From an uncultured Eubacteriales bacterium (GTDB lineage: Bacteria > Bacillota > Clostridia > Oscillospirales > Oscillospiraceae), in assembly GCA_949289455.1 (NCBI GenBank), contig CASEOA010000033.1, forward strand, positions 1-38,291: a stretch of 38,291 bases of DNA. Reading direction: 5' to 3'. A program made the position numbers and the translations under genes. Positions 1 through 38,291 of the stretch are shown one piece after another (position 1 is the first letter of the stretch; each line of letters starts with the position of its first letter). Below the pieces are notes generated by a model, which made no database searches, had not been told where the DNA came from, and was given only the letters and a program-made list of their open reading frames with translations.

Positions 1-1579
1 CGATGTACTCGTCCCGGAAGTGGTGCAGGGTGGAGAGCACCGGGTTGGGAGCGGTCTGGCCCAGGCCGCACAGAGCGCTGGACTTGATGTGCTCGCACAG
101 CTCCTCGATGGTGGTGATGTCCTCCAGGGTGCCGTTGCCCTCGGTGATTTTGGTCAGCAGGTCGTAGAGCCGCTTGGTGCCGATGCGGCAGGGGGAACAC
201 TTGCCGCAGGACTCGTCGATGATGAACTCCAGGAAGAACTTGGCGATGTCCACCATGCAGTTGTCCTCATCCATGACGATGAGGCCGCCGGAGCCCATCA
301 TGGAGCCGATGGCGCCCAGGGAGTCGTAGTCCATGGGGGTGTCGATGAGGCTGGCGGGGATACAGCCGCCGGAGGGGCCGCCGGTCTGGGCGGCCTTGAA
401 CTTCTTGCCGTTGGGGCAGCCGCCGCCGATGTCCTCGATGACGGTGCGCAGGGTGGTGCCCATGGGGATCTCCACAAGGCCGGTGTTGGTGATCTTGCCG
501 CCCAGGGCGAAGACCTTGGTGCCGGTGGAGCCCTTGGTGCCGATGGCGGCGAACTTATCGGCTCCGTTGTTGAAGATCCAGGTGATGTTGGCGTAGGTCT
601 CCACGTTGTTGAGCAGGGTGGGCCGGTCAAACAGGCCCTTCACCGCCGGGAAGGGGGGACGGGTCTTGGGCTCGCCCCGGTGGCCCTCGATGGAGCGCAT
701 GAGGGCGGTCTCCTCGCCGCAGACGAAGGCGCCGGCGCCCAGCCGCAGCTCCAGGTCGAAGTCAAAGCCGGACTCGAAGATGTTCTTGCCCAGCAGGCCG
801 TACTCCTTGGCCTGGCCGATGGCGGTCTCCAGCCGCTTGACGGCGATGGGGTACTCCGCCCGGACGTAGATGTAGCCCTGGTGGGCCCCTACGGCGTAGC
901 CGGCGATGGTCATGGCCTCAATGATGGTGTGGGGGTCGCCCTCCAGCACGGACCGGTCCATGAAGGCGCCGGGATCGCCCTCGTCGGCGTTGCAGCAGAC
1001 AAACTTGACCCCGTCGGGGCTCACCGCGTCGGCGGTGAACTGCCACTTCAGGCCGGTGGAGAAGCCGGCACCGCCCCGGCCCCGGAGGCCGGAGGACTTA
1101 ATGGTGTCGATGACCTGCTGGGGCGGGATCTGCTCGGAGAGAATCTTGCCCAGAGCGGCGTAGCCGTCCACGGCGATGTACTCGTCAATGCTCTCCGGGT
1201 TGATGACGCCGCAGTTGCGCAGGGCAATGCGCTGCTGGTGCTTGTAGAACCGGGTTTCGGTGAGGGAGGTGACGGGGCCTTCCTCGCCGGCGGTCTTGTT
1301 CAGCAGGCGCTTGACGATCCGGCCCTTGACGATGTGCTCGGAGACGATCTCCTCCACATCCTCCACGGTGACGTGGGTGTAGCAGGCGCCCTCGGGGTAG
1401 ATGGTGACAATGGGGCCCAGGGCGCACAGCCCGAAGCAGCCGGTGCGCACCACCTTGGCCTCCTTGTCCATCCCCTGGGCCGCCAGCTGCTTTTCAAACT
1501 CCTCAATGATCTTGACGCTGTTGGAGGAGGAGCAGCCGGTGCCCGTGCAGACCAGAATATGGGAACGAATAAAGCTCAT
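1..1579 (-). CDS. hydB: NuoF-like NADH/FMN subunit of [FeFe]-hydrogenase (HydB/HndC type), 3' end outside window
   Basis: This is the flavoprotein subunit that would pass electrons between NAD(P)H and the iron-sulfur chain of a cytoplasmic bifurcating or NADP-reducing [FeFe]-hydrogenase. Residues 1-90 form a thioredoxin-like [2Fe-2S] domain with C11, C16, C48 and C52. The NuoF core follows, with the GRGGAGF motif of the NADH/FMN site and a CGKCSPCR motif for a [4Fe-4S] cluster near the visible end. About 526 codons are visible. Family members usually continue into a 2x[4Fe-4S] tail, so the C-terminus is cut by the window, and the catalytic HydA would be expected further left. The ATG start at 1579 follows a GGGAGGG SD. 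It is the last visible gene of a four-gene minus-strand operon, 13 nt after the small ferredoxin gene. Family assignment is firm; the exact physiological type (HydABC or Hnd) is not. Confidence 0.93.
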   Translation of the reverse strand, partial: MSFIRSHILVCTGTGCSSSNSVKIIEEFEKQLAAQGMDKEAKVVRTGCFGLCALGPIVTIYPEGACYTHVTVEDVEEIVSEHIVKGRIVKRLLNKTAGEEGPVTSLTETRFYKHQQRIALRNCGVINPESIDEYIAVDGYAALGKILSEQIPPQQVIDTIKSSGLRGRGGAGFSTGLKWQFTADAVSPDGVKFVCCNADEGDPGAFMDRSVLEGDPHTIIEAMTIAGYAVGAHQGYIYVRAEYPIAVKRLETAIGQAKEYGLLGKNIFESGFDFDLELRLGAGAFVCGEETALMRSIEGHRGEPKTRPPFPAVKGLFDRPTLLNNVETYANITWIFNNGADKFAAIGTKGSTGTKVFALGGKITNTGLVEIPMGTTLRTVIEDIGGGCPNGKKFKAAQTGGPSGGCIPASLIDTPMDYDSLGAIGSMMGSGGLIVMDEDNCMVDIAKFFLEFIIDESCGKCSPCRIGTKRLYDLLTKITEGNGTLEDITTIEELCEHIKSSALCGLGQTAPNPVLSTLHHFRDEYI

Positions 1580-1592
1580 CAGTCACCCTCCC

Positions 1593-1961
1593 TTATTCCG
1601 CCGCGCCGATGGTGTACTCTTCCACCACCCGGCCGTTGACCAGATGCTCGCTGACGATGGAGGCCACCTTGTCCGGGGACATCTTCACATAGGTGACCTT
1701 CTCCTGGCCGGGGACGTACACCTCCACGATGGGCTCCAGCCGGCACACGCCGATGCAGCCGGTCTGGGACACGGTGACGTTTTGCAGGTTGCGCTTGTTG
1801 ACCTCTTCCAGCAGGGCGTTGAGAACGGGACGGGCGCCGGCGGCGATGCCGCAGGTGGCCATGCCCACTACCACACGGATGCGGTCGTCACCGGAGTCGC
1901 GCAGGTCGATCTGTCCCCGCATCCGGTCACGAATGGCCTGCAGTTCCGCAAGACTTTTCAT
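1593..1961 (-). CDS. hndB: thioredoxin-like [2Fe-2S] ferredoxin, HndB type
   Basis: A 122-residue thioredoxin-fold ferredoxin, the small electron-transfer subunit found between NuoE-like and NuoF-like genes in clostridial hydrogenase operons. Visible cysteines are C37 (in MATCGIAAGA), C69 and C73 (in QTGCIGVC). The fourth cysteine that a classical NuoE-type cluster places a few residues after the first is not seen; the motif reads CGIAAGA. The ATG at 1961 has a GAGGAGA SD and overlaps the end of the upstream HATPase gene by 4 nt, so translation is probably coupled. A longer frame runs upstream to 2582 but lies inside the HATPase gene and is a shadow. Confidence 0.9.
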   Translation of the reverse strand: MKSLAELQAIRDRMRGQIDLRDSGDDRIRVVVGMATCGIAAGARPVLNALLEEVNKRNLQNVTVSQTGCIGVCRLEPIVEVYVPGQEKVTYVKMSPDKVASIVSEHLVNGRVVEEYTIGAAE

Positions 1962-2515
1962 GCTTTCATCTCCTCGTTTTCTCGTAACAGAAGTTCCTGT
2001 TCCTGTAAATAATCTCTGATCCAGAGGATCACCTCCGGCTCCGCCAGAGAGATCTCCGGGCCCAGCTGGGCGTGGAGCTCGTCGGTGTCCAGCAGGAAGT
2101 GCCGTTCGTCCACCGTGTGGCGGTAGCACAGATGGAGGTGGGGGTTTCCCTGGAGCAGAAAGGTAATGGTGGTACCCATATCCCCCACGGGGGGACAGTC
2201 GATGTGCAGGGCGGAAAACACAGCGGTGACGGTGGTGCCCACCCCTTCGGTGCTGTCGATGGACATGGTCCCGCCGGTCTGCTCCGCTGCCATGCGCAGC
2301 AGAGGCAGGCCCAGACCCATCTTCCGGGTAGTCCGGGTGGTGGTAAAGGGGTCGCTCACCTGGGCCAGCAGCTGGGGGCTCATACCCCGGCCGTTGTCGG
2401 TGATGGTGAGGGAGATCTGTCCCTCCGCCTCCGTCAGGGTGATATCCAGGCGGCTGGCCTGAGCCGCGGTGGAGTTCTGCGCGATATCCAGGGCGTGAAG
2501 AGCGATTTCTTTCAT
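1958..2515 (-). CDS. HATPase_c (GHKL) ATP-binding protein of the hydrogenase operon
   Basis: A 185-residue protein built around a histidine-kinase-like ATPase fold without a phosphoacceptor domain. The N-box-like segment (ALDIAQNS) starts near residue 8, and the G1 box DNGRGMSP and glycine-rich MGLGLPLLRMA follow. The C-terminal third is not recognised. Such stand-alone GHKL proteins are often found in clostridial NuoE-Fd-NuoF-HydA operons, where their role is unsettled; assembly or regulation is inference. The ATG at 2515 has an AAAGGAAG SD. It lies 38 nt after the NuoE-like gene and overlaps the ferredoxin start by 4 nt. Confidence 0.85.
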   Translation of the reverse strand: MKEIALHALDIAQNSTAAQASRLDITLTEAEGQISLTITDNGRGMSPQLLAQVSDPFTTTRTTRKMGLGLPLLRMAAEQTGGTMSIDSTEGVGTTVTAVFSALHIDCPPVGDMGTTITFLLQGNPHLHLCYRHTVDERHFLLDTDELHAQLGPEISLAEPEVILWIRDYLQEQELLLRENEEMKA

Positions 2516-2553
2516 GCTGTGGCTTCCTTTCTTGCCCGGCAGCTCGGCACTGT

Positions 2554-3048
2554 TTACTTATACATATCCAGGATGGGGCCAACCTGGTCGGGGGTGAGCC
2601 GGCCGTACACGTCGTTGTTGACCATCATAACGGGAGCCAGGCCGCAGGCGCCCACGCAGCGGCAGGAGTCCAGGGAGAACTTGCCGTCGGGGGTAATGGT
2701 GCCGGGGGTGATGCCCAGCTTCTGCTCCACCGCGTTGAGGATGGCGGCGGCGCCCTTGACGTAGCAGGCGGTGCCCAGACAGACGGAGATCTGGTATCTG
2801 CCCTTGGGGTTCAGGGTGAACTGGGCGTAGAAGGAGGCGACGCCGTACACCTCGGACAGGGGGATATCGAGCCCCTCGGCGATGATGATCTGGACTTCCT
2901 CAGGGAGGTAGCCGAAGATCTCCTGGGCGGCCTGGAGGACCGGCATGGTAGCGCCAGGCTGTCCCTTATGCTCGGCGATCACCTGGCGCAGGCGTTCTTC
3001 CTGCTCTGGTGTACCCCGGTAAGGAACAATGGTCTTGCAGTTTGGCAT
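2554..3048 (-). CDS. hydC: NuoE-like [2Fe-2S] subunit of [FeFe]-hydrogenase (HydC/HndA type)
   Basis: A 164-residue member of the 24-kDa Complex I subunit family. A four-helix N-terminal part precedes a thioredoxin-like [2Fe-2S] domain with ligands C90, C95, C131 and C135 (CLGTAC and CRCVGAC). It would relay electrons to the flavoprotein subunit. The frame opens further upstream at 3135, but the ATG at 3048 (MPNCKT) has an AAGGAAGG SD and matches the family N-terminus. It is the first gene of the hydrogenase operon, with a 5' leader of about 140 nt from the promoter at 3194-3222. Confidence 0.93.
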   Translation of the reverse strand: MPNCKTIVPYRGTPEQEERLRQVIAEHKGQPGATMPVLQAAQEIFGYLPEEVQIIIAEGLDIPLSEVYGVASFYAQFTLNPKGRYQISVCLGTACYVKGAAAILNAVEQKLGITPGTITPDGKFSLDSCRCVGACGLAPVMMVNNDVYGRLTPDQVGPILDMYK

Positions 3049-3186
3049 GAACTTGTCCTTCCTTTCTGGATTGGTTTGACCGGCGCCTTCCGCCGGCGGA
3101 AAAGGGTAGCCGCATGCCCACAGGCCCACCGGCACGTTCCGCAGATCACGGGACCGCGGTGGATTGGACAGGCGGCTTGGAAACTT

Positions 3187-3228
3187 TGTGAAAATTATAT
3201 CACATCAAACTTTCCTTGTAAAGGAAAG
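3187..3228. promoter_or_regulatory. two dyads overlapping the hydrogenase promoter, candidate operators
   Basis: Dyad 1 is TGTGA-N8-TCACA at 3187-3204 and covers the -10. Dyad 2 is a perfect 8-bp inverted repeat, CTTTCCTT-GTA-AAGGAAAG at 3210-3228, and covers the -35. Their positions fit repressor sites. Dyad 1 resembles Rex-type TTGTGA/TCACAA half-sites, but its spacer is 8 rather than 6, so the regulator is left open. Confidence 0.5.
3194..3222 (-). promoter_or_regulatory. sigma-A-type promoter of the hydrogenase operon
   Basis: Reading the minus strand, a -35 of TTTACA (3217-3222) and a -10 of TATAAT (3194-3199) are separated by exactly 17 nt, with TGA before the -10 making an extended -10. 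It is the best match in the gap and lies about 145 nt before the NuoE-like ATG. Confidence 0.8.
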
Positions 3229-3384
3229 AAAAGCCTAATTAACCCCTTTGACGAGAATTTTTTGGCCTAAAAAGGTGAAATGAAATGAAATGAAAGGTAG
3301 ACGAAGAGATGAGAGGAGAGATAAAAATAACGGCAGTTGTTCTCAGGATATAAATAAAATAGAGTTTGGTTTTTTAAAAATGGC
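3223..3384. other. AT-rich gene-free stretch with a (TGAAA)4 tract
   Basis: This is most of the gap between the hydrogenase operon and the PHP gene (3049-3440). It is much lower in G+C than its surroundings and purine-rich on the plus strand. It includes four tandem TGAAA units at 3276-3295. No ORF with an SD was found. It lies upstream of the hydrogenase promoter and may hold further regulatory sites, but none can be named. Confidence 0.5.
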
Positions 3385-3430
3385 AAAAAAAGTGTCAGCT
3401 TAGCAAACGAATCCGTTTGTTAAGCTGACA
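3385..3430 (-). terminator. intrinsic terminator of the DRTGG/PHP operon
   Basis: A long stem pairs 3393-3409 with 3414-3430 (one G.T wobble) around a 4-nt loop. On the minus strand it is followed by a run of seven U at 3385-3391. It lies 10 nt after the PHP gene stop, separating the sensory operon from the structural hydrogenase operon. Confidence 0.85.
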
Positions 3431-3440
3431 GGTCAAAAGA

Positions 3441-4154
3441 TCAGAGAAATTTTCCCGACAGCCAGTCCAGAACGGCCTGGGGAGAGCGCTCGGGCAGATC
3501 CATGGCGTGCTCGGCTCCCCACACCTGTTCCAGATAGTGGGCGTCGGAACTGGTGATGAACCGGAGACCGGCCAAGTCAGGGCGCTGGGAGAAATCGGGG
3601 GGGCAGTTGTGGGAGAGCTCGACGGTGGGGAAGTGCAGGTCGGGGTCCCACAGGCCCAGCACTCCCAGCAGGGAGTAAGAGGGGCGGTCGATGTGGGCGG
3701 GAATGGCCACCCCGCCGAAGTCGGTCACCAACTGGGCCACCTCGTAGATGGGAATGTCGGTGCTGCCCGCCAAAAACCGGGTGTCCTCCTCCAAAATCTG
3801 ATCATCGTCCCCCATGCGGATCTGGGGGCCGAACAGGTCCCGCTTGTTGGGAATCTGGGGCAGATGGGCGGAGACATACTCCTCAAAGGGAAGAGCGGCC
3901 TGAGGGCTGGGGAAGAGGCAGACCACGTGGATGTCCTCCTGGGTGCACAGCTCCATCCCCGCCAGGGCCAACAGGCCGTGGCCCGCGGCGGCCCGGCAAA
4001 AAGGGGCGCAGTTGCCGGTGGTGTTGTGGTCGGTGAGGGCCACGATTTCCAGCCCTGCCAGGGCGCACATGGCCGCCAGGTTGGCGGGGGTCATGTCCTC
4101 GCTGCCGCAGGGCGACAGACAGGAGTGGAGGTGCAGGTCATAGTAATATTTCAA
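3441..4154 (-). CDS. PHP-domain metal-dependent phosphoesterase
   Basis: A 237-residue PHP-superfamily protein, a predicted metallo-phosphoesterase. Metal-binding motifs are DLHLHS near residue 6, TDHNT near 40, GMEL near 65, AHID near 155 and SSDAH near 205. PHP genes recur beside [FeFe]-hydrogenase sensory modules, but the substrate is unknown. The TTG at 4154 is chosen because the conserved motif begins six codons later, and the displaced duplicate of this gene end has a TTG at the same place. An in-frame ATG at 4202 is an alternative. The local SD is poor. The TTG overlaps the stop of a 70-codon chimeric leader ORF (TTGA), so translation may be coupled. The 5' end abuts repeat element E1 and is duplicated upstream of it. 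Confidence 0.85.
   Translation of the reverse strand: MKYYYDLHLHSCLSPCGSEDMTPANLAAMCALAGLEIVALTDHNTTGNCAPFCRAAAGHGLLALAGMELCTQEDIHVVCLFPSPQAALPFEEYVSAHLPQIPNKRDLFGPQIRMGDDDQILEEDTRFLAGSTDIPIYEVAQLVTDFGGVAIPAHIDRPSYSLLGVLGLWDPDLHFPTVELSHNCPPDFSQRPDLAGLRFITSSDAHYLEQVWGAEHAMDLPERSPQAVLDWLSGKFL
4111..4139. repeat. PHP 5'-end core repeat, working copy
   Basis: These 29 bp, beginning GGCGACAGAC on the plus strand, are identical to 4320-4348. They encode the DLHLHS/CLSP segment of the PHP protein. Beyond the core the two copies diverge but stay homologous up to the TTG start. Confidence 0.9.
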
Positions 4155-4363
4155 GAGAAACACCGGCTTTCCGGGCAGAGTGAGGCATTGCCTGTCGCCC
4201 ATCCGCGCCGCAGGCGCGTCCAAGCGTTTTTGCCTGGGGCAAAAACCTTGCCGCAGGGCGGATTCACTCCGCCCGAGGAAGTGAAATCAAGGGGTCCCCG
4301 CAGGGCCGTGGCCCTGTGGGGCGACAGACAGGAGTGGAGGTGCAGGTCGTAATAAAAATTCAA
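4151..4363 (-). other. 70-codon chimeric leader ORF: displaced PHP start fused to element E1
   Basis: The frame opens with TTG at 4363, 6 nt after a GAAGGG SD. It encodes the first ~15 residues of a PHP protein (NFYYDLHLHS then CLSP), reads through E1 and ends with TGA at 4153-4151. The TGA overlaps the TTG start of the intact PHP gene by two bases. Because the intact gene has lost a good SD, this leader could deliver ribosomes by termination-reinitiation. Whether it is translated is not known; the peptide itself looks non-functional. Confidence 0.45.
4220..4321 (+). repeat. repeat element E, copy E1 (three-hairpin mini-element)
   Basis: E1 begins CCAAGCGTTTT and ends TGTGGGG. Hairpin 1 pairs 4226-4234 with 4238-4246. 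Hairpin 2 is GGGCGGA-TTCAC-TCCGCCC at 4256-4274. Hairpin 3 pairs CCCCGCAGGGCC (4296-4307) with GGCCCTGTGGGG (4310-4321), with one G.U pair. Hairpin 2 and the flanks are near-identical to copy E2 near serC. The inner part of hairpin 3 has a different sequence but stays paired. A further short stem (4204-4217) lies in the 65-bp spacer between E1 and the PHP start. The last bases merge with a duplicated piece of the PHP gene. Confidence 0.8.
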
Positions 4364-4366
4364 CAA
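4320..4366 (-). pseudogene. displaced 5' end of the PHP gene
   Basis: This is a second copy of the PHP N-terminus on the far side of E1, with its own SD and TTG. The 29-bp core is identical to the working copy. The next codons differ: two synonymous changes and two conservative ones (K/N and Y/F). Homology ends where E1 begins, so this is a truncated remnant, probably of the previous resident gene start. The start region of the DRTGG operon neighbour continues normally upstream. Confidence 0.75.
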
Positions 4367-4391
4367 AGACCCTTCTTTCGGAGCCGGATAC

Positions 4392-4721
4392 TCAGCCCAG
4401 GCTCTGGCCCAACCGGCAAGCGGCGGTATAGGTGTCCAGGCTGGTACCCAGCAGATTGACCTGTTTGTCCTGGGCCCGGCGGAGCAGATCGGCGTCGGGC
4501 TGGACCCCTTCGGTGAGAATGACGCAGGCCACATCGGCCATCAGGGCCACAGCAGCCACATTCTGATTGGACATGATGGTGAGCCAGGCGCAGTCCTGAC
4601 CTGCCCGGCCCATAACCCAGCTGAGCAGGTCGCCCACATAGCCGCCGGTGACCTGCCGCTCCGGGTCGCTGAGGTGGAAGGGGGTGAGCTCCATAGTTTG
4701 GATCAGCTGCTGAACAGTCAT
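4392..4721 (-). CDS. DRTGG-domain protein (second of two)
   Basis: A 109-residue protein resembling the DRTGG domain, a small alpha/beta domain often seen in clostridial hydrogenase-linked operons and next to CBS domains. It contains GGYVGDLLSWVMGRA near residue 27 and an ILTEG turn. It is related to the other DRTGG protein here (6568-6924), with the same length class and the same ACV/CII-IL pattern. Its biochemical role is unknown; ligand sensing is inference. The ATG at 4721 has an AAAGGAGG SD. It lies 71 nt after the H-cluster protein gene and 28 nt before the PHP leader. Confidence 0.8.
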   Translation of the reverse strand: MTVQQLIQTMELTPFHLSDPERQVTGGYVGDLLSWVMGRAGQDCAWLTIMSNQNVAAVALMADVACVILTEGVQPDADLLRRAQDKQVNLLGTSLDTYTAACRLGQSLG

Positions 4722-4792
4722 AATTGGTAGCCTCCTTTGGTGTGATTCATTAAGAAAGGGCCTGTTGCGGCGGATGGCAACAGGCCCGTGGG

Positions 4793-6118
4793 TTATCGTC
4801 TGGAAGTGTCGTGCTGCTGTCGGCGGAAGGGGGGCGGCAGGTAATCGTCCGCCTCATCCTTGCCGGCCATGGAGCGCATCCGCTCCCGCACGTTGAAGAT
4901 GCAGTCGTCCACTGTGGCCCGGCCCAGCACCACGTCCTCGGCAAAGGCGTGGCAGGAGGGAGCGCCGCAGGAGCCGCAGTGGAGCCCGGGCAGATGGGAC
5001 TCCAGCTCCTGGATGCGCAGCTGCTTGTTGAGGGCTGCCCCCAGATCCTGATCCAGCACGAAGGTGGGTAAGTATTGCAGCTCCTTGTCCCGGCGGACGA
5101 TGTCCCGCTCCTCGCCCTGGAAGGGGAACCGGTTGCGGGAGACGGGCTGGCCTTTCATCAGTCCCTTGATGCGCATTTTGGCGGCATAGGGGTTTTCCAC
5201 CGTGAAGCAGCCTCCCACGCAGCCTTGGGTACAGGCGGACAGCTCCAGGAAGTCGGCCTCGGGCAAGCGGCCGTCCTCAATCTCCTCCAGCATTCGGATC
5301 ACGTTGGACACGCCGTCCACCGCCACGCACTGCTCCCGCAGGCGGGCGGCGCTTTCGCCGCCGCAGGAGGCCCAGCCCAGGCCCATGATCCCCACGGAGG
5401 ACATGGGCTCAATCTGTTCCAGATGCTTCATGGGGCTGAGCAGCCGCAGGTAAATGTCCCGGATGGCAAAGGCACCGTCCAGCACCGGGGCCTGGAGCCC
5501 CTCGGACACCCGGGCGGCGGTGACCTTGGAGGAACAGGGGACAATGGCGAACACGCCGATACGCTCTGGGGGCAGGCCGGTCTCCGCCGCCGCCTCCCGG
5601 CGGGCCAGGATGGCCGCCAGCTCCATGGGCAGAATGGTGCATGCAACATGGGGCAGCAGTTTGGGGAAGCGCATACGGATGAGCCGCAGCACCGTGGGAC
5701 AGGAGGAGGAGATCATGGGAGTCACCTTGGGCGGCCCCTCCAGAATGGACTGGCGTTCAAAATCAGAGATCATCTCGGCGGCCTTGGCCACCTCAAATAC
5801 CTTGTGGAAGCCGATTTTCAGCAGGGCGTTGAGGATGATGTCAATGTTGTCCAGGTTATGAAACTGCCCGTAAAGGGCAGGTTCGGGCAGGGCCACGCAG
5901 TACTCGAACCGGGAGAGGATGTCCAGCTGATCGCCCACCGATTTAATGGCCTTGTGGGGACAGATCCGAATGCACTCGCCGCAGTCGATGCACCGGTCCG
6001 GAAGGATGGTGGCCTTGCGGCCCCGGACACGGATGGCTTCGGTGGGACAGCCCTTGATACAGGAGGTACAGCCGCGGCAGCGTCTGCTGTCCAGAACCAC
6101 GGAATGCCTCATAGCCAT
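4793..6118 (-). CDS. H-cluster-type [Fe-Fe] hydrogenase large-subunit-like iron-sulfur protein
   Basis: A 441-residue protein with three parts. Residues 12-60 hold two [4Fe-4S] motifs (CRGCTSCIKGC and CIDCGECIRIC). The middle is an [FeFe]-hydrogenase large domain with the three H-cluster loops in altered form: SSCP, PCSSK and SACTQGCVGG. The C-terminal part carries an RnfB-like four-Cys motif (CGSCGAPSC with a later C). No PAS domain is seen, unlike classical HydS. Gene context (DRTGG, RsbW-like ATPase, PHP) matches the putative sensory/regulatory hydrogenases of Clostridia. Whether it turns over H2 or only senses it cannot be decided from sequence. ATG at 6118 is used; a second ATG lies two codons downstream (6112), and GAGGTGAG serves either. 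Confidence 0.85.
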   Translation of the reverse strand: MAMRHSVVLDSRRCRGCTSCIKGCPTEAIRVRGRKATILPDRCIDCGECIRICPHKAIKSVGDQLDILSRFEYCVALPEPALYGQFHNLDNIDIILNALLKIGFHKVFEVAKAAEMISDFERQSILEGPPKVTPMISSSCPTVLRLIRMRFPKLLPHVACTILPMELAAILARREAAAETGLPPERIGVFAIVPCSSKVTAARVSEGLQAPVLDGAFAIRDIYLRLLSPMKHLEQIEPMSSVGIMGLGWASCGGESAARLREQCVAVDGVSNVIRMLEEIEDGRLPEADFLELSACTQGCVGGCFTVENPYAAKMRIKGLMKGQPVSRNRFPFQGEERDIVRRDKELQYLPTFVLDQDLGAALNKQLRIQELESHLPGLHCGSCGAPSCHAFAEDVVLGRATVDDCIFNVRERMRSMAGKDEADDYLPPPFRRQQHDTSRR

Positions 6119-6155
6119 GTGCCTGTCTCACCTCGCTTTGATGTGGAACCCTCCA

Positions 6156-6581
6156 TTACTGAGGGATCTTGATCTTGACCGTGACGGTGGTGCCGGTGCC
6201 CACCACAGTGTCAATGGTCATCTCGTCGGAGTAACGCTTCATGTTGGGCAGGCCCATGCCGGCGCCAAAGCCCAGCTCCCGGGCGGTGGAGTCGGCGGTG
6301 GAGTAGCCCTCCTGCATGGCCTGGTCCACGTCGGGAATGCCGGGGCCGGAGTCCATCATGCGGATGGTGATCTGATCGGAGTCCACCTCCACCTGGGCCT
6401 CGCCGCCGTCGGCGTGGATAACCATGTTGATCTCACCTTCGTACATACAGATGGAGGCCCGGCGGATCACATCCTGGGGCAGACCCAGCTTTTTCAGCGT
6501 CAGCTTCATCTTGCTGGAGGCTTCGCCGGCCTCGATCAGGTCGCCGCCCTCCACAGGGTAGACAAGTTTAATCGTTTCCAT
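6156..6581 (-). CDS. RsbW-like anti-sigma/serine kinase ATPase
   Basis: A 141-residue stand-alone HATPase_c protein of the anti-sigma regulatory factor type. Residues 1-60 hold the helical front half. MDSGPGIPD is the G1 box near residue 85, and GFGAGMGLPNMKRYSD is the ATP-lid/G2 region. It would bind a partner or phosphorylate a serine; no partner is encoded in the window. The ATG at 6581 (METIKL) is chosen over 6602 because GAGGAAA sits at the right distance. It overlaps the end of the upstream DRTGG gene by 14 nt, indicating coupling. Confidence 0.85.
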   Translation of the reverse strand: METIKLVYPVEGGDLIEAGEASSKMKLTLKKLGLPQDVIRRASICMYEGEINMVIHADGGEAQVEVDSDQITIRMMDSGPGIPDVDQAMQEGYSTADSTARELGFGAGMGLPNMKRYSDEMTIDTVVGTGTTVTVKIKIPQ

Positions 6582-6924
6582 CGCAATTTCCTCGCAATCC
6601 ATTGTAGTAGAGCAGGCCGCAGGCCTCGTACATGCGCTTGGGACTGGTCATCACCACGATGTCCCGTTCCTCCGCCAGCTTGATGATGTTTTCGCCGGGC
6701 ACCTTGCCCCGGACAAAGATGATGCAGCACATTTCCACCATGTCGGCGGTGCGCACCACTTGCGGGTTGACCAGGCCGGTGAGCAATACGGGCTGGTTTT
6801 TCACATAGGCCAGCACGTCGCTCATAAAGTCGCTGCCGCAGGCGGACATGACCTCCCGGTCCAGGTGCTCCTCGCCCCACAGAACAGTGGCGTTCAGGAT
6901 CTCTTTGATCTCGGAAAGCAGCAT
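6568..6924 (-). CDS. DRTGG-domain protein (first of two)
   Basis: A 118-residue protein and the first gene of the sensory operon. It has a DRTGG-like fold: LLTGLVNPQVVRTADMVEM near residue 47, IIFVRGK near 68 and a short C-terminal tail. Its start at ATG 6924 has a strong GGGAGGG SD and lies 49 nt after the promoter -10. Function is unknown; family members co-occur with the H-cluster protein downstream. Paired DRTGG proteins in one operon suggest a hetero-oligomer, which is inference. Confidence 0.8.
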   Translation of the reverse strand: MLLSEIKEILNATVLWGEEHLDREVMSACGSDFMSDVLAYVKNQPVLLTGLVNPQVVRTADMVEMCCIIFVRGKVPGENIIKLAEERDIVVMTSPKRMYEACGLLYYNGLRGNCDGND

Positions 6925-6972
6925 AAGCCTTCTATCCCTCCCCTGGAAAAACTAAACTCTTAGTTTATGGGC

Positions 6973-7001
6973 ATTGTATCACAAAACCCGCCGGAGTGCA
7001 A
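6973..7001 (-). promoter_or_regulatory. promoter of the DRTGG/H-cluster operon
   Basis: On the minus strand TTGCAC (6996-7001) and TACAAT (6973-6978) are 17 nt apart, with TGTGA directly before the -10 as in the structural hydrogenase promoter. Confidence 0.8.
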
Positions 7002-7066
7002 AGGGTACCTTGAAACATTCACAAACTTTTTACCATCCGAAGTAAGCTTTTGGGTACTCCGTGCAC

Positions 7067-7096
7067 TTGACAGCACTGGTGGGAGGTGGCTATAAT
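7067..7096 (+). promoter_or_regulatory. serC-serA promoter
   Basis: A consensus TTGACA (7067-7072) and TATAAT (7091-7096) with an 18-nt spacer, 76 nt before the serC ATG. It diverges from the DRTGG operon promoter; the two -35 elements are about 65 nt apart. Confidence 0.85.
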
Positions 7097-7172
7097 AGAC
7101 TTTATCAATGTAAAGCGAAGCAATTCCGCAGAGCATTGCAATTACTTTTCGATTTTGAGGAGGCCATCTATC

Positions 7173-8258
7173 ATGGGTAACGAGCGCGTGTACAATTTCT
7201 CCGCAGGCCCGTCCATGCTCCCCCTGGAAGTGCTGGAGCGTGCTGGAGCCGAGATCACCAACTATCAGGGGTCCGGCATGTCAGTCATGGAGATGAGTCA
7301 CCGATCTAAGGTATTCCAGAAGATTTTTGACGACACCCAGGCTAAGCTGCGCAAGCTGATGAACGTGCCCGAGGGCTATAAGATCCTGTTCCTCCAGGGC
7401 GGCGCCTCTTCCCAGTTTTCCATGGCGCCCCTGAACCTGATCGGCAAGACCGGCAAGGCCGACTACGCTGTCACCGGCAACTTCTCCAACATTGCCTATA
7501 AGGAGGCCAAGAAGTACGGCACCATCAACCTGGCTGCCTCTTCCGCCGACAAGAACCACACCTACATCCCCACCCAGGATCAGATCACCCTGGACCCCGA
7601 GGCCAGCTACTTCTATTACTGCGCCAACAACACCATCTACGGCACCGAGTGGCAGTACGTCCCCGAGACCAACGGGGTGCCCATCGTGTGTGACATGTCC
7701 TCCGACATCCTGTCCCGCCCGGTGGACGTGAGCAAGTACGGCATCATCTTCGCCGGCGCCCAGAAGAACATGGCCCCCGCCGGCCTTACCGTGGTCATCA
7801 TCAAGGAGGAGCTGGCCGGTCAGGAGCTGCCCTATACCCCTCTGATGATGAACTACAAGACTATGATCGACAAGGATTCCATGTACAACACCCCGCCCTG
7901 CTGGTGCATCTACATCCTGGGCCTGGTGCTGGACTGGCTGGAGTCCAAGGGCGGCCTGCCCGGCATGGAGGCCATCAAGCACGGCAAGGCCCAGATGCTG
8001 TACGATGTTATCGACAACTCCAAGCTGTTCACCTGCGCCGTGGAGCCCGGCTCCCGGTCCGATATGAATGTGGTGTTCCGCACCGGTAACGACGAGCTGG
8101 ACACCAAGTTTGTCAAGGAGAGCGTCGAGGCCGGCTTTACCAACCTGAAGGGCCATCGCTCCGTGGGCGGCATGCGGGCGTCCATCTACAACGCCATGCC
8201 CACCGAAGGCGTGGAGAAGCTGTGCGACTTTATCAAGGCGTTTGATAAGAACAACTAA
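7173..8258 (+). CDS. serC: phosphoserine aminotransferase SerC
   Basis: A 361-residue PLP enzyme of the second step of serine synthesis: 3-phosphohydroxypyruvate plus glutamate gives phosphoserine. The N-terminus VYNFSAGPSMLP is diagnostic. The PLP lysine is K198 in GAQKNMAPAG, the same number as in E. coli SerC. The frame is open upstream to 7086, but ATG 7173 has a GAGGAGG SD and matches the family. The last 94 bp (8165-8258) are repeated downstream of element E2 with five synonymous differences, so this gene's 3' end is one of two alleles. serA follows after the repeat structure. Confidence 0.96.
   Translation: MGNERVYNFSAGPSMLPLEVLERAGAEITNYQGSGMSVMEMSHRSKVFQKIFDDTQAKLRKLMNVPEGYKILFLQGGASSQFSMAPLNLIGKTGKADYAVTGNFSNIAYKEAKKYGTINLAASSADKNHTYIPTQDQITLDPEASYFYYCANNTIYGTEWQYVPETNGVPIVCDMSSDILSRPVDVSKYGIIFAGAQKNMAPAGLTVVIIKEELAGQELPYTPLMMNYKTMIDKDSMYNTPPCWCIYILGLVLDWLESKGGLPGMEAIKHGKAQMLYDVIDNSKLFTCAVEPGSRSDMNVVFRTGNDELDTKFVKESVEAGFTNLKGHRSVGGMRASIYNAMPTEGVEKLCDFIKAFDKNN
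8165..8258 (+). repeat. serC: serC 3'-end repeat, working copy
   Basis: 94 bp starting GGGCGGCATG and ending at the serC stop, repeated at 8387-8480. The first ~62 bp are identical. The five differences all fall in the last ~32 bp, and each is in a third codon position. Confidence 0.95.
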
Positions 8259-8279
8259 GCCCGCGGGACGCCCACGGAA

Positions 8280-8386
8280 CCAAGCGTTTTGCCCCTTTGG
8301 GGCAAAACCTTGATGCCGGGCGGATTCACTCCGCCCGAGCAGATAAAATCCCTTGGGGCCCCGCAAAATGTCTCATTTTGTGGGCA
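8280..8386 (+). repeat. repeat element E, copy E2 (three-hairpin mini-element)
   Basis: E2 begins CCAAGCGTTTT and ends TGTGGGCA. Hairpin 1 pairs GTTTTGCCCC (8286-8295) with its complement at 8299-8308. Hairpin 2 is GGGCGGA-TTCAC-TCCGCCC at 8318-8336. Hairpin 3 pairs CCCGCAAAATG (8360-8370) with CATTTTGTGGG (8374-8384), loop TCT, with the G.U pair in the same place as in E1. It starts 21 bp after the serC stop and runs directly into a displaced copy of the serC 3' end. No U-run follows hairpin 3, so it is not a standard terminator. Confidence 0.8.
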
Positions 8387-8480
8387 GGGCGGCATGCGGG
8401 CGTCCATCTACAACGCCATGCCCACCGAAGGCGTGGAGAAGCTGTGCGATTTCATTAAGGCCTTCGATAAGAACAACTAA
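8387..8480 (+). pseudogene. serC: displaced 3' end of serC
   Basis: The last 31 codons of serC in a second copy between E2 and serA. All five differences from the working copy are synonymous (GAC/GAT, TTT/TTC, ATC/ATT, GCG/GCC, TTT/TTC). This points to an allele that was under selection until recently, not to slow decay of a duplicate. An open frame from a TTG at 8289 reads through E2 into this copy in frame (63 codons), but there is no convincing SD and it is probably not expressed. Confidence 0.85.
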
Positions 8481-8497
8481 CGGGAGGTAACGCCACC

Positions 8498-9667
8498 ATG
8501 TTTCGCATTAAGACCCTGAATAAGATTTCCCCTGCCGGCCTGTCCGTTCTGGATCAGACCCGGTTTTCCGTCAGCAACGATGTGGAGAACGAGGACGGTA
8601 TCCTGGTTCGCTCCGCCGATATGCACGACTACCAGTTCCCCGACAACCTGCGGGCGGTGGCCCGGGCCGGCGCCGGCACCAACAATATCCCCATCGACCG
8701 CTGCTCTGAGGCGGGCATCGTCGTGTTCAACACCCCCGGCGCCAATGCCAACGCGGTGAAGGAGCTGGCGGTGTGCGCCCTGCTGATGGCCTCCCGCAAG
8801 ATTACCGCCGGGGCCGAGTGGGTGAAGGTCCAGGCCGGCGCAGGTGCCGACGTGGAGAAGGTAGTGGAGAAGGGCAAGAGCCAGTTTGTGGGTCCCGAGC
8901 TGTCCGGCAAGATGCTGGGCGTCATCGGCCTGGGCGCCATCGGCGTGCAGGTGGCCAACATCGCCACCAAGCTGGGCATGACCGTGTTCGGCTACGATCC
9001 CTTCCTCAGCGTGGACGCCGCCCTGTCCCTGTCCCGCCTGGTCCACCGGGCCATGGATCTGGAGACCATCTATAAGAACTGCGACTACATCACCCTCCAT
9101 GTGCCCCAGACCCCCGAGACCCGGGGCATGATCAACGAGGATGCCATCCACATGATGAAGGGCGGCGTACGCATCATCAACCTGGCCCGGGGCGGCCTGG
9201 TCAACGACGACGACATGCTTGCCGCACTGGATTCCGGCAAGGTGTCCGCCTATGTTACCGACTTCCCCAACAACAAGATCCTTCAGGGCAAGAACGTAGT
9301 GGCCATTCCCCATCTGGGCGCTTCCACCCCGGAGAGTGAGGAGAACTGCGCCGTCATGGCCGCCCAGGAGCTGAAGGACTATCTGGAGAACGGCAACATC
9401 AAGAACTCCGTCAACCTGCCCACCCTGGTGCAGGAGTGGAGCGGCGAGTCCCGGCTGTGCATCATCCACAAGAACGTGCCCGGCGCTATCGCCAGCATCA
9501 CCGGCCTGCTGTCCAAGGACGGGGTCAACGTGGAGAACATGACCAACAAGTCCAAGAAGGAGTACGCCTACACCGTGGTGGATGTGGGCAGCCGGGTGAG
9601 CCAGGCGGTGGCCGATGAGATCCGGGCCCTGGACGGAGTGTGCCGGGTGCGGCTGCTCAATCATTAA
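8498..9667 (+). CDS. serA: D-3-phosphoglycerate dehydrogenase SerA (short, ACT-domain type)
   Basis: A 389-residue NAD-dependent dehydrogenase that oxidises 3-phosphoglycerate to 3-phosphohydroxypyruvate, the first committed step of serine synthesis. The Rossmann motif GLGAIG lies near residue 145, the substrate-binding ARGG near 230 and the catalytic-histidine segment PHLGAST near 272. The last ~75 residues are an ACT domain that probably senses serine. There is no ASB domain, as in other ~390-residue forms. ATG 8498 follows a GGGAGG SD that lies just after the displaced serC end, so it is co-transcribed with serC through element E2. Confidence 0.96.
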   Translation: MFRIKTLNKISPAGLSVLDQTRFSVSNDVENEDGILVRSADMHDYQFPDNLRAVARAGAGTNNIPIDRCSEAGIVVFNTPGANANAVKELAVCALLMASRKITAGAEWVKVQAGAGADVEKVVEKGKSQFVGPELSGKMLGVIGLGAIGVQVANIATKLGMTVFGYDPFLSVDAALSLSRLVHRAMDLETIYKNCDYITLHVPQTPETRGMINEDAIHMMKGGVRIINLARGGLVNDDDMLAALDSGKVSAYVTDFPNNKILQGKNVVAIPHLGASTPESEENCAVMAAQELKDYLENGNIKNSVNLPTLVQEWSGESRLCIIHKNVPGAIASITGLLSKDGVNVENMTNKSKKEYAYTVVDVGSRVSQAVADEIRALDGVCRVRLLNH

Positions 9668-9670
9668 GGA

Positions 9671-9699
9671 TTGACAAATTCCGGCGGACAAGTTAAAAT
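9671..9699 (+). promoter_or_regulatory. promoter of the thiamine salvage operon
   Basis: TTGACA (9671-9676) and TAAAAT (9694-9699) with a 17-nt spacer, starting 3 nt after the serA stop and ending just before the riboswitch. Confidence 0.85.
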
Positions 9700-9708
9700 C
9701 GACTGTGC

Positions 9709-9787
9709 AAGGGAGCTTCCGCGAGGAGGCTGAGAGGAGGGGAGAGTCCCTCGACCTGACCTGATTTGGGTAATGCCAACGTAGGGA
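9709..9787 (+). ncRNA. TPP riboswitch (THI element)
   Basis: The conserved parts of the thiamine pyrophosphate aptamer are present in order: GGAGGCTGAGAGG near 9724, ACCTGATTTGGGTAATGCCA near 9759-9778, and the closing CGTAGGGA. It lies directly downstream of a promoter and upstream of an intrinsic terminator, so TPP binding probably causes transcription attenuation of thiD and the downstream genes. Confidence 0.95.
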
Positions 9788-9848
9788 CGCAGCGCCACTT
9801 CCGTGCGGGGTCTCCTCCGTCCGGAGGGGCAGCAATACGTACAGAATC

Positions 9849-9886
9849 AGCGGCAGGTCCCTTGGGACCTGCCGCTTTCCTATTTT
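9849..9886 (+). terminator. riboswitch expression-platform terminator
   Basis: A 12-13 bp stem, AGCGGCAGGTCCC (9849-9861) against its complement (9864-9876), is followed by a T-rich tract ending at 9886. It lies between the TPP aptamer and thiD and is the likely OFF-state structure. Confidence 0.85.
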
Positions 9887-9912
9887 GGCAGAAAGAGAAA
9901 GAAGGAACGACT

Positions 9913-10731
9913 ATGAAATGTGTGCTTACCATCGCCGGCAGCGACTCCAGCGGCGGCGCCGGCATCCAGGCCGACCTGAAAACCATGACCTGCCTGGGGG
10001 TGTTCGGCATGAGCGCCGTCACCGCCCTCACCGCCCAGAACACCACCGGCGTCCGGAACGTGCTGGAGGCCACCCCGGAGTTTGTGGGGGAACAGCTGGA
10101 CTGTGTGTTTGAGGACATCCGCCCCCAGGCCGTGAAGATCGGCATGGTGTCCTCCGCCCCCATCATCCGGGCCATCGGGGCCAAGCTGCGGCAGTATGAG
10201 GCGGAGAACGTCGTGGTGGACCCGGTGATGGTGGCCACCAGCGGCTCCGCCCTTATGCAGGACAACGCCCTCACCGCCCTGATGGAGGAGCTCTTCCCCC
10301 TGGCGGCGGTCATCACCCCCAACATCCCGGAGGCGGAGCGGCTGTGCGGCTTTGCCATCGAGACCGAGGCGGATATGCTGCGGGCGGCGGAGGCCATCGG
10401 AAAGACCCTGCCCGGGGCGGTGCTGGTGAAGGGAGGCCACCGGACCGACTGTGCCGACGACCTGCTGTGGCAGGGGGGGAGCGCCCACTGGTTCCGGGCC
10501 CCCCGGGTGGACAACCCCAACAACCACGGCTCGGGCTGCACCCTGTCCTCCGCCATCGCCTCCTTTCTGGCCCTGGGGGAGACCCTGCCCGGGGCGGTGG
10601 AGAAGGCCAAGGCCTACATCACCGCCTGTATGAGGGCGGGGCTGAACCTGGGACACGGCAGCGGTCCCCTGTGGCACAACTACGCCATCCCCGCTGGGGG
10701 GCAGGTGGGCGGCAGGGGGGCGCAGGCGTGA
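9913..10731 (+). CDS. thiD: hydroxymethylpyrimidine (phosphate) kinase ThiD
   Basis: A 272-residue ribokinase-fold kinase that phosphorylates HMP and HMP-P to HMP-PP. The start TIAGSDSSGGAGIQADLKT is diagnostic. DPVMVATSG lies near residue 104, and the anion-hole motif NNHGSGCTLSSAIAS near 205. ATG 9913 follows an AAGGAA SD; the frame is open upstream into the riboswitch, which is non-coding. It is the first gene of the operon, and its stop overlaps the thiW GTG start. Confidence 0.95.
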   Translation: MKCVLTIAGSDSSGGAGIQADLKTMTCLGVFGMSAVTALTAQNTTGVRNVLEATPEFVGEQLDCVFEDIRPQAVKIGMVSSAPIIRAIGAKLRQYEAENVVVDPVMVATSGSALMQDNALTALMEELFPLAAVITPNIPEAERLCGFAIETEADMLRAAEAIGKTLPGAVLVKGGHRTDCADDLLWQGGSAHWFRAPRVDNPNNHGSGCTLSSAIASFLALGETLPGAVEKAKAYITACMRAGLNLGHGSGPLWHNYAIPAGGQVGGRGAQA

Positions 10732-11240
10732 GACGGCAATCCCCGATCAAAAAGCTGGCCATCGCCAGCCTGCTCACGGCTGCGGCGGTTGTGGGCAGTC
10801 TGATCTCCTTTCCCGTGCTCAGTTCCCGGTGCTCCCCGGTGCAGCACATGGTGAACATCCTGTGCGCCGTGTTCCTGGGGCCTGGCTATGGCCTGGCCTC
10901 CGCCTTCGCCGCCAGCCTGCTGCGCAACCTGCTGGGCCTGGGTTCCCTGCTGGCCTTCCCCGGCAGCATGGTAGGGGCTCTGGTGTGCGGCCTCACCTAC
11001 GCCGCTACCCGGAATCTGGCGGCCACCTGCGCCGGTGAGATTTTGGGTACCGGCATCCTGGGGGCCCTGGCGGCCTGGCCCATCGCCAACCTGCTCATGG
11101 GGCAGGAGGCGGCGGCTTACGCCTATATGGTGCCCTTCCTGGTGTCCACCGTGGGGGGTTCGGTCATCGCCGGTATGGTGCTTTTGGCCCTGAAACGGTC
11201 CGGCGGCCTGGATACCATGCAGGCCCTGGTGGAGCGGTGA
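10728..11240 (+). CDS. thiW: ThiW, S-component of an ECF thiazole transporter
   Basis: A 170-residue membrane protein of the ThiW family, predicted to bind hydroxyethylthiazole and work with a shared ECF energy module encoded elsewhere. It begins basic (RRQSPIKKLAIAS) and has about five hydrophobic segments, with SRCSPVQHMVNILCAVFLGPGYGL as the family signature. GTG 10728 overlaps the thiD stop (GTGA). The C-terminus runs up to the thiM start. Confidence 0.88.
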   Translation: MRRQSPIKKLAIASLLTAAAVVGSLISFPVLSSRCSPVQHMVNILCAVFLGPGYGLASAFAASLLRNLLGLGSLLAFPGSMVGALVCGLTYAATRNLAATCAGEILGTGILGALAAWPIANLLMGQEAAAYAYMVPFLVSTVGGSVIAGMVLLALKRSGGLDTMQALVER

Positions 11241-11245
11241 GCGCC

Positions 11246-12082
11246 ATGGAACGGACGGAATTTGCCGCCCTTCTGGCGGCGGTGCGGACGCGGGCTCCCC
11301 TGGTCCAGTGCATCACCAACATGGTTACCGTCAACGACTGCGCCAACATCCTGCTGGCGGCAGGGGCCTCCGCCACCATGGCCCACCACCCCCTGGAGGT
11401 GGCTGACGCGGTGGCCGGAGTTCAGGCCCTGGTGCTCAACCTGGGGGGCATTGACTATCAGGAGGCCATGTTTATAGCGGGAAAAGAGGCCAACCGGCTG
11501 GGCGTGCCGGTAGTTTTTGACCCGGTGGCCGCCGGGTTCACCGGCCTGCGGCGGGAGACCGCCCGCAGACTCTTAGAAGAAGTACAGTTTGCCGTGATCC
11601 GGGGCAACGCCTCGGAGATCCGGGCCCTCACCGAGGGCCGGGAGGGGGGCAGCGGGGTAGACGTGGCCACCGCCGACGCGGTCACTGAGTCCGGCCTGCC
11701 CCAGGCGGCGGCTCTGGCTTCCGCCCTGTCCCGGCGGACGGGGGCGGCGGTGGTGCTCTCCGGAGCGGTGGACGTGGCGGCCCAGGGGGAGCGGGTGCTC
11801 TTCCTCCGCAACGGCAGCCCCACCATGGCCCGGATCACCGGCAGCGGCTGTATGCTGTCCGCCCTCACCGGGGCCTTCTGCGGCGCTTGCCCCGACAAGC
11901 CCTTGGAAGCGGCTGCGGCGGCTGCGGCGGCCATGGGCATCGCCGGGGAGCGGGCGGAGGCGCTGCGGCTGAAAAAGGGCACGGGCAACGCCACCTTCCG
12001 CATCGACCTGATTGACAGCCTGTTCAACCTGACGGAAGAGCAGATCACACAAGGAGTGCGCTATGAAATTTACCAAGGATGA
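11246..12082 (+). CDS. thiM: hydroxyethylthiazole kinase ThiM
   Basis: A 278-residue ribokinase-superfamily kinase that phosphorylates hydroxyethylthiazole (THZ) for thiamine salvage. PLVQCITNMVTVNDCAN near residue 22 and the ITGSGCMLSAL anion hole near 195 identify it. ATG 11246 is taken; GTG 11237, which overlaps the thiW stop, is an alternative three codons earlier and would couple the two genes. The 3' end overlaps thiE by 20 nt. Confidence 0.94.
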   Translation: MERTEFAALLAAVRTRAPLVQCITNMVTVNDCANILLAAGASATMAHHPLEVADAVAGVQALVLNLGGIDYQEAMFIAGKEANRLGVPVVFDPVAAGFTGLRRETARRLLEEVQFAVIRGNASEIRALTEGREGGSGVDVATADAVTESGLPQAAALASALSRRTGAAVVLSGAVDVAAQGERVLFLRNGSPTMARITGSGCMLSALTGAFCGACPDKPLEAAAAAAAAMGIAGERAEALRLKKGTGNATFRIDLIDSLFNLTEEQITQGVRYEIYQG

Positions 12083-12722
12083 ACTCCGGCGGGGGATGAC
12101 CCTCTACGCCGTCACCGACCGCACCTGGCTGGGGGACCGCACCCTGGAGCAGGTGGTGGAGGAGGTGCTGCGGGGCGGGGCCACCTTCCTCCAGCTGCGG
12201 GAAAAGGAGCTGAAAGGGGAGGCTCTGCTGGAGCTGGCCCGCCGGATCAAGGAAGTTGCTGCCCGGTACCGGGTGCCCTTCGTGGTCAACGACAGCGTGG
12301 AGCTGGCCCTGGCCTGCGACGCCGACGGGGTCCACGTGGGCCAGAGGGACCTGATGGGCCGGGATATCCGGGCCATCATCGGGCCGGATAAGATTCTGGG
12401 CATCACCGCCAACACGGTAGAGCTGGCGGTGGCGGCCGAGAAAGCCGGGGCCGACTACATCGGCGCTGGGGCGGTGTTCGGCACCACCACCAAGGGGGAC
12501 GCAAAGAACCTGAGCCTGGACACGCTGGGGGAGATCTGCCGGTCGGTGACCATCCCGGTGGTGGCCATCGGCGGGATCAACGCCGGAAACCTGCCCCGCC
12601 TGGCGGGCACCGGGGCGGCGGGGGCCGCGGTGGTGTCCGCCCTCTTCGCCCAGGCCCAGCCGGAACAGGCCGCCCGGGCCCTGCGGGCCCTGGCGGAGGA
12701 GATGGTGGCCGCCCATGGATAA
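12063..12722 (+). CDS. thiE: thiamine-phosphate synthase ThiE
   Basis: A 219-residue TIM-barrel enzyme that joins HMP-PP and THZ-P to give thiamine phosphate. Signatures are LYAVTDRTW at the N-terminus, QLREKEL near 44, VNDSVELAL near 80, DGVHVGQ near 95, GAGAVFGTTTK near 138 and AIGGINAGN near 180. ATG 12063 has an AAGGAG SD inside the end of thiM. It overlaps the HAD gene start by 8 nt. Confidence 0.95.
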   Translation: MKFTKDELRRGMTLYAVTDRTWLGDRTLEQVVEEVLRGGATFLQLREKELKGEALLELARRIKEVAARYRVPFVVNDSVELALACDADGVHVGQRDLMGRDIRAIIGPDKILGITANTVELAVAAEKAGADYIGAGAVFGTTTKGDAKNLSLDTLGEICRSVTIPVVAIGGINAGNLPRLAGTGAAGAAVVSALFAQAQPEQAARALRALAEEMVAAHG

Positions 12723-13353
12723 ACGGTTCTGTATCTTCGACATGGACGGCACCCTGGTGGACTCCATGCCCGCCTGGAAGGCCCTGGGGCGGAACTATCT
12801 GGAGGAGCGGGGGCTCCACCCCACCCAGGAGCAGCTGGCCGCCATGACCCCCATGACCATGGAGGAGGGGACAGCCTATTTCAGGGACACCTTCGGCATC
12901 AAGGACCCGCCGGAGCGCATTGCCCGGGAAATGGAGGCCATCATGGACCGGCGCTATCGCACCGACATTCCCCTGAAACCGGGAGCGGCGGACTATCTGG
13001 CCGCCCTGGCGGCCAGGGGGGTGCGGATGTGCGTGGCCACTGCCACGGCGGAGCCCTTGGCCCGGACCTGCCTGGAGCGGCTGGGAGTGGCCCGATACCT
13101 GGATTTTATCCTCAGCTGCGAGACGGTGGGGGCGGGTAAGACAAAGCCGGACGTGTATCTGGAGGCCGCCCGCCGCCTGGGGGCGTCTCCGGCGGACACC
13201 GCCGTGTTTGAGGACGCCTTTTATGCCGCCCGGACGGCCAAGGAGGCGGGCTTCTATGTGGTGGGTATCCCGGAGGCCACCTATGGCGCTCACTGGCCCC
13301 AGCTGTCCGTCCTGGCGGACGAGACCATTTTGGATTGGAGGAATGCCCTGTGA
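12715..13353 (+). CDS. HAD-superfamily phosphatase in the thiamine operon
   Basis: A 212-residue HAD hydrolase of the beta-phosphoglucomutase/Gph-like subgroup. Motif I FDMDGTLVD has nucleophile D9 and acid D11. Motif II is around VATAT near residue 103, and motifs III-IV are around KPD and FEDAFYAA near 141-165. A cap domain occupies residues 18-90. The substrate is unknown. Its place between thiE and tenA suggests a phosphatase for a thiamine or pyrimidine phosphate; that is inference. It overlaps both neighbours. Confidence 0.85.
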   Translation: MDKRFCIFDMDGTLVDSMPAWKALGRNYLEERGLHPTQEQLAAMTPMTMEEGTAYFRDTFGIKDPPERIAREMEAIMDRRYRTDIPLKPGAADYLAALAARGVRMCVATATAEPLARTCLERLGVARYLDFILSCETVGAGKTKPDVYLEAARRLGASPADTAVFEDAFYAARTAKEAGFYVVGIPEATYGAHWPQLSVLADETILDWRNAL

Positions 13354-14009
13354 CCGTGACCCAGCGGCTGTATGAGGCGGCAAAGCCTATCTGGCAGGCC
13401 TGCCACGACCACCCCTTTGTGCGGGGCATCGGGGACGGCACCTTAGACCGGGAGAAGTTCCAGTATTTCCTGCTCCAGGACTATCTGTACCTGTTCGACT
13501 ACGCCAAGGTGTTCGCCTGGGGGGTGGTGAAGGCTGCCGACCCTGATCTGATGCGGTTTTTCTCCGCCAATGTGGACGCCATCCTGGGGGGCGAGATGAA
13601 AACCCACCGGGCTTACATGGCCCGGCTGGGCATCACCGAGGAGCAGGTGTTCCAGGTGAAGCCCGCCCTGGCCAACCTGTCCTACACCAGCTACATGCTC
13701 TCGGCGGCAGCCTCCGGCGGCCCGGCGGAGATTGTGGCCTCCATCCTGGCCTGCTCCTGGAGCTATGCCGAGATCGGCGCCCGGCTGGCCCAGATGCCCG
13801 GGGCGGCGGATCACCCCTTCTACGGGGAATGGGTGAGGGGCTACGCCGGGGAGGAGTACCAGCAGACCAACAACGCCCTGGTGGAGCGGATGGACGCCCT
13901 GGCGGCGGGCTGCACCCAGGAGCAGTACCGGCGGCTGGAGGACACCTTTGTGAATTGCAGCCGGTACGAGCTGGGGTTTTGGGACATGGCCTGGAGGCTG
14001 GAGGCATGA
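13350..14009 (+). CDS. tenA: TenA, aminopyrimidine aminohydrolase (thiaminase II family)
   Basis: A 219-residue all-helical TenA protein that releases HMP from aminomethyl-pyrimidine breakdown products of thiamine. The catalytic cysteine falls at C135 (ILACSWSYAEIG), the same number as in B. subtilis TenA. The C-terminal ELGFWDMAW carries the expected glutamate. GTG 13350 is preferred (GGAGG SD, GTGA overlap with the HAD stop); an upstream TTG at 13335 is in frame. With thiXYZ downstream this is the formylaminopyrimidine salvage arrangement. Confidence 0.93.
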   Translation: MTVTQRLYEAAKPIWQACHDHPFVRGIGDGTLDREKFQYFLLQDYLYLFDYAKVFAWGVVKAADPDLMRFFSANVDAILGGEMKTHRAYMARLGITEEQVFQVKPALANLSYTSYMLSAAASGGPAEIVASILACSWSYAEIGARLAQMPGAADHPFYGEWVRGYAGEEYQQTNNALVERMDALAAGCTQEQYRRLEDTFVNCSRYELGFWDMAWRLEA

Positions 14010-14767
14010 AGGCGCTGGAGTTTCAATCTGTGTCCTACCAGTACCCCTCAGAGGACTTTGACATCATCGACAGGCTCTCCTTTCAGGTGGAGCCCGGCTC
14101 CTTCCACTGCATCCTGGGGGTGAGCGGCTGCGGCAAGAGCACCATCTTCCGCATGACCAACGGCCTGCTTCTGCCCAAGGGCGGGGAGATCCTGGTGGAG
14201 GGCAAGCCTATCGGCGGGCGGAAGCGGTACTGCGGCTACATGCCCCAAAAGGACCTGCTCTTCCCCTGGCGCACCGTGGGGGAGAACGTGGCCCTGCCCC
14301 TGGAGGTGGCCGGGGGCCTGTCCAAAGGGGAGCGGCGGAACAAGGCGGAGGAGGCTCTGGCCGACGTGGGGCTGGAGGGCTGCCTTGACAAGATGCCCCA
14401 CGAGCTGTCCGGCGGGATGCGCCAGCGGGCGGCCTTTGCCCGCACCATGCTGACGGGCAGCGACCTGCTGCTGCTGGACGAGCCCTTTTCCGCCCTGGAC
14501 TTCCTTACCCGGGTCTCCATGCAGGAGTGGCTGCTGGACCAGTGGCAGCGGCATAAAAAAACCATTTTATTCATTACCCACGACGTGGAGGAGGCGGTGT
14601 TCCTGTCCTCCAGCGTGCTGGTGGTGGAGTCCACGCCCATCCGCACCCTCACCGAGATTCCCGTGCCCGCCGCTTTCCCCAGGGACCGGAGCTGCCTGGC
14701 GGAGTCCGGGATGGTGGAGCTGAAGGAGCGGCTTATCGCTCTGCTGAGAAAGCAGGTGGCGGTATGA
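14006..14767 (+). CDS. thiZ: ThiZ, ATP-binding subunit of pyrimidine ABC transporter
   Basis: A 253-residue ABC ATPase. Walker A GVSGCGKST lies near residue 37, the Q-loop MPQKDLLFPW near 80, the signature LSGGMRQR near 133, Walker B LLLLDEPF near 153 and the switch THDVEEA near 190. It resembles nitrate/taurine/THI-type importers. ATG 14006 overlaps the tenA stop (ATGA), and its own end overlaps the permease start by 4 nt, so the three transport genes are tightly coupled to tenA. Confidence 0.92.
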   Translation: MKALEFQSVSYQYPSEDFDIIDRLSFQVEPGSFHCILGVSGCGKSTIFRMTNGLLLPKGGEILVEGKPIGGRKRYCGYMPQKDLLFPWRTVGENVALPLEVAGGLSKGERRNKAEEALADVGLEGCLDKMPHELSGGMRQRAAFARTMLTGSDLLLLDEPFSALDFLTRVSMQEWLLDQWQRHKKTILFITHDVEEAVFLSSSVLVVESTPIRTLTEIPVPAAFPRDRSCLAESGMVELKERLIALLRKQVAV

Positions 14768-15522
14768 GAAGAGCCTGTAAGGCCAACCTGCCCGCCCTCA
14801 TCTTCCTACTGGCACTGCTGATGGTGTGGCAGGCGGGGGCCATGGGAATGGATGCGGCCTACATCCTGCCCACCCCGGCGCAGGTGCTCCAGCGATTGTG
14901 GGAGCTGCGGGGCCCCCTGTTCACCGCTCACCTGCCCGCCACCATGACGGTGACCGGCATCGGCCTGGCTATCTCCCTGGTGCTGGGCTTGGCCCTGGCG
15001 GTGGCCATGGACGCCAGCGACATGGTGCGGCGGATGCTCTACCCGGTGGTGGTGGTGTCCCAGACCATCCCAACCATCGCCATGGCTCCCCTGTTTGTGG
15101 TGTGGTTCGGCTACGGCATCTGGAGCAAGGTGGTAGTCACCGTGCTCATCACCTTTTTCCCCATCACCATCACGGTGTACGACGGCCTTCGCTCGGCCAA
15201 GACCGAGATGATCGAGCTCCTCCAGACCTACGGCGCCAGCCGCCGGGAGATTTTTTGGAAGATCAAGGCCCCCTGCGCCCTGCCCTATTTCTTTTCCGCC
15301 TTGAAAATGGCGGTGCCCATGAGCGTCATCGGGGCGGCCATCGGGGAGTGGCTGGGGGCCCAGAGCGGCCTGGGCTACTTCTCCCGCCGGATGATGAGTC
15401 AGCTGGACGGGGCGGGGGTGTTCGCCCCCATCGTGCTGCTGTCGGCGGTGGCTATGGTAGCGGTGGGAATTGTGGCCCTGCTGGAGCGGAAATTTGTCCG
15501 TTGGCGGGGCGAATCCTCATAA
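14764..15522 (+). CDS. thiX: ThiX, permease of pyrimidine ABC transporter
   Basis: A 252-residue inner-membrane permease of the SsuC/TauC family with about six hydrophobic helices. The EAA-type loop YGASRREIFWKI-P lies near residue 157. It would form the channel for a pyrimidine thiamine precursor together with ThiZ and ThiY. ATG 14764 overlaps thiZ. No SD beyond AGAAAGCAGGTGG was noted, consistent with coupling. Confidence 0.9.
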   Translation: MRRACKANLPALIFLLALLMVWQAGAMGMDAAYILPTPAQVLQRLWELRGPLFTAHLPATMTVTGIGLAISLVLGLALAVAMDASDMVRRMLYPVVVVSQTIPTIAMAPLFVVWFGYGIWSKVVVTVLITFFPITITVYDGLRSAKTEMIELLQTYGASRREIFWKIKAPCALPYFFSALKMAVPMSVIGAAIGEWLGAQSGLGYFSRRMMSQLDGAGVFAPIVLLSAVAMVAVGIVALLERKFVRWRGESS

Positions 15523-15544
15523 TAAGCCTGTAAGGAAAGGAAAG

Positions 15545-16582
15545 ATGGATATGAAACGGATCTGTACTCTTGCCCTGGCGGGGGCCCTCCTGCTGGGAGG
15601 CTGCTCCGCTCCTGCCGCTCAGCCCGGGACCGAGACCGGCGGGGAAGTCTCCCCCGCCGGCGGCCAGGAGCTGCGGGAGATCAGCGTGGTGCTGGACTGG
15701 TACCCCAACGCCCTCCACGCCTTCCTCTATGACGCCATAGAGAAAGGCTACTTTGCCGAGGAGGGCCTGGACGTGACCATCCAGTTCCCCTCCAACGCCA
15801 ACGACGCCATGTCGTTGGTGGCCGCCGGTCAGGCGGAGATCGGCCTGTACTATCAGCAGGACGTGGTCATCGCCCGGGCCAATCAGAATGTGCCCATCAA
15901 GTCCATCGGCGCGGTGGTCCAGGGCCCCCTGAACATCATCCTCTCTCTGAAAGAGAAGAACATCACCTCCCCGGAGGATCTGGTGGGCAAGACGGTGGGC
16001 TACGCCGGCACCGAGCTGTCCGAGGCCCTGATCCACTCCATTATGGCCTATGTGGGGGCGGACTCCAGCGACGTGACTCTCATCGACGTGGGCTTCGACC
16101 TGATGAGCTCCATGACCACCGGCAACGTGGACGCCACCATCGGCTGCCTGGTGAACCATGAGGTACCCCAGATGGAGGAGGAGGGGTTCGAAGTCAACTG
16201 GTTTGATCTGGACGACTACGGCGTGCCCACCTACTACGAAGGGGTGTTCCTGGCCAGCGACGAGATGATCGAGAACGAGCCGGAGGTGCTCCGGGGCTTT
16301 CTGCGGGCCTGTGCCAAGGGTTTTGACGACATGCAGGCCGACCCGGACGGGGTGCTCCAGATTCTACTGAACAACCAGAACGAGGAGAACTTCCCCCTGT
16401 CCCAGACGGTGGAGCAGCAGAGCATGGCCACCCTGCTGCCTATGATGGAGACCGCCGACGTCCCCTTCTTGTCCCAGACGGCGGAGTGCTGGCAGGAGAA
16501 CGTGGACTGGCTGCTCAGCGAGGGGCTCATCGATCAGGCCCCTGCGCTGGATGAGCTCTATGTGGATCTGCTGAACCAGTAA
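15545..16582 (+). CDS. thiY: ThiY, lipoprotein binding a thiamine pyrimidine precursor
   Basis: A 345-residue NMT1/THI5-like periplasmic-type binding lipoprotein. The signal peptide has a basic start, a hydrophobic core and lipobox LLGGC with Cys near residue 21. The mature part starts after a proline/threonine linker with VLDWYPNALHAFLYDAIEKG, typical of ThiY/THI5, and has VGYAGTELSEA near 160. It would hand N-formylaminopyrimidine or HMP to ThiXZ. ATG 15545 has AAGGA 8 nt upstream; ATG 15551 is an equally possible start. It is the last gene of the TPP-riboswitch operon and ends at a bidirectional terminator. Confidence 0.92.
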   Translation: MDMKRICTLALAGALLLGGCSAPAAQPGTETGGEVSPAGGQELREISVVLDWYPNALHAFLYDAIEKGYFAEEGLDVTIQFPSNANDAMSLVAAGQAEIGLYYQQDVVIARANQNVPIKSIGAVVQGPLNIILSLKEKNITSPEDLVGKTVGYAGTELSEALIHSIMAYVGADSSDVTLIDVGFDLMSSMTTGNVDATIGCLVNHEVPQMEEEGFEVNWFDLDDYGVPTYYEGVFLASDEMIENEPEVLRGFLRACAKGFDDMQADPDGVLQILLNNQNEENFPLSQTVEQQSMATLLPMMETADVPFLSQTAECWQENVDWLLSEGLIDQAPALDELYVDLLNQ

Positions 16583-16617
16583 AAAAATCGCCTGACGATT
16601 TCGTCAGGCGATTTTTT
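16582..16617. terminator. bidirectional intrinsic terminator between thiY and dacA
   Basis: Stem TCGCCTGACG (16588-16597) with its complement (16602-16611) is flanked by an A-run on the left and a T-run on the right. It thus has a U-tract in both directions and serves the convergent thiY and carboxypeptidase genes. Confidence 0.92.
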
Positions 16618-16621
16618 ATGG

Positions 16622-18013
16622 TTATCTTCTTCTGCGGCGTCCGCCGGTGTAGCGGGAGCTGCCGCTGTAAGCCCGGCGGCGGCCGCCGCCCCTCCGGCCC
16701 CGGAAAAAGATCCGGCGGAGGATGAGCAGCACGATGACCACCAGGATGACCACCAGCAGGATACGTACCCACAGCTGGGAGAAGAACTTCTGGATGCGGT
16801 CCAGGTTGTACATCAGGGTGTCTACCTCCACCCCGATGCTGGCGATCAGGGGGAGGGAACCGTACTCCTTGCCATTGAAGGTGGCGGTAATGGTGCCCAT
16901 GACGGCGCCCTTTTCCACGGGAGCCTCCACGCTCTTGGCGTTGAGGGTGCAGTTGAACTCAAAATCCTCGGGGCTCACATCGTTGGGCAGCAGGGCGGTG
17001 ATCTCCCCCTTGGGCTCCAGGGTGACATAGTTGGTGTCCTTGCCCAAGGTCACCTCCACCTCGGGGATATCCCGCTTGGTGGAATCCAGGATGGTCTGGG
17101 TGGAGAAGTTCTGAAAACCCCAGTCAAAGAGCCGGGTGGTCTCAATGAAGTCGGTGCGGCCGGCGCTGCCGGTGGCGCCCTCCTCCCGCTGGCAGCCCAT
17201 GACCACCGAGATCAGGTCCCGATCCTCCCGGGTGGCGGCGGCGGCCAGGCACAGGCCGGCCTCCGGGGTGGAGCCGGTCTTGATGCCGGTGGCGTAGGAG
17301 TACAGGTAGCCCAGCACGTTCCAGGTGGAGATGAGGCCGTTGGTGTTGTAGACGGTGCGGGGTTCCTCATGGAGGTTGGTGGCGGGCAGCTCATAGCTCT
17401 TGGTGGACACGATGGTCCGGAAGGTCTCGTGTTTCATGGCCTCCTGGCACATGAGGAAGATGTCGTAGGCGGTGGTATAGTGGTTGTCATCGTGGTAGCC
17501 GTGGGTGTTGGCGAAGTGGGTGTCCGCCATGCCCAACTCGGCGGCCCGCTGGTTCATCAGCGCCACGAAGGTCTCCACATCCCCGCTCACCGCCTGGGCC
17601 ATCACGTTGCAGGCCTCGTTGGCGGAGGGGAGGAGGGCGGCGTACAGCAGGTCGATGACCCGGATTTGCTCTCCCTCTTTGATATCGGCGGTGGAGGCGC
17701 CCGAGCCGATGCCGGTATGGATGCTGGCGCCGGCGGTGACGGTCTGTTCCAGGGTGAGCTGGCCGGCGTCCACCGCCTCTAAGGTGAGCAGGCAGGTCAT
17801 CACCTTGGTGATGGAGGCGGGATACATCTTCTCATGGGCGTTTTTCTCATAAAGGATTTCGCTGCTGTTGGCGTCCACCAGGATGGCGGCTTTCGCGTTC
17901 ACGTCCATGGAGTCCAGGATGGCGCTGCCGCTGCTGGCGGCGGCAAAGGGGGTGAGCAGGCCGGTGATGAGCACCAGGGCCAGCATCCACGAGAACAGGC
18001 GTGATTTTTTCAT
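16622..18013 (-). CDS. dacF: D-alanyl-D-alanine carboxypeptidase (PBP5/DacF family)
   Basis: A 463-residue serine DD-carboxypeptidase that trims peptidoglycan stem peptides outside the membrane. A signal peptide occupies residues 1-27. The penicillin-binding motifs are SITK (S67, K70), SAN (S130) and KTG (K245). A PBP5-type C-terminal beta domain follows, and then an unusual end: a hydrophobic helix near 420-440 and a very basic tail rich in RRR/GGG. Typical DacF anchors with an amphipathic helix; here a true membrane span plus cytoplasmic basic tail seems likely. ATG 18013 has an AGGGAG SD. Confidence 0.92.
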   Translation of the reverse strand: MKKSRLFSWMLALVLITGLLTPFAAASSGSAILDSMDVNAKAAILVDANSSEILYEKNAHEKMYPASITKVMTCLLTLEAVDAGQLTLEQTVTAGASIHTGIGSGASTADIKEGEQIRVIDLLYAALLPSANEACNVMAQAVSGDVETFVALMNQRAAELGMADTHFANTHGYHDDNHYTTAYDIFLMCQEAMKHETFRTIVSTKSYELPATNLHEEPRTVYNTNGLISTWNVLGYLYSYATGIKTGSTPEAGLCLAAAATREDRDLISVVMGCQREEGATGSAGRTDFIETTRLFDWGFQNFSTQTILDSTKRDIPEVEVTLGKDTNYVTLEPKGEITALLPNDVSPEDFEFNCTLNAKSVEAPVEKGAVMGTITATFNGKEYGSLPLIASIGVEVDTLMYNLDRIQKFFSQLWVRILLVVILVVIVLLILRRIFFRGRRGGGRRRAYSGSSRYTGGRRRRR

Positions 18014-18054
18014 AGGAAACTCCCTTTTTCTATGGTATAATGATATGCAAACCC

Positions 18055-18083
18055 ATTATAGCAAACCCGGCTCCGGGACGCAA
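18055..18083 (-). promoter_or_regulatory. promoter of the D,D-carboxypeptidase gene
   Basis: On the minus strand TTGCGT (18078-18083) and TATAAT (18055-18060) with a 17-nt spacer, 41 nt before the ATG. Confidence 0.7.
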
Positions 18084-18103
18084 CGGGGAGGCGGTTACAA
18101 AAG

Positions 18104-18514
18104 ATGAAGATTTCCAGACTGGAATTGATTTCCTTGTTATTGGCGGCGGCCTTTGGGGCCTTTGCGGCGGGTTGGTTCCTCCGTGGGACCCTCAGCGCCC
18201 AGCCCGTGCGGGTGGAGACCCAGAACGTGCTGGCCCTGACCACAGCCGCTTCTCAGCCTGTTTCCGCCGCGCCGGAGGCCTCCGCCAGTCCTGCCGCCAC
18301 ACCGGTGGCCACTGGGGACCATCTGGTGGATCTGAACACAGCCACGGCGGAGGAGCTGATGACCCTGCCGGGGATTGGGGAAAAGCGGGCGGCGGATATC
18401 ATTGCCGACCGGGAGGCTAACGGCCCCTTCCGGATTCCGGAGGATCTGACCCGGATCAACGGCATCGGCGAGGGGATTCTGGAGGGCCTGCTGGACTATG
18501 TGACGGTTTCTTGA
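18104..18514 (+). CDS. ComEA-like helix-hairpin-helix DNA-binding protein
   Basis: A 136-residue protein with an N-terminal membrane anchor (residues 8-27), an Ala/Pro/Ser-rich linker to about residue 70, and two helix-hairpin-helix motifs at the C-terminus. These are LVDLNTATAEELMTLPGIG near 73 and LTRINGIGEG near 115. This is the DNA-receptor part of ComEA of the natural transformation system. The SLBB domain of many Firmicute ComEA proteins is missing. No ComEB/EC gene lies nearby. It starts 90 nt from the divergent carboxypeptidase. The SD is weak (GGGGAGG lies far upstream), so the start is less certain than the fold. Confidence 0.82.
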   Translation: MKISRLELISLLLAAAFGAFAAGWFLRGTLSAQPVRVETQNVLALTTAASQPVSAAPEASASPAATPVATGDHLVDLNTATAEELMTLPGIGEKRAADIIADREANGPFRIPEDLTRINGIGEGILEGLLDYVTVS

Positions 18515-18530
18515 CGAAGGAGGAAATGCC

Positions 18531-19217
18531 TTGAAAATATTGGTTGTTGACGACGAAAAGGTGCTGGTGAAGGGCATCAAATTCAACCTGGAGAGCGAGG
18601 GCTATCAGGTGGAGGCGGGCTACGACGGGGAGCAGGCGGTGGAGCTTGCCCGGAGCGGCAGCTTCGACCTGATCATCCTGGACCTGATGATGCCCAAGAT
18701 CGACGGTTTACAGGCCTGCATGCGCATCCGGGAGTTTTCCAATGTGCCCATCATCATGCTCACCGCGCGCAGCGAGGACACCGACAAGATTATCGGCTTT
18801 GAGTGCGGGGCGGACGACTATATCACCAAGCCCTTCAACATCCTGGAGCTGAAGGCCCGGGTGCGGGCTCTCCTTCGCCGGGCGGGCATGGCCGCCCAGC
18901 AGAAGGGGAGCGGGGGCAAGCTGACCATGGGCCATATCACCCTGGACCCGGATGCCCGAGCGGCCTGGAAGGACGGCCAGAGCGTGGATCTCACCGCCAA
19001 GGAGTTCGACCTGATGGAGCTGCTCATGCGCAATCCCGGCCGGGTATACAGCCGGGAAAACCTGCTTAACGTGGTGTGGGGCTATGAGTACGCCGGGGAC
19101 TACCGGACGGTGGATGTCCACGTCCGCCGCCTGCGGGAAAAGCTGGAGCTGGACCCGGCCAACCCCACCTATATCCTCACCAAGTGGGGCGTGGGCTACT
19201 ATCTGAAACATGAATAA
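18531..19217 (+). CDS. OmpR/PhoB-family response regulator
   Basis: A 228-residue two-domain regulator. The receiver domain has the acidic pair D7-D8, phospho-acceptor D51 (LIILDLMMP) and K101-like KPF. The C-terminal winged helix has the family end YRTVDVHVRRLREKL followed by GVGYYL. It starts with TTG at 18531, 7 nt after an AAGGAGG SD, so the rare start is well supported. It overlaps the sensor kinase by 8 nt. The signal and targets are unknown. Confidence 0.95.
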   Translation: MKILVVDDEKVLVKGIKFNLESEGYQVEAGYDGEQAVELARSGSFDLIILDLMMPKIDGLQACMRIREFSNVPIIMLTARSEDTDKIIGFECGADDYITKPFNILELKARVRALLRRAGMAAQQKGSGGKLTMGHITLDPDARAAWKDGQSVDLTAKEFDLMELLMRNPGRVYSRENLLNVVWGYEYAGDYRTVDVHVRRLREKLELDPANPTYILTKWGVGYYLKHE

Positions 19218-20685
19218 GGAAACCAAGAGCCGGAATGTACCCTTCTGGCGGTCCCTGCGTACCCGGTTTGCCCTGACCTATTTGATCATTCTGGAGGCGG
19301 TGGTGGCCCTGCTGAACACCTACCCGGTGATGCTGTCCCAGACCCTGGCCTACCAGTCCAAGCAGACCTCCCTGCAAAACCAGGCCTCGGTGCTGGCCTC
19401 CGCCCTGTCCACCGGGCCGGAGGCCCTGACGGCGGAGGGAGCCACCCGGACGGTGGGCCTGCTGCTGGGCAGCCTGGGTGTCACCCGGGTGGTGGTTACC
19501 GACCCCAACGGTATGGTGCTGTGCGACTACCAGGAGGGCAGCCAGCGCAGCGACACCGTGGGCCAGGTGGCCATGCTGTGGGAGGTAGTCACCGCCCTGC
19601 GGGGGAACAACGTGTTCCGCTCGGAGTATGTGGACGGAGCCCTGTGCAGCCGGGCGGCGGTGCCGGTGACCTACCGCTCCATGACCCAGGGGGCGGTGTA
19701 CCTCTATGAATACGATGGGGAGCAGGGGGCCCTGCTTTCCGGCATCCAGTCCAATCTGCGCAACATCTCCATTGTCATCTGCCTGGTGACGGTGACCATG
19801 GGCCTGCTCTTTTCCCAGGCCCTCACCCGGCGGATCGCCCGGCTGCTGCGGGGCGTTCACACGGTGCGGGAGGGCGAGTACAGCCACCGGGTCACCGTCA
19901 AGGGGGGTGACGAGCTCAGCCGGCTGGCCGACGAGTTCAACGAGCTCACCGGGCGGCTCCAGACCACCGAGGAGGTCCGCCGCCGGTTTGTGTCCGATGC
20001 GTCCCATGAGCTCAAGACCCCTCTGGCCTCCATCCGGCTGCTCACCGACTCCATACTCCAGGCCGACCACATGGACAGCGAGACCGCCCGGGAGTTTTTG
20101 GTGGACATTGGGGACGAGGCCGAGCGGCTCACCCGCATCACCGAAAAGCTGCTTACCCTCACCCGGTTGGACACCGCCCACCCCACCCAGACCGAGCCGG
20201 TGGACGTGAAGGACGTGGTCGAGCGGGTGGAGCACATGCTCACCCCCTTGGCCCGGGCGGCGGAGGTGGAGCTGCGGCTGCGGCTCCAGCCCGGCTGTGT
20301 GGTAAAGGCCACCAAGGACGACTTGTATCAAGTGGCCTTCAACCTGATGGAGAACGCCGTGAAATACAACCTGCCCGGAGGGAGCGTACAGGTCACCCTG
20401 TCCCGCTGGGGAGAGCAGGTGGTGCTCACCGTGGAGGACACCGGGGTGGGCATCCCACAGGAGGACCTGCCCAAGGTGTTTGACCGGTTTTACCGGGTGG
20501 ACAAGGCCCGATCCCGGGCCGCCGGCGGCACCGGCCTGGGCTTGTCCATTGTCCGGGACATGGTACGCCAGCACGGCGGCTCCGTGTCCGTCCAACCCAG
20601 AGACCCGGAGGGGACCTGCTTTACGGTGCGGTTTCCCCTGTGGACAGAGAGAGGGGAGGAGAAGCCATGCGTCGAAGAGAGGTAG
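19210..20685 (+). CDS. membrane sensor histidine kinase with HAMP domain
   Basis: A 491-residue kinase that is the partner of the preceding regulator. TM1 is around residues 20-40. An extracytoplasmic sensor region of ~140 residues follows. TM2 is near 184-203, and then come HAMP, HisKA (SHELKTPLAS, H near 266) and a HATPase with N, G1 (DTGVGIP) and G2 (GGTGLGLSIV) boxes. The layout matches PhoR/ResE-type kinases. It overlaps the next gene by 19 nt. Confidence 0.95.
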   Translation: MNKETKSRNVPFWRSLRTRFALTYLIILEAVVALLNTYPVMLSQTLAYQSKQTSLQNQASVLASALSTGPEALTAEGATRTVGLLLGSLGVTRVVVTDPNGMVLCDYQEGSQRSDTVGQVAMLWEVVTALRGNNVFRSEYVDGALCSRAAVPVTYRSMTQGAVYLYEYDGEQGALLSGIQSNLRNISIVICLVTVTMGLLFSQALTRRIARLLRGVHTVREGEYSHRVTVKGGDELSRLADEFNELTGRLQTTEEVRRRFVSDASHELKTPLASIRLLTDSILQADHMDSETAREFLVDIGDEAERLTRITEKLLTLTRLDTAHPTQTEPVDVKDVVERVEHMLTPLARAAEVELRLRLQPGCVVKATKDDLYQVAFNLMENAVKYNLPGGSVQVTLSRWGEQVVLTVEDTGVGIPQEDLPKVFDRFYRVDKARSRAAGGTGLGLSIVRDMVRQHGGSVSVQPRDPEGTCFTVRFPLWTERGEEKPCVEER

Positions 20686-21566
20686 CCGCCCTGCTGTGCG
20701 CCTCCCTGCTGCTGGCCGGCGGTTGTGCCGCCCCCGGTCAGGCGGAGGAGACGGGGGAGGAGTGGCTGGTGTATTACTCCGCCCTCTCCGACCCGGAGGG
20801 GGAACAGGCACTGGCGGGGGAGTACCGGGCCCTGCCGGAGAGCGGAAATACAGTCCCAGCCCTGTTTTCCCTTCTGATGGAGGACCCGGAGACCCCAGGC
20901 CTCACCTCCTCGCTGCCCCAGGGACTGCGGCTGCTGAAGTGGCAGTTGGAGGAGGGCCAGCTCCACCTGGATTTCTCTGAGCAGTTTTACAGCCTGTCCG
21001 GGGTGGACCTGGCCCTGGCCGACGCCTGCCTCACCCTCACTTTCTGCCAGCTGGAGGAGGTCAGCGGCCTCTACCTGACGGTGGAGGGGCGGGAGCTGCC
21101 CTACCGGCCCATCCAGCGCCTGTCGGCCAACGACATCCTGCTCACCGGTGGGGTGGACGGGCCGGTGGAGGTATGGGTGGATCTGTGGTATTGGCGCCAG
21201 GGGGCGGACAGCCTGTCGGTGGAGCGGCGATGTATCGTCAAGCAGCCGGAACAGACCATGGCCCAGGCCCTGCTCACCGCCTGGGCGGAACTGGCGACAG
21301 AGGACACCCTGCCCACCGGCACCCAGATCCGCTCGGTGGAGGTATTCAACGGGACGTGTGTGGTGGATTTGTCCGCCCAGTTTGAGACCGGCCTGCCCCA
21401 GGACCGGCAGGAGGCCGCCCTGATGGTGTACGCCATGGTGAACACCCTCTGCGGCCTGGAGGGGGTGGAGTCGGTGCAGCTGTACATGGAGGGGGAGCCG
21501 GCCCCCGCCCTGCGGGAGCTGCCCCTGGACCGGCCCCTGCTGCCCGACGCCAATCTGGCGGAATAG
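20667..21566 (+). CDS. lipoprotein with two GerMN domains
   Basis: A 299-residue secreted lipoprotein. The signal peptide ends in lipobox LLAGGC with the Cys near residue 20. Two GerMN-type alpha/beta domains follow, near residues 55-145 and 195-285, the second with TGTQIRSVEVFNGTCVVDLS. GerMN domains occur in spore germination lipoprotein GerM and in LpqB of actinobacteria, where LpqB works with a two-component kinase. Being co-transcribed with a kinase here suggests a similar accessory role, which is inference. ATG 20667 has a GGGAGGAG SD. Confidence 0.85.
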   Translation: MRRREVAALLCASLLLAGGCAAPGQAEETGEEWLVYYSALSDPEGEQALAGEYRALPESGNTVPALFSLLMEDPETPGLTSSLPQGLRLLKWQLEEGQLHLDFSEQFYSLSGVDLALADACLTLTFCQLEEVSGLYLTVEGRELPYRPIQRLSANDILLTGGVDGPVEVWVDLWYWRQGADSLSVERRCIVKQPEQTMAQALLTAWAELATEDTLPTGTQIRSVEVFNGTCVVDLSAQFETGLPQDRQEAALMVYAMVNTLCGLEGVESVQLYMEGEPAPALRELPLDRPLLPDANLAE

Positions 21567-21572
21567 GAACTA

Positions 21573-21601
21573 TTGACAACCAACCCCGCCGGGTGTAGTA
21601 T
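21573..21601 (+). promoter_or_regulatory. promoter of the sulfhydrylase gene
   Basis: TTGACA (21573-21578) and TAGTAT (21596-21601) with a 17-nt spacer, about 65 nt before the ATG at 21667. No riboswitch or T-box pattern was recognised in the leader. Confidence 0.7.
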
Positions 21602-21666
21602 ATCACAATACTGTTCTTTATGACTTTAACGTAAAAGAGACGCCTTAAGAAAGGAAGAATCAGCCC

Positions 21667-22950
21667 ATGAGCCAGCACCATATCGCCACTCAGTGCATCC
21701 ACGCCGGATACACCCCCGGTAACGGCGAGCCCCGGAACATCCCCATCGTCCAGTCCACCACCTTCCGCTACGCCACCGGCGAGCAGATGGGAGCTCTGTT
21801 CGATCTGGAGGCTGCCGGATATTTCTATACCCGTCTGCAAAACCCCACCAACGACCATGTGGCCGCCAAGATCTGCGCCCTGGAGGGAGGCACCTCCGCC
21901 ATGCTCACCTCCTCCGGCCAGGCGGCTTCCTTCTATGCCATCTTCAACATCGTCTCCTGCGGGGAGCATGTGGTGTGCTCCTCCTCTATCTATGGCGGCA
22001 CCTTCAACCTGTTTGCCGTTACCATGAAGCGCATGGGCATTGAGTTCACCTTTGTGGACCCGGACTGCTCCGACGAGGAGCTGGAGGCCGCATTCCGACC
22101 GGAGACCCGGGCGGTGTTCGGGGAGACCATCGCCAACCCCGCTCTCACCGTGCTGGACATTGAGAAATTTGCCAAGGCGGCCCACGCCCACGGGGTGCCC
22201 CTCATTGTGGATAACACTTTTGCCACCCCGGTGAACTGCCGTCCCTTTGAGTGGGGGGCCGATATCGTCACCCACTCCACCACCAAATACATGGACGGTC
22301 ACGCCAACGCCGTGGGAGGCGCCATTGTGGACTCCGGCAAGTTCGACTGGATGGCCCACGCCGACAAGTTTCCCGGCCTGACTACCCCCGACGAGAGCTA
22401 TCACGGCATCACCTACGCCGAGAAATTCGGCCTGGAGGGGGCCTATATCACCAAGGCCACCGCCCAGCTTATGCGGGATCTGGGCTCCATCCCTTCCCCC
22501 CAGAACTGCTACTACCTGAACATCGGCCTGGAGACCCTGCCCCTGCGGATGGCCAAGCACTGTGAAAACGGTCTGGCGGTGGCCAAATTCCTGAAAAACC
22601 ACCCCAAGGTGGCCTGGGTGCGCTACCCCGGCCTGGAGGGGGACCCCTATCATGAGCGGGCCATGAAGTACATGCCGGGCGGCACCTGCGGCGTGGTGTC
22701 CTTCGGGGTAAAGGGCGGCCGGGCGGCGGCCTCCAAGTTCATGGCCGGGCTGGAACTGGCCTCCATCGCCACCCATGTGGCCGACGCCAAGACCTGCACC
22801 CTCCACCCCGCCTCCACCACCCACCGGCAGATGACCGACGAGGAGCTGAACGCCGCCGGTGTGTCCCCCGACCTGGTGCGGCTCAGTGTAGGTATTGAGG
22901 ATATCCGGGATATTCTGGCCGATGTGGAAAAGGCCCTGGAGCAGGTGTGA
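21667..22950 (+). CDS. metY: O-acetylhomoserine sulfhydrylase / Cys-Met metabolism PLP enzyme
   Basis: A 427-residue Cys/Met-metabolism PLP enzyme, closest in layout to O-acetylhomoserine sulfhydrylase, making homocysteine from O-acetylhomoserine and sulfide. The start TQCIHAGYTPGNGEPRNIPIVQSTTF is typical. YTRLQNPTND lies near residue 57, the PLP lysine is in HSTTKYMDGH near 211, and the C-terminal ALERLSVGIED-type motif reads LVRLSVGIED. Methionine gamma-lyase activity cannot be excluded, as the subfamilies overlap. AAGGAAGAA serves as SD. The editing-protein gene follows after 3 nt. Confidence 0.9.
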   Translation: MSQHHIATQCIHAGYTPGNGEPRNIPIVQSTTFRYATGEQMGALFDLEAAGYFYTRLQNPTNDHVAAKICALEGGTSAMLTSSGQAASFYAIFNIVSCGEHVVCSSSIYGGTFNLFAVTMKRMGIEFTFVDPDCSDEELEAAFRPETRAVFGETIANPALTVLDIEKFAKAAHAHGVPLIVDNTFATPVNCRPFEWGADIVTHSTTKYMDGHANAVGGAIVDSGKFDWMAHADKFPGLTTPDESYHGITYAEKFGLEGAYITKATAQLMRDLGSIPSPQNCYYLNIGLETLPLRMAKHCENGLAVAKFLKNHPKVAWVRYPGLEGDPYHERAMKYMPGGTCGVVSFGVKGGRAAASKFMAGLELASIATHVADAKTCTLHPASTTHRQMTDEELNAAGVSPDLVRLSVGIEDIRDILADVEKALEQV

Positions 22951-22953
22951 GCC

Positions 22954-23496
22954 ATGAGAGTAGATCCTGTCCGCTACAGCGGCCCTCCGGCGGAGGAGCG
23001 CCGCCCCAACGAGATGGCGGTATACGCCTTTCTGGACAAGCTGGCCATCCCATATGACCGGTGCGACCACGACTACGCCAACACCATGGAGGACTGCAAG
23101 GCCATCGAGGGGGTGCTGGAGGCCCCCATTTGCAAGAACCTGCTGCTCACCAACCGGAAGCAGACCGACTTCTATCTGCTGATGATGCCGGGGGACAAGC
23201 CCTTCAAGACCAAGGACGTCACCGCCCAGCTGGGGTGCGCCCGGTTGTCCTTCGCCACCCCGGAGCACATGGAGCAGCTGCTGGGAGCGGCCCCCGGCTC
23301 GGCCAGCGCATTTGAACTGATTCACGATGGGGAGGGGAAGGTACAGCTGGTGCTGGACAAGGAGCTGCTGGGCCAGACCTGGATCAGCGGCCACCCCTGC
23401 TATTCCACCTCTACCCTCCGGGTGAAGCTGACCGATTTTCTGGAAAAGTTTTTGCCGGCGGTGGGCCACCAGCCGGTGGTAGTGGAATTACCCTGA
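22954..23496 (+). CDS. YbaK/ProX-type prolyl-tRNA editing domain protein
   Basis: A 180-residue stand-alone YbaK/EbsC-superfamily protein, likely a ProXp-type deacylase that removes wrong amino acids from tRNA(Pro). Visible signatures are CKNLLLTNRKQTDFYLLMMPGDK with the invariant lysine (near residue 60-65) and GHPCYSTSTLRVKLTDFL near 150. The start has only a weak SD, but the gene is 3 nt after metY and is likely coupled. No prolyl-tRNA synthetase lies nearby. Confidence 0.87.
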   Translation: MRVDPVRYSGPPAEERRPNEMAVYAFLDKLAIPYDRCDHDYANTMEDCKAIEGVLEAPICKNLLLTNRKQTDFYLLMMPGDKPFKTKDVTAQLGCARLSFATPEHMEQLLGAAPGSASAFELIHDGEGKVQLVLDKELLGQTWISGHPCYSTSTLRVKLTDFLEKFLPAVGHQPVVVELP

Positions 23497-23523
23497 CCGG
23501 AGACTGAATAAGGGGGGAGGGCC

Positions 23524-24561
23524 ATGCTGGCCTATACCTATGTGGAGCGGGGCAGGTTTGCCCTGCTGGACAAGCCAGTGCCGGACCTACAGGAGGACGG
23601 GGACGCCATCGTCCGGGTGACCCTGTCCAGCATCTGCACCAGCGACCTGCACATTAAGCACGGCTCGGTGCCCCGGGCGGTGCCCGGGATCACCGTGGGC
23701 CATGAGATGGTGGGCGTGGTGGAGAAAATCGGAGCCGGAGTATCCACCGTGAAGCCCGGGGACCGGGTGACGGTGAACGTGGAGACCTTCTGCGGCCAGT
23801 GCTTTTTCTGCCGCCACGGCTGGGTGAACAACTGCACCCACCCCCACGGAGGCTGGGCGCTGGGTTGCCGTATCGACGGGGGCCAGGCGGAATATGTCCG
23901 TGTACCCATGGCCGATCAGGGCCTGGACAAGATTCCGGAGGGGGTATCTGACCGGCAGGCCCTCTTTGTGGGAGACATCCTGGCCACCGGCTACTGGGCG
24001 GCGGATATCTCCCGGATCGGGCCCGAGGACACGGTGCTCATCCTGGGGGGCGGCCCCACCGGCCTGTGTACCCTCCAGTGTGTGCTGCTCCGGGAGCCCC
24101 GCCGGGTAATCCTGTGCGAGCGGGAGCCCTTACGGCGGGCCTTTGTGGAGGCCCGCTATCCCGGAGTGCTGACGGTGGGGCCGGAGGAGGCGGAGGCCTT
24201 CGTGGCGGCCCACAGCGACCACGGCGGCGCCGATGTGGTGCTGGAGGTGGCCGGGGGTGAGGACACCTTCACCCTGGCCTGGAAGTGCGCCCGGCCCAAC
24301 GCCGTGGTGACGGTGGTGGCCCTGTATGACAGGCCCCAGATCCTGCCCCTGCCGGACATGTACGGCAAGAACCTGACCTTCCTCACCGGCGGGGTGGACG
24401 GCTGCAACTGTGCCCGCACCCTGGAGCTCATTGCCCGGGGCAAGCTGGACACCACCCCTCTCATCACCCACACCTACCCCCTCAGCCGCATTGAAGAGGC
24501 CTACGACCTTTTTGAGCACCGGCGGGACGGGGTCATCAAGGTAGCGGTGACCTGTTCCTGA
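23524..24561 (+). CDS. zinc-dependent alcohol dehydrogenase family protein (MDR)
   Basis: A 345-residue medium-chain dehydrogenase. Catalytic zinc residues are C38 and H60-E61. The structural-zinc cysteines are C90, C93, C96 and C104. The nucleotide-binding motif GGGPTG lies near residue 178. It is most like threonine/sorbitol/alcohol dehydrogenases of unknown substrate. ATG 23524 has a GGGGGAGG SD. It lies 27 nt after the editing-protein gene and ends at a bidirectional terminator. Confidence 0.9.
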   Translation: MLAYTYVERGRFALLDKPVPDLQEDGDAIVRVTLSSICTSDLHIKHGSVPRAVPGITVGHEMVGVVEKIGAGVSTVKPGDRVTVNVETFCGQCFFCRHGWVNNCTHPHGGWALGCRIDGGQAEYVRVPMADQGLDKIPEGVSDRQALFVGDILATGYWAADISRIGPEDTVLILGGGPTGLCTLQCVLLREPRRVILCEREPLRRAFVEARYPGVLTVGPEEAEAFVAAHSDHGGADVVLEVAGGEDTFTLAWKCARPNAVVTVVALYDRPQILPLPDMYGKNLTFLTGGVDGCNCARTLELIARGKLDTTPLITHTYPLSRIEEAYDLFEHRRDGVIKVAVTCS

Positions 24562-24566
24562 CAGAT

Positions 24567-24602
24567 AAAAAATCCTGCCGTATCAAAACGGCAGGATTTT
24601 TT
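24567..24602. terminator. bidirectional terminator between alcohol dehydrogenase and recR
   Basis: Stem TCCTGCCGT (24573-24581) and its complement (24588-24596) around a 6-nt loop, flanked by A6 and T6. Confidence 0.92.
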
Positions 24603-24606
24603 GTCG

Positions 24607-25209
24607 TTACATCTCCCGGCGGCCCTCCAGGGCCCGCATAAGAGTGGCGTCATCGGTGTATTCCAGATGGCTGCCCACCGGGATGCCGTAGGCCAGCCGG
24701 GTGACCTTGACCCCGAAGGGTTTCAGCAGGCGGGAGAGGTACATGGCGGTGGCCTCTCCCTCGGTGTCCGGATTGGTGGCCATGATGACCTCCCGCACCT
24801 CTCCGGCGGACACCCGGCTTACCAGCTCCTTTACCCGCAGCTGGTCGGGGCCGATGTGGTTCATGGGGGAGATCACTCCGTGGAGCACATGGTACACACC
24901 GGGATATTCCCGGGAACGCTCCATGGCGGCCACGTCCTTGGGGTCGGCCACCACGCACAGCACCCCGGCGTCCCGCTTGGGGTCCTGGCAGATGGGGCAC
25001 AGGCCGTCTCCCTGAGAGAAGTTCTGGCAGATGGGGCAGCAGTGGATCTCCGCTTTGGCCTGGGTGATGGCCTGGGCAAAGGAGGCTGCATCCTCCTCCG
25101 GCAGGGAGAGGATATAAAAGGCCAGCCGCTGGGCGCTTTTGCGGCCGATGCCGGGCAGCCGGGCAAACTGCTCCACCAGCTGCTCCAGGGCAGGGGGGAA
25201 ATACTGCAT
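24607..25209 (-). CDS. recR: recombination protein RecR
   Basis: A 200-residue RecR of the RecFOR gap-repair pathway. The N-terminal helix-hairpin-helix is LPGIGRKSAQRLAF near residue 18. The zinc finger uses CCPIC and CPIC near 57-72. The Toprim domain has the acidic NPDTEGEAT motif near 145. ATG 25209 lies 5 nt after the rpe stop, with the SD (GGGAGGT) inside rpe. The usual partner dnaX is absent here. Confidence 0.95.
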   Translation of the reverse strand: MQYFPPALEQLVEQFARLPGIGRKSAQRLAFYILSLPEEDAASFAQAITQAKAEIHCCPICQNFSQGDGLCPICQDPKRDAGVLCVVADPKDVAAMERSREYPGVYHVLHGVISPMNHIGPDQLRVKELVSRVSAGEVREVIMATNPDTEGEATAMYLSRLLKPFGVKVTRLAYGIPVGSHLEYTDDATLMRALEGRREM

Positions 25210-25214
25210 GGGGC

Positions 25215-25862
25215 TCAGACCTCCCGCAGGGCGGCGATGGCGGCGGCGGGGTCGGCAGCCTTGTACACCGCGCTGCCCGCCACCAGAGTGTCCGCCCCGG
25301 CCTCCACCACCCGGCGGAGGGTGGCGGAGTTGACGCCTCCGTCCACCTCCAGCCGGCAGGCGGGGTTATACTTTTCAATGAGGGCCCGCACCTGCCGGAC
25401 GGTGTCCAGCTGGTGCTCCATCAGGGCCTGTCCGCCAAAGCCGGGCTCTACCGTCATCACCAGCACCATGTCCAGCTGCTCCAGGTAGGGCAGCACGGCG
25501 TTGGGGGAGGTGATGGGCCGGAGGGCCACCGCCTTTTTCACCTTGCACTGGTCCATCAGCTTGAGGGCCTGGGCAATCCCCCGGGGGTCGTCGGCCTCCA
25601 GGTGGACGTTGAGCAGGTCGGCCCCCGCCTGGGCGAAGTCCTCAATGAACCGGGCGGGCTTGGTGACCATCAGGTGGACGTCCAGAAACATGTCGGTGCA
25701 GGCCCGGATAGACTTGACCACCGGCACGCCGATGGTGATGTTGGGCACGAAGTAGCCGTCCATCACGTCCACGTGGAGCCAGTCGGCGGTGGACACCCGG
25801 CGGATGTCCCGCTCCAGGTTGGCAAAATCTGCGGAAAGGATCGAAGGGGCAATTTTGAGCAT
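25215..25862 (-). CDS. rpe: ribulose-phosphate 3-epimerase
   Basis: A 215-residue TIM-barrel epimerase of the pentose phosphate pathway. Signatures are IAPSILSADFANL at the start, DVMDGYFVPNITIG near 33, HLMVTKP near 66, MTVEPGFGGQ near 135 and EVDGGVN near 172. ATG 25862 has a GAGGAG SD and matches the family. The frame is open further upstream but that extension has no SD. Confidence 0.95.
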   Translation of the reverse strand: MLKIAPSILSADFANLERDIRRVSTADWLHVDVMDGYFVPNITIGVPVVKSIRACTDMFLDVHLMVTKPARFIEDFAQAGADLLNVHLEADDPRGIAQALKLMDQCKVKKAVALRPITSPNAVLPYLEQLDMVLVMTVEPGFGGQALMEHQLDTVRQVRALIEKYNPACRLEVDGGVNSATLRRVVEAGADTLVAGSAVYKAADPAAAIAALREV

Positions 25863-26106
25863 GGCAATCACTCCTCTTCCAAACAAGATGGGCCGTGGGA
25901 CGGCCATGGGCAGGGGCTTGGTCAGGCGGGCAGGCGGGGCAACCGGGGGGCCTTGCACATAAGATACAGCAAGCGGATGTCGCCCGGGGCCCCGCCGCTC
26001 CCCCAGGTCCCACTCAGCGCCGGCCCGGCGGCCCCTGCCCCGGAATTGCGTGCCGCATCATATAGTGTCCGGGGGAGGATGCCTCCCCCGGGCACAGTTG
26101 GTTCAC
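25863..26106. other. intergenic region between rpe and ilvA
   Basis: No ORF with an SD was found. It is very GC-rich. A perfect 10-bp hairpin, CCGGGGGAGG with its complement, lies at 26069-26091, just after a TATAGT (26061-26066) on the plus strand. It could be part of a small plus-strand transcript ending at the terminator at 26132. No certain rpe promoter was found on the minus strand. Confidence 0.4.
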
Positions 26107-26132
26107 AAGGGCCGGACACCGGCCCTTTTTTT
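26107..26132 (+). terminator. intrinsic terminator with plus-strand U-tract, abutting the ilvA stop
   Basis: Stem AAGGGCCGG/CCGGCCCTT (26107-26115 and 26119-26127) with loop ACA and a run of T through 26132. The good U-tract is on the plus strand. On the minus strand, downstream of ilvA, the hairpin is followed only by TTGTG, so it may serve ilvA weakly. Confidence 0.75.
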
Positions 26133-27351
26133 AATTATAAAAGTCGTTGGTATGGCACTCCCGGGCCTGGTAGCCCGCGGCGCACATGGCGTCCAGAATG
26201 GCCCGCTTGTGGGTGTGGCCAAAGGCCTCCAGGGTGACCCGCAGCTCCACGCCGCTCTGGCGGTTGATGTTGATGAACTGGTTGTGCTCCAGCTTGATGA
26301 TGTTACCGTTGGCCTCTGCCACGATCTGGGCCACCCGCAGCAGCTCGCCGGGCCGGTCGGGCAGCTGCACCGAGAAGGTGAACACCCGGCCCCGGTTGAT
26401 GAGGCCGTGCTGCACCAGGCTGGCCACGGTGATCACGTCCATGTTGCCGCCGGAGAGGACAGGCACCACGTTTTTCCCCTCGGCCTTCAGATGGCTCAGG
26501 GCGGCGATGGGCAGCAGGCCGGCGTTCTCCACGATCATCTTGTGCTTTTCCATCATGTCCAGGAAGGCGTCCACCAATTCGTCGTCGTCGATGGTGATGA
26601 TGTCGTCGATGTTCTGCTGGATGTAAGGGAAGATCTGGTCGCCAGGGGTTTTTACCGCCACGCCGTCGGCGATGGTCTCCACCTTGTCCAGGGTGACGAT
26701 ATGGCCCGCCTCCAGGCTGGCCTTCATGGAGGCCGCCCCGGTGGGCTCCACCCCGATGACGGTGACATTGGGGTTAAGCAGCTTGGCCAGGGTGGCCACG
26801 CCGGTAGCCAGCCCGCCGCCGCCGATGGGCACCAGGATCACGTCCACGTCGGGCAGGTCCTGGAAGATTTCGTAGGAGATGGTACCCTGGCCGGTGGCGA
26901 TGGCGGGGTCGTTGAAGGGATGTACATAGGTAAAGCCCTGCTCCTGGGAGAGCTGGCCAGCCAGCTGGGCGGCGTCGTCAAAGGTCTCCCCGTGGAGGAT
27001 CACTTTGGCGCCGTAGTCCTTGGTGTTGTTCACCTTCACCAGGGGCGTGGTGGTGGGCATGACAATGGTGGCGGCCACCCCGGCCTGCTGGGCGGCGTAG
27101 GCTACCCCCTGGGCGTGGTTGCCGGCGGAGGCGGTGACCAGTCCTCTGGCCTTTTCCTCCTCGGACAGGGTGCTGATCTTATAGTAGGCGCCGCGGATCT
27201 TGTAGGCGCCGGTGACCTGCATGTTTTCCGGCTTGATATACACGTTGTTGCCGGTGGCCTTGGAAAAGGCGGAGCTGTAGACCAGATTGGTGGGGCGGAG
27301 TACCCCGGACAGCACGCTGCGGGCCTCCTTGAATTCTTTCAGGGTGAGCAT
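26131..27351 (-). CDS. ilvA: threonine ammonia-lyase (threonine deaminase) with ACT domain
   Basis: A 406-residue PLP enzyme converting threonine to 2-oxobutyrate. The PLP lysine is in TGAYKIRGA near residue 51. ASAGNHAQGVA lies near 76, and the phosphate-binding GGGGLATG near 178. The last ~75 residues form a single ACT domain (VFTFSVQLPDRPGELLRV), as in ~400-residue catabolic/IlvA-like forms. ATG 27351 follows GAGAGGAAG. It is transcribed divergently from the TelA-like gene from a back-to-back promoter. Confidence 0.94.
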   Translation of the reverse strand: MLTLKEFKEARSVLSGVLRPTNLVYSSAFSKATGNNVYIKPENMQVTGAYKIRGAYYKISTLSEEEKARGLVTASAGNHAQGVAYAAQQAGVAATIVMPTTTPLVKVNNTKDYGAKVILHGETFDDAAQLAGQLSQEQGFTYVHPFNDPAIATGQGTISYEIFQDLPDVDVILVPIGGGGLATGVATLAKLLNPNVTVIGVEPTGAASMKASLEAGHIVTLDKVETIADGVAVKTPGDQIFPYIQQNIDDIITIDDDELVDAFLDMMEKHKMIVENAGLLPIAALSHLKAEGKNVVPVLSGGNMDVITVASLVQHGLINRGRVFTFSVQLPDRPGELLRVAQIVAEANGNIIKLEHNQFININRQSGVELRVTLEAFGHTHKRAILDAMCAAGYQARECHTNDFYN

Positions 27352-27389
27352 AGGGACAGACTTCCTCTCTAGCGTATGGATATATGCTA

Positions 27390-27418
27390 ATGATACTGAC
27401 TTTTGGGGGGAAAGTCAA
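27390..27418 (-). promoter_or_regulatory. ilvA promoter
   Basis: On the minus strand TTGACT (27413-27418) and TATCAT (27390-27395) with a 17-nt spacer, 39 nt before the ATG. Confidence 0.8.
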
Positions 27419-27425
27419 CGTGTTC

Positions 27426-27454
27426 TTGACACCGGGGAGGGGGAACGGTACAAT
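27426..27454 (+). promoter_or_regulatory. promoter of the TelA-like gene
   Basis: TTGACA (27426-27431) and TACAAT (27449-27454) with a 17-nt spacer. Its -35 lies 7 bp from the ilvA -35 on the other strand. Confidence 0.85.
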
Positions 27455-27507
27455 GATTTGAGAAAAGCCCCGGCCGCGCCGGGCTGGAAGATGGAGGGAC
27501 GCTGATT

Positions 27508-28659
27508 ATGGCTGACAACATGGAATTCACCCCCGAACTGACCCTGACCCCCGATCTGAGCGATACGGCGGTGGAGCCCGTCCCCCAGGCTGATCTGGCG
27601 GTTGCCCAGCCGGCGGGGGAGATCCAGCAGGAGGAGAGCCGCCTGTCTGAGGCGGAGCGGAAAATGGTGGACGACTTTGCCCAAAAGATCGACCTGACGG
27701 ACGTGAATCTGGTACTCCAGTACGGGGCGGCCGCACAGAAGAACATCGCCGGCTTCTCGGAGAGCACTCTGAACTCGGTGCGCACCAAGGATCTGGGCGA
27801 GGTGGGAGAGGCCCTGTCCTCCCTGGTGGGGGAGCTGAAGGGTTTTAACGGGGAAGAGGAAGAGAAGGGCCTCTTCGGCTTCTTCAAGAAAAAGCGCAGT
27901 CAGCTGGAGGCCATGAAGGCCTCCTACGCCAAGGCCGAGGCCAACGTGGACAAGATTGTGGAGGTGCTGGAGGGCCATCAGGTCACCCTAATGAAGGACA
28001 TCGCCATGCTGGATCAGATGTACGACCTCAATACCAAGTATTATAAGGAACTGACCATGTATATCCTGGCGGGCAAGAAGCGCCTGGCCCAGGTGCGTGG
28101 GGAGGATCTGGAGGCTTTGAAGCAGAAGGCCGCCCAGACCGGAGCCCAGGAGGACGCCCAGGCCTATAACGACCTGGCCAACATGTGCTCCCGGTTTGAA
28201 AAGAAGATCCACGATCTGGAGCTCACCCGGATGATCTCCATCCAGATGGGCCCCCAGACCCGGCTGATCCAGAACAACGACACCCTGATGCTGGAGAAGA
28301 TCCAGTCCTCCCTGGTGAATACCATCCCCCTGTGGAAGAGCCAGATGGTGCTGGCCCTGGGGCTGGAGCACTCCCGCCAGGCCACCGCCGCCCAGACTGC
28401 GGTGACCAACATGACCAACGAACTGCTGAAAAAGAACGCCGACATGTTGAAAATGGGTACCCTGGACACTGCCCGGGAGGCCGAGCGGTCGGTGGTGGAC
28501 ATTGAGACCCTCCAGCACACCAACGAGCAGCTCATCTCCACCCTGGACGAGGTGATGCACATCCAGCAGGAGGGGGCCCAGAAGCGCCGGGAGGCCGAGG
28601 CCGAACTGGGCCGCATCGAGGGCCAGCTGAAACAGAAGCTGCTGGAGCTGCGGGGATAA
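27508..28659 (+). CDS. TelA/YaaN-family toxic-anion (tellurite) resistance protein
   Basis: A 383-residue, mostly helical cytoplasmic protein of the TelA family. An acidic N-terminal ~45 residues precede a coiled-coil-rich body. The FFKKKRSQLEAMKASYAKAEANVDKIV segment near residue 127 and LALGLEHSRQATAAQTAVTNMTNELLKKNADML near 288 fit the family. TelA members are linked to tellurite resistance and cell-envelope stress; the molecular function is unknown. ATG 27508 has a GGAGGGA SD. The gene is monocistronic, with a terminator 13 nt after the stop. Confidence 0.9.
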   Translation: MADNMEFTPELTLTPDLSDTAVEPVPQADLAVAQPAGEIQQEESRLSEAERKMVDDFAQKIDLTDVNLVLQYGAAAQKNIAGFSESTLNSVRTKDLGEVGEALSSLVGELKGFNGEEEEKGLFGFFKKKRSQLEAMKASYAKAEANVDKIVEVLEGHQVTLMKDIAMLDQMYDLNTKYYKELTMYILAGKKRLAQVRGEDLEALKQKAAQTGAQEDAQAYNDLANMCSRFEKKIHDLELTRMISIQMGPQTRLIQNNDTLMLEKIQSSLVNTIPLWKSQMVLALGLEHSRQATAAQTAVTNMTNELLKKNADMLKMGTLDTAREAERSVVDIETLQHTNEQLISTLDEVMHIQQEGAQKRREAEAELGRIEGQLKQKLLELRG

Positions 28660-28672
28660 CCGAACACGCTGA

Positions 28673-28704
28673 GGGGCGCTGCACACGGGGGCAGCGCCCC
28701 TTTT
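28673..28704 (+). terminator. terminator after the TelA-like gene
   Basis: Stem GGGGCGCTGC (28673-28682) and complement (28691-28700) with an 8-nt loop and TTTT. The U-tract is short, so some read-through into the two-component genes is possible. Confidence 0.75.
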
Positions 28705-28758
28705 GACATGAGACGGACACAACTTTGTGCTATCCTACAGACGAAAGGAGGAAAGGAC

Positions 28759-29430
28759 ATGGCGGAGCGGGTACTGCTGGCGGAGGATGAAAAGGCCATG
28801 CGGGATATCATTCGGGACTATTTCGCAGCCCACGAAATAGAATGCGATCTGGCCCGGGACGGGGCGGAGGCCCTGGACCTGCTGCGGGATCATGACTACG
28901 ACGCCATCCTGCTGGATGTGCTCATGCCCAACCTGGATGGCTTTTCGGTGTGCCGGGCAGTGCGGGAAAAAAGCGGGGTGCCAATCCTCTTCCTGACCGC
29001 CCTGGGGACCGAGCCCGACGTGCTCCGGGGCTATGCCCTGGGGGCGGACGACTATGTGACCAAGCCCTTTTCCCTGGCGGTGCTGTTGGCCAAGACCCGG
29101 GCGGTGATCCGCCGCAGCCGGGGAGAGGGGGGCGGCGAGACCCTAAGCTGCGGGGCCATCACCCTGGACCTGGCGGGGCGCACCTGTACGGTGGAGGGGA
29201 GGCCGGTGGCCCTCACCCCCAGGGAGTACGAGCTGCTGCTCTGCCTCATGCGCCACCGGGGCCAGGTGCTCAGCCGGGATCAGCTGCTGGACAAGGTGTG
29301 GGGCATCGACTTTGAGGGAGGCCAGCGGGCAGTGGACGTGCGCGTCAAACGCCTGCGGGCCGCCCTGGGCAGCGGCGGCAAACAGATCAAGACGGTGTTC
29401 AAAGCGGGGTATCGACTGGAGGGCGGCTGA
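28759..29430 (+). CDS. OmpR/PhoB-family response regulator
   Basis: A 223-residue regulator. The receiver has the acidic pair E9-D10, phospho-acceptor D53 (AILLDVLMP) and KPF near 102. The winged-helix effector has LTPREYELLLCLMRH and RAVDVRVKRLR. ATG 28759 has an AAAGGAGG SD; an in-frame upstream opening at 28708 has none. The kinase starts 1 nt after its stop. A weak extended -10 (TGCTATCCT near 28728) is the only promoter candidate. Confidence 0.94.
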   Translation: MAERVLLAEDEKAMRDIIRDYFAAHEIECDLARDGAEALDLLRDHDYDAILLDVLMPNLDGFSVCRAVREKSGVPILFLTALGTEPDVLRGYALGADDYVTKPFSLAVLLAKTRAVIRRSRGEGGGETLSCGAITLDLAGRTCTVEGRPVALTPREYELLLCLMRHRGQVLSRDQLLDKVWGIDFEGGQRAVDVRVKRLRAALGSGGKQIKTVFKAGYRLEGG

Positions 29431-29431
29431 T

Positions 29432-31084
29432 ATGAAGGATAAACGGCTGTTTTTTAAGTGCTTTGCCAGGAGCCTGGGCATTTCCCTGCTGCTGTGGGGG
29501 GCGGCCATGGCGGCGCTGATCTGGGTCAACTATCAGTGGTGCCGGGAGGATGTGGCGGTACAGAGCAACGATCTGTCCATGCGCATCCGAAACGGGGAGG
29601 TCACCTTTACCGCCCAGCCGAAGGGCCTGGGCATCGTTCGGATCCTTCCCTGGGAGGACGGCTATTGCTCCGCCCAGCTCACCATGATGGGGGAGCCGCT
29701 GCTCCGGGACTACGGGGGGCAGCTCTTTCTCCGGATCTACGAGGAAAACGGCGACCGGCTGGGCCAGACGCAGATGCTGGTGGGGTATACTTATATGGTT
29801 GGGGCGTCCGACCCGGAAGAGGCATCGGTCCTGTACCTGGTCTTTGATCCTGCCATGACCGATGAACAGATGCTGGCGGCGCTGGAGACCCTGGACGGCT
29901 ATCCGAAACCGGTATTTTACCGGGGGGATAGCGGGTTGGGGGCGGAGTTTACCGGCCTCCGGGCGGTGGGCTGGCAGGAGGGAGAGGTGCTGTATGTGCA
30001 GAAGCTGACCCTCCTCTTTGAAACGGGGGAAGTGGTGTTGGCGGATACGCAGGCTGACCTGTTCCCCGGCCAGACGCCGGAGTCCTATTCCGGTTCCTGG
30101 GTGGAGTTTTATTCCCCCCTGCTGGGCCGGGGGGACCCGGAGTCCCAGCTGGAGCGTTACCGGGCTCTGGAGGCGGAGGTGGACGAGCTGGAGGAGAACT
30201 ATCCCCAGTCTGCCCAGGGAGGACTGGCCTTTGGCGGTGGCCAGTATTCCAATGCCTATCTGGCTGCCGGCGCCGTGAGACCCCTTGCGTCAAACTATTA
30301 CCTGCCCAAACAGTACGCCCTCACCGGACTGAAACCGGTGCTCCTGCTCACCCTGGGGGTGGCGGCGGCTCTGGCCCTGTTCACCGCCTGGCTGGAGTAC
30401 CGGGCCATCCAGCGGGAGCGGGCCTTTGTCCGGGGGGCGGCCCACGAGCTGAAAACCCCTCTGGCAGTGGTGCGCACCCACGCCGAGGCCCTGCGGGAGG
30501 ACATTGCCCCCGCCAAGCGGGCCCAGTACCTGGACACCGTGGTGGCAGAGAGCGACCGGATGGCCGCCCTGGTGGGCAGCCTGCTGGACCTGTCCCGGCT
30601 GATGTCGGGACGGCGGCTGGAGAAGGAGCCCCTGGACTTTGCGGCCCTGACGGCGGGCCGGGCCCAGCGGCTGGCCCTGCTGGCGGAACAGGAGGGGGTT
30701 TTGTTGCGCACGGAGCTGGGACCCGCCATGGTGATGGGGGAGAGGCTGGTGCTGGAGGAGCTGGTGGACGAGCTGGCGGACAACGCCCTGAAGCACTGCC
30801 CGACCGGCGGCGGGGTGACCCTCACCCTGACGCAGAAGAGGCGGCAGGTGAAGCTGACGGTGGACAACGACGGCGAGCCTATCCCGCCGGAGCATCTGGA
30901 GCACCTGTTTGAGCCTTTCTACCGGGGAGACCCGGGCCGCAGCCGGGCCCAGGGGGGAGCGGGGCTGGGGCTGGCCCTGGTGCGGGCGGCGGCGGAGGCC
31001 CACGGGGGGAGCTGCCGGGCGGCCAACCGGGCCGGTGGAGTGACCTTCACCGTGGCGTTGCCCGGCTTGCAATCGGGCCGGTGA
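29432..31084 (+). CDS. membrane sensor histidine kinase without HAMP domain
   Basis: A 550-residue kinase paired with the preceding regulator. TM1 is near residues 13-32. A large ~260-residue extracytoplasmic region of unknown fold follows, then TM2 near 297-319. HisKA (RGAAHELKTPLAVV, H near 338) follows TM2 after about 20 residues, leaving no room for HAMP. A HATPase with DNDGEPIP and GGAGLGLALV ends the protein. The long sensor region has no recognised domain. ATG 29432 overlaps the regulator's stop region. Confidence 0.93.
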   Translation: MKDKRLFFKCFARSLGISLLLWGAAMAALIWVNYQWCREDVAVQSNDLSMRIRNGEVTFTAQPKGLGIVRILPWEDGYCSAQLTMMGEPLLRDYGGQLFLRIYEENGDRLGQTQMLVGYTYMVGASDPEEASVLYLVFDPAMTDEQMLAALETLDGYPKPVFYRGDSGLGAEFTGLRAVGWQEGEVLYVQKLTLLFETGEVVLADTQADLFPGQTPESYSGSWVEFYSPLLGRGDPESQLERYRALEAEVDELEENYPQSAQGGLAFGGGQYSNAYLAAGAVRPLASNYYLPKQYALTGLKPVLLLTLGVAAALALFTAWLEYRAIQRERAFVRGAAHELKTPLAVVRTHAEALREDIAPAKRAQYLDTVVAESDRMAALVGSLLDLSRLMSGRRLEKEPLDFAALTAGRAQRLALLAEQEGVLLRTELGPAMVMGERLVLEELVDELADNALKHCPTGGGVTLTLTQKRRQVKLTVDNDGEPIPPEHLEHLFEPFYRGDPGRSRAQGGAGLGLALVRAAAEAHGGSCRAANRAGGVTFTVALPGLQSGR

Positions 31085-31095
31085 TGTGATATCAT
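31067..31095 (+). promoter_or_regulatory. promoter of the DUF975-like gene
   Basis: TTGCAA (31067-31072) and TATCAT (31090-31095) with a 17-nt spacer and TGA before the -10. It lies at the very end of the kinase gene. Confidence 0.75.
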
Positions 31096-31129
31096 TTCCT
31101 CAATATTTGCAAGATTGCGAGGGAATGCC

Positions 31130-31942
31130 ATGGGATACAACCGGCCCCAATCCAAGCGGATGGCCAGAAGCGCCATGCGGGGAGTCTACCCCCACCCCAT
31201 GCTGGTGGCGCTGGTATATGTGGCCCTGACCACTGTGCTGGGCAATATTGTTATGAGCTTTGTGTCCAACCCCTTTGAAGCGTTCTATTACTATCTGCTG
31301 GAGACAAACTATTCGGTGGCGGATATTCTCTCCGCCATCTTTACTCCCCAGCGGGTGGCGGTGATTCTGGCGATGGAGCTGCTGCTCAGCCTCTACTACT
31401 GGGTGATGGGTTACGGCTATTCTTCCTACTGCCTGCGGCTGGCCCGCCGGGAGGGGCCGGGCTACCGCAACCTGCTGGACGGGTTCTGGGAGATCGGCCG
31501 GGCCCTGTCGGTGAACCTGCTGTCCGCTCTGTTCGTCCTGCTGTGGAGCCTGGTGGGTGTGGCGGTCTATGTGGCCGCTGTGGTGGTCGCCGCGCTTCTG
31601 AGGTTCCCCATCCTCGCGCTGGTGGGCGGGGTGTTCATGGCGGTGTGGACCATCCGCATTGCCTACCGGTACCGGCTGGCGGTATACTTCCTGCTGGACA
31701 ACCCGGGCATGGGGGCCACGGAGGCCCTGGGCCACAGCAAGCAGGCCATGGACGGACATACTCTGGAGCTCTTTTTTCAGGACCTGTCCTTCCTGGGCTG
31801 GGCGCTGCTGGCTCCCTTTACGCTGGGCATCCTGCTGTTGTGGCTGGCCCCCTACGCCGGCGCCGCCGACGCCAACTTCTACCACTGGGTGATGTATGGT
31901 TCTCTGCCCGGCGGGCCGGAACCCAGCCAGCCCATCTGGTGA
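31130..31942 (+). CDS. DUF975-like integral membrane protein
   Basis: A 270-residue membrane protein with a basic N-terminus (RPQSKRMARSAMRG) and about six hydrophobic segments. The first is near residue 27 and the last near 220-240. The cytoplasmic pattern AYRYRLAVYFLLDNPGMGATEALGHSKQAMDGH is characteristic of DUF975, whose function is unknown. It has its own promoter and SD (GAGGGA before ATG 31130) and its own terminator. It is next to the two-component genes and may be a target or accessory; that is inference. Confidence 0.85.
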   Translation: MGYNRPQSKRMARSAMRGVYPHPMLVALVYVALTTVLGNIVMSFVSNPFEAFYYYLLETNYSVADILSAIFTPQRVAVILAMELLLSLYYWVMGYGYSSYCLRLARREGPGYRNLLDGFWEIGRALSVNLLSALFVLLWSLVGVAVYVAAVVVAALLRFPILALVGGVFMAVWTIRIAYRYRLAVYFLLDNPGMGATEALGHSKQAMDGHTLELFFQDLSFLGWALLAPFTLGILLLWLAPYAGAADANFYHWVMYGSLPGGPEPSQPIW

Positions 31943-31950
31943 TCTTCTTG

Positions 31951-31979
31951 AAACCGCCCCGGTTTGCCGGGGCGGTTTT
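31951..31979 (+). terminator. terminator after the DUF975-like gene
   Basis: Stem AAACCGCCCCGG (31951-31962) and complement (31967-31978) around TTTG, with T-run. Confidence 0.88.
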
Positions 31980-32073
31980 GCCGCCCTGGGAACCTTCTGC
32001 TGTGGGTGTGTGTATATTGGGATAGGCCCTGTCCCAGACGGGGCTTACAGATCACACTTTGGGAGGAACCACT

Positions 32074-32934
32074 ATGGCAGATTTGAGACAGGATCTGCTG
32101 GGTCTGGAGTACAGCCCCAGCTTTACCCTTCAGGGCACCCAGGAGGCCGACATCAACCTGGAACTGCCTCCGGTACCCACCGGTACCGCCAGCCTGTATG
32201 GTGTTGTCACCGACGGTACAGCACCCATCCCCGAGGCCACTGTCAAGCTCTTTGACAGCACCGGAACCCCTTATCAGCACACCATCACCGATGCCGCCGG
32301 TCAGTATTCCTTCAGCGATGTGCCGGCGGGCACCTATACGGTGGGCGCGGTGGCCGAGGGCTATCCCCTCAGCGACGTCCTGGGGGTCACCCTGGCCGTA
32401 GGGGGCACCAGCCAGCTGAACCTGACCTGCACCGCCGACCCAACGCTGGCCCTGGGTACCATTGCCGGCACCCTCTCTACCACCGACGGGCTGAACATCG
32501 TCCCGCTGTCCGGGGCCAAGATTACCCTCCGGGATGCCCTGGGCACTGTGGTGGGTACCACCTACACCGTGGCCGACGGTGAGTTTTTGTTCTATGATCT
32601 GGCCGATGGGGTCTATACCCTGGTAGCCACCGCAGACGGTTATCTGGCCTCCGCCCCCATGGCGGTGACCATCCTGGGGGGCTCCATCGCCAACGTGACC
32701 ATGTCGCTGACGGTGGATTCCCGCACCTACAACGGCACGGTCAGCGGCACCATCCGGGATCAGTACGGTACCGCCGTGGCGGGCGCTTTTGTGGGTTTGT
32801 ATCAGGTCACCACCGTGGGAACTGCCCAGGTGGAGACTCTGGTCGCCACCACCAAGACCAACACCGAGGGGCAATATCTGTTTGGCGGCGTCATCGGCGG
32901 CCAGTACCTGGTCAAAGCCAAGCTGGAGCAGTAA
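32074..32934 (+). CDS. protein of three carboxypeptidase-regulatory/CnaB-like domains, no signal peptide
   Basis: A 286-residue protein of beta-sandwich repeats. A short N-terminal segment (residues 1-30, DLLGLEYSPSFTLQGTQEAD) precedes three related CarboxypepD_reg/Cna-B-like domains at about 35-120, 128-215 and 218-286. Each has G-x-V/I at the start, a GATV/GAKI strand and a PAGTYTV-type end (FSDVPAGTYTV, FYDLADGVYTL, FGGVIGGQYLV). Such domains normally lie outside the cell, but no signal peptide, lipobox, TM helix or sortase motif is seen. ATG 32074 has a GGGAGG SD, so the start is secure. Function is not recognised. Confidence 0.8.
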   Translation: MADLRQDLLGLEYSPSFTLQGTQEADINLELPPVPTGTASLYGVVTDGTAPIPEATVKLFDSTGTPYQHTITDAAGQYSFSDVPAGTYTVGAVAEGYPLSDVLGVTLAVGGTSQLNLTCTADPTLALGTIAGTLSTTDGLNIVPLSGAKITLRDALGTVVGTTYTVADGEFLFYDLADGVYTLVATADGYLASAPMAVTILGGSIANVTMSLTVDSRTYNGTVSGTIRDQYGTAVAGAFVGLYQVTTVGTAQVETLVATTKTNTEGQYLFGGVIGGQYLVKAKLEQ

Positions 32935-32954
32935 TCCCCAGCGCTCCTTTCTGC

Positions 32955-33311
32955 TTGGGGGATGGCGAGGAACAGGCGGCAAATCTCTGCCTGGACCCGG
33001 GCTATTTCCTGTGCGCCCTGTGGGTCAGGGTGACCTGCCCTGATCTTACGGACTGGCTGGCCCTGGAGCCTGCGGAGGGGTGCAGCTGCTGGTGCAGACC
33101 GGTATTCTCCGGTATGGCCGTTTTCGGCTGCCTCCTGCCGGGGGCGTACCGTTTGACACTGGGCAGGGAGGGCCGTATCCTATGCCGTCTGGAACTGTCT
33201 TTCCCGCCGGGGGCCTGCCTGTGGGTGGCCCTGGATCCGGCGGAACAGACCTGGGCCTGGCGGCGGGCGTGGTTCCACTGCGCACTTAACCGTCCTCCGG
33301 ACAGATGGTGA
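32955..33311 (+). CDS. possible small Cys/Trp-rich protein, doubtful
   Basis: A 118-codon open frame starts with TTG 20 nt after the Ig-like gene. It encodes a protein with 8 cysteines and many tryptophans, with segments like FGCLLPGAYRLTL that echo the PAGTYTV strand of the neighbour. No SD is seen at the start. The neighbour's stop is not overlapped. It could be a degenerate further repeat domain, a real small gene with an unusual start, or chance in a GC-rich region. The antisense frame is also open. Confidence 0.3.
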   Translation: MGDGEEQAANLCLDPGYFLCALWVRVTCPDLTDWLALEPAEGCSCWCRPVFSGMAVFGCLLPGAYRLTLGREGRILCRLELSFPPGACLWVALDPAEQTWAWRRAWFHCALNRPPDRW

Positions 33312-33314
33312 AGA

Positions 33315-33339
33315 GAGCCGGCCGCACAGCGGCCGGCTC
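33315..33339. other. perfect 11-bp hairpin, possible xre terminator
   Basis: GAGCCGGCCGC with its exact complement around ACA lies 33 nt after the xre stop on the minus strand. There is no clear U-tract on either strand, so termination is uncertain. It closes the gap between convergent transcription units. Confidence 0.5.
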
Positions 33340-33372
33340 CCCAGAGCTGGTCAAGCAAATCTCTTTATCTTG

Positions 33373-33834
33373 TCACTTCCGCTTGGCCAGCTCTTTCCAC
33401 ACCGCCTGGGCGATGAGCTCCTGGCCCTCGGGAGAGCGGAGCGCCTCCAGCACCATGGCCTTGAACTGGTCCTTGGCCTGCCGGGTGGCAAAGAGGGCGT
33501 CCAGCATGGTGGCCCCGCCGCCGGACACCGACTCCGGCTTGGGGCGCTTGGGAGGGGGTGCGGGCTGGTAGACCGGCTCCTCCGCCGGGCCCGACAGGGC
33601 CCCGCTCATCCAGTCCTCCTGCCGGGTGCGGTCCCCGCTCTCCCCCCGGAGGTAGAAGATGGACACCCCGAAATAGGCTGCCAGCTTCTCCTGCTGCTCC
33701 TTGGTGGGGGTGGCCCGGCCGGTTTCAAACTTCTCAATGGCGTTCTTGGGAAAGCCTACCGCCGCCGACAGGGCGGGCCGGGACAGCCCCGCCTCGTCCC
33801 GCAGAGCTTCGATCCGCTGTGCCATAGTAACCAT
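33373..33834 (-). CDS. XRE-family HTH transcriptional regulator
   Basis: A 153-residue protein. Residues 5-62 are a Cro/CI-type helix-turn-helix (AQRIEALRDEAGLSRPALSAAVGFPKNAIEKFETGRATPT). A Pro-rich linker and a helical C-terminal third that could mediate dimerisation follow. ATG 33834 has an AAGGAG SD. It is 54 nt after copA on the same strand and probably the last gene of the copper operon; whether it acts on that operon is unknown. Confidence 0.88.
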   Translation of the reverse strand: MVTMAQRIEALRDEAGLSRPALSAAVGFPKNAIEKFETGRATPTKEQQEKLAAYFGVSIFYLRGESGDRTRQEDWMSGALSGPAEEPVYQPAPPPKRPKPESVSGGGATMLDALFATRQAKDQFKAMVLEALRSPEGQELIAQAVWKELAKRK

Positions 33835-33888
33835 ATTGATACACTCCTTTTTCCAAGCAGAGGCCGGATATCGGCCCTCCGGCACAAT

Positions 33889-34095
33889 TCAGCGGATGGA
33901 TACCACCTGATAGCCCGCCTCGGTGACGGCGTTGGTCAGGGTCTCGTCGGACACCTGGCCGGTCAGGGTGACTGTGGCGGTCTTGGACGCCAGATCCACC
34001 GTGGCGCTGACGCCCTCCAGGGCGTTGAGGGCCTTTTCCACATGGGCCTGACAGTGGGCGCACATCATGCCCTCAATAACCATCGTCTTGTTCAT
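33889..34095 (-). other. possible internal CopZ-like translation product of copA
   Basis: Inside copA, in frame, ATG at 34095-34093 ([12 protein letters not shown]) is preceded by AAAGGAACGGAGAAC, a good SD. Initiation here would give a free 68-residue HMA copper chaperone with CxxC (MCAHC). CopZ-like products from copA are known in E. coli by frameshifting; internal initiation is inferred here from sequence only. Confidence 0.5.
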
Positions 34096-36411
34096 GTTCT
34101 CCGTTCCTTTCTCAGTTTGGATTTGTTCCGGCTCCGCCGGGGCCTCCCGGCGCTCCGGTTTGAAAAACCGCAGGCGCAAAGCGTTGGACACCACGCACAC
34201 CGAACTCATGCTCATGGCCGCCGCCCCAAACATGGGGGAGAGCTGCCAACCGGTAATGGGCGCCCACACCCCGGCGGCCAGGGGGATGCCGATGATGTTG
34301 TAAATAAAGGCCCAGAACAGGTTCTCCTTGATGTTGCGGATCACCTTCTTGGACAGGCGCACCGCCGTCACCGCGTCCAGCAGGTCGCTCTTCATCAGCA
34401 CGATGTCCGCCGACTCGATGGCCACGTCGGTGCCCGCCCCGATGGCCATGCCCACGTCGGCCCGGGCCAGGGCGGGGGCGTCGTTCACCCCGTCGCCAAT
34501 CATTGCCACCCGTTTCCCCTGGGCCTGGAGGGCGGCCACCGCCTTTTCCTTGTCCTGGGGGAGCACCTGGGCGATGACCTGGCTCACCCCCAGCTCCTTC
34601 CCCACCGCCTGGGCGGTGCGCTGGTTGTCGCCGGTGAGCATCACCACATCAATGCCCAGCTCCCGGAATGCCTTCACCGCTGCGGCGCTGGTAGGCTTGG
34701 GCCGGTCGGCCACCGCCACCACCCCCAGCATCCTGTCCCGCTGGGCAAAGTACAGGGGGGTCTTGCCCTCCTGGGCCAGCTTCTCTCCCCTGGGGGCAAA
34801 CTCCGCCAGAGAGATTCCTGCCTCCTCCAGCATAGCCTGATTGCCCGCAAGAATCTCCTCCCCGTGGAGGGTTCCCCGGATGCCCCGGCCGGGGGCGGCG
34901 GAAAAGTCCTCCACCGCCACCAGGGGGATGCTCCGCACCTTTGCCTCCGCCGTGATGGCGTCGGCCAGAGGGTGCTCCGAGGGCTTTTCCAGGGAGGCCG
35001 CCACGCACAAAAGCTCCTCCTCGGTCACGCCGGGGGCGGGGATACAGTCGGTGACCTGGGGCTTACCCTGGGTCAGGGTGCCCGTCTTGTCCATCACCAC
35101 GGTCTGAATGGTGTGGAGGGTCTCCAGGGCTTCGGCAGATTTGATGAGGATGCCGTTTTCCGCACCCTTGCCGGTACCCACCATGATGGCCACCGGCGTG
35201 GCCAGCCCCAGGGCGCAGGGGCAGGAGATCACCAGCACCGCAACCCCGGCGGTGAGGGCGGATTCCACCGACTGGGTGAGGATAAGCCATACCACCGCCG
35301 TCACCAGGGCGATGGCTATGACGGTGGGTACGAATACCCCAGCCACCTTGTCGGCCAGCTTGGCGATGGGGGCCTTGGAGGAGGATGCCTCCTCCACCAG
35401 CCGGATCATCTGGGCCAGGGTGGTATCCTCCCCCACCCGGGTGGCCCGAAAGGTAAAGGAACCGGTCTTGTTGATGGTGGCGGCGGCCACCTTGTCCCCC
35501 GGGGTCTTTTCCACCGGGATGGACTCGCCGGTGAGGGCAGACTCGTCCACCGAGGAGCCCCCGGAGACCACCACCCCGTCCACCGGCACCCGACCGCCGG
35601 GCTTGACCACGATCAGGTCCCCCACCTGCACCTCCTCCACCGGCAGCTCCACCTGGGCCCCGTTCCGCTCCACCAGGGCGGTCTTGGGGGCCAGGTCCAT
35701 GAGCCGGGTGATGGCCTGGCTGGTCTTGCCCTTGGACCGGGTCTCCAGCCACTTGCCCAGGGTGATGAGGGTGAGGATCATCCCGGCGGACTCAAAATAC
35801 AGATCCATGGACCACTTATCCACCCGGGCCTGATCCCCGTGGCCCAGGCCCCAGGCCATCTGGAACAGGGCGGCCACCCCGTAGACCACCGCGGCGGTGG
35901 AACCCAGGGCAATGAGGGAATCCATGTTGGGGGCCCGGTGCCACAGGGTCTTGAAGCCCACGGTGTAGTACTTCCGGTTGAGATACATGATGGGCAGGGT
36001 GAGCAGGAACTGGATCATGGCCACCACCATCACGTTCCCCGGGTCGTGGAAGAAGCCGGGCAGGGGCCAGCCCATCATGTGGCCCATAGCGATGTAAAAC
36101 AGGGGCAGGAGAAACACCAGGGAGGCAAAGAACCGCTTTTTCATGCCGGCGGCCTCCTCCTCCATGGGGTTGGCCGTCCTTTGGACGGCCTTTGCCCCGC
36201 CGCCGGGGAGGGCGGCCCCGTAGCCCGCCGCCTCCACCGCCCGGATGATGGCGGCAGAGTCGGTCTGGCCCTCGTTGTACTCCACCAGCATGGAGTTGCC
36301 CAGCAGGTTCACGTTGACCTGGTCCACCCCCGCCACCTGGCACACCGCTTTTTCCACGTGCGCCGAGCAGGCGGTACAGGTCATGCCGGTTACATCAAAT
36401 TTTTGCTTCAT
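33889..36411 (-). CDS. copA: copper-exporting P1B-type ATPase CopA with N- and C-terminal metal-binding domains
   Basis: An 840-residue P1B-1 ATPase exporting Cu(I). An N-terminal HMA domain has [11 protein letters not shown] near residue 9. Eight TM segments follow, with CPC (SCPCALG) in TM6, and then the catalytic [17 protein letters not shown] and GDGVNDAP. Unusually a second HMA domain sits at the C-terminus (residues ~773-840, [11 protein letters not shown]), after TM8 and a charged linker. This resembles a fused CopZ chaperone. A start-like ATG with an SD lies at the head of that domain (see the next entry). ATG 36411 has an AAAGG SD. csoR lies 12 nt upstream. Confidence 0.95.
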
Positions 36412-36423
36412 TGCGCTGCCTTT

Positions 36424-36687
36424 CTACTTTAGAATACGCCCCAGGGTGGTGATGAACTCGTCCACCTTCCGGCTGCGCTCCTCCGGCGTCTCCGCCTCCT
36501 GGACGCAGTGTTTCAGATGGGCGGCCAGCACCTCCTTGTTGGCGCGGTTGAGGATGGCCTCGGTGGCCATGAGCTGCTGGGAGATATCGATACAGTACCG
36601 ATCCTCCTCCACCATTTTCATAATACCGTCGATCTGTCCCCTGGCGGTACGCAGCAGCCGGAGGACGGTTTTCTGGTCTGCCATCAT
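36424..36687 (-). CDS. csoR: CsoR-type copper-sensing repressor
   Basis: An 87-residue all-helical CsoR/RcnR-family repressor. The expected Cu(I) ligands are present: one Cys in RYCIDI near residue 33, and His and Cys in HLKHC near 60. It lacks the His-rich RcnR N-terminus. Two adjacent ATGs at 36687 and 36684 follow a GGGGGGTG SD. It lies directly after an operator-like dyad and starts the csoR-copA-xre operon, so it should repress copA until Cu(I) binds. Confidence 0.93.
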   Translation of the reverse strand: MMADQKTVLRLLRTARGQIDGIMKMVEEDRYCIDISQQLMATEAILNRANKEVLAAHLKHCVQEAETPEERSRKVDEFITTLGRILK

Positions 36688-36692
36688 GTCAG

Positions 36693-36709
36693 ACACCCCC
36701 CTGGGGTGT
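36693..36709. promoter_or_regulatory. candidate CsoR operator
   Basis: ACACCCC-CCT-GGGGTGT, a 7-bp inverted repeat with a central G/C tract as in CsoR sites. It lies immediately downstream of the -10 and covers the csoR SD region, so a bound repressor would block transcription. Confidence 0.75.
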
Positions 36710-36738
36710 AGTATACTCCAGGCGGTTAGTCCTGTCAA
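36710..36738 (-). promoter_or_regulatory. promoter of csoR-copA-xre
   Basis: On the minus strand TTGACA (36733-36738) and TATACT (36710-36715) with a 17-nt spacer; the CsoR dyad touches the -10. Confidence 0.9.
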
Positions 36739-36782
36739 CCCGCCCGCCGGAAAATTCCCCAGAAAAAAAGTAGGATTCCCCC

Positions 36783-36810
36783 TTGACATATTAGAATATT
36801 TGAATATAAT
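36783..36810 (+). promoter_or_regulatory. promoter of arsR-FAD oxidoreductase-thioredoxin
   Basis: TTGACA (36783-36788) and TATAAT (36805-36810) with a 16-nt spacer. The spacer is very AT-rich and has a direct repeat GAATAT-TT-GAATAT, a possible ArsR-family site. Confidence 0.85.
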
Positions 36811-36841
36811 AATAAACAGAACAACACAGGGAGGTGATCCC

Positions 36842-37156
36842 ATGGAGGGACAGGAGGCCATCTATCTGGAGAAGTCCGAGCTGCTCAAGGCCCTCTCCCA
36901 TCCCCTGCGGCTGCGCATTGTCCGGGGCCTGCTCCACTGCGGATGCCGCAACGTGGGGTGTATGGAGGCCAACACCGGCCAGTCCCAGTCCTGCATCTCT
37001 CAGCACCTGATGCGTCTGAAGGCCGCCGGCATCGTGAAGGCGGCCCGGTCGGGCAACGAGGTCTACTATGAGGTCTCCGACCCCAGGGCAGCCGCCGTGG
37101 TGGCCGCCCTCTTCGGAGAATGTGAGGAGGAATACCATTGTACGACATCGCAGTGA
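36842..37156 (+). CDS. ArsR/SmtB-family transcriptional regulator
   Basis: A 104-residue winged-helix regulator. The DNA-recognition part is TGQSQSCISQHLMRLKAAGIVKA near residue 47. A cluster of cysteines, CGCRNVGC near 33-40, sits where As(III)/Cd(II) sensors and redox/persulfide sensors have theirs. The ligand cannot be decided; the downstream thiol-redox genes favour a thiol-reactive or metalloid signal. ATG 36842 has a GGGAGGTG SD. It overlaps the oxidoreductase start by 19 nt. Confidence 0.9.
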   Translation: MEGQEAIYLEKSELLKALSHPLRLRIVRGLLHCGCRNVGCMEANTGQSQSCISQHLMRLKAAGIVKAARSGNEVYYEVSDPRAAAVVAALFGECEEEYHCTTSQ

Positions 37157-37998
37157 TCGGCGGCGGTCCCGCCGGGCTGTCCGCCGCCGTCCAGGCCAGA
37201 GCCAGGGGCAAATCGGTGCTGGTAGTCAGCGGCGACCGTCGGGACAACGCCCTCTACAAAACCCCTCAGATCGACAACTACCTGGGCTTCTGGGGGATTA
37301 CCGGCCAGGAGCTGCTGGACCGGTTCCACGCCCACGCGGCGGAGGCCGGGACGGAGGAAAAAGAGGGCCGGGTCCTGAATATCATGCCCATGGGCGACAC
37401 ATTCTATCTCAGCATCGGCTCCGATGTGGAGCAGGCCAGAGCCATCGTCCTGGCCACCGGAGTGGTGCGGGCCAACAAGTACCCCGGGGAGGAGACCTTC
37501 CTGGGCCGGGGTGTGAGCTACTGCGCCACCTGCGACGGGATGCTCTACCGGGGCAAGGAGGTGGCCGTCATCGGCAAGGCCGCCGACGCCCCCCAGGAGG
37601 CAAACTACCTCCAGGAGTTGGGGTGCAGAGTCACCTATGTCAGCGACAAGGCCCCGGAGCACCTGCGGCCCGACATCCCCTTCGTCAAGGCCCCCAGGCC
37701 GGAGATCCTGGGAGAACAGGCCGTCACCGGCCTGCGGGCGGGCAGCGTAACCATCCCCTGCGAAGGGGTGTTCATCCTCCGGCCCTCCATGGCCCCGGCG
37801 GACCTGCTGCCCGGCTTAGCGCTGGAGGGGGGCTACATCCAGGTGGACCGGAACATGGCCACCAGCATCCCCGGGGTGTTCGCTGCCGGGGACTGCGCCG
37901 GGCTGCCTCTCCAGGTGTCCAAGGCCGTGGGAGAGGGCCTGGTGGCCGGCCTCCGGGCAGCGGAATATGTAGATCAAATCATAAATAAAAACGGATAA
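37138..37998 (+). CDS. TrxB-like FAD oxidoreductase lacking NADPH-binding motifs
   Basis: A 286-residue thioredoxin-reductase-like flavoprotein. The FAD motif GGGPAG lies at residue 8, the redox pair CATC at C129-C132, and the second FAD motif GVFAAGDC near 245. In the middle domain the NADPH Rossmann motif (normally GGGxSAxEEA) reads IGKAADAPQEA, and no HRR motif follows. This is as in ferredoxin-dependent flavin thioredoxin reductases of Clostridia. TTG 37138 has a GAGGAGG SD, so the rare start is supported. It probably feeds the thioredoxin encoded next. Confidence 0.88.
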   Translation: MYDIAVIGGGPAGLSAAVQARARGKSVLVVSGDRRDNALYKTPQIDNYLGFWGITGQELLDRFHAHAAEAGTEEKEGRVLNIMPMGDTFYLSIGSDVEQARAIVLATGVVRANKYPGEETFLGRGVSYCATCDGMLYRGKEVAVIGKAADAPQEANYLQELGCRVTYVSDKAPEHLRPDIPFVKAPRPEILGEQAVTGLRAGSVTIPCEGVFILRPSMAPADLLPGLALEGGYIQVDRNMATSIPGVFAAGDCAGLPLQVSKAVGEGLVAGLRAAEYVDQIINKNG

Positions 37999-38016
37999 AC
38001 AGAAAGGAAGTTTTGT

Positions 38017-38291
38017 ATGTCTATCATTCATCTCACCAACAGCGCCTTTGACAAGGCGGTCTCCAACGGCATCTCCATGGTGGATTTCTGGGCCTCCTGG
38101 TGCGGCCCCTGCAAGATGCTGGCCCCCGTCATGGAGGACCTGGCGGGCAAGTACGAGGGCAAGGCCCTGGTGGGCAAGGTCAACGTGGACGACGAGCCCG
38201 ACCTGGCCCGGCGCTTTGGGGTCATGAGCATCCCCACCGTGGTGTTCCTGAAGGACGGCAAGGAGTTCGACCGGAAGGTGGGCGTCATGCC
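38017..38291 (+). CDS. trxA: thioredoxin, 3' end outside window
   Basis: The first ~91 codons of a thioredoxin. The active site WCGPCK is near residue 28-33 and the cis-proline is in SIPTVVF. ATG 38017 has an AAAGGAAG SD. It is 18 nt after the TrxB-like gene and forms a reductase/thioredoxin pair with it. The last ~15 residues are missing. Confidence 0.95.
   Translation, partial: MSIIHLTNSAFDKAVSNGISMVDFWASWCGPCKMLAPVMEDLAGKYEGKALVGKVNVDDEPDLARRFGVMSIPTVVFLKDGKEFDRKVGVM

Follow-up and report, generated by a model that had tools for sequence, protein, structure and literature searches.

A candidate mobile element that may carry replacement gene ends in Flavonifractor and its relatives

Introduction

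Some integrative elements rebuild the 3' end of the tRNA gene or protein gene that they enter; such elements have an integrase gene, and each uses a single site. Fungal mitochondrial mORFs, in the sections of PMC3630166 that describe them, encode an endonuclease and bring a foreign C-terminus to a gene, leaving the native one downstream (Allomyces atp6; Glomus atp6, atp9, cox2 and nad3). The same sections report that the native end in Glomus atp6 differs from that of a relative only synonymously. REPs, according to the portions of PMC3733652, PMC3116915 and PMC8266576 that deal with them, measure 20-40 bp and are tagged by GTAG or CGTC, with numerous RAYT genes beside the GTAG ones; PMC3733652 contains neither the word Firmicutes nor Clostridi-.

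Here we describe E, a hairpin core that occurs in two copies (E1 and E2) in a stretch of 38,291 nucleotides, the window, from an uncultured Eubacteriales bacterium of the Oscillospiraceae (GenBank assembly GCA_949289455.1, contig CASEOA010000033.1). A preliminary description of this DNA had presented E alone as the element. The dispersed structured core stood up to analysis, but the recurring unit proved to be larger: it consists of a gene end (B'), an inverse duplicate of the insertion junction (A_rc) and E. Behind it lies a second gene end (B).

Like the integrative elements, the E unit regenerates the end of its target gene, but E is found in many different genes and has no integrase. The closest known way of life is that of the mORFs as portrayed in those sections of PMC3630166, since both bring a gene end and displace the native one; mORFs carry an endonuclease and reside in mitochondria, whereas E has no ORF, about 100 nt of hairpins, an A_rc and up to tens of copies per genome. 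REPs and REPINs, as far as PMC3733652 and PMC3116915 treat them in the portions covered, resemble E in being short, dispersed, non-autonomous and palindromic. E differs from them in its length of about 95-110 nt, its three helices, the lack of a constant tag, the gene ends that it carries and the lack of a RAYT link. Unlike a classical MITE, E has an inverted repeat that is derived from the target and differs at each site, and the duplication is for the most part about 40-140 nt long rather than short. A literature search gave no description of the E element by title among the matches listed.

Results

Structure of the two copies

Both cores lie on the forward strand. That of E1 spans positions 4221-4321 and is matched by a covariance model, R1, built from 23 copies, with 98.1 bits (E-value 3.2e-21); that of E2 spans positions 8281-8384 (89.1 bits, E-value 5.4e-19). 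By reading, E1 is composed of hp1 (4221-4250), hp2 (4256-4274), a GGGG linker (4291-4294) and hp3 (4296-4321), and E2 of hp1 (8281-8312), hp2 (8318-8336), the GGGG linker (8355-8358) and hp3 (8359-8384). When folded as single-stranded DNA, E1 and E2 reached z values of -4.4 and -5.3, and each copy was better than 200 of 200 shuffles.

Direct reading of the sequence bore out what had been reported for the two copies, namely a common left end, an identical hairpin GGGCGGA-TTCAC-TCCGCCC, five of six inner hp3 pairs that differ between E1 and E2, and an hp1 of different length. The earlier count of three hairpins holds for the core, which has three helices and a length of about 95-110 nt, but extra hairpins (hp0, hp00) often precede hp1 and add to them. 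The optional hp0 of E1, again by reading, occupies positions 4205-4217 of the forward strand in the interval between A_rc and hp1. The earlier statement that E belongs to no recognised repeat family agrees with Rfam, which had no match over E1 or E2 (window at the gathering threshold, four loci at a lax threshold); the Rfam covariance models for group I introns, group II introns and HEARO likewise had no match over either copy.

The compensatory changes first noticed between E1 and E2 recur throughout the family. In 115 distinct copies (alignment A2, which was fitted to the proposed structure and is biased towards it), 99.3% of the cells are paired versus 79.9% after shuffling, both sides have changed in 27 of 28 pairs, all three helices covary, and there are 539 double-change cells versus 132 in shuffled data. 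The signal is also found in alignment A1, for which 23 copies were aligned with MAFFT and the structure was not used: 99.4% of the cells are paired, with 66 double-change cells versus 18. Eight pairs changed on both sides in A1, and 110 of 500 shuffles gave at least as many; hp2 is invariant there.

The helix cells comprise 3074 Watson-Crick, 78 GU and 7 AC combinations, and 54 of the GU cells belong to a single pair. With this special pair excluded, 24 G.U and 6 A.C combinations are left in about 3,060 cells. At one hp3 position, 97 of 114 rows have T facing G or A. The special hp3 pair and the excess of GU over AC (24:6) suggest that one strand matters, which applies to RNA and to single-stranded DNA alike. 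Most structured RNAs have more wobbles than the helices of E.

Occurrence within the genus and the order

The source genome is assigned by record titles to the genus Flavonifractor, and we compared 20 genomes of this genus, one per species and many of them MAGs. The preliminary description had proposed a covariance-model search of relatives and had named a lack of further copies as the result that would tell against the element. The search found many dispersed copies in Oscillospiraceae and relatives: R1 detects 12 copies in the source genome, E1 and E2 included, and matches in 20 of 20 congeners. With 150 candidates scored per genome, the genus contains 495 R1 matches (E-value at most 0.01), a total that may include weak overlapping matches, as 11 of 119 matches in one checked set were below 30 bits, mostly on the opposite strand of a real copy. 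In the order, for which ten candidates were scored per genome, R1 matches with an E-value of at most 0.001 were obtained in 51 of 394 sampled genomes and in 30 of 168 genera.

The hp1 pattern is also present in records of F. plautii ATCC 29863, An10, An82 and An112, among the matches listed. Tandem arrays of E exist. In a collection of viral contigs, a full E was found in two of the seven contigs that have the hp2 letters, and a scan of viral contigs for the hp1 pattern gave no match.

Gene ends on both sides of E

Along the strand of E, the gene body (P) is followed by B', by A_rc, in which the P|B' junction is copied in inverse orientation over a short length, by E, and by B, which runs into the downstream DNA. 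B' is a gene end with a stop codon and sometimes a terminator. In a survey of 101 copies, the duplicate starts at most 8 nt past E in 83, and no qualifying duplicate was found in the other 18. The duplication is mostly about 40-140 nt long. Copies from genus g24 are intergenic composites without a duplicated gene end. E leaves no room for an ORF, since hp1 follows within about 40 nt wherever A_rc is clear, and in those 83 copies no more than 8 nt separate E from B.

In the window, E2 lies at the 3' end of serC. The junction A spans positions 8160-8179 of the forward strand, with P at 8160-8164 and the insertion point at 8164|8165. B' (8165-8258, forward strand) constitutes the last 94 nt of serC in use, with the stop codon at 8256-8258, and the gene is assigned to Aminotran_5 by Pfam. 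B (8387-8480, forward strand) is a second serC end, 95% identical to B', with five differences that are all synonymous. It continues into a spacer and a Shine-Dalgarno sequence like those of empty relatives, and then into the next gene (ATG at 8498).

The target of E1 is a PHP-domain gene, at whose 5' end a duplicate (4110-4161 and 4319-4370) is 87% identical. B' (4113-4188, reverse strand) is the end joined to the PHP gene, with a TTG start at 4154-4152 by reading and a PHP domain by Pfam, and the region upstream of it is nearly identical to the locus of congener G006. B (4322-4377, reverse strand) is the displaced second PHP 5' end, in which we read a TTG at 4363-4361 and the Shine-Dalgarno-like AAGAAGGG at 4377-4370; it resembles the empty PHP locus of G010. 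At the two sites of the window the moving unit measures 209 and 222 nt, and at gdhA 249-256 nt.

Pfam was run on 20 ORF translations from 19 chosen sites (one site, L087, in both orientations). Twelve were matched as sense genes, with targets including RNase HI, RNase III, EF-G, GroEL, rubrerythrin, PGI and FTHFS, and three sense ORFs had no Pfam match. The other five matches were to antisense targets, in which E lies at the 5' end of the gene (PHP, two racemases, TruB and CinA). The insertion junction favours G at position -2 (58 of 74 sites). CGTC or GTC precedes hp1 in a part of the copies only, and there is no constant tag.

Filled loci retain a complete P|Q site, so that there is no obvious bar to repeated insertion, nor to self-targeting if A_rc is a guide.

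The inverted junction copy

The A_rc of E2 (8259-8278, forward strand) is the inverse of positions 8160-8179 with 85% complementarity, forming two helices and an internal loop. These 20 nt directly follow B' and cover serC from -5 to +15 around the insertion point. The A_rc of E1 (4189-4200, forward strand) is the inverse of the junction at 4110-4121, with 92% complementarity. Over the family, A_rc reaches across the junction from about -6 to between +8 and +15, and its spacing to hp1 in the list of E copies is often about 2, 20 or 30-40 nt. A strong A_rc (score at least 12) was detected at 47 of 76 distinct sites versus 0 of 76 in the reversed control, and at a score of at least 9 the numbers were 63 and 10. 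A_rc matches the left copy over the right one, with a ratio of 217:23 for P and of 17:8 for Q (8 matching neither).

By reading, a change in the gene is mirrored in A_rc in seven target-gene groups (gdhA L052; the alanyl-tRNA-synthetase-like L042/L092; L085; L066/L094; L091/L102; L072; L049/L022). In the two filled serC loci, those of G000 and G013, both A:A_rc helices are kept and the loop letters between them differ. Unmatched A:A_rc positions occur in the rubrerythrin loci L040 and L051, in L067/L053/L101, L107 and L055, and in E2. Pairing of A with A_rc seems often to be kept after insertion, by selection or by correction of the quasi-palindrome. Mismatches between the two show no wobble preference (GU 9, AC 8), and palindrome correction at the DNA level is therefore as possible as selection on RNA.

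An A_rc that crosses the junction and often changes with its target, together with the scaffold-like look of E, is what one might expect of RNA-guided homing, in which an RNA 5'-A_rc-E-3' would guide a nuclease to an empty P|Q site and repair would copy the element in. We regard this as quite unlikely, since the P|Q target remains complete in the filled allele, the mismatches just described lack a wobble preference, and the IscB N-domain was found in 0 of 20 genomes (in a search run without a positive control).

Filled and empty loci

At gdhA, the model search places E in 12 of 20 congeners. Five congeners have empty loci with a single gene end, their own terminators and no A_rc-like sequence. 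An A_rc-like sequence without E is present in G000 and G007, and the locus of G012 stops at a contig end inside the element. A_rc-like sequences were found in 14 of 14 gdhA loci with an element-type UTR at the gene-joined end, versus none of the five empty loci.

Both gene ends were compared at ten filled gdhA loci; L196 (G013) was omitted because of a run of N. All ten share one kind of B' terminator; the B terminator is of another kind in five and of this same kind in the other five. Kinds were sorted by reading the terminators, and pairwise identities overlap between kinds, up to 0.65 (B' of G009 versus the empty locus of G002). For G004 and G015, B has an identity of 0.89-0.92 with the empty loci of G002 and G018, and the B' of G004 resembles the ends of G009, G014 and G016 (0.77-0.82). 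A third kind is represented by the B of G001, G003 and G016, which differs from the B' of the same loci and has mutual identities of 0.76-0.79; it has no close match among the empty loci, and we infer it to be the native end. The gdhA locus of G006 has a second end with TGA, which fell outside the pattern-based comparison.

The differing 3' UTRs and the match of B with empty loci identify B' + A_rc + E as the moving unit. Judged from these sequences, this unit entered an existing gdhA as one block in G004 and G015, where it is clearest that a gene end was brought in and the native one displaced, and probably did so in G001, G003 and G016 as well. Among the 20 congeners, serC contains E only in G000 and G013, at the same site (the loci of G008 and G019 end at contig ends), and the PHP gene contains E in five by the model search, a sixth locus, that of G006, being cut by a contig end.

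Several targets of E are housekeeping genes, as could be expected if E were an old and duplicated, but immobile, host element of the 3' UTR or of RNA stability. We consider this very improbable in view of the presence and absence of E at identical sites among congeners, the differing gene ends at gdhA, the tandem arrays and the full E in two of the seven viral-collection contigs.

Constraint on the two gene ends

Differences between B' and B are distributed over codon positions 1, 2 and 3 as 33, 20 and 191 (31, 19 and 180 if the antisense loci L056, L030, L106 and L087, which are read in a wrong sense frame, are left out). At the level of codons, 187 differences are synonymous and 37 non-synonymous, and 64 of 65 comparisons retain the stop codon, sometimes as another stop. 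With free drift of one copy after a duplication, codon positions 1 and 2 would be expected to show about half the neutral differences. They show far fewer, and B' and B are both coding-constrained. Divergence increases from 2.6% over the 10 nt next to the junction to 14% at 70-80 nt; beyond 80 nt, where sites are few (68 in all), the values are 9.5%, 4% and 1 of 3.

Mutagenesis of the DGR type was considered and rejected. The concentration of differences at codon position 3 does not fit it, and DGR-like adenine changes were not found at E2, where none of the five differences between B' and B involves an A.

A B that seems as constrained as B' would be explained if the insertion behaved like an intron, with B' + A_rc + E removed from the RNA, A_rc holding P to the second Q, and B being translated. 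The 12 of 20 tested translations that Pfam matched as sense genes point in the same direction. This explanation is nevertheless the most improbable of those considered here. The antisense copies at 5' ends (PHP, two racemases, truB, cinA) do not fit it, and the B of the PHP copies that we read also keeps a start and a ribosome site. In addition, A_rc tracks the left Q over the right Q (17:8), Rfam gives no intron match, and the UTR differences at gdhA offer another reason for constraint on B.

Candidate partner proteins

None of the tested protein families (RVT_1, Y1_Tnp, IscB and RAYT) goes with E. A reverse transcriptase is unlikely to be an obligatory partner, as RVT_1 is present in only 7 of 20 congeners and absent from G006, a 99% complete genome with 24 R1 matches. 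Y1_Tnp is present in 10 of 20 congeners. Reading of the short flanks around 12 selected copies revealed no larger, autonomous version of E.

The genus does have RAYT-like proteins, and a single-stranded DNA route would make use of them: a Y1/HUH transposase of the RAYT or IS200 type would act in trans, the 3' end of E would join Q, and strand-displacing repair from P would duplicate the gene end. The near-perfect hairpins, the one-strand signal (the hp3 position with T opposite G or A, and G.T over A.C) and the G at -2 of the junction are in line with such transposition. RAYT-model matches, however, do not co-occur with E (21 of 49 genomes with E versus 11 of 31 without), exceed the curated cut-off in only 1 of 80 genomes, and are in some cases of the IS200 type. 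Moreover, no E was found within 1.1-2.1 kb around nine RAYT-like ORFs, and G014 and G018 have E but neither a RAYT nor a Y1 match. Neither long duplications nor an A_rc are known as features of that transposase family. On balance, we hold transposition by this route to be unlikely.

Discussion

We slightly favour, from comparison of the sequences, the view that E forms the shared core of a small, non-autonomous mobile element. This element would reside in gene ends, bear a replacement end, and pass from species to species through homologous recombination. The replacement end, B', would be the last 30-100 nt of a coding sequence with its stop codon and sometimes a terminator or, for an antisense E, the start codon and ribosome site instead. 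Upon insertion at P|Q, B' would provide a working end, so that the gene survives, and the old end B would be displaced downstream of E. An allele with E could then enter a species without E by homologous recombination, in which the gene body (left) and B (right) may act as the homology arms. We infer that homologous recombination would be the simplest vehicle. Recombination via gene body and gene end would lead to mostly synonymous differences between B' and B that rise with distance from the junction.

First entry into a new gene might, more speculatively, occur by fold-back, template-switching copying, which would duplicate the gene end and leave A_rc as a scar. In rubrerythrin, groEL and gdhA (G009, G014), the UTRs of B' and B are alike, B' extends to the T-run of the terminator or to within a few nt of it, and A_rc begins with about 3-5 nt that by eye are common to both sides. 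Ends at T-runs and shared nucleotides, in these three cases, are as expected of self-primed fold-back synthesis, on DNA or from a transcript end. Fold-back synthesis does not account for the joining of E itself.

A further scheme would assign A_rc an active role in a protein-free swapper of gene ends. A_rc would be self-written and kept matched, would guide the spread into empty alleles as RNA or single-stranded DNA with the help of host enzymes, and the spare end would make the insertion harmless. We consider this scheme rather unlikely.

The E unit appears to represent a type of small mobile DNA that has not been described before. E may be among the thousands of candidate structured RNAs that have been reported from human microbiomes (PMC8040213); the main text of that article contains neither Flavonifractor nor Oscillospir-.

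If the proposed view is true, common gut bacteria hold, in up to tens of copies per genome, a mobile element that has no protein of its own and avoids harm to its targets. Such an element would account for the duplicated gene ends in Oscillospiraceae genomes and would represent a bacterial counterpart of the fungal mORFs. The many filled and empty sites, some of them in culturable strains, would then be available for the study of a new insertion mechanism.

Arrangement and neighborhood of E

The unit of gene end, A_rc (the inverted copy of the insertion junction) and E is also found repeated in tandem, with three to four units spaced by roughly 200-220 nt, at locus L221 of genome G372 and at L081 and L082 of G017. 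In genus g24, a genus of another family, the relatives of E (loci L129-L131 and L204-L211) are parts of intergenic composites, in which they are combined with further recurring hairpins; a duplicated gene end was absent at these loci.

With respect to a possible transposase partner, RAYT-like genes occupy one common position in three congeners (L228 in G006, L229 in G016 and L233 in G015), between what we take from their sequences to be a miaB-like gene and a mutS-like gene. This shared location suggests vertical inheritance. Inspection of their surroundings revealed no adjoining E. In G007, an E copy is followed after approximately 230-290 nt by the start of an IS200-type transposase ORF (L224:665-1476), a proximity that is probably coincidental.

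In the window, a candidate TPP riboswitch (9698-9804, plus strand; Rfam score 54.0, 0.3 bits below the gathering score of 54.3; E-value 3.2e-08) lies immediately behind the gene that follows serC.

Some genes without E may retain traces of it. The own-genome gdhA (L181, G000) lacks E, but its terminator is of the element type and a sequence resembling A_rc is present, a picture that a loss of E would produce. Behind the G001 serC (L153), an hp3-like hairpin located 3' of the stop codon and preceded by GGGATCCCC is perhaps an element remnant.
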